Below are positions 1-64,000 of a stretch of 64,000 bases of DNA, in pieces. The notes under the pieces are model-generated. The model did no database searches. It saw only the letters and a list, made by a program, of their open reading frames with translations, and was not told the DNA's origin. Source of the DNA: Bacteroidales bacterium (GTDB lineage Bacteria; Bacteroidota; Bacteroidia; Bacteroidales; UBA1402); assembly GCA_017468435.1 (NCBI GenBank), contig JAFUIP010000011.1:1-64000 (forward strand), written 5' to 3'. The position numbers and the translations under genes were made by a program. How positions within the stretch are numbered: position 1 is the stretch's first letter; each line of letters starts with the position of its first letter.

Positions 1-453
1 GAAGTAGTTGAAAAGGCAATGTCGTGGTATCAAGAAACTCTTGATATGTATTATATGCTTCAGACTGCATTAAAAGAATATGATAAGGATTGTAATCCAA
101 TTACAGTACAAAAGATACAAGTGGCTTGTATGAAGTCTAACAAACTATTTCAAGAAACAGAAAGCCGGTTGAATTCCATTTACTTGTACTATGATTTTTC
201 TGACATAGAAAAGAAATATCATGGAAGAGAATCTATGGATTGCATAAACAAATTACTTACTCTTGTTGCTGAAATAGGGCACAAGATAGCAACAGTTGAA
301 CCGTCTGAATTTGCAGAGCAATTATGTGTAGCATTGCATGAACAAAGAGTAAAAGCGTCTCACATGTTGGCCGATGCCATAGATAACCAAGTATATATAA
401 TTGCAGAGATTGGGCAGAAATTAAGAACTGAGTACAAGGATTATTTAAAGTAG
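1..453 (+). CDS. Unknown helical protein, probably 5'-truncated by the window edge
   Basis: I do not recognise this protein. The frame is open to the first base, with six codons before the first ATG at 19, so the gene probably starts outside the window; a start at 19 would give 144 residues. The sequence looks almost entirely alpha-helical, with charged and amphipathic stretches. It has no signal peptide, no membrane segment and no catalytic motif that I can see. Its stop lies only 4 nt before the next start, so it is very likely co-transcribed with the AlbA_2-type gene. Both genes are visibly richer in A+T than the thiamine genes that follow, which suggests accessory DNA. A role together with the downstream regulator is a guess from position only. 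Confidence 0.55.
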   Translation, partial: EVVEKAMSWYQETLDMYYMLQTALKEYDKDCNPITVQKIQVACMKSNKLFQETESRLNSIYLYYDFSDIEKKYHGRESMDCINKLLTLVAEIGHKIATVEPSEFAEQLCVALHEQRVKASHMLADAIDNQVYIIAEIGQKLRTEYKDYLK

Positions 454-457
454 AATT

Positions 458-2134
458 ATGACTTCAAAAGAACTTCAACAATACTTGCTTCGTGAATTTC
501 CACAGGAGAACGCCTGCTGTGAATGGAAAGAAATGAAGAATTTGAAAAACTCGTTTTCAGGAGATGAGAAAAATGATGTTGTCTCTTATGTATCAGCCAT
601 TGCCAATATGGAGGGTGGGCATCTTGTAATTGGAGTACAAGACAAAACTTTGGAAATTGTGGGTACAGACCTTACGAAGTTCACCCTGAACGCACAATCT
701 GCTGTTTGGAAATTAGTAGAACATTGTACAAACCTTTCTTCAGAAGGTCTTGATATCAGTGAGTATATAACGGAAGACACGCAAAAGACTGTATGGGTCA
801 TTCATATTCCCAAACATTTACCTCGTCGTCCTGTATATGCCCACAAAAAAGCATGGCAACGAGTAGAAGATTCGTTGGTAGAAATGACTCAAGAAAGACT
901 TTCTGCTATTTTGGAAGAACCGATTTTTGAATCAAAGGATTGGTCCGCCGAGATCGTTCCCAATGCCACACTGGATGACCTTGATGAATTGGCAATAGCC
1001 AAGGCGCGTGTGATGTTTAAGAAGGTTCATGCCTCAAAAATTCCATCGGAAGAGGTTGATACTTGGTCGGTAGAAGAATTGCTTTGTAATAGCGGTATCA
1101 TGATTGATGGTAAATTGACACGTGCAGCCATCATTCTTTTAGGTAAACCGGTATCTGTATTCAAACTTCGGCCTGCTGTAGTTGAAGTTACATGGACTTT
1201 ACGTGATGAACATCAAGAGGTGGTGGATTACGAACATTTTACTGCTCCCTTTATTTTGACAGTGGATCAGATTTTAGGTAAAATTCGTAACCTGACAATG
1301 AGAGATCTGCCAGGAGGAACATTGTTCCCTGATACAATGAAGCAATATGATGATTACACGATTCGTGAGGCTCTTCATAATGCTATAGCACATCAAGATT
1401 ATACACTACAGCAACGTATTAATTTCGTAGAAAATCCAGGCTATCTGTATTATGAAAACGGAGGTAGCTTCATTCCCGGTACTTTGCAAAAAGCATTGGC
1501 AACCAAAGGGCCACAACGTCATTTCAGAAATGAGTGTCTTTGCCGTGCAATGGTCAATTTTAACATGATTGATACTGTAAGTAGAGGAATCAAGAAGATG
1601 TTCAATGAACAGTGGCGTCGCCATTTCCCGATGCCCGATTATGAAATAGATGCAACGAATAAGGAAGTCGGTGTGAAAATATATGGTAATTCCATCAATG
1701 AAAAATATACCAAACTTTTAAAGGAAAATGACACTTTGTCTTTGGAAGATTGCATCTTATTGGATGCCGTGCAAAAAGGACATCGTATTTCAGAGGATAA
1801 TGTAGTGGCATTATTGGAAAGGGGCTTATTAGAGGGTGATGTTTCTGAGTATCATATTTCGCTTGATGTGGCAAAGAAAACACATCAATTACCGGAATAT
1901 ACACGTAACAGAGGTCTTGACAAATCTAAAATTCAACAAATGATTTTGCAGTATTTGCAAAACGCAGGTTCTACAGGAGCTAAGCGTGATGCTATATTCG
2001 ATTATTTGAAAGAAGTCCTGCCTCATAATAAGACACATGAGCAACAAGAAAGAATGTTGGGTAACATCCTATCAGAGATGAAAGAAAAAGGATTAATCAC
2101 TCCTGAAGGTCGAACTTGGTTCCTGAAGTCGTAA
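458..2134 (+). CDS. AlbA_2 (Schlafen-type) domain putative ATP-binding transcriptional regulator
   Basis: The N-terminal part (about residues 15-150) resembles the AlbA_2/Schlafen-like domain: an acidic EWKE start, a conserved segment AIANMEGGHLVIGVQD near residue 50, and HIPKHLPRRPVYAH near 120. The middle part (about 290-370) carries REALHNAIAHQDYT and VENPGYLYYENGG, as in the GHKL-like ATPase module (HATPase_c_4) of this family. The C-terminal 100 residues look like a winged-helix segment (LKEVLPHNKTHEQQERMLGNI). These proteins are usually called ATP-dependent DNA helicase RecG-related or putative transcriptional regulators, but their function is largely unknown. There is no membrane segment. 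The gene follows the upstream unknown gene by 4 nt and is AT-rich. The 336 bp after it hold a promoter, a riboswitch and a terminator for the thiamine operon. Confidence 0.8.
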   Translation: MTSKELQQYLLREFPQENACCEWKEMKNLKNSFSGDEKNDVVSYVSAIANMEGGHLVIGVQDKTLEIVGTDLTKFTLNAQSAVWKLVEHCTNLSSEGLDISEYITEDTQKTVWVIHIPKHLPRRPVYAHKKAWQRVEDSLVEMTQERLSAILEEPIFESKDWSAEIVPNATLDDLDELAIAKARVMFKKVHASKIPSEEVDTWSVEELLCNSGIMIDGKLTRAAIILLGKPVSVFKLRPAVVEVTWTLRDEHQEVVDYEHFTAPFILTVDQILGKIRNLTMRDLPGGTLFPDTMKQYDDYTIREALHNAIAHQDYTLQQRINFVENPGYLYYENGGSFIPGTLQKALATKGPQRHFRNECLCRAMVNFNMIDTVSRGIKKMFNEQWRRHFPMPDYEIDATNKEVGVKIYGNSINEKYTKLLKENDTLSLEDCILLDAVQKGHRISEDNVVALLERGLLEGDVSEYHISLDVAKKTHQLPEYTRNRGLDKSKIQQMILQYLQNAGSTGAKRDAIFDYLKEVLPHNKTHEQQERMLGNILSEMKEKGLITPEGRTWFLKS

Positions 2135-2271
2135 TCCATAAATTATGACTGAAATATGACCTATTACGACTATTTATAACTATAAAAGGGGATTATAACT
2201 TAAAATTATCTGTGATAAAGGAGATACAAAAAGCAGATAGAAGAAACAAGTAAGAAAAATGCTCCCATAGA

Positions 2272-2302
2272 CTTGCTGTGTGATGATTATTGTTTATCTT
2301 CG
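2272..2302 (+). promoter_or_regulatory. Promoter of the thiamine operon
   Basis: CTTG at 2272-2275 and TATCTTCG at 2295-2302 are separated by 19 bp. This fits the Bacteroidetes pattern (TTTG, 19-21 bp, TAnnTTTG) with one mismatch in each box. Transcription would start about 10 bp before the TPP aptamer. Confidence 0.5.
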
Positions 2303-2310
2303 CAGCGTCA

Positions 2311-4156
<1,846 letters not shown>

Positions 4157-4210
4157 CTTGCGTGGCTAATAATCAGTCTATAAACAATCACCTTTTTAAA
4201 TATAGAAGCT

Positions 4211-4984
4211 ATGATAGAACAAAAAGTATCAAAAGGAATCATTTCATCCTATTTCAACAAGTTAGAAGAAAACCTGAATTTGGACGTGGCCATCGTGGGC
4301 GGCGGACCTTCAGGCATAGTGGCAGCTTATTATTTGGCCAAAGCTGGCTTGAAAGTGGCTCAATTCGACCGCAAACTTTCGCCCGGTGGCGGAATGTGGG
4401 GCGGAGCCATGATGTTCAATCAAATCGTGGTACAAGAAGAAGCCATGGATATCGTCAAGGAATTCGGCATCAATTATGAGGCTTACACCGACAATCTCTA
4501 TGTGATGGATTCTGTGGAAAGTACGGCGGCTTTGCTTTATCATGCCGTGCACGCCGGCGCTACGATCTTCAATTGTTATTCGGTAGAAGACGTTATTTTC
4601 AAGAACAATGTGGTGAGCGGCGTGGTGGTAAACTGGACGCCTGTTTTGCGCGAAGGCATGCACGTGGATCCGCTCAATATTTTGGCTAAATGTGTCATAG
4701 ACGGCACCGGTCACGACAGCGAAATGTGTCGCACGGTGGCTCGCAAAAATGGTATTCGTTTGGCCACCGACACAGGGGCCGTGGTAGGCGAGCGCTCCTT
4801 GGATGTAGTGTCGGGCGAGGCAGAAGTGGTGAACGGCACCAAGGAAATCTATCCCGGACTCTATGTTTGCGGTATGGCGGCTTCGGCCGTAAGCGGAACG
4901 CCCCGAATGGGCCCCATCTTTGGCGGCATGCTCATGTCTGGCAAGAAAGTAGCCGACCTCATTATCAAACAATTGAAAGGATGA
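4211..4984 (+). CDS. thi4: THI4-type thiazole synthase (sulfide-dependent adenylated thiazole phosphate synthase)
   Basis: The 257-residue protein has the Thi4 fold: a dinucleotide-binding GGGPSG at 30-35, SPGGGMWGGAMMFN at 57-70, the region DPLNILAKCVIDGTGHDSE after residue 150, and a C-terminal GMAASAVSGTPRMGPIFGGMLMSG. Members build the thiazole half of thiamine from NAD, glycine and sulfur. Yeast Thi4 sacrifices an active-site cysteine; the position before VDPL here is His151, as in archaeal enzymes that use free sulfide and turn over many times. The gene therefore probably replaces ThiG/ThiS/ThiH, which are absent from this operon. It lies between thiC and a thiE-like gene, 7 nt before the latter. 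Confidence 0.93.
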   Translation: MIEQKVSKGIISSYFNKLEENLNLDVAIVGGGPSGIVAAYYLAKAGLKVAQFDRKLSPGGGMWGGAMMFNQIVVQEEAMDIVKEFGINYEAYTDNLYVMDSVESTAALLYHAVHAGATIFNCYSVEDVIFKNNVVSGVVVNWTPVLREGMHVDPLNILAKCVIDGTGHDSEMCRTVARKNGIRLATDTGAVVGERSLDVVSGEAEVVNGTKEIYPGLYVCGMAASAVSGTPRMGPIFGGMLMSGKKVADLIIKQLKG

Positions 4985-4991
4985 GCTTGTC

Positions 4992-5636
4992 ATGAAATGG
5001 ATAGTTGTCACTTCGCCCTCCCTCGCGAGGGAGGGCGAAGCGCTCGACACCGCAGAATTGTCGTTTTTGCATCGTCTTTTCGAGGCTGGAATAGACGCGC
5101 TTCATCTGCGAAAACCTTCTTCCTCGCCCGAGGCATGTCGGCAACTTTTGCAATCGCTCTCGGCCGAGGAAAGGCGCAAAACCGTTTTGCACGATCATTT
5201 CTTTTTGGCCGAAGAATTCTCTCTGAAGGGCCTGCATCTGAATGGCAGAAATCCTTTGCCTCCCGCCACGTTTCATGGCTCGTTGAGCCGCTCATGCCAC
5301 AGCTTGCAAGAAATTCGGCAATATAAAGAGCTCCAAGTACTTAATCATTCTTTCGAGTATCTTTTTCTTAGCCCCGTTTTCGATAGTATTTCCAAAACGA
5401 ATTATCCTTCGGCTTTTACGCAAGAAAGTTTGCAAGAGGCTTCTAATCAAGGTATTATCGACGAGAGAGTGATAGCTTTGGGTGGCGTGGAAAGCCGGCA
5501 TCTTCCGTATCTGGCAGCTCTTGGCTTTGGCGGCGCCGCCATGTTGGGTGCCGTACAATCGCTTCGAAATCTGTCGGATAGGGAACAAATACGTCGTCTG
5601 CAGGACATCAGGAAAGCTTTCGATACTGCTTATTGA
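4992..5636 (+). CDS. thiE: Thiamine phosphate synthase, ThiE/TenI family
   Basis: ThiE couples the pyrimidine and thiazole halves into thiamine phosphate in the cytosol. The 214-residue protein shows the family's TIM-barrel landmarks: IVVTSP at the start, GIDALHLRKP (34-43), VLHDHFFLAEEFSLKGLHLN, SRSCHS, YLFLSPVFDSISK and VIALGGV near the C-terminus. It is the third gene of the riboswitch-controlled operon. Residues 7-17 (TSPSLAREGEA) are encoded by a perfect 30-bp palindrome and form a segment longer than I expect between the first strand and first helix. Several catalytic positions differ from E. coli ThiE, so a TenI-like role cannot be excluded, but operon position favours the synthase. 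Its end overlaps the convergent radical SAM gene by 29 bp. Confidence 0.85.
   Translation: MKWIVVTSPSLAREGEALDTAELSFLHRLFEAGIDALHLRKPSSSPEACRQLLQSLSAEERRKTVLHDHFFLAEEFSLKGLHLNGRNPLPPATFHGSLSRSCHSLQEIRQYKELQVLNHSFEYLFLSPVFDSISKTNYPSAFTQESLQEASNQGIIDERVIALGGVESRHLPYLAALGFGGAAMLGAVQSLRNLSDREQIRRLQDIRKAFDTAY
5011..5040. repeat. Perfect 30-bp palindrome inside the thiE reading frame
   Basis: The left arm CTTCGCCCTCCCTCG is followed without spacer by its exact reverse complement. It is in frame and translates to SPSLAREG-like residues. It resembles dispersed palindromic repeats that insert into bacterial genes while keeping them open. I saw no second copy in this window. Confidence 0.85.
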
Positions 5637-6519
5637 AATTGGCGTAGCCGCAGCTCTGGCAGAGCGCTTCCGTGGCCTTGTGTTGGCTGAAACCCTCGTA
5701 AATGGCGCGGGCGCGGGGAGAACTTAAAATCTCGTCCAAATCTTGCTCGAAAAGATTTCCCAGCGCGATGTCTCCGTTGTGGTCCAAGCAGCAAGGCACG
5801 ACTGTTCCATCTACCAAGACACCGATTTGGTTGCGAAGGGCATAACAGAAAAAATCTTTTTCGGGAAGGGCATTTTTCTCTATGTCAGGCCATTGGAACA
5901 TTTTGTCGTATTCGAGGTAGATATTTTCGCAAAGCTTCCAGCCATCGGCACGCTGCGTCCATTGTTCTTGGGGGAAATATTGCGCCAGACATTGCAGCAC
6001 GCTTTCGTTTTCCTTGTCGTAGCCGCCTTGGTTCCAGAGTCTTAATATAATGATAATGCCTGCGTGGGCCGCTGTTTTTGCAAAGCAAACCACCTGCTTC
6101 ATGTAATCTGCCAAACCAAGAGTTTCGCTCGGCGCTGTCTCTGTCTCTGTGTCTGTGTCCGGCGTTTGCGTCAAGGTTTTTTCGCGGAGATTGCCTTCGT
6201 GCGCATGCAGCGAAATCTGTAGTTTGTAAGGCCTTGCCTCAATCAGTTTTTCGGCCTGCGAAAGCCGCGTTCCGTTGGTGGTGATGACTGGCACGAAGCC
6301 TTTATCTTTGGCTCTCTCCACAAACTCTGCCAGCAGCGGATGCAGCAAAGGCTCGCCCATGAGGTGGAAATACAGGAAACGAATCTTGCCTTGCAATTTA
6401 TCCGTCAGATGTTCGAATTCTTCGCGCTTGAGCATGCGTTTTGCCCTGTCGGTTTTAGGACAAAACAGACAATCCAAATTACAGACATTCGTTATTTCCA
6501 AATAGCAGCGCTGAATCAT
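5608..6519 (-). CDS. Radical SAM/SPASM-like protein
   Basis: The start was placed at the ATG giving MIQRCYLEITNVCNLDCLF, because an earlier start would run through the tRNA-Lys gene. The resulting 303 residues begin with the radical SAM cluster motif CxxxCxxC (CNLDCLFC), then FLYFHLMGEPLLHP and ITTNGTRL. The C-terminal part has CCLDHNGDIALGNL and a CxxC pair (CQSCGY), like the SPASM/twitch region that binds extra iron-sulfur clusters. The substrate is unknown. A short low-complexity stretch (TPDTDTETETAPSE) is encoded by CTGTCT-like repeats. The gene converges on and overlaps thiE by 29 bp. Confidence 0.85.
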   Translation of the reverse strand: MIQRCYLEITNVCNLDCLFCPKTDRAKRMLKREEFEHLTDKLQGKIRFLYFHLMGEPLLHPLLAEFVERAKDKGFVPVITTNGTRLSQAEKLIEARPYKLQISLHAHEGNLREKTLTQTPDTDTETETAPSETLGLADYMKQVVCFAKTAAHAGIIIILRLWNQGGYDKENESVLQCLAQYFPQEQWTQRADGWKLCENIYLEYDKMFQWPDIEKNALPEKDFFCYALRNQIGVLVDGTVVPCCLDHNGDIALGNLFEQDLDEILSSPRARAIYEGFSQHKATEALCQSCGYANFNKQYRKLS

Positions 6520-6618
6520 TTTCCGGATATATGGGCGGGAACAATGTCCGCAAAGATACGGAAATGAGTTAAATTGGAATACAAAAAAAGAAGAGACTCC
6601 GTTTCCGAAATCTCTTCT

Positions 6619-6694
6619 TGGTGATCCGCCTGGGGCTCGAACCCAGGACCCCATCCTTAAAAGGGATGTGCTCTACCTGCTGAGCTAGCGAATC
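6619..6694 (-). tRNA. tRNA-Lys (anticodon TTT)
   Basis: Cloverleaf read on the minus strand: acceptor GATTCGC with GCGGATC, D arm GCTC/GAGC, anticodon loop CTTTTAA with anticodon TTT, T arm CTGGG-TTCGAGC-CCCAG, discriminator A and an encoded CCA. The 76 nt include the CCA. Confidence 0.96.
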
Positions 6695-6723
6695 TGACCT
6701 TGTTGCTTTCTTAAAAAGCGCTG

Positions 6724-6754
6724 CAAAGGTACTGCTTTTTTTTAATCTACCAAA
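6724..6754 (-). promoter_or_regulatory. Promoter of tRNA-Lys(TTT)
   Basis: On the minus strand TTTG (6751-6754) is followed after 19 bp by TACCTTTG (6724-6731), a perfect Bacteroidetes-type promoter about 30 bp before the tRNA 5' end. Confidence 0.8.
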
Positions 6755-6759
6755 TAATA

Positions 6760-7053
6760 TCAGTAATTTTTTTCTCTCTTTGGATTCTTGGGAAACCAAC
6801 CCTTCTTGACACGTTTTTTCTGTTCAAATAATTCTATGATAGACCAGAAGGCAGAGAAGGCGATGACACCAAAAATGGTGGAGGCTACAAAGTTCTTGAA
6901 CAACAAAGACAGACAAATGGCCAGCGCGCCGACCAAGGCAAATATCCACCAGCATTTGGTTCCATGGTGATATTCGGCTTTGATGACGATGGGGTGGCAG
7001 ATACCGATAATCAGAAATGTAGCGAGACCGATGATAATTCCAGAATAGTTCAT
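6760..7053 (-). CDS. Small membrane protein, DUF4491 family
   Basis: This 97-residue protein starts MNYSGIIIGLATFLIIG and contains HPIVIKAEYHHGTKCWWIF, which I recognise as the DUF4491 pattern. It has about three hydrophobic segments (near 4-22, 36-55 and 58-75) and a basic C-terminal tail (KKRVKKGWFPKNPKREK), so it should sit in the inner membrane with the tail in the cytosol. Function is unknown. Its 3' end lies just upstream of the tRNA-Lys promoter, so transcription may pass into the tRNA. A -7-like box on the minus strand lies 57 bp before its start. Confidence 0.8.
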   Translation of the reverse strand: MNYSGIIIGLATFLIIGICHPIVIKAEYHHGTKCWWIFALVGALAICLSLLFKNFVASTIFGVIAFSAFWSIIELFEQKKRVKKGWFPKNPKREKNY

Positions 7054-7109
7054 GGTGACAATTATGTGCGAGTTTTATGAGGTTTTTTGTAAATGTCTCA
7101 AATTCTTTG

Positions 7110-7117
7110 CAAAGGTA
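7110..7117 (-). promoter_or_regulatory. Possible -7 box for the DUF4491 gene
   Basis: TACCTTTG on the minus strand matches the Bacteroidetes -7 consensus, but no convincing TTTG lies 19-21 bp upstream. The rest of 7054-7281 is AT-rich and shows no other feature. Confidence 0.4.
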
Positions 7118-7281
7118 GAATAAATAATCGAATTCTCGGCGACCGAATGAAAAATTTAGTAATTATTAGTAGTTGCCTTATTTGTTTTTGAGTTGATTTA
7201 TCGTACCTTGTCGGGCTTTTTGGCGCAGGCGAAAGGCTGTATGCCAAGCATTATTTTTTAACGGTTAACTAAATTTCTAAG

Positions 7282-8937
7282 ATGAGAAGATTTTTTTGTA
7301 TTTCGCTGATGGCGATGATGTTACTCGCTCTACCCATGAGAGCGCAGTATCCTTCTGTGCCCGCCGATGTGCAGGCTGCTGTGGACAAGATGATGGAAAA
7401 ATGTTGGGCCAGTTCAGACTCTGCCTTTGCCATTGCCTTGCCAACTATTCAGGCTGAAGCCGCTGCCGGTCGTCCTTATGTGAAGCTGGCGCTGAAACCC
7501 GACGATTTGGTCAAAGCTGACATTCCTGCTTTTCCCGGAGCAGAAGGTGGTGCTATGTTCACTCCTGGTGGACGTGGAGGTAAGGTCTTGACAGTAACCA
7601 ATCTGAACGACAGTGGAGAAGGTTCTTTCCGTTGGGCTTGCGAACAGGGTGGTGCCCGCATCGTGGTGTTCAATGTGGCCGGTATCATTCGTTTGAAAAC
7701 TCCTGTCATCATTCGCGCTCCTTACATTACCATTGCCGGTCAGACGGCTCCCGGAGACGGTGTCTGCATTGCCGGAGAATCTGTTTGGGTAAACACGCAC
7801 GATGTGGTGATTCGTCACGTGCGTTTCCGTCGTGGTGAAACTTATGTGGGCCGTCGCGACGACTGTCTGGGCGGAAATCCCATCGGTAACATCATGCTCG
7901 ATCACCTTTCTACCAGCTGGGGTCTGGACGAAAACATTTCGTTCTATCGTTATATGTATCATCCCGAAGATGGTGGCAAAGATCGCAAACTTATGACCGT
8001 GAACGTTTCTATTCAGAATACCATTTCTGCGCAGGCTTTGGATACCTACAACCACTCATTCGGAAGTACCATCGGCGGTATCAACAATACTTTTGCGCGT
8101 AATATCTGGGCCAACAACTGTGGACGAAATCCTTCTATGTCAACGGCTGAGTTCAACTATCTGAACAACGTTATTTATAACTGGTATCACCGTACGGGAG
8201 ACGGCGCTGGTTATTCATATAATGTATTCAATAATTATTTCAAGCCGGGTCCTGTAACGCCTAAGGATGAGCCTATTGCTTATCGCGTGTTCCGTGCCAA
8301 CAACAAGGGTCGTACGCCGCATTGGGCTTATGTGGAAGGCAATATTGTGGAAGGCAACGAGGCTGTTACTAAGGACAACTGGAATGGTGGCGTTCAGCAG
8401 AATCATTCTAAGGAAGATTTGGAATATATCCGTTCTGCAGAAATGAAGCCCATGCCTCACGTTACCATCATGACGGCGCAGGAAGCTTTCGATTTCGTCA
8501 TGGAGAATTGTGGCGCCATTTATCCTAAGAGAGATATTGTGGATCAGCGTATTATTCATCAGATTAAGACCGACGAAGTGTATTACGACAAGGCTGCCGA
8601 CGAAAGAGAATATTATCAATTCCAATATCGTCGTTTGCCTGCCGATTCTTATAAAAAAGGTATCATCACCGATGTTTCGCAAGTGGGTGGCTATCCCGAA
8701 TATAAGGGTAAACCCTACAAAGACAGCGACATGGATGGTATGCCTGATGCTTGGGAAAAGAAATATGGTTTGAATCCAAAGGATCCTTCGGATGCTGTAA
8801 AGGATTGTAATGGTGATGGTTATACCAATATCGAGAAATATATCAATGGTATCAATCCTAAGAAGAAAATCGATTGGACCGACTTGTCGAACAATTACGA
8901 TACCTTGACCGAGAAAAAAGGACAATTAATGAAATAA
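7282..8937 (+). CDS. Secreted pectate lyase, polysaccharide lyase family 1
   Basis: The enzyme should cleave polygalacturonate by beta-elimination outside the cytoplasm. Residues 1-21 form a signal peptide ending ALPMRAQ. The catalytic domain (about 80-400) has FPGAEGGAMFTPGGRGG, NLNDSGEGSFR, VVFNVAGIIRL, ITIAGQTAPGDG, RRDDCLGG and LDHLSTSWGLDEN, typical of bacterial PL1 parallel beta-helix lyases. The C-terminal segment SDMDGMPDAWEKKYGLNP...DCNGDGYTNIEKYIN is the calcium-binding, dockerin-like loop pair common at the end of Bacteroidetes pectate lyases. Only 3 nt separate its stop from the glutamine synthetase start. No SusC/SusD genes are nearby. Confidence 0.92.
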   Translation: MRRFFCISLMAMMLLALPMRAQYPSVPADVQAAVDKMMEKCWASSDSAFAIALPTIQAEAAAGRPYVKLALKPDDLVKADIPAFPGAEGGAMFTPGGRGGKVLTVTNLNDSGEGSFRWACEQGGARIVVFNVAGIIRLKTPVIIRAPYITIAGQTAPGDGVCIAGESVWVNTHDVVIRHVRFRRGETYVGRRDDCLGGNPIGNIMLDHLSTSWGLDENISFYRYMYHPEDGGKDRKLMTVNVSIQNTISAQALDTYNHSFGSTIGGINNTFARNIWANNCGRNPSMSTAEFNYLNNVIYNWYHRTGDGAGYSYNVFNNYFKPGPVTPKDEPIAYRVFRANNKGRTPHWAYVEGNIVEGNEAVTKDNWNGGVQQNHSKEDLEYIRSAEMKPMPHVTIMTAQEAFDFVMENCGAIYPKRDIVDQRIIHQIKTDEVYYDKAADEREYYQFQYRRLPADSYKKGIITDVSQVGGYPEYKGKPYKDSDMDGMPDAWEKKYGLNPKDPSDAVKDCNGDGYTNIEKYINGINPKKKIDWTDLSNNYDTLTEKKGQLMK

Positions 8938-8940
8938 ACA

Positions 8941-10443
8941 ATGGAAGCTATCAATTATGCAATGAATGCCAACCCTCTGGTGGCATATTTCGGTAAACCC
9001 GCGAGTGAATTTACAAAGGCTGATATCATTTCTTACATCCAGGAAATGGGTATTCAGATGGTTAATTTTATGTATCCGGCTGCCGATGGACGTTTGAAGA
9101 CTTTGAATTTCGTTATCAATGATTTGGCTTATCTGGAAGCCATCCTCACCTGTGGTGAACGCGTGGACGGTTCTAGTCTTTTCCCATTCATCGAAGCCGG
9201 CAGTAGCGATTTGTATGTCATTCCGCGTTTCTCTTCTGCTTTTGTCGATCCCTTTGCCCAACTGCCAACCTTGACACTTTTGTGTTCGTATTTCAATAAG
9301 GATGGTCAGCCGCTCGACAGTGCGCCTCAAGAAACTTTGCGTCGTGCTTGTCAGTCGTTCCGCGAAGTGACCGGTATGGAGTTTGAAGCCATGGGTGAAC
9401 TGGAATATTATGTCATTGCGCCGGCTGAAAAGCTTTATCGCGCTTCCGACCAGAGAGGTTATCATGAATCGGGACCTTTTGCCAAGTTCAATGAATTCCG
9501 TACACAATGTATGCAGTATATCGCTTCGTGCGGTGGACAAATCAAGTACGGTCATTCCGAAGTGGGCAATTTTACCTTGGGTGACCTCAACTACGAACAG
9601 AACGAAATTGAATTCCTGCCCGTGCCGGCCGAACAAGCTGCCGAACAATTGATGGTGGCCAAGTGGATTATCCGCAATCTGGCTTATCAATACGATTTCG
9701 ATGTAACCTTCGCGCCTAAGATTATTGCAGGAAAAGCCGGTTCTGGTTTGCACATTCACATGCGTATCATGAAGGATGGTAAGAATCAGATGCTTAGCAA
9801 TGGTGTTCTGTCGGAAACCGCACGTAAGGCTATTGCCGGAATGATGGAATTGGCTCCTTCTATCACGGCTTTCGGAAACCGCAATCCAACTTCTTATTTC
9901 CGCTTGGTGCCTCACCAGGAAGCGCCTACCAATGTTTGCTGGGGCGATCGTAACCGTTCTGTGCTGGTGCGCGTGCCGCTGGGCTGGGCTGCCAAGGGTG
10001 ATATGTCAGTGATTGCCAATCCATTGGAAAAGGAAAGTTTCTACGACACCACACAAAAGCAGACGGTGGAAATGCGTTCTCCCGATGCTTCGGCCAATAT
10101 TTATCAACTGATGGCCGGTTTGGCGGTAGCTTGCCGTCATGGTTTCGAAATGGAAAATGCCTTGGAAGTGGCCGAAAAGACCTACGTGAACGTGAATATC
10201 CACAAGCAGGAAAATGCTGATAAACTCAATTCATTGGCTTGTTTGCCTGATAGTTGCGAAGCTTCGGCCAAGTGTCTGCAGGCACAACGTGCCATTTTCG
10301 AGAAGTATCATGTATTTTCTCCTGCCATGCTCGATGACATCATTGCCACGCTCGACGCATTCAAGGATGCTAATTTGCGTGCCGAACTGGCTGGCGACAA
10401 CGACAAGATGCTGGCTTTGGTAGAAAAATACTTCCATTGCTGA
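8941..10443 (+). CDS. glnA: Glutamine synthetase
   Basis: The enzyme forms glutamine from glutamate, ammonia and ATP in the cytosol. The 500-residue protein has the beta-grasp N-terminal region and the catalytic region: MGELEYYVIAPAE, GHSEVGNFTLGDLNYEQNEIEF, the nucleotide-side motif KAGSGLHIHM, NRNPTSYFRLVP and the arginine-rich GDRNRSVLVRVP, then VEMRSPDASANIYQ. Length and motifs fit the type I-like enzymes of Bacteroidetes, not the roughly 700-residue type III enzyme. The ATG follows the pectate lyase stop by 3 nt, so either both are on one transcript or a promoter lies inside the lyase gene. A terminator follows. Confidence 0.93.
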   Translation: MEAINYAMNANPLVAYFGKPASEFTKADIISYIQEMGIQMVNFMYPAADGRLKTLNFVINDLAYLEAILTCGERVDGSSLFPFIEAGSSDLYVIPRFSSAFVDPFAQLPTLTLLCSYFNKDGQPLDSAPQETLRRACQSFREVTGMEFEAMGELEYYVIAPAEKLYRASDQRGYHESGPFAKFNEFRTQCMQYIASCGGQIKYGHSEVGNFTLGDLNYEQNEIEFLPVPAEQAAEQLMVAKWIIRNLAYQYDFDVTFAPKIIAGKAGSGLHIHMRIMKDGKNQMLSNGVLSETARKAIAGMMELAPSITAFGNRNPTSYFRLVPHQEAPTNVCWGDRNRSVLVRVPLGWAAKGDMSVIANPLEKESFYDTTQKQTVEMRSPDASANIYQLMAGLAVACRHGFEMENALEVAEKTYVNVNIHKQENADKLNSLACLPDSCEASAKCLQAQRAIFEKYHVFSPAMLDDIIATLDAFKDANLRAELAGDNDKMLALVEKYFHC

Positions 10444-10459
10444 TTGATAGACATTTCTG

Positions 10460-10481
10460 CGCTATAAATGCGCTATAAATG
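10460..10481. repeat. Short direct repeat
   Basis: The unit GCGCTATAAAT occurs twice in tandem between the glutamine synthetase stop and its terminator. No function is evident. Confidence 0.7.
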
Positions 10482-10532
10482 CGCAAGCAATGCTGCAAGC
10501 AAATGACGTTAAGTCTTTGAAAATGTATAAAG

Positions 10533-10567
10533 AAGCCCGAAAGTTCAGATTGACTTTCGGGCTTTCT
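10533..10567. terminator. Bidirectional intrinsic terminator
   Basis: AAGCCCGAAAGT (10533-10544) pairs perfectly with ACTTTCGGGCTT (10553-10564), with A- and T-rich flanks. It separates the convergent glutamine synthetase and hicB genes and can serve both. Confidence 0.85.
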
Positions 10568-10974
10568 TAAACCAAATGTACTTGGCTTAATTCCTGGGCT
10601 AAACGATGCAACGCATCCTCAATCTTTTTAGTCGTCTTTTCTGAAGGATGACGATATCCTTTGATGTATTGCGACAACTGGGCTGCCGATATCCCTGCCA
10701 ATTTTGCTAAACCTTGATAAGATAAATACTTGGTGTAATAGGTTAGAAATGAGGGAATGTCGTAGGAATATTCAAACTCCACTTCTTCAAAAAAACGTCC
10801 CTCTTTCTCGAAGGATTTTTTCATGTCCAGATAGGAGGCCTTGAAATCTTCAATGGCTTCCGCTGCGCTTTGTCCATCGCCGATGATGCCGTAATCCAGT
10901 CCATCATCATCGGGCATGTAGGCTCCATAAGACCCGTCATTTCCACGTTCAATAAATACTCTTACTGTTTTCAT
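10567..10974 (-). CDS. hicB: HicB-like antitoxin with C-terminal HTH
   Basis: The start at 10974 gives 135 residues beginning MKTVRVFIERGNDGSYGAYMPD. The N-terminal half is the RNase-H-like HicB fold (GSYGAYMPDDDGLDYGIIGDG, then SAAEAIEDFKASYLDMK). The C-terminal half is a helix-turn-helix (YQGLAKLAGISAAQLSQYIKGYRHPSEKTTKKIEDAL) that would bind the operon's operator. HicB neutralises the HicA RNase and represses the pair. An alternative upstream ATG (10998) would overlap hicA. The gene follows hicA by 7 nt. Confidence 0.9.
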   Translation of the reverse strand: MKTVRVFIERGNDGSYGAYMPDDDGLDYGIIGDGQSAAEAIEDFKASYLDMKKSFEKEGRFFEEVEFEYSYDIPSFLTYYTKYLSYQGLAKLAGISAAQLSQYIKGYRHPSEKTTKKIEDALHRLAQELSQVHLV

Positions 10975-10981
10975 CTTGTTT

Positions 10982-11170
10982 TCATTTAATGCCGGCACAT
11001 CGCAAAATAGAGTGTAAGGTCCCTTTTTTTACCTCTTGTGCTTCGTGATGGCTGGTTTTGAATTTTCGATTTGTGATAGGGGAGTACCATTCCGGGTGTC
11101 CGTTGATTTGTCCTCCGGTTTGAAAACATCCCGCTGTTTTTAGTTTTCTGTGCAATTCATTGTACTTCAT
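10982..11170 (-). CDS. hicA: HicA-like mRNA interferase toxin
   Basis: This 62-residue protein has the HicA double-stranded-RNA-binding-like fold pattern: KYNELHRKLKTAGCFQTGGQINGHPEWYSP, with the likely catalytic His25, and the C-terminal HEAQEVKKGTLHSILRCAGI, which is the family's most constant segment. HicA toxins cleave mRNA and stop translation until HicB binds them. The toxin-first order and small size are typical. The promoter in front has a palindrome between its boxes. Confidence 0.9.
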   Translation of the reverse strand: MKYNELHRKLKTAGCFQTGGQINGHPEWYSPITNRKFKTSHHEAQEVKKGTLHSILRCAGIK

Positions 11171-11180
11171 TTTATCATGG

Positions 11181-11211
11181 CAAAGATAATGCTAAAAAAT
11201 AATTTAGCAAA
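11181..11211 (-). promoter_or_regulatory. hicAB promoter with palindromic operator in its spacer
   Basis: On the minus strand TTTG (11208-11211) and TATCTTTG (11181-11188) are 19 bp apart. The spacer holds GCTAAA-N6-TTTAGC (11191-11208), a perfect inverted repeat placed where a bound HTH antitoxin would block RNA polymerase. Confidence 0.7.
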
Positions 11212-11366
11212 TTTGGTTGTTATTTTATATGTATGAATAAAGCTGCGAATATATAACATTTATTCAAATTAATGCAATGATAATAATAAATTAATATAAT
11301 GAAAGGTGAAAATAACAAATAATCTAAAGCATAGAATTTAATAGACGTTTTTTAGTTGATAAAAGA

Positions 11367-11400
11367 AACCCCAAAAGCTTTACATCTAACTTTTGGGGTT
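11367..11400 (-). terminator. Intrinsic terminator after the CE12 esterase
   Basis: AACCCCAAAAG (11367-11377) pairs with CTTTTGGGGTT (11390-11400), eleven perfect pairs. It lies downstream of the minus-strand esterase gene. The rest of 11212-11458 is AT-rich without a gene. Confidence 0.8.
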
Positions 11401-11458
11401 CAAGTCATTTGGTTAATCTTTGGAGGTTTACCATGAAGGTGTGATTATTCTGAATGCA

Positions 11459-12454
11459 TCACTTTACTAAAATCTTCTTTCCCTTTTGATCGATGAGGAT
11501 GCCTTGGAAGTTGGCGTCGGGGACGATGGGGCGGCCCTGTAAATCAAAGTATTGCGCTTCGCCATCGCAAGCATTCATGTTTTCAGTATTGATGATGGGC
11601 AATGCGTTAGGCGCTTCACCGGGCAGAACGATGCTGTCGGCCATGATGCCGGCTTCCTTGAGCAGGCGGGCGCCCAGTTCGGCCATGATTTCGGCACCGG
11701 TGGCATTGGTGTGCGTGTTGTCGCCGCTGGCAAACCAAGTGGTGACAGTGCTTTCGCCGGTTTTAATAAAAAGCTCTGCCGTGGCAGCGGTCATGTCAAG
11801 GTAGGGCACGCCCATTTCTTCGGCCACCAATTTCATCTGATACGGATAGTCGTAGGTGTGATCGCTCGTGGAAACCTTGTTGCCGCTGGTCAGGCCGTTG
11901 GCAGTGAGTTTGTCAAATTTGTCACCCAAGTCGTGACGACCATTACGTTTGATGCTGTTGCCGCTGAAATATTTACGGCAGATAGACGAAACTAAAATGG
12001 GTTTGCCGCCTTTTTCGCGCGTTTCGTTGATGTATTTGCGCAGATAATCTTTGTAAGTGCCATTGGGCGAAGTGGCGCGGACATCGGCTTCTTTATTGAT
12101 GCCGTTTTTGTTGTAGTAGGCTTGCAAGCTGTCGCCGTCCAAGCCGTTGGCCTTTTCATCGTTGTGGGCAAACTGGATAATGACATAGTCACCTTCGTTA
12201 ATCTGACTCTTCACCGAACTCCATTTTTCTTGGTAAAAACTCTTGCTCGAGCGTCCGCTGATGGCATGATTCGTTACTTTGACGTCTTTGGTGAAAAACT
12301 GTTGCAAGACTTGTCCCCAGCCGGTTTTGGGAGATCCGCTGGCATAAGTGGCCATGGTAGAATCGCCTATGGTATGCACTTTCACTGCCGAAGGCAAGGG
12401 AAGACAAATGATTAGGCTAAGCAAAATAGCGAGGCTTTTCTTAAAAGTGTTCAT
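11459..12454 (-). CDS. Secreted rhamnogalacturonan acetylesterase-like protein (GDSL/SGNH, CE12)
   Basis: The start at 12454 (MNTFKKSLAILLSLIICLP) gives a signal peptide directly at the N-terminus. The SGNH blocks are in order: HTIGDSTMA (nucleophile Ser), NHAISGRSSKSF (Gly), VIIQFAHND (Asn) and ASGDNTHTNATGA with the catalytic Asp and His. Such CE12 enzymes remove acetyl groups from rhamnogalacturonan I. The C-terminal 25 residues (YFDLQGRPI...GILIDQKGKKILVK) match the short tail common on secreted Bacteroidales proteins; whether it serves T9SS sorting is inference. It fits with the PL1 lyase and GH105 of this window. A -7-like TATCTTTG lies at 12542-12549 on the minus strand. Confidence 0.87.
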   Translation of the reverse strand: MNTFKKSLAILLSLIICLPLPSAVKVHTIGDSTMATYASGSPKTGWGQVLQQFFTKDVKVTNHAISGRSSKSFYQEKWSSVKSQINEGDYVIIQFAHNDEKANGLDGDSLQAYYNKNGINKEADVRATSPNGTYKDYLRKYINETREKGGKPILVSSICRKYFSGNSIKRNGRHDLGDKFDKLTANGLTSGNKVSTSDHTYDYPYQMKLVAEEMGVPYLDMTAATAELFIKTGESTVTTWFASGDNTHTNATGAEIMAELGARLLKEAGIMADSIVLPGEAPNALPIINTENMNACDGEAQYFDLQGRPIVPDANFQGILIDQKGKKILVK

Positions 12455-12541
12455 AGTTCTATCATTCAATGAGTTATTAATTAGTTTCACCTATTTTTCT
12501 TTTTAACAAGAGAAATACAAGCGTTTACAAGCGAAACGCTG

Positions 12542-12549
12542 CAAAGATA
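12542..12549 (-). promoter_or_regulatory. Possible -7 box for the CE12 esterase gene
   Basis: TATCTTTG on the minus strand is a perfect -7 box about 90 bp before the start codon. No good TTTG lies 19-21 bp upstream. A weaker TAATTTCG (12574-12581) on the plus strand may serve riboflavin synthase. Confidence 0.4.
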
Positions 12550-12600
12550 GTTTTATTTTGCCGATAAAATGACTAATTTCGCAGACCAAAAATTTGTATT

Positions 12601-13209
12601 ATGTTTTCAGGAATCGTAGAAGAAGCAGGCCGTGTGAAAGCCTTGCGTCGTGAAGATACCAATTTGCATCTCACGCTCACTTGTTCGTTTGTCAACGAAT
12701 TGAAAATTGACCAAAGTGTGGCCCATAACGGCGTTTGTCTCACCGTTGTCGATATCAAAGACGATGAATATACCGTTACCGCCATCCAAGAAACGCTGGA
12801 TCGTAGCAACTTGGGTTTGCTCAAAGAAGGGGATATGGTGAATCTGGAGCGCAGCATGCGCGTAAACGGCCGATTGGACGGACATATCGTACAAGGCCAT
12901 GTGGATACCAAAGCGGTCTGCACCGAAGTCTTGGAATGCGATGGAAGTTGGCGTTATACCTTTGAATATGAGTTCGATAAGGAAATGGCGCGTCAGGGCT
13001 ACATGACGGTAGAAAAAGGCTCTGTTTGCGTGAACGGTGTCAGTCTGACGGTTTGCGATGCGCGCGACAATCGTTTCTCGGTGGCCATTATTCCTTATAC
13101 ACACGACCATACCAATTTCGCTCAAATTGAAAAAGGTACGGTCGTTAACTTGGAATTCGACATCGTCGGCAAATACATCAGCCGAATGATGCAGTATAAG
13201 TTGGATTGA
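12601..13209 (+). CDS. ribE: Riboflavin synthase, alpha subunit
   Basis: This enzyme dismutates two 6,7-dimethyl-8-ribityllumazine molecules to riboflavin. The 202-residue protein starts with the signature MFSGIVEEAGRV and has the two lumazine-binding barrels in tandem: repeat one with VAHNGVCLTVVDI, repeat two with KGSVCVNGVSLTVCDA and the C-terminal YTHDHTNFAQIEKG. VNGRLDGHIVQGHVD joins them. Length is standard. It stands alone between an oppositely oriented esterase and a convergent TPM gene, and I see no FMN riboswitch in front. Confidence 0.96.
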   Translation: MFSGIVEEAGRVKALRREDTNLHLTLTCSFVNELKIDQSVAHNGVCLTVVDIKDDEYTVTAIQETLDRSNLGLLKEGDMVNLERSMRVNGRLDGHIVQGHVDTKAVCTEVLECDGSWRYTFEYEFDKEMARQGYMTVEKGSVCVNGVSLTVCDARDNRFSVAIIPYTHDHTNFAQIEKGTVVNLEFDIVGKYISRMMQYKLD

Positions 13210-13233
13210 TTTTCCTTGCGGATGCGCGAATCT

Positions 13234-14019
13234 TTACCAGCGGCCTTTGGCTCCACCGCCACCGAAACTTCCGCCGCCGAAACCTCCGAAACTGCTTCCT
13301 GAGGAGAATCCGCCGGAACGCGTTGAACCAAAACCAGGGCCTCCTCCGATAAAAATCGTGGGGCCTTTGTTGTTTTTATGGTCTCCGTCGAAACGAATGG
13401 GTTTGTCGGGATGCTTTTTGTTGTAACGTTCTATGGCAATGGCGATTATTATGCAGGCAAGGGTGCAGACAACTAAAAATACAAGCAAGGCAATGAGGGC
13501 TTCGCGATCTTCGTCTTCGTAAGAGAATTCGCCCTGTAAAATGCTCATTATTCGGCTGCAAGCAGCTTGAATGCCTTCGAATGTCTCGCCATCGGCAAAG
13601 TGGGGGATAAGTTCTTCTTCGATGATGCGGCGGCAAACAGCATCGGTAAGTAGGGCTTCCAGGCCGTAACCTGTGGCAATGGCCACTTCACCATCGCTGT
13701 GTCGGCTTTTGTTCTTAATGAGAATGACAGCCCCGTTGTTGAATGCTTCGTTGCCTACGCCCCATTGCTGACCAATTTCGTAAGCAAGATGCAGAATGTC
13801 TTCGCCTTCCAAATCGTTGAGTGTCACCACGCAAATCTGGGTAGATGTTTCATTGTCGTAGTTGACGAGCAGGTTTTCCAATTCCTGACATTCCGCCTGG
13901 CTCATCATGCCGGCAAAATCACAGACCAAGCGCGGTGGCAGAGGACGCGAAGGTACTCCGGCCCATACGGCAAGGCTTATGAAAAGACAGCCAATCAGGC
14001 AAATAATACTTTTTTTCAT
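13234..14019 (-). CDS. TPM-domain protein (YgcG family), Gly/Ser-rich C-terminus
   Basis: Residues 1-20 form a signal peptide (CLIGCLFISLAVWAG). The TPM domain (about 30-165) shows VCDFAGMMSQAECQELENLL, STQICVVTLNDLEGEDI, NNGAVILIKNKSR and VAIATGYGLEALLTDA. A transmembrane helix follows at about 175-198 (LIALLVFLVVCTLACIIIAIAI). The last 35 residues are Gly/Ser-rich (GGFGGGSFGGGGAKGRW). TPM proteins have been linked to phosphatase activity and photosystem repair in plants; the bacterial role is unknown. It is cotranscribed with lemA (39-nt gap), the usual pairing. Confidence 0.88.
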   Translation of the reverse strand: MKKSIICLIGCLFISLAVWAGVPSRPLPPRLVCDFAGMMSQAECQELENLLVNYDNETSTQICVVTLNDLEGEDILHLAYEIGQQWGVGNEAFNNGAVILIKNKSRHSDGEVAIATGYGLEALLTDAVCRRIIEEELIPHFADGETFEGIQAACSRIMSILQGEFSYEDEDREALIALLVFLVVCTLACIIIAIAIERYNKKHPDKPIRFDGDHKNNKGPTIFIGGGPGFGSTRSGGFSSGSSFGGFGGGSFGGGGAKGRW

Positions 14020-14058
14020 GCTCGAAAGAAAGTGTATGATGGCTCAGAATAAACGCTG

Positions 14059-14655
14059 TTAAAAATTGAAATCGACAGCAGGCGCTTGTTCTGCACCGGC
14101 ACTTGCTTCGAAATAAGCCTTCTTTTCGAAACCAAACATGCTGGCAATGATGTTCTTGGGGAAACGGCGCACCTGCGTATTGAAGTTGCCCACCACCTGA
14201 TTGTATTTCTGACGTTCTACGGTGATGCGGTTTTCCGTGCCTTCCAATTGTGATTGCAGTTCTAGAAAATTCTGATTGGCTTTCAATTCGGGATAACGTT
14301 CAATGGTGAGCATCAATCTGCTGACTGCTGAGCCGAGTTCGTCTTGCGCCTGAGTGAAGGCTTGCAATTGTTCCTGGCTCATGTTTTCGGCATTCAATTG
14401 AATGGAAGAGGCCTTGCTGCGAGCTTCTATCACAGCCTGAAGCGTGCTTTTTTCGTAATCGGCGGCGCCTTGAACCGTTTTGATAAGGTTGGGAATCAAA
14501 TCTAGACGACGTTGATATACATTTTCCACTTGCGACCAAGTTTTTGAAACAGATTCTTCGCTTCCAACAAGTTGATTATAAGCACTGATGCCCCAAATAA
14601 GGACCAAAACCAAAACGGCAATGATGATGCCGCCGGTACCTAATGATTTTTTCAT
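14059..14655 (-). CDS. lemA: LemA family protein
   Basis: The 198-residue protein has one N-terminal membrane helix (about 8-25) and then a long helical domain with the LemA signatures YNQLVGSEESVSKTWSQVENVYQRRLDLIPNLIKTVQGAA, RYPELKANQNFLELQSQLEGTENRI and VRRFPKNIIASMFGF. It should be anchored in the inner membrane with the helices outside. Function is unclear. It is followed by the TPM gene and preceded by the YihY gene (21-nt gap), all on one strand. Confidence 0.93.
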   Translation of the reverse strand: MKKSLGTGGIIIAVLVLVLIWGISAYNQLVGSEESVSKTWSQVENVYQRRLDLIPNLIKTVQGAADYEKSTLQAVIEARSKASSIQLNAENMSQEQLQAFTQAQDELGSAVSRLMLTIERYPELKANQNFLELQSQLEGTENRITVERQKYNQVVGNFNTQVRRFPKNIIASMFGFEKKAYFEASAGAEQAPAVDFNF

Positions 14656-14676
14656 AACAATGGTATTCTAATGAAG

Positions 14677-16014
14677 TTAAAGATTCTTGATAAGCATGTC
14701 GGATTTCTGTTGCGCAAAATCTTCCATGTCACGGATAGCCTGCCACAAATAGGGAGAATGATTTTCCGGATTAAGATTGAAATCTTCTGTGCCGCTGTGG
14801 AACATTTTTTCAAAAACCATGCCCATACTTATTTTATTGATGTCGAGGGCCGGCTGATAGACCATGGCGTCGTTTTGTTCCGGACCGGGCATTTCCGATA
14901 GGATTTTCAGTTCGCAAAGTTTACTCAATTGAGATTGTGTCAGACGAGCAGGAATATGGTTGCGCACCGAAAGTTCTTCGGCCGACAAGGCTGGCTGCCC
15001 GTTTTCAAAACCTTTGCAAATATCTTTCAGCAAGACAATAGTAAAATAGAAGCGGTAACGGAAACTGATGTTTTTCGTCTCCTTTTCGAACATGAAATTG
15101 TGCAGGTTTTGCGAAGCATAAGTAATCTCTCCGCCCAAAAGAACAATCATCCAAAGCGCTTGTATCCACAAGAGTAACAAGGGAAATGCGGCGAAACTTC
15201 CGTATATGGCGCTGTAATTGTTCACCCAAATCTGTCCGTTGATATAAAGAAATTGGAAGATGTGGTAAATGCTGCCGGTAAGGAACCCCGATATCAACGC
15301 ATTCTTTATACGTACTTTTGTATTGGGAATGACGAGGTATAAGAAGCTGAAAACCAAGCAGGTGATAATATATGGAATCAGCTTGATAAGGAAATTGATG
15401 ATGGGGCTGAAAGCCATCCAGACCTCGTTGTTGTTGAAATTCGTTTTTATGTAGATGGAAACACCGCTGCTAAGTATCAAAATAATGGGGATAATCAGCA
15501 TGGATGCGAATAAGTCGGTGATTTTTCGATAGATGGCGCGGCTTTTAGGTACTTGCCAAATAATGTTGAAAGCGCGCTCTATATTGTTGACGATAGCGAA
15601 AATAGACCAGATAATGAAGACGATACCCACGCCGATTACCACACCTTTGGTGGCGGCTACCAGCACTTGTTCCACCAAATTGAAAGCCATGCTCAGAATG
15701 TTGCCGTGAGTGGGGAAGATGTTAATCAACTCATTCTGAAGCATGTCTTGCAGATTGAACCCCTTGGCTACGGCAAGCAAAATACACAGAATGGGCACTG
15801 CGGCCAGCAAGGTGAAATAAGTCAGGCCGGAGGCAACCATTACCAACTTGTTGTTGCTGAAGCCTCTTCCTGCCAGAATAAGGATGCGGAACACATTGTT
15901 GACGGCTTTTCGAATGCCTTTTTCCTTTTGTGTGTCCACTCTCCAGATGTCTGCCGTCAGAAAACGCAGAAAATGGAAGAATTTTTCTTTGAGTGTATGT
16001 AGTTTGTTGCTCAT
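14677..16014 (-). CDS. YihY/BrkB family inner-membrane protein
   Basis: The start at 16014 gives MSNKLHTLKEKFFHF; a longer reading would enter rnpB. Of 445 residues, about 60-300 hold six hydrophobic segments with the family pattern ASGLTYFTLLAAVPILCILLAV, GVGIVFIIWSIFAIVNNIERAFN, IPNTKVRIKNALISGFLTG and YGSFAAFPLLLLWIQALWMIVLLGGEITYA. The C-terminal 130 residues are cytosolic and helical, resembling the winged-helix tail of longer YihY proteins. The family was once called tRNA-processing RNase BN; that is not supported. It starts 11 nt after the rnpB 3' end. Confidence 0.9.
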   Translation of the reverse strand: MSNKLHTLKEKFFHFLRFLTADIWRVDTQKEKGIRKAVNNVFRILILAGRGFSNNKLVMVASGLTYFTLLAAVPILCILLAVAKGFNLQDMLQNELINIFPTHGNILSMAFNLVEQVLVAATKGVVIGVGIVFIIWSIFAIVNNIERAFNIIWQVPKSRAIYRKITDLFASMLIIPIILILSSGVSIYIKTNFNNNEVWMAFSPIINFLIKLIPYIITCLVFSFLYLVIPNTKVRIKNALISGFLTGSIYHIFQFLYINGQIWVNNYSAIYGSFAAFPLLLLWIQALWMIVLLGGEITYASQNLHNFMFEKETKNISFRYRFYFTIVLLKDICKGFENGQPALSAEELSVRNHIPARLTQSQLSKLCELKILSEMPGPEQNDAMVYQPALDINKISMGMVFEKMFHSGTEDFNLNPENHSPYLWQAIRDMEDFAQQKSDMLIKNL

Positions 16015-16024
16015 AATCAAAGTA

Positions 16025-16368
16025 ATAACAGAGAACCAATAAGCCGGGTTCTGTTCTATACTGTCATTTATCTGCACCTTCGGTCGCCCGAAGGCTCTAG
16101 CGGCCTACCCTCCGACATGGGGCGGGCAACCCTCGTAACGTCGGTTTACATGGCCTTGCAACCCATAAGTGGTACTGCGCTCTGTGTCACCACAAAGCCG
16201 GTAGGCTCTTACCCTGCCTTTTCACCCTTACCTTATTAATAAGGCGGTTGTTTTCTGTTACCTTTACTCTACCTTCACAGATAGCTTCCCGTTAAGAAGT
16301 ATGGTGCCCCAATCTGTTGCCCGGACTTTCCTCTCGATTGCTCAAGCGACAGTTCGGTTCTCTGTTAT
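16025..16368 (-). ncRNA. rnpB: RNase P RNA (rnpB), bacterial type A
   Basis: Read on the minus strand it has the conserved GAGGAAAGTCCGGGC near the 5' end and CAGAACCCGGCTTA near the 3' end. The outer helix P1 is formed by ATAACAGAGAACC (5') and GGTTCTCTGTTAT (3'), which fixes the ends at about 16368 and 16025. The RNA is the catalytic subunit that matures tRNA 5' ends. Confidence 0.95.
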
Positions 16369-16375
16369 CAGGCGG

Positions 16376-16407
16376 CGAAATTATCAATTTTTCCCTCAAC
16401 TGACAAA
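16376..16407 (-). promoter_or_regulatory. rnpB promoter
   Basis: On the minus strand TTTG (16404-16407) and TAATTTCG (16376-16383) are 20 bp apart, ending 8 bp before the RNA 5' end. The -33 box lies in an inverted repeat CTGAC-N8-GTCAG. The inverted pair TGACACTT (16443-16450) and AAGTGTCA (16490-16497) lies further on, before htrA. Confidence 0.7.
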
Positions 16408-16518
16408 TTGTCGTCAGGAAAAGTGTTAATACTGGTTAAATATGACACTTTCTTGTTACAAATTGGCTTTGGAATCGTTTTTGTTACATAAGTGTCAAAC
16501 TCTTAATTCTTGAACACA

Positions 16519-18033
16519 ATGAAAAAAATTTGGAAAAACCTTGCCGTTGTTTTGATTATTGTCGTGGCAAGTGCCGGTATTTCTTACACGGTCGTATCAA
16601 AATTTTCGAAACAGATTCTCTCATCTTTCGAAAACATGAAAAACACGGAGCCTCAGGCTCAAGCTCAATTTGCTAGGATGGATGTGGTTCCTGCCATGGC
16701 TACCGATTTTACCGTAGCTGCCGAAAGCTCCATTCATGCAGTGGTGCACATTATGTCGAAAACACATCGTTCGGCCCAGCAAGCTCAGTCGCCCATCGAT
16801 CTTTTTGAGTACTTTTTTGGATATCGTGAATATAGCCAACCCCGTCAGCCGCAGCCTCAAGTGGGATATGGCTCGGGTGTCATCATTTCGCGTGATGGCT
16901 TTATCGTGACCAACAACCACGTGGTGGAAGGTGCCGACGAATTGCAGGTGACGCTCAACGACCAACGCTCGTTTACGGCTCGCATTGTAGGCACCGATCC
17001 GACTACCGATATCGCACTCATCAAAATTGATGCAGAAGATCTGCCCATCATTCCTTTCGGCAATTCCGACGATTTGAAAGTGGGTGAGTGGGTGCTTGCT
17101 GTGGGAAATCCTTTGAATCTTACTTCTACGGTGACAGCCGGTATTGTCAGTGCCAAGGCTCGTAATTTGGGTATTATCGGCGGCCGTTCGGCCAATGGTG
17201 CTCCCAGTCTCGGCATTGAATCTTTCATCCAGACCGATGCGGCTGTTAATCCCGGAAACAGTGGTGGCGCTTTGGTGAATACGCGCGGTGAATTGGTAGG
17301 TATCAATACTGCCATCGTTTCTTCTTCCGGTGCTTTCTCGGGTTATTCCTTTGCAGTGCCTGTGAGCATTGTCAGCAAGGTGGTGACCGACCTAAAACAA
17401 TACGGATCTGTTCAGCGCGCCATGTTGGGTGTGACCATCAGTACCATGAATTCTGAGTTGGCAAAGCTGAAAAAAATCGATATGGTGGAAGGTGTCTATG
17501 TGGAAAGCGTGGCCGATAGAACTGGTGCCAAGGAGGCTGGTCTGGAAGCTGGCGACATCATTGTTAAAGTCGATAATCGTAAAGTGGCTACCAATGCACA
17601 GTTGCAAGAACAGATCAGTCGTTTCCGTCCGGGCGATAAGGTCAAGGTGGAAGTGCTTCGCAAGGCCAAATCCATGACTTTCGACGTAACTCTGCGCAAT
17701 ATGTATGGCAGCACGGAAATCGTGAAACAAGCCGGCATGGAAGTTTTGGGTGCTAGTTTTGGTGAAGTATCGGATGAACAAAAACGTCAATTGAACATCA
17801 GCTATGGCATACAGGTAACCGGCCTGACCGATGGAAAATTGAAAGATTCTGGAATGCGTAAGGGTTTCATTATCATGAAGGTGAACGATCAACGTGTTCA
17901 TTCTGTGGCCGATTTTGAGAAACTTGTCAAGGATGTTCAATCGGGTGCCGGATTTGGTGAAAGTGCCTTGTTTATCGTCGGAATGTATCCTACCGGAAAG
18001 GTTAATTATTACGCAATAGATTTAGGCGAATAA
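16519..18033 (+). CDS. htrA: Periplasmic serine protease HtrA/DegP family
   Basis: HtrA degrades or refolds damaged envelope proteins. I chose the ATG at 16519 (MKKIWKNLAVV); a TTG nine bases earlier is less likely. The 504 residues start with a signal anchor (5-24). The trypsin-like domain carries the triad His134 (TNNHVVEG), Asp164 (TDIALIKI) and Ser248 (NPGNSGGALV). Two PDZ domains follow, at about 305-395 (AKEAGLEAGDIIVKV) and 410-500 (KDSGMRKGFIIMKV). The upstream gap (16444-16497) holds an 8-bp inverted repeat that could bind a stress regulator. The rpoD promoter begins 2 nt after its stop. Confidence 0.95.
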   Translation: MKKIWKNLAVVLIIVVASAGISYTVVSKFSKQILSSFENMKNTEPQAQAQFARMDVVPAMATDFTVAAESSIHAVVHIMSKTHRSAQQAQSPIDLFEYFFGYREYSQPRQPQPQVGYGSGVIISRDGFIVTNNHVVEGADELQVTLNDQRSFTARIVGTDPTTDIALIKIDAEDLPIIPFGNSDDLKVGEWVLAVGNPLNLTSTVTAGIVSAKARNLGIIGGRSANGAPSLGIESFIQTDAAVNPGNSGGALVNTRGELVGINTAIVSSSGAFSGYSFAVPVSIVSKVVTDLKQYGSVQRAMLGVTISTMNSELAKLKKIDMVEGVYVESVADRTGAKEAGLEAGDIIVKVDNRKVATNAQLQEQISRFRPGDKVKVEVLRKAKSMTFDVTLRNMYGSTEIVKQAGMEVLGASFGEVSDEQKRQLNISYGIQVTGLTDGKLKDSGMRKGFIIMKVNDQRVHSVADFEKLVKDVQSGAGFGESALFIVGMYPTGKVNYYAIDLGE

Positions 18034-18034
18034 A

Positions 18035-18066
18035 TTTGAAATTCTGTAAAATAAAGCCTATATTTG
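18035..18066 (+). promoter_or_regulatory. rpoD promoter
   Basis: TTTG (18035-18038), 20 bp, TATATTTG (18059-18066): a perfect Bacteroidetes consensus promoter just after the htrA stop and 25 bp before the sigma factor start. Confidence 0.85.
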
Positions 18067-18091
18067 CGCCCAATTTTCGAATCGATAAAGC

Positions 18092-18952
18092 ATGAGACAG
18101 CTTAAAATTACAAAATCCATCACTAATCGTGAAAGTGCTTCCTTAGACAAATACCTTCAGGAAATTGGTAGGGAAGAGTTGATTAAAGTAGAGGAAGAAG
18201 TAGAACTGGCTCAGCGCATCAGACAAGGAGACCGTGCCGCATTGGAAAAATTGACTCGTGCCAATCTCCGTTTCGTGGTATCTGTGGCAAAGCAGTATCA
18301 AAACCAGGGTTTGAGTTTGCCTGACCTTATTAACGAAGGTAACTTGGGTTTGATTAAAGCAGCCGAAAAATTTGACGAAACGCGTGGTTTCAAGTTTATT
18401 TCTTATGCTGTGTGGTGGATTCGTCAATCAATTCTTCAAGCTTTGGCAGAACAGTCGCGTATCGTGCGTTTGCCTTTGAATCAGGTAGGTTCCTTGAACA
18501 AGATTACCAAGGCCTTCTCTCGTTTCGAGCAAGAACACGAACGCAAGCCATCGCCAGAGGAATTGGCAGAAGAATTGGGCATTCCCGTTGACAAGATTGC
18601 CGATACTTTGAAGGTATCGGGTCGTCACGTTTCGGTTGATGCTCCTTTTGTGGAAGGCGAAGATAACAACTTGCTCGATGTGTTGGTGAATGATGATGCT
18701 CCTATTGCCGACCGCACGCTCATCAATGAATCTTTGAGCCGCGAAATCGACAGAGCTTTGTCAACTTTGACTGAACGAGAAAGTGACATTATTAAGATGT
18801 TCTTCGGGCTTGGCTGCCAAGAAATGACATTGGAAGAAATCGGCGACAAATTTGGACTCACCCGTGAACGCGTGCGTCAGATTAAAGAGAAAGCAATACG
18901 CCGTCTTCGTCAAAATTCCCGCAGCAAGCTTTTGAAAAGTTATTTGGGCTAA
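18092..18952 (+). CDS. rpoD: Primary RNA polymerase sigma factor (RpoD/SigA, Bacteroidetes short form)
   Basis: The 286-residue protein contains regions 1.2 to 4.2 but lacks region 1.1 and the large insertion of E. coli sigma-70, as in the Bacteroides primary sigma factor. Region 1.2: [16 protein letters not shown]. Region 2: [42 protein letters not shown] and the -10-reading [22 protein letters not shown]. Region 3: [18 protein letters not shown]. Region 4.2 [32 protein letters not shown]. It directs transcription from the TTTG/TAnnTTTG promoters seen in the window. It has its own promoter and is followed by a terminator. Confidence 0.97.
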
Positions 18953-18977
18953 AAACTGGCTTCGGCCAGTTTTTTTT
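18952..18977 (+). terminator. rpoD intrinsic terminator
   Basis: AAAACTGGC, a TTCG tetraloop, GCCAGTTTT and a run of T follow the rpoD stop directly. Confidence 0.93.
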
Positions 18978-19005
18978 ATGTCTTGTTGCGCCCATTTAGT
19001 GGCTG

Positions 19006-19665
19006 TTATTGCGCCTGAAAGAGAATAAAGAAATTGCCGGAAATCTGCTGTATGCTAGACATGACAAAGGGGTCGGTAACTCGGTTGGAAAAGATGTCGG
19101 AGAGACCATAATAGTAAGAGCCACTCAGTCCGCAAACTATCTTTCCAAGGTGAAATTCAAAGCCGGCGCCTCCCATGATGCCCCATTGGAAATAGGTCTC
19201 CGTAGGTTTGTTGTAATATGGATAATAGAAGGCCAGTTCTTCGTTGTTGTAAAATTCTTCCTCGCTGATGAAATAGCCGAACTTGGGCCCGGCATTCAAG
19301 AAGAAACGGGCTTTCCCGCTTTCAAGGTAAGCGTGCAACAAGAAAGGGACTTCTGCAAAAAGCATGCTGCGTTGGTAATAATCTTCCGCTTGGTAGCCAT
19401 AATCGTCTTTCCAGCCGCATTGACTCAGATTGAGTCCGGCTTCGATACCGAAATTTTTCTCGGCGATATAACGGAACACAAAACCGGCCTCATAGCCTTG
19501 TTGATACAATTTATCGGCATATAAAGGCTGCAGGGAAGCTGTGGAGAAAGTGACTCCGCCTGTCAAACCTAAGTACATTTCGTTTTTCTCCAATGCGCGA
19601 TATTGTGCTGCAACAGAAAAGCAGCAGAAAAACAATATCAATATGGATAAGAGTCTGTGTTTCAT
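19006..19665 (-). CDS. PorT-like outer-membrane beta-barrel protein
   Basis: The 219 residues start with a signal peptide (LLSILILFFCCFSVAAQ) followed by alternating hydrophobic strands, for example MYLGLTGGVTFST, AGFVFRYIAEKNFGIEAGLNLSQCGW, RFFLNAGPKFGYF and GAGFEFHLGKIVCGLSGSYYYGL. This is the OMP_b-brl/PorT-like pattern of small eight-stranded barrels. PorT itself takes part in T9SS in Porphyromonas, but many paralogues exist, so orthology is open. Its ATG overlaps the stop of the upstream LysM gene by 4 nt, so translation is coupled. Confidence 0.75.
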   Translation of the reverse strand: MKHRLLSILILFFCCFSVAAQYRALEKNEMYLGLTGGVTFSTASLQPLYADKLYQQGYEAGFVFRYIAEKNFGIEAGLNLSQCGWKDDYGYQAEDYYQRSMLFAEVPFLLHAYLESGKARFFLNAGPKFGYFISEEEFYNNEELAFYYPYYNKPTETYFQWGIMGGAGFEFHLGKIVCGLSGSYYYGLSDIFSNRVTDPFVMSSIQQISGNFFILFQAQ

Positions 19666-21446
19666 TGGATAATGCTTGAGTAAACCTCTTGATTGCGCTT
19701 GTAGTGAATCAAATAGATGCTGTTGTTATACCATCCGCTTTGTTCGTGCGTTTGTTTGAAGTGCATTTCGTGTTGCAAGGCAGCTACATTAAACTGACGA
19801 TAGGTGGCCATTTCGCTGAATTGCAGCATGATATCGTATGCCATCATGGCATAGCGCGGGAAAGTGTTAAGCAGATCCTTGCCAAAATTTAGACTATAAT
19901 TGATCTGGAACTGACGAACATCTTCGCGGTTGAAATTGGCGAAATAGCTTCCGTAAATAGTGGTGTTGAGGTTGTGAAGAACCGGTAAATTGCTCTTGTT
20001 CAGTGCGACCCATTCAGGATAACCCCACATCTCCACTTTGTAAGCAGAAGGCAGAAAATTGACGACGGCACCCACCATGGAAATGATACGATTGGCTTCG
20101 GACATGGAACTTGCACAGGGAATCACCAAATTGGGTTTCGTGTTGCTCATGCGGGCAGAAATGCTGTCTTGAAAATCATCGTCACCTTCGTATTCGATCA
20201 TTTCGTGGAAGGGAATCTTATAATCTATCAATTGGCGACGAGTGGCTTTGAACAATTGGCCTTTTTCATCGTTGGCCTCGTTGTAGGTGCGAATCAGAAT
20301 GATATTCTTGCCGGCATATTTTGAGGTGTCAAGCTTGAGAATGCCTTCGTTTACCATGTTCTGCGGAGCATTTACCTGATAAATGTATGGATTGTTCTCG
20401 GTTTCAACCACACGCGAACTGAAAGGCAATACCAATTTGACCTTTTGTTCTTTACACCATTCAGACAAGTATGGAATCTGATCGGTGTTGGCAGCGGCAA
20501 TGATGAAATCGTGCTTGCTCAGGTCGTTGTTCTTGAGGCATAATTGCGTGCGATACAAGGTGTTGCCAATGTCGTAGGCTTCAATATGAACCGAAATGCC
20601 CATCTTTTTTAAGGTGTCGGCAGCCATGAGCGCACCCTCGTAAAATTCTACATATCTTTCGTTGGAAATGCCGGTGGTGTCGCCAATCATGAAGGGGAGA
20701 AGCAGGGCGGTGGAAACGCTGTTTCTGGGTGTGGTATCTACCTGAGCAACAAGGTGCTGTATGCGTTCAAGCAAGGTCCTGACAGAGTCACGGGCAGAAT
20801 CGATTTCCTGCTGCATGTTTTGCACTTTTTCGGTAAGAACTTCCACTTCCTTGTTGGGCAAAATAACCACAGAACCTTTGCGCAAGCTATTGGGAATGCG
20901 TGGATTAAGCTGACGGATGGTTTCGATGTCCACTTTGAATTTCTTGGCAATTTCGCTCAGTCTTTCCTTGCGTTTGGTGACTGTGTAAATCTGCTCGTTA
21001 TCTGAATGGTAGAAATCGCCCTCGTCGGTGTCTTGGGTGGCGGAAGCATTGCCGGCGGGCTCATCGGCTAATTTCGTTTTGGGCGCCGTGGGCTGGGTAT
21101 CCTCGGTCGTTTCGGACTGAGATTCCGTTTGAGAAATTTGAGTATCTTGCTGTGGATTGCCATCCGTCGTTGTTGCTTCGCGCACGGGAATGGTGAGCAC
21201 GTGGCCGATTTTAAGACCTTCGCTTAGGAATGGATTCATGGCCAACAATTCTTCTTGGCTGATATTGAATCGCTTAGACAGGCCGTAAATGGTTTCTTTC
21301 GGTTGAACGCTATACTGATAATATTGTTTTCCGTTGACAGAGATGGTAGGGATGTTATGGTTGTTAGTGGGCTTGTTACCAGCGACTTGTGCGTTAGACA
21401 AGCTGCAGATACAGAGGCATATGATGCTGATGAAAAGATGTTTCAT
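19662..21446 (-). CDS. LysM protein with periplasmic-binding receptor domain
   Basis: After a signal peptide (1-19), two LysM repeats are visible: about 42-90 (YSVQPKETIYGLSKRFNISQEELLAMNP) and about 150-200 (YTVTKRKERLSEIAKKFKVDIETIRQLNP). A Gln/Thr-rich linker separates them and a short coiled coil follows (about 205-240). Residues 245-580 resemble a type I periplasmic receptor (Peripla_BP_6-like): VSTALLLPFMIGDTTG, VEFYEGALMAADTLKKMGI, VKLVLPFSSR and NIILIRTYNE. LysM binds peptidoglycan. The protein may sense or scaffold at the cell wall; no ligand is known. It overlaps the PorT-like gene, suggesting an envelope-related pair. A -7 box TACCTTTG lies at 21478-21485. Confidence 0.82.
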   Translation of the reverse strand: MKHLFISIICLCICSLSNAQVAGNKPTNNHNIPTISVNGKQYYQYSVQPKETIYGLSKRFNISQEELLAMNPFLSEGLKIGHVLTIPVREATTTDGNPQQDTQISQTESQSETTEDTQPTAPKTKLADEPAGNASATQDTDEGDFYHSDNEQIYTVTKRKERLSEIAKKFKVDIETIRQLNPRIPNSLRKGSVVILPNKEVEVLTEKVQNMQQEIDSARDSVRTLLERIQHLVAQVDTTPRNSVSTALLLPFMIGDTTGISNERYVEFYEGALMAADTLKKMGISVHIEAYDIGNTLYRTQLCLKNNDLSKHDFIIAAANTDQIPYLSEWCKEQKVKLVLPFSSRVVETENNPYIYQVNAPQNMVNEGILKLDTSKYAGKNIILIRTYNEANDEKGQLFKATRRQLIDYKIPFHEMIEYEGDDDFQDSISARMSNTKPNLVIPCASSMSEANRIISMVGAVVNFLPSAYKVEMWGYPEWVALNKSNLPVLHNLNTTIYGSYFANFNREDVRQFQINYSLNFGKDLLNTFPRYAMMAYDIMLQFSEMATYRQFNVAALQHEMHFKQTHEQSGWYNNSIYLIHYKRNQEVYSSIIQ

Positions 21447-21477
21447 ACTCGGATTTTTATTGACTTGAAAAACTCAG

Positions 21478-21485
21478 CAAAGGTA
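21478..21485 (-). promoter_or_regulatory. Possible -7 box of the LysM/PorT-like operon
   Basis: TACCTTTG on the minus strand, 32 bp before the LysM gene start. A TTTG (21511-21514) is 25 bp upstream, longer than the usual spacing. Confidence 0.45.
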
Positions 21486-21530
21486 ATAATAATTTATCAT
21501 AAAGAGCCATCAAAGTTCATAGGTTTTTGG

Positions 21531-21562
21531 CTTGACAAGGCCTACTAAATTCATTATCTTTG
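21531..21562 (+). promoter_or_regulatory. Promoter of the T9SS cargo gene
   Basis: CTTG (21531-21534) and TATCTTTG (21555-21562) are 20 bp apart, 27 bp before the start codon. This promoter and the one before the LysM gene are divergent. Confidence 0.6.
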
Positions 21563-21589
21563 TATGCTTTTTTGATAAAGAATATCTGT

Positions 21590-22849
21590 ATGAGAAAGAT
21601 CTTGCTTATCTTGTTGTTTTTGAGCAGTTTGAATCTGTATGCTGCTGTATTTGAAGCCAATTCAGGTACGGCTCATCAGGTGTATCGTCATGAACCGGCA
21701 AAAACCTCCGCTCTGCAAGATGTTTTTGTGTTCTACGGTCTGTCTCAAGCCTCCGTGCGATTTGAGTGTGAGCAGCCCCAAGCTTGTGTTTGGACCAAAA
21801 ACGGCGAAAGCCTCACACAGGAGCAAGTCAGCATAGAAGGAAATGCTTCCGTCTTGAGCGCATTGCAAGCCGATGTTATTTATACGGTACAATATGATTC
21901 GCAAGGTTTTTCTTTTTACGTAATTGATTATCAGAATAATGCGCTTAATTATGGCAGTTTGGTGGCGGTGACGGAAGCCGATGATATAGCTTCTTCTTTG
22001 CAATTGAGTTTGAAATATTGCAGTGAAGATCTTGCCTACAAAGGTTTGGACGGAAAAAAATACGAGATTGCCCGCGAGCATACGCTCACTTACACCGATG
22101 CCGTTTGGAACGAAAACGACGAAAGTTTTGAGGACGAAGAAAAAGTAATCACGCGCGAGGGTTTTGTCTCTTCTTTTGTTGTTGAAGCCCCCAGGCAAGA
22201 TGTGGAATTTATTTTGCAAGGCGATCAGTTTATGCGTTTTTGGAACCAGCCTTTGGCTGAAACCCGCTGTGCATACGAGGCTGTCAGCATAGAAACGCAT
22301 GCCAAGGCGGTGAAAGTCAAGGATGAAGAAGAGGGCTTGTCGCTAAAAGGTTCGGCACCTCTCGAAGTAGAATTCTATAGTTTGGCCAATCCGGCCACCG
22401 AATATTGTATATGGTATATTTACACCACGCCCGGTGCAACAGGTGATTATTTGTATAGAAAGGAAGAAAACATAAGCTATACTTTCTATTCCTCAGGTAC
22501 TTACACGGTGAAATTGATAGCCGGAAACGATGTGTGCAGCGATTCTGTGGAGTTCTCCATCACCGTGACTGAGTCTTCGCTCGATTGTCCGAATTTCTTC
22601 ACACCGCGATCTACACCGGGTGAAAACGACGAATTTAGAGTGGCGTATGAGTCTTTGGTGGAATTTCATGGTCGTATTCTGAATCGTTGGGGCAATCTCC
22701 TTTTCGAATGGACAGATCCGGAACAAGGTTGGGATGGCACTTACAAAGGCAATCCGGTTTCTCCGGGCGTATATTTTTATGTAATCACGGCAACCGGCTC
22801 CGACGGCATCAAGTATGTGAAGCGCGGTGATGTGAACTTGTTAGAATAA
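21590..22849 (+). CDS. PKD-like secreted protein with type B T9SS C-terminal domain
   Basis: The start at 21590 places the signal peptide (MRKILLILLFLSSLNLYA) at the N-terminus of a 419-residue protein. The N-terminal half is unfamiliar and rich in acidic and beta-prone sequence. About 250-335 is PKD-like (SAPLEVEFYSLANPATEYCIWYI ... SGTYTVKLIAGNDVCSDSVEFSITV). The last 85 residues, CPNFFTPRSTPGENDEFRV ... LNRWGNLLFEWTDPEQGWDGTYKGNPVSPGVYFYVI, are the gliding-motility-type C-terminal domain that T9SS uses for export and surface retention. It probably starts a unit with the lytic transglycosylase 15 nt later. Its target is unknown. Confidence 0.88.
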   Translation: MRKILLILLFLSSLNLYAAVFEANSGTAHQVYRHEPAKTSALQDVFVFYGLSQASVRFECEQPQACVWTKNGESLTQEQVSIEGNASVLSALQADVIYTVQYDSQGFSFYVIDYQNNALNYGSLVAVTEADDIASSLQLSLKYCSEDLAYKGLDGKKYEIAREHTLTYTDAVWNENDESFEDEEKVITREGFVSSFVVEAPRQDVEFILQGDQFMRFWNQPLAETRCAYEAVSIETHAKAVKVKDEEEGLSLKGSAPLEVEFYSLANPATEYCIWYIYTTPGATGDYLYRKEENISYTFYSSGTYTVKLIAGNDVCSDSVEFSITVTESSLDCPNFFTPRSTPGENDEFRVAYESLVEFHGRILNRWGNLLFEWTDPEQGWDGTYKGNPVSPGVYFYVITATGSDGIKYVKRGDVNLLE

Positions 22850-22864
22850 TAATTTGATAGATAG

Positions 22865-23851
22865 ATGATTATGAATAAGATGTTGTTTAGAAGGAATCTA
22901 ATACTGATGGCTGTTTTGCTTTGCGCAAGTTCTATGTCTATGGCGATGGACAAGTCAAAGGAAATGACCAAGGTGACGCCTGTTTATGGAAATCCGACCG
23001 AGACCCATGCCATGAAAGTGCCTAAACAGCTACAGTTTTGCAACCAAACCATCGATTTAAGAAGAATGGACATCCGTGAACGTTTCGACCGGGAGCTGAT
23101 GGCCATGAACTATATGCATTCGGCGACCTTGCAAATGATTAAGCGGGCCAATCGCTATTTTCCTATCATTGAGCCGATTCTGAAGGCAAACAATGTGCCT
23201 GATGACATGAAGTATCTTTGTTGCATCGAAAGTGGCATGAATCCGAAATCGGTGTCGAGCGTAGGTGCGGCCGGTCTGTGGCAGTTTATGTCTTCGACGG
23301 CGCAAGAGTATGGTTTGCAGGTAAATAGCGATGTGGACGAGCGTTATCATATAGAGAAATCTACCGTTGCTGCCTGTCAATATTTGAAGGATGCTTACGA
23401 GATATACAAGGATTGGAATCTGGTGGCCGCGTCCTACAATGCAGGTAAACGTCGTATTACTCAAGAACTTGAAAAACAAAAGGTAGATAATTATTTTGAC
23501 CTATATTTGAACGAAGAAACCTCGCGCTATGTGTTCCGTATTCTGGCCTGTAAATGGGTCTTGGAGCATCTGAAAGATTATGGTTTCCATTTGAATGCTG
23601 AAGATTTGTATCAGCCCATTGCGTACAAAACGGTGATTGTCAATACTGCCATTCCCGATTGGGCGGCCTTTGCCGTGGAGCAGGGCACTACTTATAAACA
23701 ATTGAAGGAAGCGAATCTTTGGATCAAGGGAAATGTCATGTTGAATAAGGCCGGTCGTCTGTACGAAGTGAAGATTCCGGCTAGCGACAAGGCTTTGTTA
23801 TTTGACGAAAAGAAACTGAAAACCCATCAACCAGCTTGGATATATGAGTGA
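22865..23851 (+). CDS. Lytic transglycosylase (SLT/MltD-like)
   Basis: The protein cleaves glycan strands of peptidoglycan in the periplasm. It has a signal peptide (RRNLILMAVLLCASSMSMA), then the SLT domain at about 105-245: PDDMKYLCCIESGMNPKSVSSVGAAGLWQFMSSTA with the catalytic Glu, and WNLVAASYNAGKRRI. The C-terminal 60 residues (YKTVIVNTAIPDWAAFAVEQGTTYKQLKEANLWI) look like a remnant of the LysM-containing tail of MltD. Several ATGs lie at the start (22865, 22871, 22880); I keep the first. The 3' end overlaps uvrA by 8 nt. Confidence 0.9.
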   Translation: MIMNKMLFRRNLILMAVLLCASSMSMAMDKSKEMTKVTPVYGNPTETHAMKVPKQLQFCNQTIDLRRMDIRERFDRELMAMNYMHSATLQMIKRANRYFPIIEPILKANNVPDDMKYLCCIESGMNPKSVSSVGAAGLWQFMSSTAQEYGLQVNSDVDERYHIEKSTVAACQYLKDAYEIYKDWNLVAASYNAGKRRITQELEKQKVDNYFDLYLNEETSRYVFRILACKWVLEHLKDYGFHLNAEDLYQPIAYKTVIVNTAIPDWAAFAVEQGTTYKQLKEANLWIKGNVMLNKAGRLYEVKIPASDKALLFDEKKLKTHQPAWIYE

Positions 23852-26681
23852 TAATGAAATGATTGAGGTTTATGGCGCGAGGGTTCACAACCTGAAGAAC
23901 ATAGATGTGAAGATTCCTCGCAACAGCCTGACGGTGATTACCGGTCTGAGTGGAAGTGGAAAATCATCTTTGGCTTTCGACACGCTTTTCGCCGAAGGTC
24001 AGCGTCGCTATATCGAGACATTCTCGGCCTATGCGCGCAATTTCTTGGGCAACTTGGAACGTCCTGATGTTGACAAGATTACGGGATTGAGTCCGGTTAT
24101 TTCCATCGAGCAAAAGACTACCAACAAGAATCCTCGTTCAACCGTGGGCACACAGACCGAAGTCTATGACTATATACGTTTGCTCTACGCTCGCGCTGCC
24201 GATGCTTATTCCTATTTGAGCGGCGAGAAAATGGTAAAATATACCGAAGAACAGATTCTTAACCTCATTATCAAGGATTTCGATGGTAAGGCTATCTATG
24301 TCTTGGCTCCCATGGTGAAGGGCAGGAAGGGTCATTACAAGGAACTTTTCGAATCTTTGTTGAAAAAAGCCTATCTCAATGTGCGTGTGGATGGCCAGCT
24401 GATGGAAATAACGCCGCAACTTCGTCTGGATCGCTATAAGAACCACGATGTGGAAGTGGTGGTAGATAAATTGGTAGTCAATGCCAAAGATACGCAAAGG
24501 CTTAAAAAGAGTGTGCAGATAGGGATGCGTTTGGGAAAAGGTGTCATTATGTTGCTCGATAAGAACAGCGGCGAAGTGCGCCATTTCAGTTCGCACCTGA
24601 TGTGTCCTAAAACCGGGCTTTCGTATCAGGATCCGGCACCGCATCATTTTTCTTTCAACTCTCCGCAGGGCGCTTGTCCGCATTGTAAGGGCTTGGGCTA
24701 TGTGAATCAAGTGGATGTGAAAAAGATTATTCCGGACGACAGTTTGAGTATTTATCAAGGTGGTATCGTGCCTTTGGGAAAGTACAAGAACGCCATGTTT
24801 TTCTGGCAATTGGAAGCTTTGCTGGCGCGCCACGGAGCCGATTTGAAAACCCCCATCAAAGATTTGCCACAAGAGGCTATTGACGAAATTCTGAACGGAT
24901 GCGAGGATAATTTGGCTGTGAAGAACTCTTCTTTGGGCTTGTCGAACTATTCTTCGCACTATGAAGGATTGATTAAATATATTGATTTACAGCAAGAAGG
25001 CGAAGTTTCGGCCGGTGCGCAGAAATGGGCGGCTCAATTTGTCTCAGTCATGGAATGTCCGCAGTGTAAAGGTGCCCGCTTGAACCAGGAATCGCTGATG
25101 TTCCGCCTGCACGACAAGAACATTGCCGAACTTGCGCGCATGGATATTGCCGAACTCGACGAATGGTTTGAACAATTGCCGCAACATTTGAGCGAAAGAC
25201 AATTGTCCATTGCCACCGAGATTCTCAAGGAAATCCGTCAACGATTAGGATTCTTGCTCGACGTGGGCTTGGATTATCTTTCCCTAAACCGCGCCTCTGC
25301 CACGCTCTCGGGCGGTGAGAGTCAGCGCATTCGTTTGGCCACTCAGATAGGTTCGCAACTGATTAACGTGCTGTACATTTTGGACGAGCCAAGCATAGGT
25401 TTGCATCATCGTGACAATCAAAGGCTTATAGCTTCTTTGAAAAAACTGCGCGACCAAGGCAACACCGTTATTGTGGTGGAACACGACCGCGATATCATGC
25501 TGCAGAGCGACTACATCATCGATTTGGGTCCTAAAGCGGGTCGTTTGGGAGGAAACCTGATGTTTGCCGGTACGCCTCAAGAAATGATGAAAGCCGACAC
25601 GCTCACAGCTGCTTATCTGCGTGGAGAAATGCAGATTCCCTTGCCTGAAAAGATTCGTGAAGGAAATGGCAAGGAATTGATAATCAAGGGATGTACGGGG
25701 CATAATCTAAAGCATATCGATGTTAAATTTCCTCTGGGAAAACTTATCTTGGTAACGGGTGTTTCGGGCGGTGGAAAGTCTTCGTTGGTGAACGGAACCT
25801 TGCAAGCTGCTTTAAGTAAACATTTCTACAGAACCCTGCAGTCGCCCTTGCCTTACGAAAGCATGGAAGGGCTGGAACATATTGACAAAATTGTCAGCGT
25901 GGACCAATCGCCATTGGGACGCAGCCCGCGTTCGAATCCGGCTACCTATTGCGGTGTGTTTGCCGCTATTCGTCAGCTGTTTGTGGAGCTGCCCGAGTCG
26001 AAAATCCGTGCCTACAAGCCCGGTCGCTTTTCGTTTAACACGGCCGGCGGACGTTGCGAAAAGTGTAAAGGAAACGGCTACGAATGTATTGAGATGAATT
26101 TCCTTCCCGATGTGATGGTGCCTTGCGAAGCTTGTCGCGGAAAACGATACAACCGAGAAACCTTGGAGGTTCGCTTCAAGGGAAAATCCATTGCCGATGT
26201 GCTGGACATGACCATCAACATTGCCGTAGAATTCTTCGAAAATCAGCCACAGATTTATCAGAAAATCAAGACATTGCAAGACGTTGGCCTGGGTTATCTG
26301 AAGTTGGGTCAACCTTCCAATACACTGTCGGGAGGCGAATCGCAGCGCGTGAAATTGGCCACGGAACTTTCCAAGCGAGACAGCGGCAACACGCTTTATG
26401 TGCTCGACGAGCCCACCACCGGTCTGCATTTCGATGACATACGTGTGCTGATGCAAGTGGTTCATAAACTGGTAGATAAGGGAAATACCATCATCATTAT
26501 CGAACACAATACCGATGTTATCAAGCAGGCCGATTACATCATAGACATGGGACCCGACGGAGGCCGTAAAGGCGGAAAAGTGGTGGCCACCGGCACGCCC
26601 GACGAGATTCGTTCCTGCCGACAAAGCCTCACTGGTGAAGCCTTGCGACAAGAGGAATCCCTGCCATCTTTATCCATTTAA
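23844..26681 (+). CDS. uvrA: Excinuclease ABC subunit UvrA
   Basis: UvrA finds bulky DNA lesions for nucleotide excision repair. The 945-residue protein has two ABC ATPase halves: Walker A GLSGSGKSSLAFDTLFAEGQRRY and ABC signature LSGGESQRIRLATQIGSQL in the first, GVSGGGKSSLVNGTL and LSGGESQRVKLATELSK in the second. The second zinc module CEKCKGNGYECIEMNFLPD...CEACRGKRYN is complete. The first has MCPKTG where other phyla have CPxC, so one expected cysteine is missing; I believe this is common in Bacteroidetes. The start MSDNEM overlaps the transglycosylase gene; MIEVYG, five codons later, is the alternative. Confidence 0.97.
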   Translation: MSDNEMIEVYGARVHNLKNIDVKIPRNSLTVITGLSGSGKSSLAFDTLFAEGQRRYIETFSAYARNFLGNLERPDVDKITGLSPVISIEQKTTNKNPRSTVGTQTEVYDYIRLLYARAADAYSYLSGEKMVKYTEEQILNLIIKDFDGKAIYVLAPMVKGRKGHYKELFESLLKKAYLNVRVDGQLMEITPQLRLDRYKNHDVEVVVDKLVVNAKDTQRLKKSVQIGMRLGKGVIMLLDKNSGEVRHFSSHLMCPKTGLSYQDPAPHHFSFNSPQGACPHCKGLGYVNQVDVKKIIPDDSLSIYQGGIVPLGKYKNAMFFWQLEALLARHGADLKTPIKDLPQEAIDEILNGCEDNLAVKNSSLGLSNYSSHYEGLIKYIDLQQEGEVSAGAQKWAAQFVSVMECPQCKGARLNQESLMFRLHDKNIAELARMDIAELDEWFEQLPQHLSERQLSIATEILKEIRQRLGFLLDVGLDYLSLNRASATLSGGESQRIRLATQIGSQLINVLYILDEPSIGLHHRDNQRLIASLKKLRDQGNTVIVVEHDRDIMLQSDYIIDLGPKAGRLGGNLMFAGTPQEMMKADTLTAAYLRGEMQIPLPEKIREGNGKELIIKGCTGHNLKHIDVKFPLGKLILVTGVSGGGKSSLVNGTLQAALSKHFYRTLQSPLPYESMEGLEHIDKIVSVDQSPLGRSPRSNPATYCGVFAAIRQLFVELPESKIRAYKPGRFSFNTAGGRCEKCKGNGYECIEMNFLPDVMVPCEACRGKRYNRETLEVRFKGKSIADVLDMTINIAVEFFENQPQIYQKIKTLQDVGLGYLKLGQPSNTLSGGESQRVKLATELSKRDSGNTLYVLDEPTTGLHFDDIRVLMQVVHKLVDKGNTIIIIEHNTDVIKQADYIIDMGPDGGRKGGKVVATGTPDEIRSCRQSLTGEALRQEESLPSLSI

Positions 26682-26692
26682 ATAGCGCGAAT

Positions 26693-28591
26693 ATGTTGGC
26701 ATATCTACAAGTAGAAAAATTGACCAAGTCTTTCGGTGATTTAGTGCTTTTCGAAGACATCTCTTTCGGTATTGCTCAAGGACAAAGGGTGTCGCTCATC
26801 GCGCAAAATGGAAAAGGAAAATCCACTTTGCTCGAAATATTGGCCGGCGATGCCCAATACGATAGCGGTTCCATTGTCTATAGAAACGGAATTCGGGTGT
26901 CGTATTTGCCGCAAGAGCCTCATTTTCAGCCGCAACAAACGGTGATGCAATCTTGTTTTGCCAGCGGGAACGAGGTGGTGAAAACCATTGCCCGATATGA
27001 AGCAAAGTTGCAACACTTGGGAGAGAATGCCATGGATGCCGAAATGGAAGAACTGCTTCATCTGATGGATTATCACAAGGCATGGGATTACGAAAACCGT
27101 GTGAAACAGATTCTTACCAAACTGAATATTCCGCATTTCGACAGGCCCATGTCCCAATTGTCGGGAGGAGAACGCAAGCGCGTGGCTCTGGCCAATGCCC
27201 TGATCACCGAGCCGGACATGCTCATTCTGGACGAGCCTACCAACCACCTCGATCTGGAAATGACCGAGTGGCTGGAAAAATATCTTATCAAGTCGAATCT
27301 AACCTTGCTCATGGTGACGCACGATCGCTATTTCTTAGACCGCGTATGCAATTTGATTTTGGAGATTGACAATCGTCAACTCTATGCCTATCAGGGCAAT
27401 TACTCTTATTATTTGGAAAAACGACAGGAACGCATAGAGCAATTCAATGCCGAACTGGCCCGTGCTAATAATCTTTTTCGTACCGAACTCGACTGGATGC
27501 GCCGTATGCCATGTGCTCGTGGAACCAAGGCGCGCGCCCGCAAAGATGCCTTCTACGAATTGGAAGAAAAGGTGTCGCAGAAAATGTACGAGCGCAGCCT
27601 GCAACTCGATGTGAAAGCCAGTTACATAGGTTCGAAAATATTTGAAGCTCAATATGTTTCCAAAGCCTTCGGCAGTCAGAAGATTCTGCAGGATTTTTAT
27701 TACAATTTCGCCCGATACGAAAAATTGGGTATCGTAGGCCGCAACGGCAGCGGAAAAAGTACTTTCCTGAAAATGTTGCTCGGTCTGGAACCATGCGACA
27801 GCGGCCGTTTCGATATTGGAGAAACCGTGAAATTCGGCTATTATAGCCAGGATGGTCTGCAGTTTGACGAAAATCAGAAGGTGATAGATGTGATGCGCGA
27901 AATTGCCGAAGATATTCAGTTGGGCGACGGTCGTCATTTGAGTGCTTCGCAGTTTCTGAGCCATTTTCTCTTCACGCCCGATGTGCAGCATAAGTACGTT
28001 TTCAAGCTGAGTGGAGGAGAAAAGCGCCGTCTGCATCTATGCACCGTGCTTATGCGCAATCCGAATTTCCTGGTGCTCGACGAGCCTACCAACGACCTTG
28101 ATATACTCACTCTCAACGTTTTGGAGGAATACTTACGAAACTTCAAAGGCTGTGTGCTGGTGGTGTCTCACGACCGTTATTTCATGGATAAAATTGTGGA
28201 TCATCTCTTGGTGTTCAAAGGCGATGCCGAGATTCAGGATTTCCCCGGAAACTATACGCAGTACCGTGAATGGCGCGACGAAAAAGAGGCCGAAGAAAGA
28301 CGTCAGAAAGCATCCCTGAAGCCGGCGGCCCCACAAAGCAAGACGGAAACGCCACGCGAAAAGCCGCTCAAGAAGAAACGAAGCTTCAAGGAACAACGCG
28401 AATTCGAAGCGCTCGAATTGGAACTTGAACAATTGCAACAACAGAAAATCGACATGGAAACTGCCTTGAACTCAGGAACTTTGTCGGGCGAAGAAATGCA
28501 GCGTCTCTGCAAGGATTTGCCGCTGTTGATGGCTTCCATCGACGAAAAGGAAATGCGTTGGTTGGAACTGGCCGAGATAGAAAATGATTGA
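26693..28591 (+). CDS. ABC-F family ATPase (Uup-like)
   Basis: ABC-F proteins have two ABC domains and no membrane part, and act on ribosomes or, for Uup, on branched DNA or ribosome assembly. Domain one (about 5-245): Walker A IAQNGKGKSTLLEIL, signature LSGGERKRVALANALI, Walker B MLILDEPTNHLDLE. The linker 250-300 is basic (GTKARARKDAFYELEEK). Domain two (310-535): GRNGSGKSTFLKML, LSGGEKRRLHLCTVL, LVLDEPTNDLDI. The C-terminal 90 residues form a charged coiled coil (ABC_tran_CTD) with a KKKRSFKEQREFEALELEL start, which is the Uup type. It follows uvrA by 11 nt, so a link to DNA repair is plausible. Confidence 0.92.
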   Translation: MLAYLQVEKLTKSFGDLVLFEDISFGIAQGQRVSLIAQNGKGKSTLLEILAGDAQYDSGSIVYRNGIRVSYLPQEPHFQPQQTVMQSCFASGNEVVKTIARYEAKLQHLGENAMDAEMEELLHLMDYHKAWDYENRVKQILTKLNIPHFDRPMSQLSGGERKRVALANALITEPDMLILDEPTNHLDLEMTEWLEKYLIKSNLTLLMVTHDRYFLDRVCNLILEIDNRQLYAYQGNYSYYLEKRQERIEQFNAELARANNLFRTELDWMRRMPCARGTKARARKDAFYELEEKVSQKMYERSLQLDVKASYIGSKIFEAQYVSKAFGSQKILQDFYYNFARYEKLGIVGRNGSGKSTFLKMLLGLEPCDSGRFDIGETVKFGYYSQDGLQFDENQKVIDVMREIAEDIQLGDGRHLSASQFLSHFLFTPDVQHKYVFKLSGGEKRRLHLCTVLMRNPNFLVLDEPTNDLDILTLNVLEEYLRNFKGCVLVVSHDRYFMDKIVDHLLVFKGDAEIQDFPGNYTQYREWRDEKEAEERRQKASLKPAAPQSKTETPREKPLKKKRSFKEQREFEALELELEQLQQQKIDMETALNSGTLSGEEMQRLCKDLPLLMASIDEKEMRWLELAEIEND

Positions 28592-28659
28592 CAAAAAAAA
28601 TTGTAAATAATCATTAAAAAAATCGCTTCTCTCTGAAGGTTTTCTCGTAAAGTTTTCTT

Positions 28660-28667
28660 TATCTTTG
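28660..28667 (+). promoter_or_regulatory. Possible -7 box before serB
   Basis: TATCTTTG, 20 bp before the serB start codon. I see no good -33 box. If active, it would drive serB and perhaps the whole VTC cluster. Confidence 0.5.
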
Positions 28668-28687
28668 GGAGTCTAATAAACATCGCT

Positions 28688-29947
28688 ATGAAAGAGAATT
28701 CCCCCAAAGAACAGATTCTGATTAGAATTACAGGTAAAGATCGTCCGGGCTTGAATGCCGAAGTTATGAATATTCTGGCCGATTATGATACCAAGATCCA
28801 AGATATCGGACAGGCGAGTATTCATGCTACTTTGTCTATGGGTATTTTGGTACGCATAGATTCGGAACAATCCGGTCACATGATGAAGGAACTCATTTTC
28901 AAGGCTTCGGAAATTGGTGTCAACATTGAGTTTTCGGCCGTTACCGATGAGGAATACGAAAACTGGGTGTCGCGTCAGGGAAAAAATCGTTATATTCTGA
29001 CCATTCTCGGCCGTGAATTGTCGGCGGCTACCATAGAGGCTACTTGCCGCATCATCACCAATCAGGGCTTGAACATTGATGCCATCCGTCGTTTGAGCGG
29101 ACGTCAGTCTATCAATACGCCCCAGGATAAAGTGAAAGCCTGTATTGAATTTTCTTTGCGTGGTACGCCCAAGGATGTGCACGAACTTCAGGCCGAACTG
29201 ATGCAGATTGCTCCCACCATGGGCATGGACTTTTCTTTCCAACAAGACAATATGTACCGCCGTATGCGCCGTCTGATCTGTTTCGATATGGACTCGACAC
29301 TCATTCAGACAGAAGTGATTGACGAATTGGCCATCAAAGCCGGCGTGGGCGACGAAGTGAAAGCCATTACCGAAAGTGCCATGCGTGGCGAAATAGATTT
29401 CTGTGAAAGCTTTAAGCGTCGCGTGGCATTGCTCAAGGGCCTGGATGTTTCTGTGATGCGCGAAATTGCTGAAAACCTGCCTATTACCGAAGGTGCCGAC
29501 CGTCTGATGTATGTGCTGAAAAGCTATGGCTACAAGATTGCCATTCTCTCGGGTGGATTTACCTATTTCGGTGAATACTTGCAAAAACGCTGGGGCATAG
29601 ACTATGTATATGCCAACGAATTGGAAATCGGTCCCGATGGCAAGCTTACCGGACGTCATGCGGGCGAAATTGTGGATGGTCGTCGCAAAGCCGAGTTGCT
29701 GAAGCTGATTGCTCAAGTGGAAAAAGTCGATAAGATGCAGACCATTGCCGTGGGTGATGGAGCCAATGACCTTCCCATGTTGGCTGAATCCGGTTTGGGA
29801 ATCGCTTTCCACGCCAAGCCTCGTGTGGTGGCCACTGCCAAGCAGTCTATCAATACGGTGGGCCTGGATGGTGTGCTCTATTTCCTTGGTTTCAAGGATT
29901 CTTATCTCGACGAAAAGGGGCGCGACCACGGTGGAGATGTGAAATAG
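28688..29947 (+). CDS. serB: Phosphoserine phosphatase SerB with N-terminal ACT domains
   Basis: SerB makes the last step of serine synthesis, hydrolysing phosphoserine in the cytosol. Of 419 residues, about 8-180 form two ACT-like regulatory domains (ILIRITGKDRPGLNAEVMNILADY; YILTILGRELSAATIEA). The HAD phosphatase starts at 195 with FDMDSTLIQTEVIDELA (nucleophile Asp200, Asp202) and continues with SGGFTYFGEYL, KAELLKLIAQ and GDGANDLPML, the Mg-binding motif. It is followed by the VTC gene after 33 nt. It may be co-transcribed with the VTC cluster, but serine synthesis has no obvious link to it. Confidence 0.95.
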   Translation: MKENSPKEQILIRITGKDRPGLNAEVMNILADYDTKIQDIGQASIHATLSMGILVRIDSEQSGHMMKELIFKASEIGVNIEFSAVTDEEYENWVSRQGKNRYILTILGRELSAATIEATCRIITNQGLNIDAIRRLSGRQSINTPQDKVKACIEFSLRGTPKDVHELQAELMQIAPTMGMDFSFQQDNMYRRMRRLICFDMDSTLIQTEVIDELAIKAGVGDEVKAITESAMRGEIDFCESFKRRVALLKGLDVSVMREIAENLPITEGADRLMYVLKSYGYKIAILSGGFTYFGEYLQKRWGIDYVYANELEIGPDGKLTGRHAGEIVDGRRKAELLKLIAQVEKVDKMQTIAVGDGANDLPMLAESGLGIAFHAKPRVVATAKQSINTVGLDGVLYFLGFKDSYLDEKGRDHGGDVK

Positions 29948-29980
29948 TAAGCAAAGCCTATCGCTCAGATTGATAGACAG

Positions 29981-30751
29981 ATGGAAGCCCTCATCAGACA
30001 ACTTCAGTACCAAACTATCTCTCTTTCGGAGATGGGTAAGGTTCGTTTGATGAAAAGGGTAGATACCAAGTACGTCATTTCACGCCGGCAATTGGAGTTT
30101 CTTTTGGAACGCCTGCCGGCGTATTACTTTGTACAAGAAATAGATGGACGATGCTCCATGCCTTATTACACGCTGTATTACGATACGCCCGACCGTGATA
30201 TGTATCACGATCACAGACGGGGCAGATCCAATAGAAAAAAGATAAGGATCCGCATCTATCGCCATAGCGGACAGGCTTATTTGGAAGTAAAACACAAAAG
30301 TGGAAACGGCCGCACCAGCAAGCATCGTCAGGCAGTGGAAAGTGAACATCATCATTTGCCATTGTCTGCCGAATTTTTGCAGAAGCATTGTCAGTATGAA
30401 TTGCCGCAATTGCAAAGGACCATTGAAAACAATTTCGAGCGTATCACCTTGGTCAGCAAGAATATGGACGAGCGTGTTACCATAGATACGGCCCTGCGTT
30501 ACCGCAATCATCAAACCCATCAGACCTGCAGTCTCGACGATTTGGTCATCATCGAGCTGAAACGCAACGGACATCGTTATTCCCGCCTTCGCGAAGTCTT
30601 GAACGATATGTTGGTAAGCTCCTCGTCTTTCAGCAAATATTGCGTGGGAATGATACTGACTGACAACACATTGAAACAAAATAATTTTAAAGAGAAACTG
30701 CATCCCCTGTCGTATAGAGTTCCCTCCTTGCGACAATGTTATGAACGCTAA
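29981..30751 (+). CDS. VTC-domain protein (polyphosphate polymerase-like)
   Basis: The 256-residue soluble protein resembles the catalytic VTC domain of the yeast polyphosphate polymerase Vtc4, a tunnel-shaped CYTH-like fold. Residues matching the active site are present: Lys25/Arg26 and Lys30 (MKRVDTKYVIS), Arg89 and Arg91 (KIRIRIY), Glu102/Lys104/Lys106 (LEVKHK), Arg173 (IDTALRYRN), Glu192/Lys194 (IIELKRNG) and Lys219 (FSKYCVGM). So it looks catalytically competent. It has no membrane segment, so it should act at the inner face of the membrane, probably with the DUF4956 protein, which starts 11 nt later. The real product of bacterial VTC proteins is not firmly known to me; polyphosphate or another phosphate-linked transfer is inference. 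Confidence 0.9.
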   Translation: MEALIRQLQYQTISLSEMGKVRLMKRVDTKYVISRRQLEFLLERLPAYYFVQEIDGRCSMPYYTLYYDTPDRDMYHDHRRGRSNRKKIRIRIYRHSGQAYLEVKHKSGNGRTSKHRQAVESEHHHLPLSAEFLQKHCQYELPQLQRTIENNFERITLVSKNMDERVTIDTALRYRNHQTHQTCSLDDLVIIELKRNGHRYSRLREVLNDMLVSSSSFSKYCVGMILTDNTLKQNNFKEKLHPLSYRVPSLRQCYER

Positions 30752-30762
30752 ATTGACTAAGT

Positions 30763-31440
30763 ATGAACGAGTTGGATTTATTTGAAGAAGTAGCCGAAAG
30801 CGCGCTCATCGACCCGGAAAACATGGCTCTCCTTTTGGTGAGATTTGCCATCAATCTTGTAGTGACCTGGTTTATCATTCATTTTCAGTATTATAAACAA
30901 AGTCGCAGAAGAGATTATTATTTCACCTTTTTCCTGATAAGCATCAGTATCTTTTTCCTGATATTCTTGTTGGGCGGCGTGAAGTTGAAAGTGGGCTTCG
31001 CCTTGGGATTGTTTGCCATCTTTGGCATCATACGCTACCGAACGGAAACCATGCCCGTGCGCGAAATGACTTATCTTTTCGTCATTATATCGCTCTCGGT
31101 AATCAACGCTTTGGCCATCACCATCAGCTACATGGAGTTGCTGGCCACCAACCTGATTTTTATTTTGGCCATCTGGCTTTGTGAAAAGAATCGTTGGCTC
31201 AAGCATACGGCCACCAAACTGGTGCTCTACGACAAAGTGGAACTGATCATGCCCGAGAAACGCGACGAACTCATTGCCGATTTGCAGACGCGTACCGGCT
31301 TGCATATCACCAAGGTAGAAGTGGGACACATCGATTTTCTGAAGGATACGGCCATGCTCAAGATTCACTACGACAGCGATTCCGAGGTGAACAACACGGT
31401 GAATGAACTATTGAAATTTCCCAAAGATCAACCTATGTAA
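30763..31440 (+). CDS. DUF4956 inner-membrane protein
   Basis: The 225-residue protein has about four membrane segments between 22 and 150 (LLLVRFAINLVVTWFIIHF, YYFTFFLISISIFFLIFLLGGV, LGLFAIFGIIRYR, YLFVIISLSVINALAITIS). The family signature GLFAIFGIIRYRTETMPVREMTYLFVII is present. The C-terminal 80 residues are a soluble alpha/beta domain (YDKVELIMPEKRDELIADLQTRTGLHITKVEV). DUF4956 genes are regularly found beside VTC-domain genes, from my general knowledge of genomes. Function is unknown; a conduit or anchor for the VTC enzyme is plausible. It lies 11 nt after the VTC gene and 7 nt before the DUF2490 gene. Confidence 0.9.
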   Translation: MNELDLFEEVAESALIDPENMALLLVRFAINLVVTWFIIHFQYYKQSRRRDYYFTFFLISISIFFLIFLLGGVKLKVGFALGLFAIFGIIRYRTETMPVREMTYLFVIISLSVINALAITISYMELLATNLIFILAIWLCEKNRWLKHTATKLVLYDKVELIMPEKRDELIADLQTRTGLHITKVEVGHIDFLKDTAMLKIHYDSDSEVNNTVNELLKFPKDQPM

Positions 31441-31447
31441 AAATTGT

Positions 31448-32164
31448 ATGAGAAAGATTCTGTCAGCTGTCCTTGTCTGTGCGCTGTCATTCGGCCTGCA
31501 AGCCCAGAGCCTTTGGACCACCATAGACATAGAGAAGAAAATCAACAAACAGGCTTCTGCTTTTGCCGAACTGGAATACCGTACGCATCAGCATACACTC
31601 ATGAGCGAGCGTGCATCGAGCAGTCTGGGTGTGGAGTACGAATTCAATAAATATCTCAAAGCGCAGGCTTCTTATTCCTTTATCTACCGTCAAAGCAAGG
31701 ACGAAACCACCAAGAAAAACAATCTCGTTCCGGCTTATTGGTCGCCCCGACATCGTGGCAATCTTTCGTTGACGGCTTCGTATAAATGGAAAAAACGTAT
31801 TGAGATATCTCTGCGCGAGAATTATCAATATACCTATCGTTATCAGATGTTTGTGCCGAAATACAATGAATTGGGTTTCCGTATTCCCTACGAAGAGGTG
31901 GATGAAAAACATAAGCATGTGGCCAAGACGCGCCTGGAAATAAAGTACGACATCAAGAAATCGCCATTCGAGCCTTATGTTTCTTGCGAGGCTTATCACG
32001 ACATTTCTACCTGGTATCTCGATAAAATTCGTTATACCGTAGGCTCTACCTACAAAATCAACAAGCAACATCGTCTGGAAATGTATTATCGTTACATCAA
32101 CCATTCCGACGATGATGAAGATGCCGGCTCGGTGCTGGGAATTGGTTATAAATTTAAATTCTGA
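31448..32164 (+). CDS. DUF2490 outer-membrane beta-barrel protein
   Basis: The 238 residues begin with a signal peptide (MRKILSAVLVCALSFGLQAQ), followed by SLWTTIDIEKKINKQASAFAELEYR, the DUF2490 start. The rest is a run of alternating strands (YLKAQASYSFIYRQ, RGNLSLTASYKWKKRIEISLRENYQYTYRY, TRLEIKYDIKK, PYVSCEAYHDISTWY) ending in an aromatic-rich IGYKFKF, the typical last strand of an outer-membrane barrel. It would sit in the outer membrane. Placement between the VTC/DUF4956 pair and a lipoprotein suggests a trans-envelope role. Spacing to neighbours is 7 and 5 nt. Confidence 0.88.
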   Translation: MRKILSAVLVCALSFGLQAQSLWTTIDIEKKINKQASAFAELEYRTHQHTLMSERASSSLGVEYEFNKYLKAQASYSFIYRQSKDETTKKNNLVPAYWSPRHRGNLSLTASYKWKKRIEISLRENYQYTYRYQMFVPKYNELGFRIPYEEVDEKHKHVAKTRLEIKYDIKKSPFEPYVSCEAYHDISTWYLDKIRYTVGSTYKINKQHRLEMYYRYINHSDDDEDAGSVLGIGYKFKF

Positions 32165-32169
32165 GAAAA

Positions 32170-33984
32170 ATGAAGAATAGCATCAAGATATGTTTGGCTG
32201 CGCTCGGCTTGGTTCTGATGGGCTGCGAACCCATTTATATTGGAGGAAAACTCGAAGAAAGCGGCGGTGGAGGTATGGAACATCCTTTTTCTACCGATGT
32301 GGCCCTTTACGACGGACGTTTGGCCTCGGACAGTTTGGCCGATATTGTCGGACGCGATCCTTATATTTTCTGGGAGCAGAATCAATTTCCCTACTTCGTG
32401 AAACTTACATGGGACGGCCCGCAGGTGCAGGTGGAAAGCAATAACGACCGCATTCTTTGTGAAACCCAAGGCGCTCATGTGGTGGTAGATATGCTTACGC
32501 GCGATGTGGCAGGCGTGGCCATCATCATGCAAGGAAAGAGCGACGATGCTTCGCTCAAAATCTACGGACGACGCAATATCAAGCTCGAAATGAATGGTGT
32601 ACAGCTCGTTTCGCAGCAAGGTCCCGTTATCAACAATCAGTGTAAAAAACGTCTTTTTGTGCATCTGAATGCGCAGACTGTCAATACTTTGGAAGATGCT
32701 CCGCTGTATGCCGACGACTTTTATTATATCACCGGCAACGATGCGCTGAGCGAAGACCGCAAAGGCTGTTTCTTCAGCGAAGGTCATTTGGTGTTCAGCG
32801 GTAGGGGCGTCTTGCGCCTGAAAGCCAAGCAACGTCATGGTATTGCCAGCGATGCTACCTTATACCTGCGTCCCGGTGTTACTTTGGTGGTGGACGAGGC
32901 GGCCAAGAATGCCATTCACATAAAAGGCGATGCCGACGATGATATGGGCATACACATTGCCGGTGGCTACATCTACGCCAAAGTTCAGGCCGATGCCGGA
33001 AAATGTATCAAGACCGATCTGCACTTTTTGCAAACGGGCGGTGAACTTTGCCTGAACACCACGGGTCACGCCATTTACGAAAGTCAGTCTCTCGATGCTG
33101 CCGGCGACGAATCGCTCGCTATTTCGGGAGAGAATCTGCTCGATACTTCTTCTCCTGCTTGTATCAAGGCCGATGCCAATGTGCATATCAAGGCCGGAAG
33201 TATCTTTTGCAGAAGCATCGGCACGGGCGGAAAAGCCATCAATTGCGACGGAAATATGCTCATTGAAGGTGGCATTATCCAGGCCGTCACCAATGGAGAT
33301 GATTACTTCCGGATCGATTCTCTCAGCGGCGACACGCTCAGCACATATCCGCATGTGCTCAAGGCCGATGCCGACTTGCGCGTGATGGGCGGACAACTCA
33401 ATCTGGCGGCCAGTCTGAACAGCGAAAAAGCAGCCGTGCTCAAATCGAATGCCTGCATACTCATGGCCGGTGGCGAACTCTTTGCCTATGCCGGCGACGA
33501 TGTGCTGAATGCCGTCGATATACATTTCCGTGGCGGACGCAGTTTCCTTTATTCTGTCAATAACGATGTGCTTGATGCCGACCGTGAGATTCTGCTCGAA
33601 GATGGCCTGATTCTGGCCAACGCGGCCAATCCCTTCCAAAGCTCCATGACGGCTCCGCTGATGCGCCTTGACGGTGCCATTCTGTTGGCGCTATCCGGCA
33701 GCATGAGCCAGTTGCCTGCCCAGGAAAGTCTGCAAGCTTTCCGCCTCCAACGTTTCGACGCCAAGCGCGGCCAGCACCTTGCCCTGATGCAGGGCGATTC
33801 TTGCCTGATGGCCTACGAAATGCCTTTCGGTCTCGATTCTTTGGTGCTGCTCAGTTCTCACCCGGCTCTCAGGCCCGACACGCGTCTTTTCCTCGGCTCC
33901 TCGGCCAATATCACTTCTTCCACCCAACATTGGCACGGCTTCTACGAAAACCCCGTTTGGGTCGGCGGCCGTCTCGTGAAGTAG
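32170..33984 (+). CDS. Cthe_2159-like beta-helix carbohydrate-binding lipoprotein
   Basis: The 604-residue protein has a lipoprotein signal (LVLMGC, Cys19) with acidic residues nearby. The middle and C-terminal parts repeat short strands ending in glycine (GRRNIKLEMNGVQLVSQQGPVI, GRGVLRLKAKQRHGIASDATLYLRPGVTLVV, MGIHIAGGYIYAKVQ, IKAGSIFCRSIGTGGKAINCDGNMLIEGGII), a right-handed beta-helix as in Cthe_2159, a Clostridium protein reported to bind cellulose and acidic sugars. It should be attached to the outer membrane, perhaps facing outward. It closes the VTC cluster and is followed by a terminator. The ligand here is unknown; an acidic polymer would fit the family and the VTC neighbour (inference). 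Confidence 0.88.
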   Translation: MKNSIKICLAALGLVLMGCEPIYIGGKLEESGGGGMEHPFSTDVALYDGRLASDSLADIVGRDPYIFWEQNQFPYFVKLTWDGPQVQVESNNDRILCETQGAHVVVDMLTRDVAGVAIIMQGKSDDASLKIYGRRNIKLEMNGVQLVSQQGPVINNQCKKRLFVHLNAQTVNTLEDAPLYADDFYYITGNDALSEDRKGCFFSEGHLVFSGRGVLRLKAKQRHGIASDATLYLRPGVTLVVDEAAKNAIHIKGDADDDMGIHIAGGYIYAKVQADAGKCIKTDLHFLQTGGELCLNTTGHAIYESQSLDAAGDESLAISGENLLDTSSPACIKADANVHIKAGSIFCRSIGTGGKAINCDGNMLIEGGIIQAVTNGDDYFRIDSLSGDTLSTYPHVLKADADLRVMGGQLNLAASLNSEKAAVLKSNACILMAGGELFAYAGDDVLNAVDIHFRGGRSFLYSVNNDVLDADREILLEDGLILANAANPFQSSMTAPLMRLDGAILLALSGSMSQLPAQESLQAFRLQRFDAKRGQHLALMQGDSCLMAYEMPFGLDSLVLLSSHPALRPDTRLFLGSSANITSSTQHWHGFYENPVWVGGRLVK

Positions 33985-34010
33985 GGGGAGAGAAAATATA
34001 ATGTTTATTA

Positions 34011-34047
34011 CCCCCGAAAGAGCTTTTTTTGATCTGTCTTTCGGGGG
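34011..34047. terminator. Bidirectional intrinsic terminator
   Basis: CCCCCGAAAGA (34011-34021) pairs perfectly with TCTTTCGGGGG (34037-34047), flanked by T- and A-rich sequence. It lies between the ends of the VTC cluster and katG and can stop both. Confidence 0.85.
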
Positions 34048-34065
34048 TTGATTTTTGCGCGGATT

Positions 34066-36333
<2,268 letters not shown>

Positions 36334-36396
36334 CGAATATTAAAATAATCTATATCAACTAAATATATGCAAACAACAATCCAAAAACCGGCAGTT

Positions 36397-37197
36397 TTAA
36401 CGAGCTCTCAGTTCCCAAAAGGCGAGGGCGGCAGCGGCAGCCACATTGAGCGAATCCACCTGATGCGACATGGGAATTCGTACCACATAATCTGCCTGAG
36501 TGATAACCTCTTGTGCAAGTCCGTCGCCTTCGGTTCCCATGATGATGGCCAGTTTTTCCAAGTTTTTCAGCAGTGGATTATCTATAGAAATGGAATTGTC
36601 GGTCAGGGCCATGGCCGCGGTGCTGAATCCGGCCGCATGCATATCGCGCTCAATGTCGTCTATCCAGGTCCAAGGCACCAAGAAAACGGAACCCATGGAA
36701 ACGCGTACGGCGCGACGGTTGAGCGGATCGCAAGAACTTCGGGTGAGTAGCACGGCATCAAAGCCCAATGCCGCTGCCGATCGGAAAATGGCACCGATGT
36801 TCGTAGTGTCGGTAACGCTGTCTATAATCACCACTCGTCGGGCGTTTTGCAAAACTTCGCTCAATGGACGCGGAGCCGGTCTTCGCATGGCGCAGAGCAC
36901 GCCACGAGTCAGGGTGTAGCCGGTGAGCGAGGCCAGCAATTCACGGCTGCCGGTATAAATGGGAATATCCGGACATCGTTCGATAATGGCGGCGGCATCA
37001 CCTTGTATATGTCTTTCTTCGCAAAGCAAGGCCAATGCTTCGTTTCCCGCGTTCAGCGCCACCTGTATCACCTTGGGGCTTTCTGCAATGAAAATACCTT
37101 TGTCCGGTTCTATGTCGCGACGCAATTGGGCTTCGGTAAGCGTGCTGAACACTTCTACGCCCGCTTGCGTCAAGGAATCAATCATGATAATGGGCAT
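36397..37197 (-). CDS. SpoU/TrmH family RNA 2'-O-methyltransferase
   Basis: The 266-residue protein has an N-terminal substrate-binding region (about 1-105: FIAESPKVIQVALNAG, LLCEERHIQ) and a SPOUT knot domain with VVIIDSVTDTTNIGAIFRSAAALGFDAVLLT, IIMGTEGDGLAQEVI and RIPMSHQVDSLNVAAAAALAFWEL, the three family motifs. It methylates a ribose in rRNA or tRNA; the site cannot be told. It starts 3 nt after the ZIP gene. A shorter start at the second Met (37185) is possible. Confidence 0.92.
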   Translation of the reverse strand: MPIIMIDSLTQAGVEVFSTLTEAQLRRDIEPDKGIFIAESPKVIQVALNAGNEALALLCEERHIQGDAAAIIERCPDIPIYTGSRELLASLTGYTLTRGVLCAMRRPAPRPLSEVLQNARRVVIIDSVTDTTNIGAIFRSAAALGFDAVLLTRSSCDPLNRRAVRVSMGSVFLVPWTWIDDIERDMHAAGFSTAAMALTDNSISIDNPLLKNLEKLAIIMGTEGDGLAQEVITQADYVVRIPMSHQVDSLNVAAAAALAFWELRAR

Positions 37198-37200
37198 AAG

Positions 37201-37965
37201 CTATACTAATATGTTTTCTATGAGAAGCATGATGAGGAAACCGGCCAGCAGGGCATAAGTGGCTAATTTTTCGTAGCCGTGCGCATGCGATTCGGGAATC
37301 ATCTCGTCGCTCACCACGTAGAGCATGGATCCGCCTGAAAGCGCCAACATGAAGGGCAGACACCAGGCAGCGATGCCGGCCAGATAATATCCCGCGAAAA
37401 CGCCTAAAACTTCGAGTAAGCCTATACACAAGGCAATAAGAAGGGTGCGCCAACGGCTTACGCCGGCCACCAACAAGGGAGAAATAATGACCATTCCTTC
37501 GGGAATGTTCTGTAAAGAAACCGCCAATGCCACACTCCATGCACTACCATCCATACTGCCTTCTCCTCCCGAGAAGCCCACGCCGGCTGCCATGCCTTCG
37601 GGAAATTTGTGTAGGGCAATGGCCAAGACGAAAAGCAGCACGCGGTTCAAGTGTTTGTTATTGATGTGTTCTTCGCGATCGAGACCGGTAATATTGTGCA
37701 GATGAGGTGTCAAGGTGTCGAGCAGGTTCAAGAGCATGGCGCCTGCAAAAACGCCCACGATGGGCAGCCAAATCATTTTGAGCGGCACTTGTTCAAAAGC
37801 CGGAAGCATCAGTCCCAGCACAGCGGCCGACAGCATCACACCGGCGCAAAGTCCTATGATGGCGTCGTTTACCTTATGCGAAACATTCTTGATGAAAAAG
37901 CCTATGATCGAGCCGAGCAGGGTGGATCCACCTACGCCTATGGCTGTGAGTATAATTGGGTTCAT
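37201..37965 (-). CDS. ZIP family metal transporter
   Basis: The 254-residue inner-membrane protein has about eight hydrophobic segments. It carries the ZIP metal-site motifs LHKFPEGMAAGVGF (near 120) and LQNIPEGMVIISPLLVAG (near 155), with an acidic/His-rich loop at 85-105 (DTLTPHLHNITGLDREEHINNKHL). It probably imports zinc or related divalent metals, as ZupT does. It is followed by the RNA methyltransferase gene with a 3-nt gap, so the two are one operon with an unrelated second gene. A divergent promoter region lies upstream. Confidence 0.93.
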   Translation of the reverse strand: MNPIILTAIGVGGSTLLGSIIGFFIKNVSHKVNDAIIGLCAGVMLSAAVLGLMLPAFEQVPLKMIWLPIVGVFAGAMLLNLLDTLTPHLHNITGLDREEHINNKHLNRVLLFVLAIALHKFPEGMAAGVGFSGGEGSMDGSAWSVALAVSLQNIPEGMVIISPLLVAGVSRWRTLLIALCIGLLEVLGVFAGYYLAGIAAWCLPFMLALSGGSMLYVVSDEMIPESHAHGYEKLATYALLAGFLIMLLIENILV

Positions 37966-37997
37966 CTTATATAATTATATGTTGTTAAATACGACCT

Positions 37998-38005
37998 CAA
38001 AGGTA
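37998..38005 (-). promoter_or_regulatory. -7 box of the ZIP operon
   Basis: TACCTTTG on the minus strand, 33 bp before the ZIP start. The -33 box is not clear. Confidence 0.5.
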
Positions 38006-38024
38006 AATAATCTTTATATTTTGC

Positions 38025-38032
38025 TACCTTTG
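38025..38032 (+). promoter_or_regulatory. -7 box of the mscS gene
   Basis: TACCTTTG on the plus strand, 50 bp before the mscS ATG. It is divergent from the ZIP -7 box 20 bp away. The -33 box is not clear. Confidence 0.5.
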
Positions 38033-38081
38033 CTGCCGATAAAAAATTAGTAGAGATAACATCATTTAATCATTGTTTACC

Positions 38082-39032
38082 ATGAACGATTCTATCAAGA
38101 TCCATGTGGCCGATTCTATTCGTCAAGCCCGATTGGAACAGTTTCGTGATACAACAGGTAAAACCGAAGTGGAAAAAGGTATCATGCAGGCTATCGAAGA
38201 TGTGTCCACCATGAGTACCGAAGAGTTGCTATATTCCTTGCTTGATGGAGTTTTGAGTTTTGGCTTCAAGTTGTTGGCCGCTCTTGCCATATATTTTGTG
38301 GGTGCCTGGCTCATCCGTAGAATCAAGCGGATGTTGGCGGCTTTGTTTGTCAAGCGTAATGCAGATCCGGCCATAGCTTCCTTTGTGCAGAGTTTTGCCA
38401 CGGTGGCACTGACCATCATATTGGTGATCGTGGTCATTGGTACTTTGGGTATAGAAACCACTTCTTTGGCGGCTTTGCTGGCTGCCGGTGGTATGGCCAT
38501 CGGTATGGCGCTCAGCGGAACGGTGCAGAATTTTGCCGGTGGGGTGATGCTTCTTGTCTTCAAGCCTTTCAAAGCGGGCGACTTTATTGAAACTCAAGGC
38601 GTTTCCGGTACGGTGGACGAGGTAAATATCACGGCTACCAAAATTCATACGCCCGATAATAAAATCATCATCCTTCCCAACGGTGCCTTGTCAAACTCCA
38701 TTATCAACAACTATTCCAAGATGCAATACCGTCGTTTGGAATGGATTGTGGGCTTGGATTATGGTTGCGATTCTGCCAAAGTGAAGTCGGTATTGCGCGA
38801 TATTCTCACTGCAGACGACAGAGTACAGCATGTGGCACAAGGCGCGCCGGCAGATCCTCTTATCGAGTTGTCGGCATTGGGCGATAGTTCGGTACAGTTT
38901 GTGATGCGTGCATGGGTGCGAAGCGAAGATTATTGGGATGTAAATTTTGCTGTTAACGAAGCTATTTATAACGAATTACCTTTGCATGGCGTCAATTTCC
39001 CATATCAGCAGATGGATATTCATATCAAATGA
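38082..39032 (+). CDS. mscS: Small-conductance mechanosensitive channel MscS family
   Basis: MscS channels open under membrane tension to release solutes on osmotic downshock. The ATG at 38082 is preferred over a TTG nine bases earlier. The 316-residue protein has three membrane segments (about 60-80, 105-125, 130-155). The pore helix is LAALLAAGGMAIGMALSGTVQNFAGGVMLLVFKPFKAGDFIE. Cytosolic beta and alpha/beta domains follow (VSGTVDEVNITATKIHTPDNKIIILPNGALSNSIINNYSK). The N-terminal 55 residues are extra and charged. It is transcribed from its own promoter. Confidence 0.94.
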   Translation: MNDSIKIHVADSIRQARLEQFRDTTGKTEVEKGIMQAIEDVSTMSTEELLYSLLDGVLSFGFKLLAALAIYFVGAWLIRRIKRMLAALFVKRNADPAIASFVQSFATVALTIILVIVVIGTLGIETTSLAALLAAGGMAIGMALSGTVQNFAGGVMLLVFKPFKAGDFIETQGVSGTVDEVNITATKIHTPDNKIIILPNGALSNSIINNYSKMQYRRLEWIVGLDYGCDSAKVKSVLRDILTADDRVQHVAQGAPADPLIELSALGDSSVQFVMRAWVRSEDYWDVNFAVNEAIYNELPLHGVNFPYQQMDIHIK

Positions 39033-39112
39033 TATGTCAATGGGTTTGGCAGGTGTCGCATAATGGCTTGAAAAAAATGATATTTTTTTTTGCGAAAAAA
39101 GAGTTTAAAAAA

Positions 39113-39143
39113 TTTGCAGATTTATCAAAAAGCAGTACCTTTG
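39113..39143 (+). promoter_or_regulatory. Promoter of tRNA-Lys(CTT)
   Basis: TTTG (39113-39116), 19 bp, TACCTTTG (39136-39143): identical boxes and spacing to the other tRNA-Lys promoter in the window. Confidence 0.85.
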
Positions 39144-39165
39144 CGCCGTGTTTGAAACAGCACAT

Positions 39166-39238
39166 GACTCCGTAGCTCAGTTGGTAGAGCAATTGACTCT
39201 TAATCAATGGGTCGTGAGTTCGAGCCTCACCGGGGTCA
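39166..39238 (+). tRNA. tRNA-Lys (anticodon CTT)
   Basis: Acceptor GACTCCG with CGGGGTC, D arm GCTC/GAGC, anticodon stem ATTGA/TCAAT around CTCTTAA (anticodon CTT), T arm GTGAG-TTCGAGC-CTCAC. The discriminator is A. The CCA end is not encoded. Confidence 0.96.
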
Positions 39239-39242
39239 CAAG

Positions 39243-39275
39243 AGGAATCGACAAAAGTCGATTCCTTTTTTTTTT
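39243..39275 (+). terminator. tRNA-Lys(CTT) terminator
   Basis: AGGAATCGAC and GTCGATTCCT form ten pairs around an AAAA loop, followed by about ten T. Confidence 0.93.
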
Positions 39276-39399
39276 GCAAACTTGTATAGCACGCGATCTG
39301 CAAAGCGCTGTTCGTTCGCGCCCTCGGTCATTTACTCAAGTAAACTCCCTTCGGCCGCTCACTCCATCACTTCGCATCTCACGCACTCTCCAAGTTTGC
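39276..39399. repeat. 124-bp structured repeat, copy A
   Basis: The ends are inverted repeats, GCAAACTTG and CAAGTTTGC. Inside is a hairpin TTTAC-TCAA-GTAAA (39331-39344ff) framed by CGGTCA and CTCCC. Conserved blocks shared with copy B are CACGCGATCTGC, CGGTCA and CGCACTCT. I do not recognise a named family. The sequence contains no credible gene. Confidence 0.75.
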
Positions 39400-39400
39400 T

Positions 39401-39524
39401 TTCAAAATTGCATAACACGCGATCTGCCGCGCCCGCGGCGTCTCATCTTCGGTCACGTACCCAAGTACGCTCCCGTCGTCTTCGCCTTACGGCCGCGACA
39501 TCTCGCGCACTCTTCAATTTTGAA
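39401..39524. repeat. 124-bp structured repeat, copy B
   Basis: Same length and layout as copy A: terminal TTCAAAATTG and CAATTTTGAA, CACGCGATCTGC, and a hairpin CGTAC-CCAA-GTACG framed by CGGTCA and CTCCC. The stems differ from copy A at paired positions but still pair, so pairing seems to be conserved. Confidence 0.75.
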
Positions 39525-39832
39525 AAAGCGTTGTTGAGTAGTAATGCTGTTTTGAGCAATTTCCACCAAGCACCGAGTCCAAAGACCGAGTACTGCGTCT
39601 AATCCCGAGTACTGAACGAAAGTTTTCCAGCGAAGAAACTTCGTATGGGTTTCGAGCGGAAAACTGCGAGCGAAGGCGGAGGGATTGGCAAAGCAAAAGC
39701 AGAAGCTGAAAACTGCGAGTGAAGGCGGAGGGATTGGCAGCACGCGAAACAGCCGTTGCCAGCCGCATGGATTGGCAAAGCAGAAGCGGAAAACTGCGAG
39801 CGAAGGCTCAGGCTCAGGCTCAGGCGAGAATG
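39525..39832. repeat. Degenerate repeat-filled intergenic stretch
   Basis: Three partial copies of AAAACTGCGAGYGAAGGC begin near 39659, 39710 and 39790, two of them continuing GGAGGGATTGGCA. Three tandem GGCTCA units lie at 39805-39822. CCGAGTAC recurs near 39590-39615. No gene with family support is visible. The stretch ends at the stop of the outer-membrane protein gene. Confidence 0.65.
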
Positions 39833-40447
39833 TTATTTGCCAGGAAATGTCCAATAGCCACCTACGCAGAGCAAACCTTTGGCACCCCAACCCAATTCTA
39901 CATTGAAGCCGGCTTGTTTGCCGAAAGAAAAGCAGAGAGGATAAATATTGGCATTCGGAATGACAGCCAAACCGGAATTGTTGGTCGAACTGTTCTTGTC
40001 GCTTTGCGTAAAACAATATAAAGAAGCACCCATGCCCCAATTTCCATACATGGCAAAGTTGTCATTCCTAAAGTATTGCGTGCTTGCGCTGAGCAAAAGA
40101 GTAGGATAAATACATGTGGCAGTTTTGCTCAAACTGGCGTCTTCCTGATGTTTTGTCCAGGCAGCTCCGCCACCAAAGGCCAATGTGCCGCCAAGCGATA
40201 CGCGAGGGTTGAGGTGATATTCCAAGCCGACATAAGGGTTGGTCAGGGGTGTGAAAGAATGCTGCGTGACGCCTTCGGAAGTGTCAATCGAACCAAGTCC
40301 GATAAGCAAAAGACCAATGTAATCGGTGAATGATAATCCGCCGACACCGTAATTCAATCTAAGCGAGCCTTTTTCTTGAGCGTTTGCCGGAAAAATACTT
40401 GCCAAGGCTACGAGAACGGCAAGCAAGCATACATGTAATCGTTTCAT
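39833..40447 (-). CDS. Outer-membrane beta-barrel protein, unknown function
   Basis: The 204-residue protein has a signal peptide (LHVCLLAVLVALASIFPANAQ) and then strand-like segments typical of small outer-membrane barrels (LRLNYGVGGLSF, NPYVGLEYHLNPRVSLGGTLAFGGGAAW, FAMYGNWGMGASLYCF, QAGFNVELGWGAKGLLCVGGYWTF). No specific family is clear. The ATG overlaps the malQ stop by 4 nt, so the two are translationally coupled. No functional link to glycogen or maltodextrin use is known to me. Confidence 0.7.
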   Translation of the reverse strand: MKRLHVCLLAVLVALASIFPANAQEKGSLRLNYGVGGLSFTDYIGLLLIGLGSIDTSEGVTQHSFTPLTNPYVGLEYHLNPRVSLGGTLAFGGGAAWTKHQEDASLSKTATCIYPTLLLSASTQYFRNDNFAMYGNWGMGASLYCFTQSDKNSSTNNSGLAVIPNANIYPLCFSFGKQAGFNVELGWGAKGLLCVGGYWTFPGK

Positions 40448-43107
40448 AGTCGTTGTGAGATAAGTTGTCGGATAATATGGTTGAAATTGTCATTCGATAA
40501 TAAATCCTTCAGAGTGAGATGCATACGATAACACCAATAGTTGTGGGTGTTGACCGGCTCGTTGATGCGTTCGCTCATCGGGTCGTGGTGGGCAGTTTCA
40601 GTGGAGCAGGCCAAGTAATCCTGCAGCGGGAGCAAGGTCCACATGGCCGGCGATTGCATGTGCAGGGCAATGATTTCACGTACCAATTCAGGTGTGCAAG
40701 ATTCGGGCGCTTGGCCTTCGTGCTGCAGCATCTGCTGATAGTAGCGTTGCGTTTTTTCCCTGTCTTCCAGCCACCAGGCCCGCAGTGGGTTCATGTCGTG
40801 GGTGCCGGTGGTGCAAACAGAAAGGTACGGCAGCGTGCGGGTGTCGCCAAATTCGCAGCCCATGGCCTTTGGCATTCGCTGAATTTCCAAAGAAAGAATG
40901 TTCAAGGCGTCCATCACTTCGGGTACGCAGGCGGGCACCATGCCAAGATCTTCGCCGCAAACCAGCATGTCGGTGGCTTCTATTAGCGAAGGCAGTTTGC
41001 TCATGGCCGATTCTTTCCAGAATTCGTTGTGACGATGATAGAAAAAGTCTTCGTGAATCTGCCATAGTTTCGCTTTCAAATCCTCGTTCAGCGATTTATA
41101 ATGATACGATTCGTAGAGCGCGATACGCGGATGCAATAGTTCCGGATGTTGTAAATCTCTGACAAACAATACATCGCTATGCAAAAGGTAAAGATGCTCC
41201 AGTATTTCGCTGCATTGTTTTTCCGGAAGATGAGAAAAAGCGTGTTTGCTTTTGAAATAGGCTTTCACTTTGCGTTGCGTATCGAAGGCTTCCTTGAATC
41301 GGCAAATGTCGCCATCCGTGTCGAAGAAGATGTCGCAAATCTGTCGGCTGTTTTCGCCAAACAATTCGTCTAAAATGTGCAGGCGAATGTACGGGTTAGT
41401 CAAGTCCTTTTCACTCAGGTAGATGCCGGCTTCGCGCAAATCTTCCAGGCGATAGGGAAGCGCAGGCGAGAAACGTCCGCAGAGCCCCCAAACGTCTTTT
41501 TTATCAATTTCCCAGATGCGGAAAAATCCTAAAATATGGTCTATGCGATAAGCGTCGAAATAGTCCGACATTTTGCTGAATCGTCTTCTCCACCAGCGGA
41601 ATCCATCTTCGGCCATTACCTTCCAGTTGTAGGTAGGAAAGCCCCAGTTTTGTCCGGAAAGCGAGAAACTGTCTGGCGGCGCACCGGCCGAAGCCTCCAA
41701 GTTGAAGAGTTCGGGATGCGTCCATGCGTCCACGCTGTCGGGACTGATACCGATGGGAATATCGCCCTTGAATGCCACACCAATATGGTGCATATAGTCG
41801 TGCACTTCGCTAAGTTGCTGGTCGAGATGGAATTGCAAGTAAAGATGATAAGCAATTTTATCAGCATCCACAAAAGTGGGTTCCAGCATCTTGGCTGCTT
41901 CTTGCTCGTTGTATTCGCTCAATATCGGCCATGAACGGAAATTAGGCGTGCCGAAACGGTCGCGCAGATAGCAAAACAAAGCGTAAGGAATGAGCCAGTC
42001 GCGGTTTTTTTGCAGGAAAGAAAGATAAGCAGCACTTTTTAAAACTTGGTCTTTCTCTCTCTTAAACAAGAACTTGAAGTATTTTTCCTTGGCTTTGGCT
42101 ACTTGTTCGTAATCGGCTATGGGCAACGCGTTGAGAATAGCTTTTTCTGCTAAATAGGCTTCCTTTTTCTTGGGCGTGAGGCCTCCCATTTTCTCGATAT
42201 TCAAAAAAATCGGGTTAAGCGCAAACACCGATACCGCATTGTAGGGATAGGAATCTCGTCGAGAATGATACAGCGTGGTGTCGTTGATGGGCAGGGTCTG
42301 TATCATCTTCATGCCGGTAGCAGCAGCCCAATCGGCCATCAGCTTCAGGTCCATGAATTCGCCTATGCCGAAGCCCTCTTCGCTACGCAACGAAAAGACG
42401 GGAATCACCACGCCGGCAGCTTTCCAAGGCGCCTGACTGTAACGGAAAGCGTGGTCGTTGCATATCGTTCGTCCTTGGCTGCTACTGAATGTCAGACGAC
42501 GGTTTTCGCCATCTTCCAAATCGACGATGCTATGGTCTTTCTTGTTGAAAATGACGTATTTATAATGAATGTCGCAATCTTCTGACAGAAGAAGGTTGGC
42601 TTTCCAAACAGGGTAATGCGTGTCGTCGAGCGCAAGGATTCTGTCGGCATTCCATTCTCCCAGAGCGGAAATATTGCCCATGATGCCCAAGGATTGTTCG
42701 GGCTCGATTTGCGGCATTCGTATTTGGAAACAAAGGTTTTCTCGGCCTTCAATCTGTGCTGATTTGCGCTCGCGACGAAACAGACAATGCCCGAAAGCTC
42801 TGGTCATAAAGGCTTCTTCCGCGCTTTTGGTACGCCAAAAATCCTTCAGTGTATGTTCTTTGAAGGCTCCGTTCAGGAAAATATATCTGTCCTTTCCGTA
42901 TTCATAGAGAAAACTGCCATCATTGCGTCGCAGCGCGTAACGATAACTTATTTCGTTCACAAAATCGGGAATATGGATGCTGCGTTGCCATTTGTTGCCA
43001 TCTTTGCATTGGAGTATCAGCGGATTAGCCTGGCTCCAAGTGTGACCGATAACGCATATTTGTTCGCCCCATTGGGCTTGGTATTCTATATTGAAATTCA
43101 GTAACAT
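40444..43107 (-). CDS. malQ: 4-alpha-glucanotransferase (MalQ, GH77) with N-terminal starch-binding domains
   Basis: MalQ transfers glucan segments between maltodextrins (disproportionating enzyme). The ATG at 43107 (MLLNFNIEYQAQWGEQ) gives 887 residues. Residues 1-100 and 125-235 look like two CBM20-type starch-binding modules (QWGEQICVIGHTWSQANPL; LGIMGNISALGEWNADRILAL). The GH77 domain (250-885) has PVFSLRSEEGFGIGEFMDL, the nucleophile region FDAYRIDHILGFFRIW, the acid/base region LVCGEDLGMVPACVPEVM and GTHDMNPLRAWW. Two N-terminal CBMs are usual for Bacteroidetes and plant-type enzymes. It is cytosolic: no signal peptide remains with this start. It precedes the barrel gene in one operon. 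Confidence 0.95.
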   Translation of the reverse strand: MLLNFNIEYQAQWGEQICVIGHTWSQANPLILQCKDGNKWQRSIHIPDFVNEISYRYALRRNDGSFLYEYGKDRYIFLNGAFKEHTLKDFWRTKSAEEAFMTRAFGHCLFRRERKSAQIEGRENLCFQIRMPQIEPEQSLGIMGNISALGEWNADRILALDDTHYPVWKANLLLSEDCDIHYKYVIFNKKDHSIVDLEDGENRRLTFSSSQGRTICNDHAFRYSQAPWKAAGVVIPVFSLRSEEGFGIGEFMDLKLMADWAAATGMKMIQTLPINDTTLYHSRRDSYPYNAVSVFALNPIFLNIEKMGGLTPKKKEAYLAEKAILNALPIADYEQVAKAKEKYFKFLFKREKDQVLKSAAYLSFLQKNRDWLIPYALFCYLRDRFGTPNFRSWPILSEYNEQEAAKMLEPTFVDADKIAYHLYLQFHLDQQLSEVHDYMHHIGVAFKGDIPIGISPDSVDAWTHPELFNLEASAGAPPDSFSLSGQNWGFPTYNWKVMAEDGFRWWRRRFSKMSDYFDAYRIDHILGFFRIWEIDKKDVWGLCGRFSPALPYRLEDLREAGIYLSEKDLTNPYIRLHILDELFGENSRQICDIFFDTDGDICRFKEAFDTQRKVKAYFKSKHAFSHLPEKQCSEILEHLYLLHSDVLFVRDLQHPELLHPRIALYESYHYKSLNEDLKAKLWQIHEDFFYHRHNEFWKESAMSKLPSLIEATDMLVCGEDLGMVPACVPEVMDALNILSLEIQRMPKAMGCEFGDTRTLPYLSVCTTGTHDMNPLRAWWLEDREKTQRYYQQMLQHEGQAPESCTPELVREIIALHMQSPAMWTLLPLQDYLACSTETAHHDPMSERINEPVNTHNYWCYRMHLTLKDLLSNDNFNHIIRQLISQRL

Positions 43108-43218
43108 AATCTTTTTGAGAAAATAGCTGTATGATGTTGCGAAAATAACATTTTCCCTCGAATTGGCAAGCATTTGCATAAATTATCGGCAGGGCTTTTT
43201 TCTGCGCAGGGCTTTTTG

Positions 43219-43226
43219 TACTTTTG
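43219..43226 (+). promoter_or_regulatory. Possible -7 box of the GH105 gene
   Basis: TACTTTTG, 33 bp before the start codon. Just upstream CAGGGCTTTTT occurs twice, 17 bp apart. No clear -33 box is visible. Confidence 0.45.
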
Positions 43227-43258
43227 CGTCTGCATGAAATTTTTTTACCTATTAAAAT

Positions 43259-44440
43259 ATGAAGAAAACTATTCTTGGAGCTTTGGCATTGATCTCTTTG
43301 CTGAGCGTATTGACGGCTTGTCAGCCTAAGGAAAAATTATGGTCGGAAAGAATGGCCGAGTCTGAAATGCAGCGTTTCCCGCAATTGTATCAGTTCGATC
43401 ACGGCAAACGTCTGTTCTTTGGTTATACTCAGGGTCTTGGCGCGCATTCTATGTTGGAAATGTGGCGTTATACCGGCGATAAGAAGTATTACGATTATGT
43501 TTATCAGTGGGGAGATACCATCATCGGTCCCGAAGGTCAGATTCATCTGTATCGTCCGCAGGAGTATAATCTCGATTTTATCAACTCCGGCAAAATTTTG
43601 TTCGACTTGTATGCCGAAACCGGCGAGGAACGTTTCCGTATGGCCATTGACACCCTGATGGACAAGCAAATGCGTCAGCAACTCCGTACGCCGGAAGGTG
43701 GTTTTTGGCATAAAAAGCGTTACACGCAACAAATGTGGCTCGATGGTCTTTACATGGCTTCTCCTTTCTTGGCCGAATATGCCGTTACCTTCGACGAACC
43801 CCAATGGATTGACGATGTGATTCATCAACTCACGCTTATCGGCGACCGCACTTACGACGAAAAATCGGGTCTTTTCTATCATGCTTGGGACGCTTCTCAC
43901 CAGCAGGCTTGGGCCGATCCTCAGACCGGTCGTTCGCCCAATTTCTGGGGACGCAGCATAGGTTGGTATGCCATGGCTTTGGTGGACGATTTGGATTTCA
44001 TTCCCGAAAATCATCCGCGTCGTGGCGAAGTTCTGGATTTGGTGAACAAATTGGCCGAAGGTATGTTGCGCTGGCAAGACAAAGAAACGAATCTGTGGTA
44101 TCAGGTGGTAGATAAAGGTCATCTAGAAGGTAATTATTTGGAATCTTCGGTTTCTACCATGATGATGTATTTCTACGCAAAAGCTTGTAACAAAGGATAT
44201 TTGCCTCGTGAAACTTACTGGCCCGTGGCTAATGGCATTCTCGATGGCCTCATTGAACATCGTATCGTAGAAAACGAAGACGGCACCATCACCTTAATTA
44301 AATGTTGTGCCGTGAGCGGTTTAGGCGGCAATCCTTATCGCGATGGTAGCTACGAATATTACATCAACGAACGTATCCGCGATAATGATGGAAAGGCCAC
44401 AGGTCCTTTCATACTTGGTTGCATCGAACTTAATCGATAG
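43259..44440 (+). CDS. GH105/GH88-like unsaturated rhamnogalacturonyl hydrolase, lipoprotein
   Basis: These (alpha/alpha)6-barrel enzymes remove the unsaturated uronic acid left by pectin lyases, using an Asp to hydrate the double bond. The 393-residue protein has a lipobox (SVLTAC, Cys21), so it is probably periplasmic and membrane-anchored. Family motifs: QYDxxx-like start, GHKLFF-like HGKRLFFGYTQGLGAH, the catalytic-site region QMWLDGLYMASPFLAEYA, FWGRSIGWYAMALVDDL and ESSVSTMMMYFYAKAC, then CAVSGLGGNPYRDGSYEYYI. It fits with the PL1 lyase and CE12 esterase at 7-12 kb. It is monocistronic with a terminator behind it. Confidence 0.92.
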   Translation: MKKTILGALALISLLSVLTACQPKEKLWSERMAESEMQRFPQLYQFDHGKRLFFGYTQGLGAHSMLEMWRYTGDKKYYDYVYQWGDTIIGPEGQIHLYRPQEYNLDFINSGKILFDLYAETGEERFRMAIDTLMDKQMRQQLRTPEGGFWHKKRYTQQMWLDGLYMASPFLAEYAVTFDEPQWIDDVIHQLTLIGDRTYDEKSGLFYHAWDASHQQAWADPQTGRSPNFWGRSIGWYAMALVDDLDFIPENHPRRGEVLDLVNKLAEGMLRWQDKETNLWYQVVDKGHLEGNYLESSVSTMMMYFYAKACNKGYLPRETYWPVANGILDGLIEHRIVENEDGTITLIKCCAVSGLGGNPYRDGSYEYYINERIRDNDGKATGPFILGCIELNR

Positions 44441-44467
44441 GTCATAACGAATCAACTACGGGTATTT

Positions 44468-44506
44468 AAAAAGTCAGCATTCTGAAAAGGATGCTGACTT
44501 TTATTT
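44468..44506. terminator. Bidirectional intrinsic terminator
   Basis: AAAGTCAGCAT and ATGCTGACTTT form eleven pairs around a ten-base loop, with A- and T-rich flanks. It lies between the convergent GH105 and ddh genes. Confidence 0.88.
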
Positions 44507-44539
44507 GGTGGCAACGTGAATGCTGCGGAGATACTTGTT

Positions 44540-45439
44540 TTACACCAATTGTTTGATGAGCGTTTCGCGATCGCCGGCCAGCAGGTCGATGACGGGAATC
44601 TCAATCATGGTGTAGCAACCGGGCTGCTGTTTCACGGTGGCGCGGGCTACGGCTACCAGAATTTGAGCGGTGAGGGCAGGGTTGTTGATTTTCATGTTGA
44701 ACTCGAAGAGTTGGTTCTGTGTCTTGCCGGAAACGCCTTTTCGCGTCATGTTTACACCATGACCCATGTCTTTGATGGCATTGATGTCTTCCACCTGCAT
44801 CACATGAGTTTCGTCGTGCGCAAAATAATCATCAGCCTTGATGGCAGCAGCCACTTGCTCGAATGCGTAACCCTCTTTTAATTCGATGTAAACCATACGG
44901 CGATGAATGCCCGTGCCCAAAGGAATGGTCATGGAAAGCGCGTCTTTTACGCCTTCAACGGATTTGGCTGCCACACTGTGACCCATGCTCATGCCCGGAC
45001 CGAAATTGGTATAAGTCAAACCCTTGGGCGCTGCAGCCTGCAACAATGCGCGTACTACCGAATCGCTGCCCGGATCCCATCCGGCCGAAATGATAGACAC
45101 CGCCTGATGGGCCTTTGCCACACTGTCGAGCGATTGTTTCAATTTCCAAATATCTGTGTGAATGTCAAAGCTATCCACTGTGTTGATGCCCATTTCCAAG
45201 TATTTCTTGGCGTTTTCTTCCACCTTGCGCGAAGGCGTCGAAAGAATGGCTACATCCACTTTTCCCAAATCTGCAATGTCAGTCACCACAGGAATGTCGG
45301 TCAATTCCAAAGGTTTCGTTTCACTGAGGGAACGTCTCACTACGCCCGCAATCTCAAAATCGGGAGAGGCTTGCAAGGCTTCAACCACATACTTTCCGAT
45401 GTTACCGTATCCAACGATAGCAGCTCTTAGTTTTTTCAT
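44540..45439 (-). CDS. ddh: meso-Diaminopimelate dehydrogenase
   Basis: Ddh makes meso-diaminopimelate in one step from tetrahydrodipicolinate, ammonia and NADPH, feeding lysine and peptidoglycan synthesis. The 299-residue protein has the NADP-binding start RAAIVGYGNIGKYVVEAL, then VAILSTPSRKVEENAKKYLEMGINTVDSFDIH, SAGWDPGSDSVVRALL and FGPGMSMGHSVAAKS, all diagnostic. Length is standard. It follows the WecA/MraY-like gene by 33 nt on the same strand, and the two may share a transcript with an envelope theme. Confidence 0.96.
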   Translation of the reverse strand: MKKLRAAIVGYGNIGKYVVEALQASPDFEIAGVVRRSLSETKPLELTDIPVVTDIADLGKVDVAILSTPSRKVEENAKKYLEMGINTVDSFDIHTDIWKLKQSLDSVAKAHQAVSIISAGWDPGSDSVVRALLQAAAPKGLTYTNFGPGMSMGHSVAAKSVEGVKDALSMTIPLGTGIHRRMVYIELKEGYAFEQVAAAIKADDYFAHDETHVMQVEDINAIKDMGHGVNMTRKGVSGKTQNQLFEFNMKINNPALTAQILVAVARATVKQQPGCYTMIEIPVIDLLAGDRETLIKQLV

Positions 45440-45472
45440 CTTTCCAAAATTTATGATAAATCGTTCTATTGT

Positions 45473-46534
45473 TTACTTGTTTTCTTTTGTCTGAGCCTTC
45501 ATGTACATGACAATGAATAAAATTTCCACAATGCTCGCCAAAACAATGGTCGATAGGCAAGGCCACAAGGCAGAACCGCTTTTTTGTAAGGCGAGCGAGG
45601 CCATGATGACAAGCGCATTGAATCCCACTTCGAACAAACTGATGCCGGCATGAGTCCAACCTAAACCCAAAAGTCTGTGATGCAGGTGACGTTTGTCGGC
45701 GATAAAAGGTGATTGCTTGAAATACAGGCGTATGCTTACCACGGTGATGAGGTCCATGATGGGCACAATCAGAATGGCGAAAATAAGGCTTCCGGGATAG
45801 GCAATAGTGAGCCAATCTTGCATGATAGCAGGCGAATTGGCCATTCTGATACCGAAAATGGCTAAGAAAACGCCAATCAACATAGATCCCATATCTCCCA
45901 TAAAAATCTTAGCTTCGCCGAAGTTGTAGATAAGGAATCCCAAAATGGCACCGGACAAGGCCAAAGCTGTCATGCCGTAGGAATAATCGCCCATCCACAA
46001 GAAGAATGAGGCAAACACCAAAGAAGAGAACAGTCCTAAACTTCCTGCCAAACCGTCAATGCCGTCTATAAAGTTGAAGGCATTGATGAAACCAACCACG
46101 AAAATGAAGGTAAAGGCGATATTGACAATTTCCTTGAGCAGGGTATTTGCTTCGAAAATAGGAATATGCACGAAATGTACTTGCCCCACAAAGACGATGA
46201 TGGCCGCGATGATAAACTGAAACAAGAGTCTGGAATGCGGAGACGAGGGCACCAGATCGTCGCGGAAAGCGATGAAGAACAAGAGCACCGATGCGGCTGC
46301 CAAGCTTCCTAACTCGCGTGAGTCACAGATGATTTGAAACAGCAAGACGCAAAAGAAGAATCCGAGGAAGATGCCGATGCCTCCCAAATTGGATATATCC
46401 CGGGTATGAATTTTCCGAGCCTCCTTGCGTTCATCGAACAATGAACGTTTACGGGCCACTTTGATAATGCTGGGCATGGAAATGGCCGCTGTGACAAATG
46501 CTACAAAAAAGATGAGTAGAGCCTTCAAAATCAT
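45473..46534 (-). CDS. Undecaprenyl-phosphate sugar-1-phosphate transferase (WecA/MraY family)
   Basis: These integral membrane enzymes start polysaccharide synthesis by moving a sugar-1-phosphate (often GlcNAc-1-P) to undecaprenyl phosphate. The ATG at 46534 gives 353 residues and about ten membrane segments. Family motifs: DERKEARKIHTRDISNLGGIGIFLGF, the catalytic Asp-containing AFNFIDGIDGLAGS, IYNFGEAKIFMGDMGSMLIG and ADKRHLHHRLLGLGWTH. The HLHHRLL loop is WecA-like rather than MraY-like, so O-antigen or another surface glycan is likelier than peptidoglycan. It lies between the DUF4450 gene and ddh on the minus strand. Confidence 0.92.
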   Translation of the reverse strand: MILKALLIFFVAFVTAAISMPSIIKVARKRSLFDERKEARKIHTRDISNLGGIGIFLGFFFCVLLFQIICDSRELGSLAAASVLLFFIAFRDDLVPSSPHSRLLFQFIIAAIIVFVGQVHFVHIPIFEANTLLKEIVNIAFTFIFVVGFINAFNFIDGIDGLAGSLGLFSSLVFASFFLWMGDYSYGMTALALSGAILGFLIYNFGEAKIFMGDMGSMLIGVFLAIFGIRMANSPAIMQDWLTIAYPGSLIFAILIVPIMDLITVVSIRLYFKQSPFIADKRHLHHRLLGLGWTHAGISLFEVGFNALVIMASLALQKSGSALWPCLSTIVLASIVEILFIVMYMKAQTKENK

Positions 46535-46619
46535 AGGCAAATAGTTTTATCGTTATTTCAATAACGATGCAAATCTCGAATTATTGTTTTGTGAGCCAAA
46601 AAAGTTTGAAAATATTAAA

Positions 46620-49600
46620 TTACTTTACTAAAGTTATGGATATCAGTCCAATAATACTTTCTATGGTGTTCGATTCCAATGCAACCGATACAATTTCCTT
46701 GTCGGCTTGCAATGGAAGATCGAGCATGACGGCAGCGCCACCCGGAATATTTCTACCTTTGCTGTATTCTACGTCCTTCAGTTGTAAATCGTGTTCCAAA
46801 TCTCTGGAAACCAATCCGGTAGATAATTGTACGCGATAGGGACGAGGCGCTTTGATATCGAATGCCATGTTATCTTCGAAGAAATCTTGTTCGATAGGTA
46901 CCCATGTCTCCGGATTCACCAGCAAGAGTGAATCTTGGCTTCCATCTTTGTAAGTAACTCTGACAACGCCGTTTACCATGTGACACTGCTGATGATTGGT
47001 GGTACCAGCCATCAGGAAATAGGCATGAGAAGCACGTTTGGCATCGACAGGAATTACTGCCTTGTCAGGATGATTGTCCCATTGCGATACGAAAAGAATA
47101 TTGGCAGGAACAGAATCCTTAGTTGTCTGGAAACGAATACCTTGAGGCATATTGAAAATGCCGTGTTCGTCGCTCTTTGCACGCAGGCCATCGGCATTGA
47201 TCTCGGGCAGAATCTTCTGCACGCACCATTCACCGAAACCTTGACTGGGAATCTGCAAACTGGTAGAAGTGGGGCGAGGGCTCATGTACTTGCCAAAAGC
47301 GAAAATATCGTCCACTCTTTCGTTGTAATGCGCTTGCATACAGATGCTTTCCTGTTCGGCTTGGCTGTCGAAGGCTATGTTCCACCCATAAAGAGTCTTG
47401 GCGCAAATCGTTTTGCCATCCCTGCGCAGTTCCACCAAGTTGCTACCATGATGAGCGCCGGGCAATTCGGTATATTCGCTTATGCTGCCGGCTGAAAGTT
47501 GAGCCTGAATGCCCGTATTTTGGTGGTTGAGCCAAATGTCGGCCACACAATCGGTATCGCTGTTGTTGACAAATTGCACTTGCAGACTCTTGGCTTCTTC
47601 GCGTTCGCTGACAATGTCAAAAGGCGGAAGCACTTCCAAATCGATGGCTTCCCACCAGTGAGCCTGACCCTTGCTCAGTTCCACAAAAAAGGTATGATGT
47701 CCGCAGGAGTTTATGGTATTGTTTTCGCCCAATACATTCTGTGGATCAGAAACTTGCAACAATGTGACATCCTTTGCGGGAATATATTTGAAAACTTCTC
47801 CCTGTGTCACGCGGCTTTCGTATTGCAAAACAGGCTCGTCGGCCTTACCTTCCTCTATATCAATGATATAGCTTTCGGCAGCCGGACAATGAATCTTCAA
47901 TTTAGGCTGATTGATGCTCGTTGACAAATACTCGATGGCGACTTTCTTTCCATTCACGCTGACGCTTTCCACATTGGCCTCAGACACAGGAATTTGCAAT
48001 TCAAAGGCAGTGGTTTTGCGAAAATCGGGATAAATCTGCCAATGTTGTTGTCTGTCGTTTTTGCTGAAACTATAAGATAAATAAGGCGTTTTGAAATAAG
48101 CCGTGTCCCAAGATTCAGGGAAAGAAGGACGAAGCAAAACGATGTTTTCCAATAAGTTAGGTTCAACACCGAACAATCCTTCCACGAAGGCTCTTGAATA
48201 AACACCCACCGGATCGGCAAAATCGCGATAAGTTTCGCCACGAGCCGCATCATAAAAACTAACCTGTCCTACATTTCCCGGACTCTTGCCCAAGAACATT
48301 CCGTCCATAATGGCGCCCTTCATGATTTGGTAAGCCTGCTCCTGACGCCCGCCTTGGAAATAAGCCAAAGCCGTGTGCATCACTTCCGCAAAAGCGACGT
48401 TGTTGATAGACCAATGATAAGGCATCCAATTGGTGGTAGCAGGTACCCAAAGATGTTCGTTAAGCGCGTCTTTTCCACTTGCTTCAACCTTAAAATGAGG
48501 CAATTGTGTGTCGATATAGCGCAAGGCTTGATAAGCCTGGAATGGCGTAGGCACCTTGGAATCTATGCTATGGTAAATAGTCCACAATGCAGCATTGGGA
48601 TGGAGAAGTTGTTTTCCGAGAATGTCCTGATATTCAGCCCAATGTCCATCCTTCTCGAGCCAAAGCACACGGTTGAGCGCTTGCAGAATCTTTTCGGCTT
48701 CCTTGCGGTAGGGCGTAGGATCCTTTCCAATAAGTTCGGCAATAACCGCCGCCGTTGTGTTCGAAAAATAATGATAAGCACTTGAGTGAGTGACACTTCC
48801 TCCGGTGTATTGCAAGGCGTCGCTGGCCCAGATGCAGCAATAGGCGTCGTAAAGTCCGTCGTCATTGGTATCGAAACAACGTTTTTCCCAAGCCAAATGT
48901 CTTTCAAGCACGGGCCACATTTTACGAGCAAAACCCAAATCACCCGTCCAACGCAAATGACGCAACATTTCATCTATATAACAGATGTTCATGTCGTAGT
49001 GGTTCATGGTGTTGGGATTGTTGGGATAGCGTGCTATGTAACCCTCGCTATACATCTGAGAACCTTTTACTTTGGCGCTACGGGCAATATTGAGCACCGT
49101 GTCCATGATGACACCCTTGTCGGGGGGCGTGGTCATTTGAGATGCGGCATAAGCCCTGAAATGTTCCTCTGCACGATCGTTCCATGCCAACACATCGGCC
49201 GTGTAAGCGCCACGCCATCCGGCCAAAGGAACACGCCAACCGATGGCACCATGCTGATATACAGGCGATTCCCAAATACCATCGGCAGCCATCACCAATG
49301 CGCTTGCGGCAGCATTGATATAAGGGTCGGGCGTATAAATCTGTAAATGACTCTTAATTTGCTCTATGCTTTCCAAAGTGATTGCATACAAGTCTTTATG
49401 ATTGATTTTCTTGGCATCTTCCTCGAGCGAGAAACTGATAAAAGTCTGTCCGTTTTTCAGTTTGCCACTGGCGCGAAGCGTAGGATATTCCGCATCGACA
49501 GGACTTTGTAAGGGATTCTCCAAATCAGCAATCTCCAATCGGCTTCCCTTCGGGAATTGTCCATGAAGAGAGTAGATTTTAGCCTGAGGATCAAGCAGTT

Positions 49601-50267
49601 GCTCTTCTGTGTATTGGCTGATGTCTGTCTTGGCTCCGTACCATACCTTAAAACGGTTCTTGTTGATATCGAAACGATTATAGCGACAATAATCTTTTTT
49701 CATGCAAAAAGCATCCCATGGATCGGCTCCCAAATCCCCATTACGAGAAAAACGTTTTCCTCTGACAGCACCATATTGACAAATCCATTCCAACTTGGGA
49801 GAAAGATTCTTGCAATCCATCACAAACAGAGCGCCTTCCTTGTCGTAACGCGCAAGAGCCGTCAAGGTAATGAGAGCATCTTTTCCGAAACGTTCGTCGC
49901 GAATGTGATAAATCCTTTTTCCTGCGCTGTAACGAGATTCAATGTCGGAAGCCTCTTCCAACCAAACAATTTCTTGCTTATTGATGAGCAAACCAATTCT
50001 TACATTGCCCAGCATGCCATTTTTTGCGTAAAAGGCAAAAGCAGGAAAGTCGCTGGTTTCCAATCGAAAAGCACTATTATTCCCGTACAAGGCTCGGGTG
50101 TAAACTGCAGGTTCGGAACCGCAGAAAACGAATTCCGAAGCATCTGGTTTGTATCTTAATTCGCGGCTATTCGCACGGGTTTCAGCATCGGGACCGGCCG
50201 CCATCGCTGGCATAAGGGACATAACTATCATCCCCAAACATAAGAGACTTGCAAGCATCTTTTTCAT
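46620..50267 (-). CDS. Large secreted DUF4450-type protein, probable (alpha/alpha)6 glycoside hydrolase
   Basis: The 1215-residue protein has a signal peptide (ASLLCLGMIVMSLMPAMAAGP). The N-terminal beta-rich part (25-320) begins RELRYKPDASEFVFCGSEPAVYTRALYGNN, which I link to the DUF4450 family. Residues 330-760 are an (alpha/alpha)6-like catalytic region: DGIWESPVYQHGAIGWRVPLAGWRGAY, MDTVLNIARSAKVKGSQMYSEGYIARYP, YDMNICYIDEMLRHLRWTGDLGFARKMWPVLERHL and DTNDDGLYDAYCCIWASDAL. The arrangement resembles GH78/GH95-like clans, but I cannot name a family or substrate. The C-terminal 450 residues look like several beta-sandwiches. It could act on pectin side chains, given the other enzymes here (inference). 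It has its own promoter with a palindrome. Confidence 0.72.
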   Translation of the reverse strand: MKKMLASLLCLGMIVMSLMPAMAAGPDAETRANSRELRYKPDASEFVFCGSEPAVYTRALYGNNSAFRLETSDFPAFAFYAKNGMLGNVRIGLLINKQEIVWLEEASDIESRYSAGKRIYHIRDERFGKDALITLTALARYDKEGALFVMDCKNLSPKLEWICQYGAVRGKRFSRNGDLGADPWDAFCMKKDYCRYNRFDINKNRFKVWYGAKTDISQYTEEQLLDPQAKIYSLHGQFPKGSRLEIADLENPLQSPVDAEYPTLRASGKLKNGQTFISFSLEEDAKKINHKDLYAITLESIEQIKSHLQIYTPDPYINAAASALVMAADGIWESPVYQHGAIGWRVPLAGWRGAYTADVLAWNDRAEEHFRAYAASQMTTPPDKGVIMDTVLNIARSAKVKGSQMYSEGYIARYPNNPNTMNHYDMNICYIDEMLRHLRWTGDLGFARKMWPVLERHLAWEKRCFDTNDDGLYDAYCCIWASDALQYTGGSVTHSSAYHYFSNTTAAVIAELIGKDPTPYRKEAEKILQALNRVLWLEKDGHWAEYQDILGKQLLHPNAALWTIYHSIDSKVPTPFQAYQALRYIDTQLPHFKVEASGKDALNEHLWVPATTNWMPYHWSINNVAFAEVMHTALAYFQGGRQEQAYQIMKGAIMDGMFLGKSPGNVGQVSFYDAARGETYRDFADPVGVYSRAFVEGLFGVEPNLLENIVLLRPSFPESWDTAYFKTPYLSYSFSKNDRQQHWQIYPDFRKTTAFELQIPVSEANVESVSVNGKKVAIEYLSTSINQPKLKIHCPAAESYIIDIEEGKADEPVLQYESRVTQGEVFKYIPAKDVTLLQVSDPQNVLGENNTINSCGHHTFFVELSKGQAHWWEAIDLEVLPPFDIVSEREEAKSLQVQFVNNSDTDCVADIWLNHQNTGIQAQLSAGSISEYTELPGAHHGSNLVELRRDGKTICAKTLYGWNIAFDSQAEQESICMQAHYNERVDDIFAFGKYMSPRPTSTSLQIPSQGFGEWCVQKILPEINADGLRAKSDEHGIFNMPQGIRFQTTKDSVPANILFVSQWDNHPDKAVIPVDAKRASHAYFLMAGTTNHQQCHMVNGVVRVTYKDGSQDSLLLVNPETWVPIEQDFFEDNMAFDIKAPRPYRVQLSTGLVSRDLEHDLQLKDVEYSKGRNIPGGAAVMLDLPLQADKEIVSVALESNTIESIIGLISITLVK

Positions 50268-50283
50268 AATCGTAATTTTGCCA

Positions 50284-50315
50284 CAAAATTAGTGCAAGGC
50301 GAGTGCAAACGCAAA
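50284..50315 (-). promoter_or_regulatory. Promoter of the DUF4450 gene
   Basis: On the minus strand TTTG (50312-50315), 20 bp, TAATTTTG (50284-50291). This is a near-perfect promoter 17 bp before the start codon. Confidence 0.75.
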
Positions 50316-50330
50316 TTTATTTGCGTTTGC
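50305..50330. promoter_or_regulatory. Palindrome overlapping the DUF4450 promoter -33 box
   Basis: GCAAACGCAAAT, two bases, ATTTGCGTTTGC: twelve perfect pairs. A wider pair AAATTAG (50286-50292) and CTAATTT (near 50342-50348) encloses it. It may be an operator, or a terminal hairpin of the repeat region that starts here. Confidence 0.7.
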
Positions 50331-50545
50331 CGAGCCGCAGCCTAATTTGAACAAGCCGAGCGAAGCGAGAGCTTGTAAAATAGTGCAAGGCGAAAGACCA
50401 AGCCGAGCGAAGCGAGAGTCCCTTGATGTCAGCCTTGGTAAGAAGCATTGAGCGATGAGCGAAATAGCGGAGCGCAGGTTTTGGCCGTAAATAAACGAAG
50501 CTGTTTGAGGTCGAAGACCGAGTTCTTCGTTTTAGGCCAAAAGCT
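50331..50545. repeat. Repeat-rich intergenic stretch, left part
   Basis: CCGAGCGAAGCGAGA occurs twice, at about 50357 and 50403. The first is flanked by ACAAGC and GCTTGT, so it forms an imperfect hairpin. AGCGATGAGCGAAATAGCGGAGCG and AAGACCGAG follow. No gene is supported. Confidence 0.6.
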
Positions 50546-50956
50546 AAGCGGAGCCGCGAAGAGCGTCCGCTTCGCGCCAAGGCTGACGCGAGGGACAAAA
50601 TCTACAAGAGGAAGAAGACGAAGAGCGTCCGCTTCGTGCCAAGGCTGACATCGAGGCAATCGGATGGCAATCGAAAGTTCCAAAGCAGACGCGAGGAACG
50701 AATGCAGCAAGCGGAGCCGCGAAGAGCGTCCGCTTCGCGCCAAGGCAGACGCGAGGGACAAGAGCTACAAGAGGAAGAAGGCGAAGAGCGTCCGCTTCGC
50801 GCCAAGGCAGACATCGAGGCAATCGGATGGCAATCGAAAGTTCCAAAGCAGACGCGAGGAACGAATGCAGCAAGCGGAGCCGCGAAGAGCGTCCGCTTCG
50901 CGCCAAGGCTGACATCGAGGCAATCGGATGGCAATCGAAAGCTCCAGAGCAGACGC
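50546..50956. repeat. Tandem repeat with a 163-bp period
   Basis: Units start at 50546, 50709 and 50872, each with AAGCGGAGCCGCGAAGAGCG. The first two are complete and nearly identical. Each contains GAAGAGCGTCCGCTTCG twice, and the third copy lacks the part between these two inner copies. Because 163 is not a multiple of three, the open frames across it on both strands cannot be one repeated coding unit. Confidence 0.85.
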
Positions 50957-51178
50957 CTGGGAAAGCGGATGACGATTGAAAGGAGCGCCAAGGCAGACGC
51001 GAGGGACAAGCGAGGAAGCCTTTGAAGCCGAAGGTTGACGAATAAATAAAAAATTTTTCATCAAAATATACGAAAGCAAAAATCTTTGCGTTAATAGGAA
51101 TACACGCGTATGTGCGAGCGCAAGGAAACGCGCAAGGAAACGCGCAAAAATGAAGATTAACAGCATAAAGTCAACATT
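50957..51178. other. Intergenic stretch before ruvA
   Basis: Remnants of the repeat (GCCAAGGCAGACGCGAGGGACAA) run to about 51010. AT-rich sequence follows, with GCGCAAGGAAAC twice near 51118-51142. No clear promoter or gene is visible, although ruvA must be transcribed from here. Confidence 0.6.
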
Positions 51179-51775
51179 ATGATAGAATTTATCAAAGGCG
51201 AAATCCGAGATCTGAATCCCACATCGGTGGTGTTGGAAAACAACGGCATGGGATATTTTTTGAACATCAGTGTGAATACTTATGGCGAAATACAGTCGGC
51301 AGAAAGATGCTGTCTGTATGTGTACGAAGCCATCAGAGAAGATGCGTATATACTTTACGGATTTGCTAAACCCGAAGAAAGAGAAGCCTTTAAACAATTG
51401 ATCAGTGTGTCGGGAATCGGCGCCAATACGGCAAGAGTGATTCTTTCATCGTTGAATGTGGCAGAATTGGAACAGGCAATTCTCTCGGAAAACGTGGCCG
51501 TGTTCAAGAATATCAAGGGAATAGGCGGAAAGACGGCGCAGCGACTGATTGTGGAATTGAAAGACAAGATAGCCAAATCGGGTATCAGTATTGGAAATGG
51601 TGAGGTGACGCTCGTAAAACAAGCCAACAATGAAGTGCGCACGGAAGCCTTGGCAGCTTTGCAAATGCTTGGTTATCAAACTGCTGCGGCTAATAAGGTT
51701 TTGAATAATATTCTGAAGGATGATCCCGCCATCAAAGTGGAAGCCTTGATAAAGGCCGCTTTGAAAATGCTTTGA
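51179..51775 (+). CDS. ruvA: Holliday junction helicase subunit RuvA
   Basis: RuvA binds Holliday junctions and loads the RuvB motor. The 198 residues cover the OB domain (MIEFIKGEIRDLNPTSVVLENNGMGYFLNIS), the two helix-hairpin-helix motifs (FKQLISVSGIGANTARVILSSL and FKNIKGIGGKTAQRLIVELKDKI) and the C-terminal RuvB-binding helices (EALAALQMLGYQTAAANKVLN). Length is standard. It lies 21 nt before sprA, an arrangement I believe to be common in Bacteroidetes. Confidence 0.97.
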   Translation: MIEFIKGEIRDLNPTSVVLENNGMGYFLNISVNTYGEIQSAERCCLYVYEAIREDAYILYGFAKPEEREAFKQLISVSGIGANTARVILSSLNVAELEQAILSENVAVFKNIKGIGGKTAQRLIVELKDKIAKSGISIGNGEVTLVKQANNEVRTEALAALQMLGYQTAAANKVLNNILKDDPAIKVEALIKAALKML

Positions 51776-51796
51776 TTAAGAACCTAAAAGAAAGCA

Positions 51797-54700
51797 ATGA
51801 TACCGAGTCGTCTTTTGAAAATAAGCATGATAGGGCTGTCCATTTTGATGGGGACAGCCTTTGCTGCATTTTCACAGACGAGCAGACAAAGCCAATCGGC
51901 CGACAGCGCCCGGACAAGCCTGCGTTATCCCGTGCCCATGTCGCAACCACAGAATCTGGACGAAGCCTTGCAACCCGCCATGGCCGATTTGAAAACCCCC
52001 GAAAACCTGCGCACCAGCGTGGAATACGACGTGGAAACCGGCGATTATGTATTGGCTACTTATCTTGGCGAAACCCGCATCAGTACGCCGCTTACCATCA
52101 AACAAGAAGAGTATTCGCAGTATTGGGTGCAAAAATCGAATGCCAATTTCTTCAAAAATAAGAACAAGATAGATTATTCGAAGAAAAAAGACGAGTTTTC
52201 GCTCACCGACATGCAGTTCGACCTGGGAGCGGCAGAAAAGATCTTTGGCCCCGGCGGTGTACAATTGCGTACGCAAGGCGCGGTGGAAATCAGTTTCGGA
52301 GTCAAGAACAATATCGTGGAAAATCCTTCGCTCTCGGAACGCGCCCGCAACCGTACTTATTTCGATTTCGATCAAAGCATACAGCTGAGCGTGAACGGAA
52401 AAGTGGGCGACAAGATCAACGTCAACATGAATTACGATACCGAGGCCTCTTTCGATTACGATGCCAAGGCCATTAAGCTGCGTTACGCCGGTAAGGAAGA
52501 TGAAATCATCAAGAGCCTGGAAGCCGGCAATGTGAGCATGCCGGTGAAAAATACCCTGATTTCGGGTGGAACCTCGCTGTTCGGTGCCAAGACAGAATTG
52601 CAATTCGGCAAGCTGAATGTGGCAGCCGTTATTTCTCAACAGAATTCGCAGACCACATCGGCCTCGATGGAAGGCGGCACGCAGACAACCCGCTTCGAGA
52701 TTCCTATTGATGCTTACGACGAAAACCGACACTTCTTCCTTTCGCATTATTTCAGAGACCATTACGACCAATGGATGTCGAAGTTGCCCTATATTTCTTC
52801 TGGAATCGTCATTAACAAGATTGAAGTCTGGGTTACCAATAAACGCGCCCGCATGGATAATGCACGTCATATTATCGCCTTTGCCGATATGGCTGAGCCA
52901 CAGCGCATTTTCAACGATCACTGGAAGCAGACAGGCATAGATTATCCTTCGAATCAAACCAATACCTTATATAATGAGCTGGTGTCGCAATATGCCGGAG
53001 CCAGACAAATCAGCGAATCGACGGCAGCCTTGGCGCCCTTGGAAGCGTATGGTATGCAGATGGGCGAGGATTTTGAGCGTTTAGAAAGCGCGCGCCTTTT
53101 GCAACCCAACGAATATACCCTGAATAAATCTCTGGGTTACATTAGTTTGAATCAGGCATTGAATCCCGATGAAATTCTGGCGGTTGCCTTCGAATATACC
53201 AAGAACGGACAAGTATATCAGGTGGGTGAATTTTCAACCGATGGAGTGGAAGCGCCTCAGGCATTGTATGTCAAGTTGTTGAAGGGAACCAATTTGGAGC
53301 CTGCATCGCCCACTTGGGATTTGATGATGAAAAACGTGTATGCGCTGGGCACTTACAACATGCCCGAAGAAGATTTCCGTTTGAACATTACCTATCAGAA
53401 CGATACGGTGGGTACTTACCTTAATTACCTGACCGAAGGCAAATTGAAGAATCAGATTCTCTTGCGTGTGTTCCGTTTGGACCGACTCAATACCCAGGAT
53501 GAAGCCTTCCCCGACGGATTGTTCGACTTTGTGAACGGCTATACCACGCAAGGCGCTTACGGACGCATCATTTTCCCGGTGGTGGAACCTTTCGGTGCAT
53601 ACTTGCGCCAGCAGATTGGCGACGATGCCATTGCCGATAAATATGCTTTCGAAGAGTTGTACGATTCTACTTTGACGGTGGTGCAGCAACTTAGCGAGAA
53701 GAATAAGTTCCGCCTAGAAGGGGAGTATCGCGCAGCCAATGCGGCCGAAATTTCCTTGGGAGCCATGAATGTGGCGCGTGGTTCGGTCAAGGTGACTGCC
53801 GGCGGACGCTTGCTCACGGAAAACGTAGATTACATCGTGGATTATATATCAGGTATCGTTACCATCACCAACAACGATATTCTTTCGTCGGGAGCCAGTA
53901 TCAATGCCACTTGCGAAGACCAAGGCGTGTATAGCATGGTGAGAAAAACCTTTACGGGTTTGGCCATGGAATATGCCTTCAGCGATCATTTTGTCTTGGG
54001 CGGTACATTGATGCACCTGTCCGAACGTCCGCTCACCAACAAGGTGGACATGAACACGGAACCTCTGAACAACACGCTCTGGGGTTTGCACACAGCTTTC
54101 GATGTTGAATCTCAAGCATTGACCAATCTTTTGGACCTGATCCCGCTCATCAATGTGACCAAGCCTTCGAAGTTGAATGTGCGTGCGGAATTTGCCCAAC
54201 TGGTGCCAGGCTCCAACAAGCAGATAAACAACACGGTATATGTGGACGATTTCGAATCGGCCAAGAAGACGGTTTCCCTGAAAGATGTGACCCAATGGCA
54301 TTTGGCATCGACTCCCTACGATCCTTCGGGAAAATTCATGGAGGCGGCATATTCCAACGATTTGCGCTATGGCTATAATCGTTCGCTTTTGGCTTGGTAT
54401 TATGTGGATCCGATTTTCACGCAGAGCCGTTCGCAGACGCCCGACCATATCCGTTCCGACGAAGATCAACTCTCGAACCATTATGTGCGTGCGGTGAACC
54501 AGAAGGAAATTTATCCCGATAAGGATTTACAGTACAATCAGACCGGCTTGCTCAATATCATGAACATCGTGTATTATCCGCGTCAGCGTGGTCCGTACAA
54601 CTTCGATGTGAATGGCATGAATCCCGATGGAACGCTCTCCAATCCGGAAAATCGTTGGGCCGGTATGATGCGCAAGATTGAATCGAACCTGACTAATTTC

Positions 54701-57700
54701 GAAGCCAACAACGTGGAATACATCGAGTTCTGGTTGATGGATCCTTATATTTACGACACGCTCGGTGTGCATAGCGGTGGCGATTTGTATTTCAATTTGG
54801 GAGATATTTCGGAAGATGTGCTGAAGGATGGCAAGAAGAGTTTCGAAAATGGTTTGCCTTCCGACGGAGATTCTTTGGTCATCGGCTACACCAAGTGGGG
54901 AAAGGTTTCTTCGAAAAATGTCAATGTGTATGCTTTCGACAATACCGAAGGGGTTCGTCGCGTGCAAGATGTCGGAATGGACGGACTTACCGATACCGAA
55001 GAAGCGGAATATTTTGCCGATTATGTGACAGCTGTGGAAAACAGGCTCGATGCCGTCACCAAGTCGCAATTCCTGGACGATCCTTTCTCTCCGCTCAATG
55101 ACCCTGCCGGTGACAATTACCATTATTATAGAGGTACGGATTACGATAAACGCAAACTCCCCATCATCGACCGTTACAAGTATTATAATGGTACGCATGG
55201 TAATTCGCAGGCGCGCGTGGATACGGAAGAATCTTACGAAACAGCGGCCAGCACCTTGCCCGACATCGAAGATATCAACGAAGATTTCACCCTGAACGAG
55301 AACGAACGTTATTATCAGTATCGTGTTTCTTTGCGCCCGGAAGATATGGAAGTGGGTCGCAACTTTATCAACGATAAGCGCGTGTCGGAGGTGAAACTCA
55401 AGAACGGAAAAACCGAAACGGTGTCGTGGTATCAGTTCAAGATTCCGGTGAGCGAATACGAAAAGAGAGTGGGTAACATCAACGGATTCAATAGCATACG
55501 TTTTATCCGAATGTACATGACAGGCTTCCAAGATAGCGTGGTGCTGCGTATGGCTACTTTGGAATTGGTGCGTGGCGATTGGCGCGCATACGACAAGGAT
55601 CTGTACACGGATGTGCTTCCCGAAACGCAGGCTACCATGGAGGTTTCCACGGTCGATTTGGAAGAAAATTCATCGCGTGAGCCTATTCATTATATGTTGC
55701 CTCCCGGCGTGGAACGCGAAGGTGACCCGAGCCAACCCGGTGTATATGAGGAAAATGAACAATCTTTGGCTTTGAAGGTGCGACAACTTTCGCCCGGTGA
55801 TGCCCGTGCCGTTTACAAGAATACTTCTTTGGATTTCCGTCAGTACGATCGTTTGCAAATGTTCCTTCATGCAGAAGCTATGATAGACGATGAGAATCCG
55901 CCGGCCGATTACGAAATGACGGTATTTGTGCGTTTGGGTAGTGATTATCAGAACAACTACTACGAATACGAAATTCCTTTGAAACTTTCTCCGCATTTTG
56001 TCAACAATGAATATGCTATCTGGCCCGAAGAAAACTTCCTGGATGTGCCTTTTGAATTGCTGACGGCGGTAAAACAACGTAGAAATATCAATCAGAAGAA
56101 CAATTATACCAAGGTCTATAGCGAATACGATCCTGAAAATGAGAATCATAAAGTAAGTATTAAGGGTAATCCGAGCATTTCTGCCATCAAGACGATGATG
56201 ATTGGTGTGCGCAACAACGGCACCACGGTGAAGTCGGTGGAAATCTGGGCCAACGAGATGCGTCTGAAAGGATTCAATGACGATGGCGGTTGGGCAGCTC
56301 AAGCCAATGCTCAGTTGGCGCTTTCCGATTTGGGAAATATCAACTTCTCCGGACGTTACGAAACGGATGGTTTCGGTGGTATAGAACAACGTGTATCTCA
56401 GCGTCGTATGGATAATTATGGCGCCATGAACCTGGCCATGAGCTTCAATCTGGGTCGATTGGTTCCCAAGGAGAACTTGTTGAATCTGCCGGTGAGCTAT
56501 TCTGTTTCCAGTCAGGTGAATACGCCCAAATACGATCCGCTCAACGAAGACCTTCTTTTGAAAGATGTTTTGCAGGCGGCTGAAACACAAGCCGAAAAAG
56601 ATTCAATCAGGAATTATAGCCAGACGCTCAAGAATTATAGAAGTTTTACCGTGTCCAATGCCAAGCTCAACCTTAAGAGCAAGACACCGCTGCCCATAGA
56701 TCCGGCCAACTTTAGTTTCAATTATAGTTTCAATGAGACCTTCGAACGCGATGCCACCACGGAATACGAAGTGACGCGCAATTATCAAGCGGGCATGAGC
56801 TACGGCTATAGTTCTCCTCTGAAGGCATTCGAACCCTTTGCTAAGTCTTCTGCCGAATGGCTCAAGTCGCCCTGGATGAAGACCATCAAAGATTTTTCTT
56901 TGACCTACATTCCCAATTCCATTACCTTCGGAACCAACCTGAACCGTTATTATTACGAATTGCAAAACCGCGATCTGAGCTCTGTGGCCTCGAATGTTTC
57001 CAGCATTATTCCATTGACTTTCAGCAAGAACTTTATGTGGAACAGCGATTTCAATCTCAATTGGAACCTCACACGCAACATGAAGTTCAATTTCACCACC
57101 AACAATAGCGCCCGCGTGGAAGAAACCTTGAACACGCCGGTCAATAAGGAATTGTATCCCACTGAGTATCAGAATTGGAAAGATACGGTGATGACTTCTT
57201 TGCTTTCGCTGGGAACGCCCATGGCTTATCAACAGAACCTGAAATATACTTGGCAGATTCCTTTCAAGAATATTCCTGTGCTCGATTTTGTGACGGCAAG
57301 TTTCCAATATTCAAGTACCTACAAGTGGGACAGAAGCGCCATGATTGCCGATGTGGATATGGGAAATGTTATTGGAAATCAACGCAGTATTTCGGTGAAT
57401 CCTTCTTTGAATCTGGAGACTTTGTACAACAAGTCGGATTTCTTGAAGGCGGTGAACAAGAAATATGCGTCCACTCGCAGCGCGCAGTCTGCCAAACGCG
57501 AAACCTATGCCAGTCGTCAGAAGAAATCGAAAAACAAGGAAGGCAAGATGACTTTGTTGCCCGGTAAGTCGGAATTCAAGCACTACCTGAAGAACAAGCG
57601 GGTAGAGGTGCATGTGGTTGATGCCAAGGGCAAGGAAGTGGACGTGAAGTATAAAGTGATGGACGAGAACACCATACAGATAAAGAGCAAGGATTCTTTG

Positions 57701-59167
57701 CAGGTGAAGGTGGTGGTGACGCCCAAGCCTAGTCTTGACGATGAACCTTGGTACAAGGCTTTGCAATTATCTACGCGCCTGCTTATGTCGGTGCGTAATA
57801 TCCAGGTGACTTACCAAGAAAACGAAAACTTTACTTTGCCCGGATTCAAGCCGGAAAGCAGTCTGTTCTTTGCTGACGAACAATATGCTCACGCACCCGG
57901 ATGGAATTTTGCCAGCGGTCTGTACGACCCGGAAGATTTCTTGAATTCGTCCATCAAACGCGATTGGTTGGTGATGTCCGATTCGGTGGTGAGTCCGGCG
58001 GTGATGGCTTCTACCAAGACCCTGCGCGTGAAATCTTCTGTGCTTCCTATTCCGGGTCTGAAAATAGACATTTCGGCTCAACGCAACGAAAGCGACAACC
58101 GCCAGGTGCAGTATATGATAGCCGGACGTCCCGAAACCAGGGCCGGCAACTTCTCCATGTCAACCATTGCGCTACGCACTTCGCTGGCTCCCATCAATGC
58201 GAAAAAGTCATATTACTCTAAAGCCTTCAATCAATTTGTGGCCAACAGAGACATAATTGCTTCACGTTTGGAAGATCAATATCGCCATCTGCATTATCCA
58301 TCAAGCGGATTCTTGAGCCAGTCTGCCATGGCCGGAAAACCCTATGATGCTGCCAATGGCGCCGTCAACAAGAATTCTGCCGATGTGCTCATTCCTGCAT
58401 TCCTGGCAGCCTACACCGGTAAATCGGCCATACATTCGCCGCTGGACATTTTCCCGGGCTTCCTTTCGATGTTGCCCAACTGGAGCGTTTCTTACGATGG
58501 CTTGTCAAAATTGCCGGCTTTCAAGAAGCATTTCAAATCTTTCAGTTTGAATCATGCTTACAATTGTACGTATAATGTAAGTTCTTTCGGTTCGTACAAC
58601 ACCTTTGTCAGCGCAGGAGAGGGTAATCTCGGTTTCGTGCAGGATGTGCTTAGTGGAAATCCTCTTCCTTCGTCTCAATTTGATATTGCGGGTGTGTCTA
58701 TCACGGAAAGTTTCTCTCCGCTTATCGGGGCCAAGGCAACACTGAAAAACGGAATGACCATGAAAGCTGAAGTTCAGACCGGACGCACCATGAACCTGAG
58801 CGTTACCGGTGGACAATTGGTGGAAAGCGGCAATCAGCGTTATGTGCTGGGCGGTAGCTACAAAGTGGTAGATTTTCATCCTTGGGGCATCTTGGCCAAT
58901 TCCAAGGTGAAGAACGATTTCTCCATCACGGCCGATTTCTCGTTGAAGAATTCGACAGCCTTGCTGCGCAAGATTGAAGAGCAGTACACCCAGGCCACTT
59001 CGGGCAACAAGACTTGTACCGTGGAAATCATGGGCGACTACGTGATAAGCAAGAATTTGAATTTCAAGGTGTTCTACGATTTGGAATCGAGCATTCCATT
59101 GGTGTCGTCGTATCCGGTGACCACACAGAACTTCGGCGTCAGTCTGCGATTTACCTTGTCGAGATAG
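51797..59167 (+). CDS. sprA: T9SS outer-membrane translocon SprA (Sov)
   Basis: SprA is the giant outer-membrane barrel through which T9SS cargo leaves the cell. At 2456 residues the protein has the expected size. It begins with a signal peptide (LSILMGTAFAAFSQ). The SprA N-terminal pattern is present (GDYVLATYLGETRISTPLTIKQEEYSQYW, FDLGAAEKIFGPGGVQLRTQGAVEISFG, RTYFDFDQSIQLSVNGKVGDKINVNMNYDTEASFDYD), as is the second conserved block (RPEDMEVGRNFINDKRVSE, NGFNSIRFIRMYMTGFQDSVVLRMATLELVRGDW). The remainder is strand-rich and ends with a barrel-like VTTQNFGVSLRFTLSR. It follows ruvA closely. Its presence shows that a T9SS operates in this organism. Confidence 0.96.
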   Translation: MIPSRLLKISMIGLSILMGTAFAAFSQTSRQSQSADSARTSLRYPVPMSQPQNLDEALQPAMADLKTPENLRTSVEYDVETGDYVLATYLGETRISTPLTIKQEEYSQYWVQKSNANFFKNKNKIDYSKKKDEFSLTDMQFDLGAAEKIFGPGGVQLRTQGAVEISFGVKNNIVENPSLSERARNRTYFDFDQSIQLSVNGKVGDKINVNMNYDTEASFDYDAKAIKLRYAGKEDEIIKSLEAGNVSMPVKNTLISGGTSLFGAKTELQFGKLNVAAVISQQNSQTTSASMEGGTQTTRFEIPIDAYDENRHFFLSHYFRDHYDQWMSKLPYISSGIVINKIEVWVTNKRARMDNARHIIAFADMAEPQRIFNDHWKQTGIDYPSNQTNTLYNELVSQYAGARQISESTAALAPLEAYGMQMGEDFERLESARLLQPNEYTLNKSLGYISLNQALNPDEILAVAFEYTKNGQVYQVGEFSTDGVEAPQALYVKLLKGTNLEPASPTWDLMMKNVYALGTYNMPEEDFRLNITYQNDTVGTYLNYLTEGKLKNQILLRVFRLDRLNTQDEAFPDGLFDFVNGYTTQGAYGRIIFPVVEPFGAYLRQQIGDDAIADKYAFEELYDSTLTVVQQLSEKNKFRLEGEYRAANAAEISLGAMNVARGSVKVTAGGRLLTENVDYIVDYISGIVTITNNDILSSGASINATCEDQGVYSMVRKTFTGLAMEYAFSDHFVLGGTLMHLSERPLTNKVDMNTEPLNNTLWGLHTAFDVESQALTNLLDLIPLINVTKPSKLNVRAEFAQLVPGSNKQINNTVYVDDFESAKKTVSLKDVTQWHLASTPYDPSGKFMEAAYSNDLRYGYNRSLLAWYYVDPIFTQSRSQTPDHIRSDEDQLSNHYVRAVNQKEIYPDKDLQYNQTGLLNIMNIVYYPRQRGPYNFDVNGMNPDGTLSNPENRWAGMMRKIESNLTNFEANNVEYIEFWLMDPYIYDTLGVHSGGDLYFNLGDISEDVLKDGKKSFENGLPSDGDSLVIGYTKWGKVSSKNVNVYAFDNTEGVRRVQDVGMDGLTDTEEAEYFADYVTAVENRLDAVTKSQFLDDPFSPLNDPAGDNYHYYRGTDYDKRKLPIIDRYKYYNGTHGNSQARVDTEESYETAASTLPDIEDINEDFTLNENERYYQYRVSLRPEDMEVGRNFINDKRVSEVKLKNGKTETVSWYQFKIPVSEYEKRVGNINGFNSIRFIRMYMTGFQDSVVLRMATLELVRGDWRAYDKDLYTDVLPETQATMEVSTVDLEENSSREPIHYMLPPGVEREGDPSQPGVYEENEQSLALKVRQLSPGDARAVYKNTSLDFRQYDRLQMFLHAEAMIDDENPPADYEMTVFVRLGSDYQNNYYEYEIPLKLSPHFVNNEYAIWPEENFLDVPFELLTAVKQRRNINQKNNYTKVYSEYDPENENHKVSIKGNPSISAIKTMMIGVRNNGTTVKSVEIWANEMRLKGFNDDGGWAAQANAQLALSDLGNINFSGRYETDGFGGIEQRVSQRRMDNYGAMNLAMSFNLGRLVPKENLLNLPVSYSVSSQVNTPKYDPLNEDLLLKDVLQAAETQAEKDSIRNYSQTLKNYRSFTVSNAKLNLKSKTPLPIDPANFSFNYSFNETFERDATTEYEVTRNYQAGMSYGYSSPLKAFEPFAKSSAEWLKSPWMKTIKDFSLTYIPNSITFGTNLNRYYYELQNRDLSSVASNVSSIIPLTFSKNFMWNSDFNLNWNLTRNMKFNFTTNNSARVEETLNTPVNKELYPTEYQNWKDTVMTSLLSLGTPMAYQQNLKYTWQIPFKNIPVLDFVTASFQYSSTYKWDRSAMIADVDMGNVIGNQRSISVNPSLNLETLYNKSDFLKAVNKKYASTRSAQSAKRETYASRQKKSKNKEGKMTLLPGKSEFKHYLKNKRVEVHVVDAKGKEVDVKYKVMDENTIQIKSKDSLQVKVVVTPKPSLDDEPWYKALQLSTRLLMSVRNIQVTYQENENFTLPGFKPESSLFFADEQYAHAPGWNFASGLYDPEDFLNSSIKRDWLVMSDSVVSPAVMASTKTLRVKSSVLPIPGLKIDISAQRNESDNRQVQYMIAGRPETRAGNFSMSTIALRTSLAPINAKKSYYSKAFNQFVANRDIIASRLEDQYRHLHYPSSGFLSQSAMAGKPYDAANGAVNKNSADVLIPAFLAAYTGKSAIHSPLDIFPGFLSMLPNWSVSYDGLSKLPAFKKHFKSFSLNHAYNCTYNVSSFGSYNTFVSAGEGNLGFVQDVLSGNPLPSSQFDIAGVSITESFSPLIGAKATLKNGMTMKAEVQTGRTMNLSVTGGQLVESGNQRYVLGGSYKVVDFHPWGILANSKVKNDFSITADFSLKNSTALLRKIEEQYTQATSGNKTCTVEIMGDYVISKNLNFKVFYDLESSIPLVSSYPVTTQNFGVSLRFTLSR

Positions 59168-59196
59168 TGTAGAGGCCTTGACTTAGGCTGCGGACC

Positions 59197-60051
59197 CTAT
59201 TGTATAGAATCCTTTTCGATTTTCTGTTTAAGGTACTGGATTTTAGCTTGTGCCAAGCGGCTTTCCTCCAACAGACGGTTGATATCTGATAGAACAAAGG
59301 AAAGTTCCATTCCGTCCATGATGATGTCTAAATCCTTTTTGCGTAAAGCATAGCTGTGGTTTCTTTTCTTGCCGACAAGCACCACTTTCAGTTCTTTGTC
59401 TCTGTGCATGTGGGCAAACTCAATAAGCTGGTTGAGTTTCTGCTGATTGAATCTGACCATTTCGTAATACAGCGTACCATCTTTGAAGTGATAGTTGAGC
59501 GCCCCATCGCTGGGAACGTCAAGGCTTTCGCAATAGGTGCCGTCAGACGCCTGCAGACGGATTTTGCTATGTTCTATGGGATAGGTGTTGCAGTAATAAC
59601 TCGTCAGATAATAACGGCCGTAACTGTCGGTCTTGAACTGCAGATAGCTGCGTTGTGTGTTGTTACCGTGATAGATATGTCCGTTGTGGATATAATATCC
59701 GACACTTTCGATGGCAGTGTTGTGTTGGAAGGAAAAATTCTTTTGTTTTTCCGGGAAAGAGGCTTGTCTAACTTTGAGAACACTGTCGCAATAACTACGA
59801 TTGCGTTTTTGTTCGGCTAATTCGATTTCATAAGAAACTTTTTTCCCTTTTTTGATTTTTTGGTAATCGTCCGGATAAAGGATACGGATGCTGTCGAGTA
59901 GGAGTTTGGCTTTCTGGAACTGATTGTTTTCGGCGGCTTCACGGGCTTGTCCGATGAACCACTCCGTCCTGTCCTTGGGCTTGCAGGCCATTCCGAGACA
60001 GGATATAATCGTCAGTAAGAGAAACTTGTATATGGTGCCGCGATGAAACAT
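59197..60051 (-). CDS. Putative lipoprotein, unknown function
   Basis: The ATG at 60051 (MFHRGTIYKFLLLTIISCLGMAC) gives a 284-residue protein with a lipoprotein-like signal (Cys23). A helical TPR-like stretch follows (REAAENNQFQKAKLLLDSIRILYP). The middle part is beta-rich (YYIHNGHIYHG, SYLQFKTDSYGRYYLTSYYCN, SKIRLQASDGTYCESLDVP, NYHFKDGTLYYEMVRF). A C-terminal helix rich in Lys/Glu ends the protein. I do not recognise a named family, though similar proteins occur in Bacteroidales. It converges with sprA and is divergent from cca. Confidence 0.75.
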   Translation of the reverse strand: MFHRGTIYKFLLLTIISCLGMACKPKDRTEWFIGQAREAAENNQFQKAKLLLDSIRILYPDDYQKIKKGKKVSYEIELAEQKRNRSYCDSVLKVRQASFPEKQKNFSFQHNTAIESVGYYIHNGHIYHGNNTQRSYLQFKTDSYGRYYLTSYYCNTYPIEHSKIRLQASDGTYCESLDVPSDGALNYHFKDGTLYYEMVRFNQQKLNQLIEFAHMHRDKELKVVLVGKKRNHSYALRKKDLDIIMDGMELSFVLSDINRLLEESRLAQAKIQYLKQKIEKDSIQ

Positions 60052-60105
60052 AAACTCTTCATTATTTGAACCGACAAATATATATATGATTCGCCGAAAA
60101 TTCAC

Positions 60106-60113
60106 TACTTTTG
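60106..60113 (+). promoter_or_regulatory. -7 box before cca
   Basis: TACTTTTG only 9 bp before the first possible start codon of cca. No TTTG lies 19-21 bp upstream. Confidence 0.45.
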
Positions 60114-60121
60114 TGTCCTAA

Positions 60122-61570
60122 TTGAATGGAATAATTGTGAATTTACGTGAATATTTGGTGGGAGCCGGTTTTTCCGTTGTGGCACAAGCTGCCGAAGAAC
60201 TTGGAGTAAGGGCTTGTGTAGTAGGTGGATACGTACGAGACATTTTCTTGGGTCGGGCTTCCAAAGACATAGATATCGTGACGGTGGGAAAGGGTATAGA
60301 ACTCGCAGAAAGAGTGGCCCAGATTCTCGGCAAACACGCGCATTTATCGGTGTTTCGCAATTTCGGCACGGCCCAGGTGAAGTATCGTCAGCTGGAACTG
60401 GAATTCGTGGGCGCGCGCAAGGAATCGTACACCCGAGGTTCGCGAAAACCCATCGTGGAAGACGGCACCATGCAAGATGACCAAATCCGTCGTGATTTCA
60501 CGGTGAATGCCATGGCTATCAGCCTGAACAAAGAAGACTACGGCGAGCTGATCGATCCTTTCGACGGCCTGGGCGACATCAAGCGAAGAATTCTGCGCAC
60601 ACCGGCCGAACCCAATGTCACTTTCAGCGACGACCCTTTGCGCATGATGCGGGCCATACGTTTTGCCACCACTTTGCAATTCAATATTCATCCGGTCACT
60701 TTCAATGCTATCTATGCCAATCGCGAACGTCTGTCTATCGTGTCGGCCGAGCGCATTGCCGAAGAACTCAATAAGATGATGAAGGCTGAGCAACCTTCGC
60801 GCGGTTTTGTGCTGATGGACGAATCGGGTTTGCTGCCCATTGTCTTTCCGGAACTTTCTGCCCTGAAAGGTATTGAAACCAAAGACGGACGCGGACATAA
60901 GGACAATTTCCAACATACCATGCAGGTGCTCGACAATGTGGCTGCGCAGAGCGAAGATATATACCTGCGTTGGGCGGCCGTTTTTCATGACATTGCCAAG
61001 CCGCTCTGCAAGCGCTACGACGAACGTCTGGGTTGGACTTTCCACAATCATAATTACGTGGGAGAGAAGATGATACCCCGTATTTTCCGTCGTGTGAAAC
61101 TACCTTTGGACGATAGGATGAAGTTTGTTCAGAAAATGGTGGGTTTGCACATGCGTCCCATTGCGCTGGTCGAAGAAACCGTCACCGATTCCGCTGTGCG
61201 TCGTCTGCTCTTTGATGCCGGTGACGACATAGATGCGCTCATGATGCTTTGCCGTGCCGACATTACCTCCAGAAATCCGGAAAAGGTACGTCGTTTCCTC
61301 GATAATTTCCGCATGGTCACTGAGAAAATGAAAGATCTGGAAGAACGCGACCGCATCCGCAATATGCAGCCACCTATCAGCGGAGATATGATCATGCACG
61401 CATTCGACATGCAACCTTGCCGCGAGGTGGGCGAGCTGAAAATGGCCATCAAGGATGCTATTTTGGACGGTGTCATCCCTAACGAATTCCAAGCCGCTTA
61501 CGACTTCCTTCTGAAAAAAGCCGAGGAAATGGGTTTAAAATTAAAAAACCCTTTGAAAGAGGTTGAATAA
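60122..61570 (+). CDS. cca: CCA tRNA nucleotidyltransferase with HD domain
   Basis: The enzyme adds or repairs the CCA end of tRNAs, needed here since tRNA-Lys(CTT) lacks an encoded CCA. The head domain (1-140) has ACVVGGYVRDIFLGRASKDIDIVTVG with the catalytic DxD, then RKESYTRGSRKPIVEDGTMQDDQIRRDFTVNAMAI. The tRNA-reading region follows (DDPLRMMRAIRFATTLQF, RIAEELNKMM). The HD phosphohydrolase module (250-360) contains HKDNFQHTMQVLDNV and RWAAVFHDIAKP. No ATG opens the frame: the start is TTG at 60122 or GTG at 60137. The -7 box is so close that the mRNA may be nearly leaderless. Confidence 0.93.
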   Translation: MNGIIVNLREYLVGAGFSVVAQAAEELGVRACVVGGYVRDIFLGRASKDIDIVTVGKGIELAERVAQILGKHAHLSVFRNFGTAQVKYRQLELEFVGARKESYTRGSRKPIVEDGTMQDDQIRRDFTVNAMAISLNKEDYGELIDPFDGLGDIKRRILRTPAEPNVTFSDDPLRMMRAIRFATTLQFNIHPVTFNAIYANRERLSIVSAERIAEELNKMMKAEQPSRGFVLMDESGLLPIVFPELSALKGIETKDGRGHKDNFQHTMQVLDNVAAQSEDIYLRWAAVFHDIAKPLCKRYDERLGWTFHNHNYVGEKMIPRIFRRVKLPLDDRMKFVQKMVGLHMRPIALVEETVTDSAVRRLLFDAGDDIDALMMLCRADITSRNPEKVRRFLDNFRMVTEKMKDLEERDRIRNMQPPISGDMIMHAFDMQPCREVGELKMAIKDAILDGVIPNEFQAAYDFLLKKAEEMGLKLKNPLKEVE

Positions 61571-61593
61571 CTCTGTCGAATGTTGTATTTTTG
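61562..61593 (+). promoter_or_regulatory. Promoter of the hisHAFI genes
   Basis: GTTG (61562-61565), 20 bp, TATTTTTG (61586-61593), 19 bp before the hisH ATG. The -33 box overlaps the cca stop. Confidence 0.6.
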
Positions 61594-61612
61594 CGGCTTT
61601 CATTTTACGAAA

Positions 61613-62203
61613 ATGAATGTTGCAATAGTCAAATACAATGCAGGAAATGTCATCTCGGTAGAGAATGCCTTGCGTAGGCTCGGGATTTCGCCTGCGATTA
61701 CTGATGATAAAGCGAGTCTGCTTGCGGCTGATAAGGTGATTTTTCCCGGTGTGGGAGAAGCTTCTACCACTATGGCTTATTTGCGCCAACATCGCTTGGA
61801 TGAGTTGATTGTCGATTTGAAACAGCCTGTTCTCGGCATTTGTATCGGTATGCAGTTGATGTGCCGTCACAGTGAGGAAGGCCATGTCGATTGTCTGGGT
61901 ATTTTCGATACCTCTGTGAAACGTTTCCAGGCGACGAATGCCAACGACAAGATTCCGCAAATGGGTTGGAATACCATCTATGAAATGCAAACGCCTCTTT
62001 TCGAAGGTGTTTCTCCCGAAGAATATGTGTATTATGTGCATAGCTATTATGCCGAGATTTGTGAGCATACCATAGCCCGCACCGATTATATGTTGCCTTA
62101 TAGTGCTGCCTTGCATCGCGATAATTTCTACGCCGTGCAGTTTCATCCCGAAAAGAGTAGTGCCGTCGGCGCCAGGATTCTGAATAATTTTCTACAATTG
62201 TAA
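61613..62203 (+). CDS. hisH: Imidazole glycerol phosphate synthase subunit HisH
   Basis: HisH is the glutaminase that supplies ammonia to HisF. The ATG at 61613 (MNVAIVKYNAGN) gives 196 residues. The triad lies in PVLGICIGMQLM (Cys nucleophile) and AVQFHPEKSS (His, Glu). PGVGEASTTMAYL forms the oxyanion strand region. It lies directly before hisA (stop and start adjoin). Confidence 0.96.
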   Translation: MNVAIVKYNAGNVISVENALRRLGISPAITDDKASLLAADKVIFPGVGEASTTMAYLRQHRLDELIVDLKQPVLGICIGMQLMCRHSEEGHVDCLGIFDTSVKRFQATNANDKIPQMGWNTIYEMQTPLFEGVSPEEYVYYVHSYYAEICEHTIARTDYMLPYSAALHRDNFYAVQFHPEKSSAVGARILNNFLQL

Positions 62204-62938
62204 ATGGAACTGATTCCCGCCATAGATTTGATTGATGCGAAATGTGTACGCCTTTCGCAAGGAGATTACGCGCAAACCAAGGTGTACAACGAGAATCCGC
62301 TCGAAGTGGCCAAGGCCTTCGAAGATGTGGGCATCAGACGTTTGCATCTGGTAGATTTGGATGGAGCCAAAGCGCATCATATTGTCAATTACAGAGTCTT
62401 GGAGAACATCGCCACGCACACTTCCTTGGAAATAGATTTCGGTGGCGGGCTTAAATCGGACGAGGACTTGCGCATCGCATTTGAATGTGGCGCCAAGATG
62501 CTGACCGGTGGAAGCATTGCCGTGAAAAGTCCGGAGCTATTCGAGAAATGGCTGCAAAAATATGGAGGTGAGCGCATTATCCTTGGTTCGGACGTGAAGG
62601 ACGAAAAAATCGCCATCAATGGTTGGCAGGATAAAACTAATATAGATATTTGGTCTTTTTTGGCTGATTATCAAGCTAAAGGCGTGCGTAAAACCATTTG
62701 TACCGATATCGCTTTCGACGGCATGTTGGCCGGCCCTTCCATTGCCTTGTATCGCAAAATAATAGAACGCTTTCCCGATTTGTATCTGATTGCGAGTGGC
62801 GGCGTGAGCGGTATGGAAGACATTCATTGTCTGCAAGAAGCCGGTTTGCCGGCCGTCATCTTTGGAAAAGCTATTTACGAAGGACGTATTTCTTTGCAGG
62901 AACTTTCAATCTTCAATTCCAAGAACTATGTTGGCTAA
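62204..62938 (+). CDS. hisA: Phosphoribosylformimino-5-aminoimidazole carboxamide ribotide isomerase HisA
   Basis: HisA isomerises ProFAR to PRFAR in histidine synthesis. The 244-residue half-barrel-duplicated TIM barrel has [22 protein letters not shown] (catalytic Asp8), [41 protein letters not shown] (second catalytic Asp) and [13 protein letters not shown]. Its start follows the hisH stop with no gap and its end overlaps hisF by 11 nt. Confidence 0.96.
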
Positions 62939-63683
62939 GAGAATCATACCTTGTCTGGATGTTAAGAACGGGCAAACCGTCAAAGGCGTCAATTTCGAAA
63001 ACCTGCGTGTGGCCGGCGATCCGGTGGAAATGGGCGAATTCTACAGCATGGAAGGCGCCGATGAATTGGTTTACCTTGATATCACGGCTTCGCACGAAGG
63101 CCGACGCACCTTTACCAATTTGGTGAAACGTGTGGCCGAAAGATTGAGCATTCCCTTCACCGTGGGCGGTGGTATCAATACCATCCAAGATATTGACAAT
63201 CTGTTGAATGCAGGCGCAGACAAGGCATCCATCAATTCAGCGGCCATCCGCAATCCTAACCTGGTGAACGAGATTGCCCGAAACTTCGGTTCGCAAATGT
63301 GCGTGGTGGCCATAGACGCCAAACTACAGCCCAACGGACGTTGGTTGTGTTATGTGAACGGTGGCCGTATTCCTACCGACAAAGAACTGCTTCCATGGGC
63401 TTTGGAAGTTCAGGAACGTGGTGCCGGCGAGATACTTTTCACCAGCATGGATCACGATGGTGTGCAAAAGGGCTATGCCAACGAGGCCTTGCATGTCTTG
63501 TCACAACACTTGAATATTCCGCTCATAGCCTCGGGTGGTGCCGGACAAATGTCGCATTTCCGCGATGCTTTTACCTTGGGCGGTGCCGATGCAGCCTTGG
63601 CAGCCAGCGTGTTTCATTTTGGAGATATTCGTATTTCCGATTTAAAGCAATACTTGCGAAGTGAGAATGTAATAGTAAGATAA
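62928..63683 (+). CDS. hisF: Imidazole glycerol phosphate synthase subunit HisF
   Basis: HisF closes the imidazole ring using ammonia from HisH. The ATG at 62928 ([21 protein letters not shown]) is the family start and gives 251 residues. Catalytic Asp11 lies in CLDVKNG and Asp130 in [41 protein letters not shown] and [14 protein letters not shown] are further markers. It overlaps hisA and precedes hisI by 20 nt. Confidence 0.97.
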
Positions 63684-63703
63684 ACAGTATTTTATAAACA
63701 ATA

Positions 63704-64000
63704 ATGGAAAATCTTGATTTTCAAAAATTGAATGGCCTTGTGCCGGCCATCATCCAGGACGCGAAGACACAGAAGGTCTTGATGTTGGGCTTTATGAATG
63801 AGGATGCTTTGGCAGAAACGCGTCGAAGCGGAAAAGTGACTTTCTTCTCCAGAACCAAGAATCGCCTTTGGACCAAGGGTGAAACCAGTGGCAATTTCCT
63901 CCATGTGGTAGATATTCTGGTAGATTGCGATAAAGACACCCTGCTTATCAAGGCTAATCCTGTAGGTCCAGTTTGCCATACCGGCGCCGATACTTGTTTC
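63704..64000 (+). CDS. hisI: Phosphoribosyl-AMP cyclohydrolase HisI (or HisIE), cut by the window end
   Basis: The first 99 codons are present, from [19 protein letters not shown]. The cyclohydrolase motifs [40 protein letters not shown] and [25 protein letters not shown] hold the zinc-binding cysteines. The frame is open to the last base. In Bacteroidetes the gene usually continues into a HisE (pyrophosphohydrolase) domain, which would lie outside the window. Confidence 0.95.

Follow-up and report, generated by a model that had tools for sequence, protein, structure and literature searches.

A Vtc4-like enzyme encoded with the membrane protein DUF4956 in Bacteroidales: a Gram-negative variant of a known gene module

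Across the loci surveyed here, a protein with a VTC domain was almost always encoded beside the membrane protein DUF4956, and this pair was joined either to an outer-membrane barrel of the DUF2490 family or to a periplasmic adaptor, never to both. The pair was also often joined to a secreted CotH kinase or to a Cthe_2159 protein. One such locus lies in the window, a 64,000-nucleotide stretch of a contig from a gut Bacteroidales bacterium. Our tentative reading, to which we give somewhat less than even confidence, is that the widespread VTC and DUF4956 core synthesises a chain rich in phosphate in the cytosol and passes it on to the envelope, with the window holding the Bacteroidales form.

The cluster in the window (29981-33984, + strand) consists of four genes separated by gaps of 11, 7 and 5 nt and followed by an intrinsic terminator (Table 1), and the Pfam matches of all four proteins exceeded the curated cut-off. 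The sequence-only reading had described four genes in one direction with these gaps and a strong terminator, and this was confirmed by the ORF coordinates, the Pfam matches and the RNA fold. The terminator consists of ACCCCCGAAAGA, the loop and TCTTTCGGGGGT, followed by GATTTTT, and its hairpin folds at -20.9 kcal/mol (z -2.3). A simple terminator scan gave no match there because its loop limit was 8 nt and the loop of this hairpin is 15 nt. The cluster is directly flanked by a SerB gene and a peroxidase gene (Pfam). The SerB gene lies upstream of the VTC gene on the same strand with a gap of 33 nt and could be cotranscribed with it. We dropped antisense ORFs of 150-160 aa immediately 5' of the VTC gene (cluster u4), which overlapped the VTC start or the gap, and a query of plasmid DNA with the DNA of the whole cluster gave no match.

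Table 1. Genes of the cluster and the terminator that follows it, in window coordinates.
Feature	Position	Strand	Basis
VTC-domain protein (256 aa)	29981-30751	+	Pfam PF09359
DUF4956 inner-membrane protein (225 aa)	30763-31440	+	Pfam PF16316
DUF2490 predicted outer-membrane beta-barrel (238 aa)	31448-32164	+	Pfam PF10677
Cthe_2159-family beta-helix lipoprotein (604 aa)	32170-33984	+	Pfam PF14262
Intrinsic terminator: 12-bp GC-rich stem, 15-nt loop, then T tract	34011-34055	+	RNA fold, sequence

The VTC protein consists of a single domain (Pfam VTC, E 1.3e-30) and was read as soluble, with neither a signal peptide nor a TM segment. Its AlphaFold2 model (pLDDT 95) superposed on yeast Vtc4 (3g3r) with Z 18.6 and an rmsd of 2.9 Å over 216 residues. 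Vtc4 was the best structural match (Z 15-18.6), other TTM enzymes reached at most Z 14.2, and a profile match to Vtc4 had an E of 1.3e-15. The correspondence of residues was taken from the profile alignment together with the matching residue ranges of the superposition. This gave K30, R89, R91, K104, R154, E192, K194, S218 and K219 as the Vtc4-equivalent set, in which K30, R89, R91, K104, R154, E192 and K219 correspond to K200, R264, R266, K281, R361, E426 and K458 of Vtc4. A triple mutation of R264, R266 and E426 impairs Vtc4 (PMC9911596), and K458 is catalytic in Vtc4 (PMC4641920). The equivalents of these four residues, R89, R91, E192 and K219, were nearly invariant among 30 diverse homologues and invariant among 51 close homologues. 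Both the profile alignment and the superposition thus placed VTC residues on the Vtc4 tunnel, as the sequence-only reading had expected; from its list of tunnel residues R89, R91, K104, E192, K194 and K219 proved equivalent to Vtc4, but K25 and R173 were not conserved. As modelled, the protein adopts the tunnel fold of Vtc4 and retains its residues for triphosphate, metal and chain binding, and by analogy we regard it as a putative polyphosphate polymerase. We use the term Vtc4-like enzyme rather than VTC complex because the protein is without the SPX domain and the Vtc1-type membrane domain. In the tunnel, R26 and K194 are Vtc4-like, at positions where hydrolases carry Glu, whereas D28 is hydrolase-like: in the ExExK motif of hydrolases it stands at the second position, which Thr198 fills in Vtc4. 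Bacterial VTCs carry D or E at this position throughout, so the protein may instead be a hydrolase or another transferase. The papers that we found report no biochemistry for any bacterial VTC.

The DUF4956 protein (Pfam E 9e-58, model pLDDT 88) has about five TM helices; its C-terminal part is an ACT-like alpha/beta domain, predicted by a positive-inside reading to lie in the cytosol. The columns R91-Y92-R93-T94 were invariant in the homologue alignment. The model gave no significant PDB match to a known fold or channel. An MgtC-like TM domain has been proposed for DUF4956 (PMC12345266), but was not reproduced in our fold searches. A reported iron regulation of the Bacteroides thetaiotaomicron DUF4956 gene (-7.6, p 0.175; PMC10434189) was set aside on its p value. 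The DUF2490 protein (Pfam E 7e-26, with a weak additional OMP_b-brl match) starts with a Sec signal and ends in Phe, as read from the sequence. Together with the listing of DUF2490 as putative porin family TC 1.B.81 (PMC4827864), these features make it the putative outer-membrane exit, and DUF2490 is also present in many genomes without VTC. The Cthe_2159 protein matched PF14262 in two stretches (E 4e-30) and has the lipobox LMGC with Cys19. A single-sequence search with it against PDB sequences gave no match. This lipoprotein is the putative receiver of the polymer at the surface.

We found that the arrangement recurs. Among 78 Bacteroidales loci, VTC stood next to DUF4956 in 76, DUF2490 was present in 70 and Cthe_2159 in 34, so that both DUF2490 and Cthe_2159 do recur next to VTC-DUF4956 in other genomes. 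Several genomes, among them those of Bacteroides cellulosilyticus and B. salyersiae, keep the four genes in exactly this order, and B. thetaiotaomicron is listed as having DUF4956 and DUF2490 as neighbours. An even sample of 247 Bacteroidota genomes contained 43 with VTC, all of which also had DUF4956 (Fisher 1e-30). CotH, a secreted kinase family, was found in 42 of these 43 genomes, compared to 96 of the 247 overall (Fisher 1.8e-19), and the one VTC genome without it had Cthe_2159 within its cluster. CotH and Cthe_2159 took similar places in the clusters, and many loci had neither nearby. Cthe_2159, one of the four parts named in the sequence-only reading, is not a core part, CotH being the more general partner. 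The two CotH genes of the window genome were on other contigs and Cthe_2159 took that place. PPK1 was present in 40 of the 43 VTC genomes, which ruled out VTC as a PPK1 replacement; it was absent from the window genome, which means little at a completeness of 70%. The core also occurred in other phyla and habitats, and no glycosyltransferase cluster was among the recurrent neighbours of VTC loci. Two apparent fusions were artefacts, VTC-adaptor in L096 from a run-on ORF in another frame and VTC-DUF4956 in L102 from a run of N.

In the phylum-wide set of 40 VTC loci, DUF2490 was nearby in 14, an AcrA/HlyD-like periplasmic adaptor in 21, both in none and neither in 5 (Fisher 5e-7); DUF2490 and adaptor loci each track clades of VTC, which means that neither their exclusivity nor the Fisher values reflect independent events. 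The adaptors were identified by AcrA profile matches (E 5e-6) and by a 99.1% match to an HlyD-bearing group. DUF4956 without VTC adjoined HlyD-like genes (L078-L080), an OEP/TolC gene (L081) or a porin-annotated gene. A 410-aa gene after HlyD in L079 and L080 was rejected as a TolC (10% probability, no PDB match). The exchange of DUF2490 for an adaptor supports export across the envelope, and the idea that each envelope layer is represented by one part gained from it.

In the mechanism that we propose for the core, VTC would polymerise phosphate from ATP, as Vtc4 does, docked on the cytosolic face of DUF4956. DUF4956 would conduct the chain through the inner membrane like the membrane channel of yeast Vtc1/3/4, DUF2490 would pass it across the outer membrane, and the Cthe_2159 lipoprotein would hold it or tie it to surface sugars. 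Where CotH is present, the chain may be its phosphoryl donor or CotH may be the acceptor of the chain. The polymer, the channel activity of DUF4956 and any link to Cthe_2159 are what we infer. Points against this mechanism are the acidic residue of bacterial VTCs at the hydrolase position, the failure of DUF4956 to match any known channel, the many genomes with DUF2490 but no VTC, and the 5 phylum-wide loci with neither barrel nor adaptor nearby. The product is probably not storage polyphosphate because nearly all VTC genomes also carry PPK1. In its most specific form, which we consider unlikely, the proposal is a dedicated trans-envelope machine of VTC, a DUF4956 channel and DUF2490 or an AcrA/HlyD adaptor that would export newly made inorganic polyphosphate. 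This would serve as a surface anionic polymer and as an energy-rich phosphoryl donor for CotH outside the cell, where there is no ATP, or be captured by Cthe_2159. In bacteria, polyphosphate is viewed as a polymer that PPK enzymes make and that stays inside the cell. If the proposal is true, many Bacteroidota genomes encode a second enzyme, of the Vtc4 type, that is wired to envelope parts, and major gut bacteria would have at their surface a phosphate polymer made for export or some other phosphate chemistry. The barrel/adaptor exchange and the near-obligate CotH link turn the DUF genes into a concrete model, which is testable since Bacteroides species that can be cultured, B. cellulosilyticus and B. 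salyersiae, carry the module.

The ACT-like domain of DUF4956 may instead suggest a regulatory module in which VTC acts on a triphosphate compound as a hydrolase, a cyclase or a pyrophosphate-forming enzyme, and DUF4956, as sensor of the product, adjusts a surface polysaccharide or a kinase, with nothing exported. SIR_1592 of Streptococcus intermedius was read likewise, and deletion of DUF4956 or CotH there shifts the Pel level and aggregation without abolishing Pel (PMC12345266). Also in keeping with it are the acidic residue in the ExExK position of CYTH enzymes and the LytTR sensor-kinase/regulator genes that come after the cluster in L042, L102 and L107, all Bacteroides loci. However, recurrent outer-membrane barrels and AcrA/HlyD adaptors are unexpected for a purely regulatory unit, and R26 and K194 are not those of a hydrolase; we regard this explanation as rather unlikely. 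The prevalence of CotH among secreted partners, and the similar cluster places of CotH and Cthe_2159, would also be explained if the phosphate chemistry of the core served to modify a polymer or protein outside the cell, as in CotH-type phosphorylation, with a small phosphate donor exported instead of a long chain. Some VTC or DUF4956 loci have arylsulfotransferase-like, purple-acid-phosphatase and phytase-like genes nearby, which points the same way, but the location of both CotH genes of the window genome outside the cluster, and the fact that Cthe_2159 is not known as a kinase or transferase, make this quite unlikely. Cellulose and polygalacturonic acid are ligands of Cthe_2159 proteins (PMC6712302) and many loci are of ruminant origin, which would suit a module for surface adhesion to plant fibre, in which Cthe_2159 attaches to acidic sugars in plant cell walls and the remaining three genes serve only to assemble or decorate it; since about half of the Bacteroidales loci have VTC-DUF4956-DUF2490 without Cthe_2159, and the core extends beyond this phylum and habitat, we find it improbable. 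A chance or housekeeping neighbourhood of unrelated functions, to which the upstream SerB, UvrA and ABC-F genes on the same strand might point, has a negligible probability, refuted by the genome-wide co-occurrence and by a gene order kept in dozens of genomes despite differing flanks.

Compared to known systems, tripartite exporters (AcrA/HlyD adaptor and TolC) have adaptors related to those that replace DUF2490 beside VTC-DUF4956 in other Bacteroidota lineages, but the core has no recurrent ABC, RND or MFS pump next to it, and its one constant inner-membrane protein is DUF4956. The tunnel fold is shared by CYTH/TTM enzymes (AtTTM3, E. coli ygiF, class IV cyclases) with Z 8-14, weaker than Vtc4; the positions of Glu2 and Glu171 in AtTTM3 are Arg26 and Lys194 in the window VTC, and Asp28 is at the Glu4 position. 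The eukaryotic VTC complex (Vtc1/Vtc3/Vtc4) shares the fold, the active-site residues and the combination of a catalytic domain with a membrane partner. In contrast, the window protein has an acidic residue for Thr198, and DUF4956, whose fold is unmatched, probably differs from the VTC membrane part. In C. perfringens NELoc-2 (PMC2879425, PMC11677781), VTC adjoins CotH and small membrane proteins of DUF4956 size, but that locus is Gram-positive with polysaccharide genes, and the membrane proteins are annotated as tubulin/FtsZ. A close relative is in Gram-positive pel loci, where cotH-PPP(VTC)-DUF4956 are accessory genes (PMC7112168); the core was partly deleted in S. intermedius (SIR_1592-1594), with an aggregation phenotype for deletion of the partners and none for deletion of VTC (SIR_1593) (PMC12345266), which speaks against our proposal. 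The description of the window cluster as undescribed was therefore too strong. This accessory module is like the window in its VTC and DUF4956 core and in the predicted locations, and most relatives have the CotH partner. Among the window proteins searched with Pfam no pel gene was seen, and pelDEADAFG does not adjoin the cluster. The cluster itself has no CotH, and its set is that of a Gram-negative envelope, with a DUF2490 barrel and a Cthe_2159 lipoprotein in the operon. The synteny of cotH-VTC-DUF4956 was reported as not found outside pel loci (PMC12345266); Bacteroidota loci such as L047, L050 and L051 correct this claim, and Deinococcus taeanensis also has CotH-VTC-DUF4956 with no pel gene annotated nearby. 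We conclude that the window cluster represents a known yet unexplained module in a Gram-negative form that is new.

The four genes of the cluster lie in one direction with intergenic gaps of 11, 7 and 5 nt, and their Pfam matches all exceed Pfam's cut-offs. A hairpin with a 12-pair stem and a 15-nt loop, followed by a T tract, was found 3' of the last gene (-20.9 kcal/mol, z -2.3). The co-directional genes, gaps and terminator described in the sequence-only reading were thus confirmed by sequence, Pfam and RNA folding. A simple terminator scan of the window made no call at this hairpin because the 15-nt loop exceeds the scan's loop limit. A KatG-like gene is convergent with the cluster, with the terminator between them. 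The window's genome is a 1.84-Mb draft in 24 contigs, about 70% complete, and MAGs of uncultured Bacteroidales are its near relatives. L160, from a roe-deer omasum MAG, and L141 apparently belong to the same genus or family and have the same gene content.

Coordinates of the cluster, its neighbour and example features in compared loci
Feature	Sequence	Coordinates	Strand
VTC, DUF4956, DUF2490 and Cthe_2159 genes	window	29981-33984	+
KatG-like catalase-peroxidase gene	window	34066-36315	-
DUF4956-VTC, then phytase-like esterase gene	L185 (Aminobacter plasmid)	6028-8280	
140-aa secreted protein, directly upstream of VTC	L158	5708-6130	
238-aa Ig/prealbumin-like-fold lipoprotein, upstream of VTC	L163	4970-5686	

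The cluster is real, recurrent and more structured than could be seen from the sequence alone. In the window's own family, VTC was present in 12 of 13 genomes and DUF2490 in 11 of 13, adjoining VTC in 10 of these 11; in genome G002, the cluster is completed by a second small contig, which carries DUF2490. A DUF4956-alignment search of named Bacteroidales retrieved 80 loci, 78 of them usable, whose frequencies hold for near relatives because the loci were chosen by similarity to the window's DUF4956. VTC adjoined DUF4956 in 76/78. Recurrence of the other two genes beside this pair, which had been proposed as a check, was found for DUF2490 in 70/78 loci (within four genes; directly downstream in 65) and for Cthe_2159 in 34/78. 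The four-gene order is preserved in Bacteroides cellulosilyticus and B. salyersiae, where genes for a LytTR-type sensor kinase and a response regulator come next on that strand. Such a pair lies directly 3' of DUF2490/Cthe_2159 on the same strand in several Bacteroides-type loci (L042, L102, L107 and L109) and is a candidate regulator. The 140-aa secreted protein, found in 22 loci, had no Pfam match and is a possible extra subunit; the 238-aa lipoprotein is encoded one or two genes upstream in 19 loci.

Among 247 evenly drawn Bacteroidota genomes, VTC was found in 43, DUF4956 in 68, DUF2490 in 84, CotH in 96 and Cthe_2159 in 11. DUF4956 was present in 43/43 VTC genomes and CotH in 42/43 (Fisher 1e-30 and 2e-19, kinship ignored), and the sole VTC genome without CotH, G250, carries the window's four-gene cluster. 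Cthe_2159 was enriched, with 7 of its 11 genomes having VTC (Fisher 6e-4). VTC and DUF4956 both matched in the same three of 14 named control genomes: Bacteroides ihuae, Corynebacterium glutamicum and Methanosarcina acetivorans. The window's genome encodes two secreted CotH proteins on other contigs (L182 and L183; 785 and 879 aa), which are possible unlinked partners.

A profile of 30 bacterial VTCs found yeast Vtc4 in the PDB (E 1.3e-15). The AlphaFold2 model of the window VTC (pLDDT 95) best matched Vtc4 3g3r (Z 18.6, 216 residues, 2.9 A), and CYTH-type enzymes scored lower (Z 14.2 or less). Structure alignment placed residue 26 at Vtc4 196 and AtTTM3 residue 2. K30, R89, R91 and K104 correspond to Vtc4 K200, R264, R266 and K281, and R154, E192, K194 and K219 to R361, E426, K428 and K458, the latter four numbered from motif context in the profile alignment. 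Joint mutation of R264, R266 and E426 impairs Vtc4 (PMC9911596), and K458 is catalytic (PMC4641920). Of the tunnel residues named earlier, R89, R91, K104, K194, K219 and E192 match Vtc4, but K25 and R173 are unconserved. Tripolyphosphatases have Glu at four basic Vtc4 residues that guide the chain away (PMC4641920). Among the assignable positions, R26 and K194 resemble Vtc4; at D28, however, there is an acidic residue (D or E in all aligned bacterial VTCs) in place of the Vtc4 Thr, so a putative polymerase is our best guess, short of proof. VTC is no replacement for PPK1, since 40/43 VTC genomes have PPK1; PPK1 was not found in the window's genome, at its roughly 70% completeness.

The DUF4956 model (pLDDT 88) consisted of five hydrophobic helices and an alpha/beta domain at the C terminus, with no good match among solved structures; a streptococcal homologue was read as four TM segments and an ACT domain (PMC12345266). 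Conservation is complete or almost complete at R91, R93, T94 and several glycines, and the distribution of basic residues puts both arginines, together with the C-terminal domain, on the predicted cytosolic side. Across 40 phylum-wide VTC loci, 14 had DUF2490 within 2.5 kb, 21 a periplasmic adaptor gene, none both and five neither (Fisher 5e-7), and partner type tracked VTC clades. The adaptor matched AcrA, MexC-like and EmrA chains by profile (E 5e-6 and weaker) and a second, Pfam HlyD-matching group at 99.1%. Without VTC, DUF4956 adjoins HlyD-like genes (L078-L080), an OEP/TolC gene (L081) and, in Pseudoalteromonas, a gene annotated as a porin. The exclusivity and these neighbours therefore suggest that the component on the periplasmic and outer-membrane side can be exchanged and that DUF4956 behaves as the inner-membrane part of an export route. 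In a lineage without VTC (L074, L075), the genes after DUF4956 encode a secreted protein and a purple acid phosphatase. The Aminobacter plasmid locus has a sigma/anti-sigma pair close by.

The DUF2490 family comprises putative porins without an established function (PMC4827864), and members of the Cthe_2159 family bind both cellulose and acidic sugars (PMC6712302). We infer the polymer, a channel role for DUF4956 and the role of Cthe_2159. VTC ('PPP'), DUF4956 and CotH have been described as accessory to the pel clusters of Gram-positive bacteria (PMC7112168), and C. perfringens NELoc-2 includes VTC and CotH genes (PMC2879425). In S. intermedius, deletion of the DUF4956 or CotH gene lowered aggregation and changed the Pel level, and deletion of the VTC gene had no visible effect (PMC12345266). 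The same study stated that it found no VTC-DUF4956-CotH synteny outside pel loci. This is contradicted by the Bacteroidota loci and by a plasmid locus of Deinococcus taeanensis, arranged CotH-VTC-DUF4956, in whose vicinity no pel gene is annotated. The VTC-DUF4956 module was thus already known, though functionally unexplained, and what is new here is its Gram-negative form.
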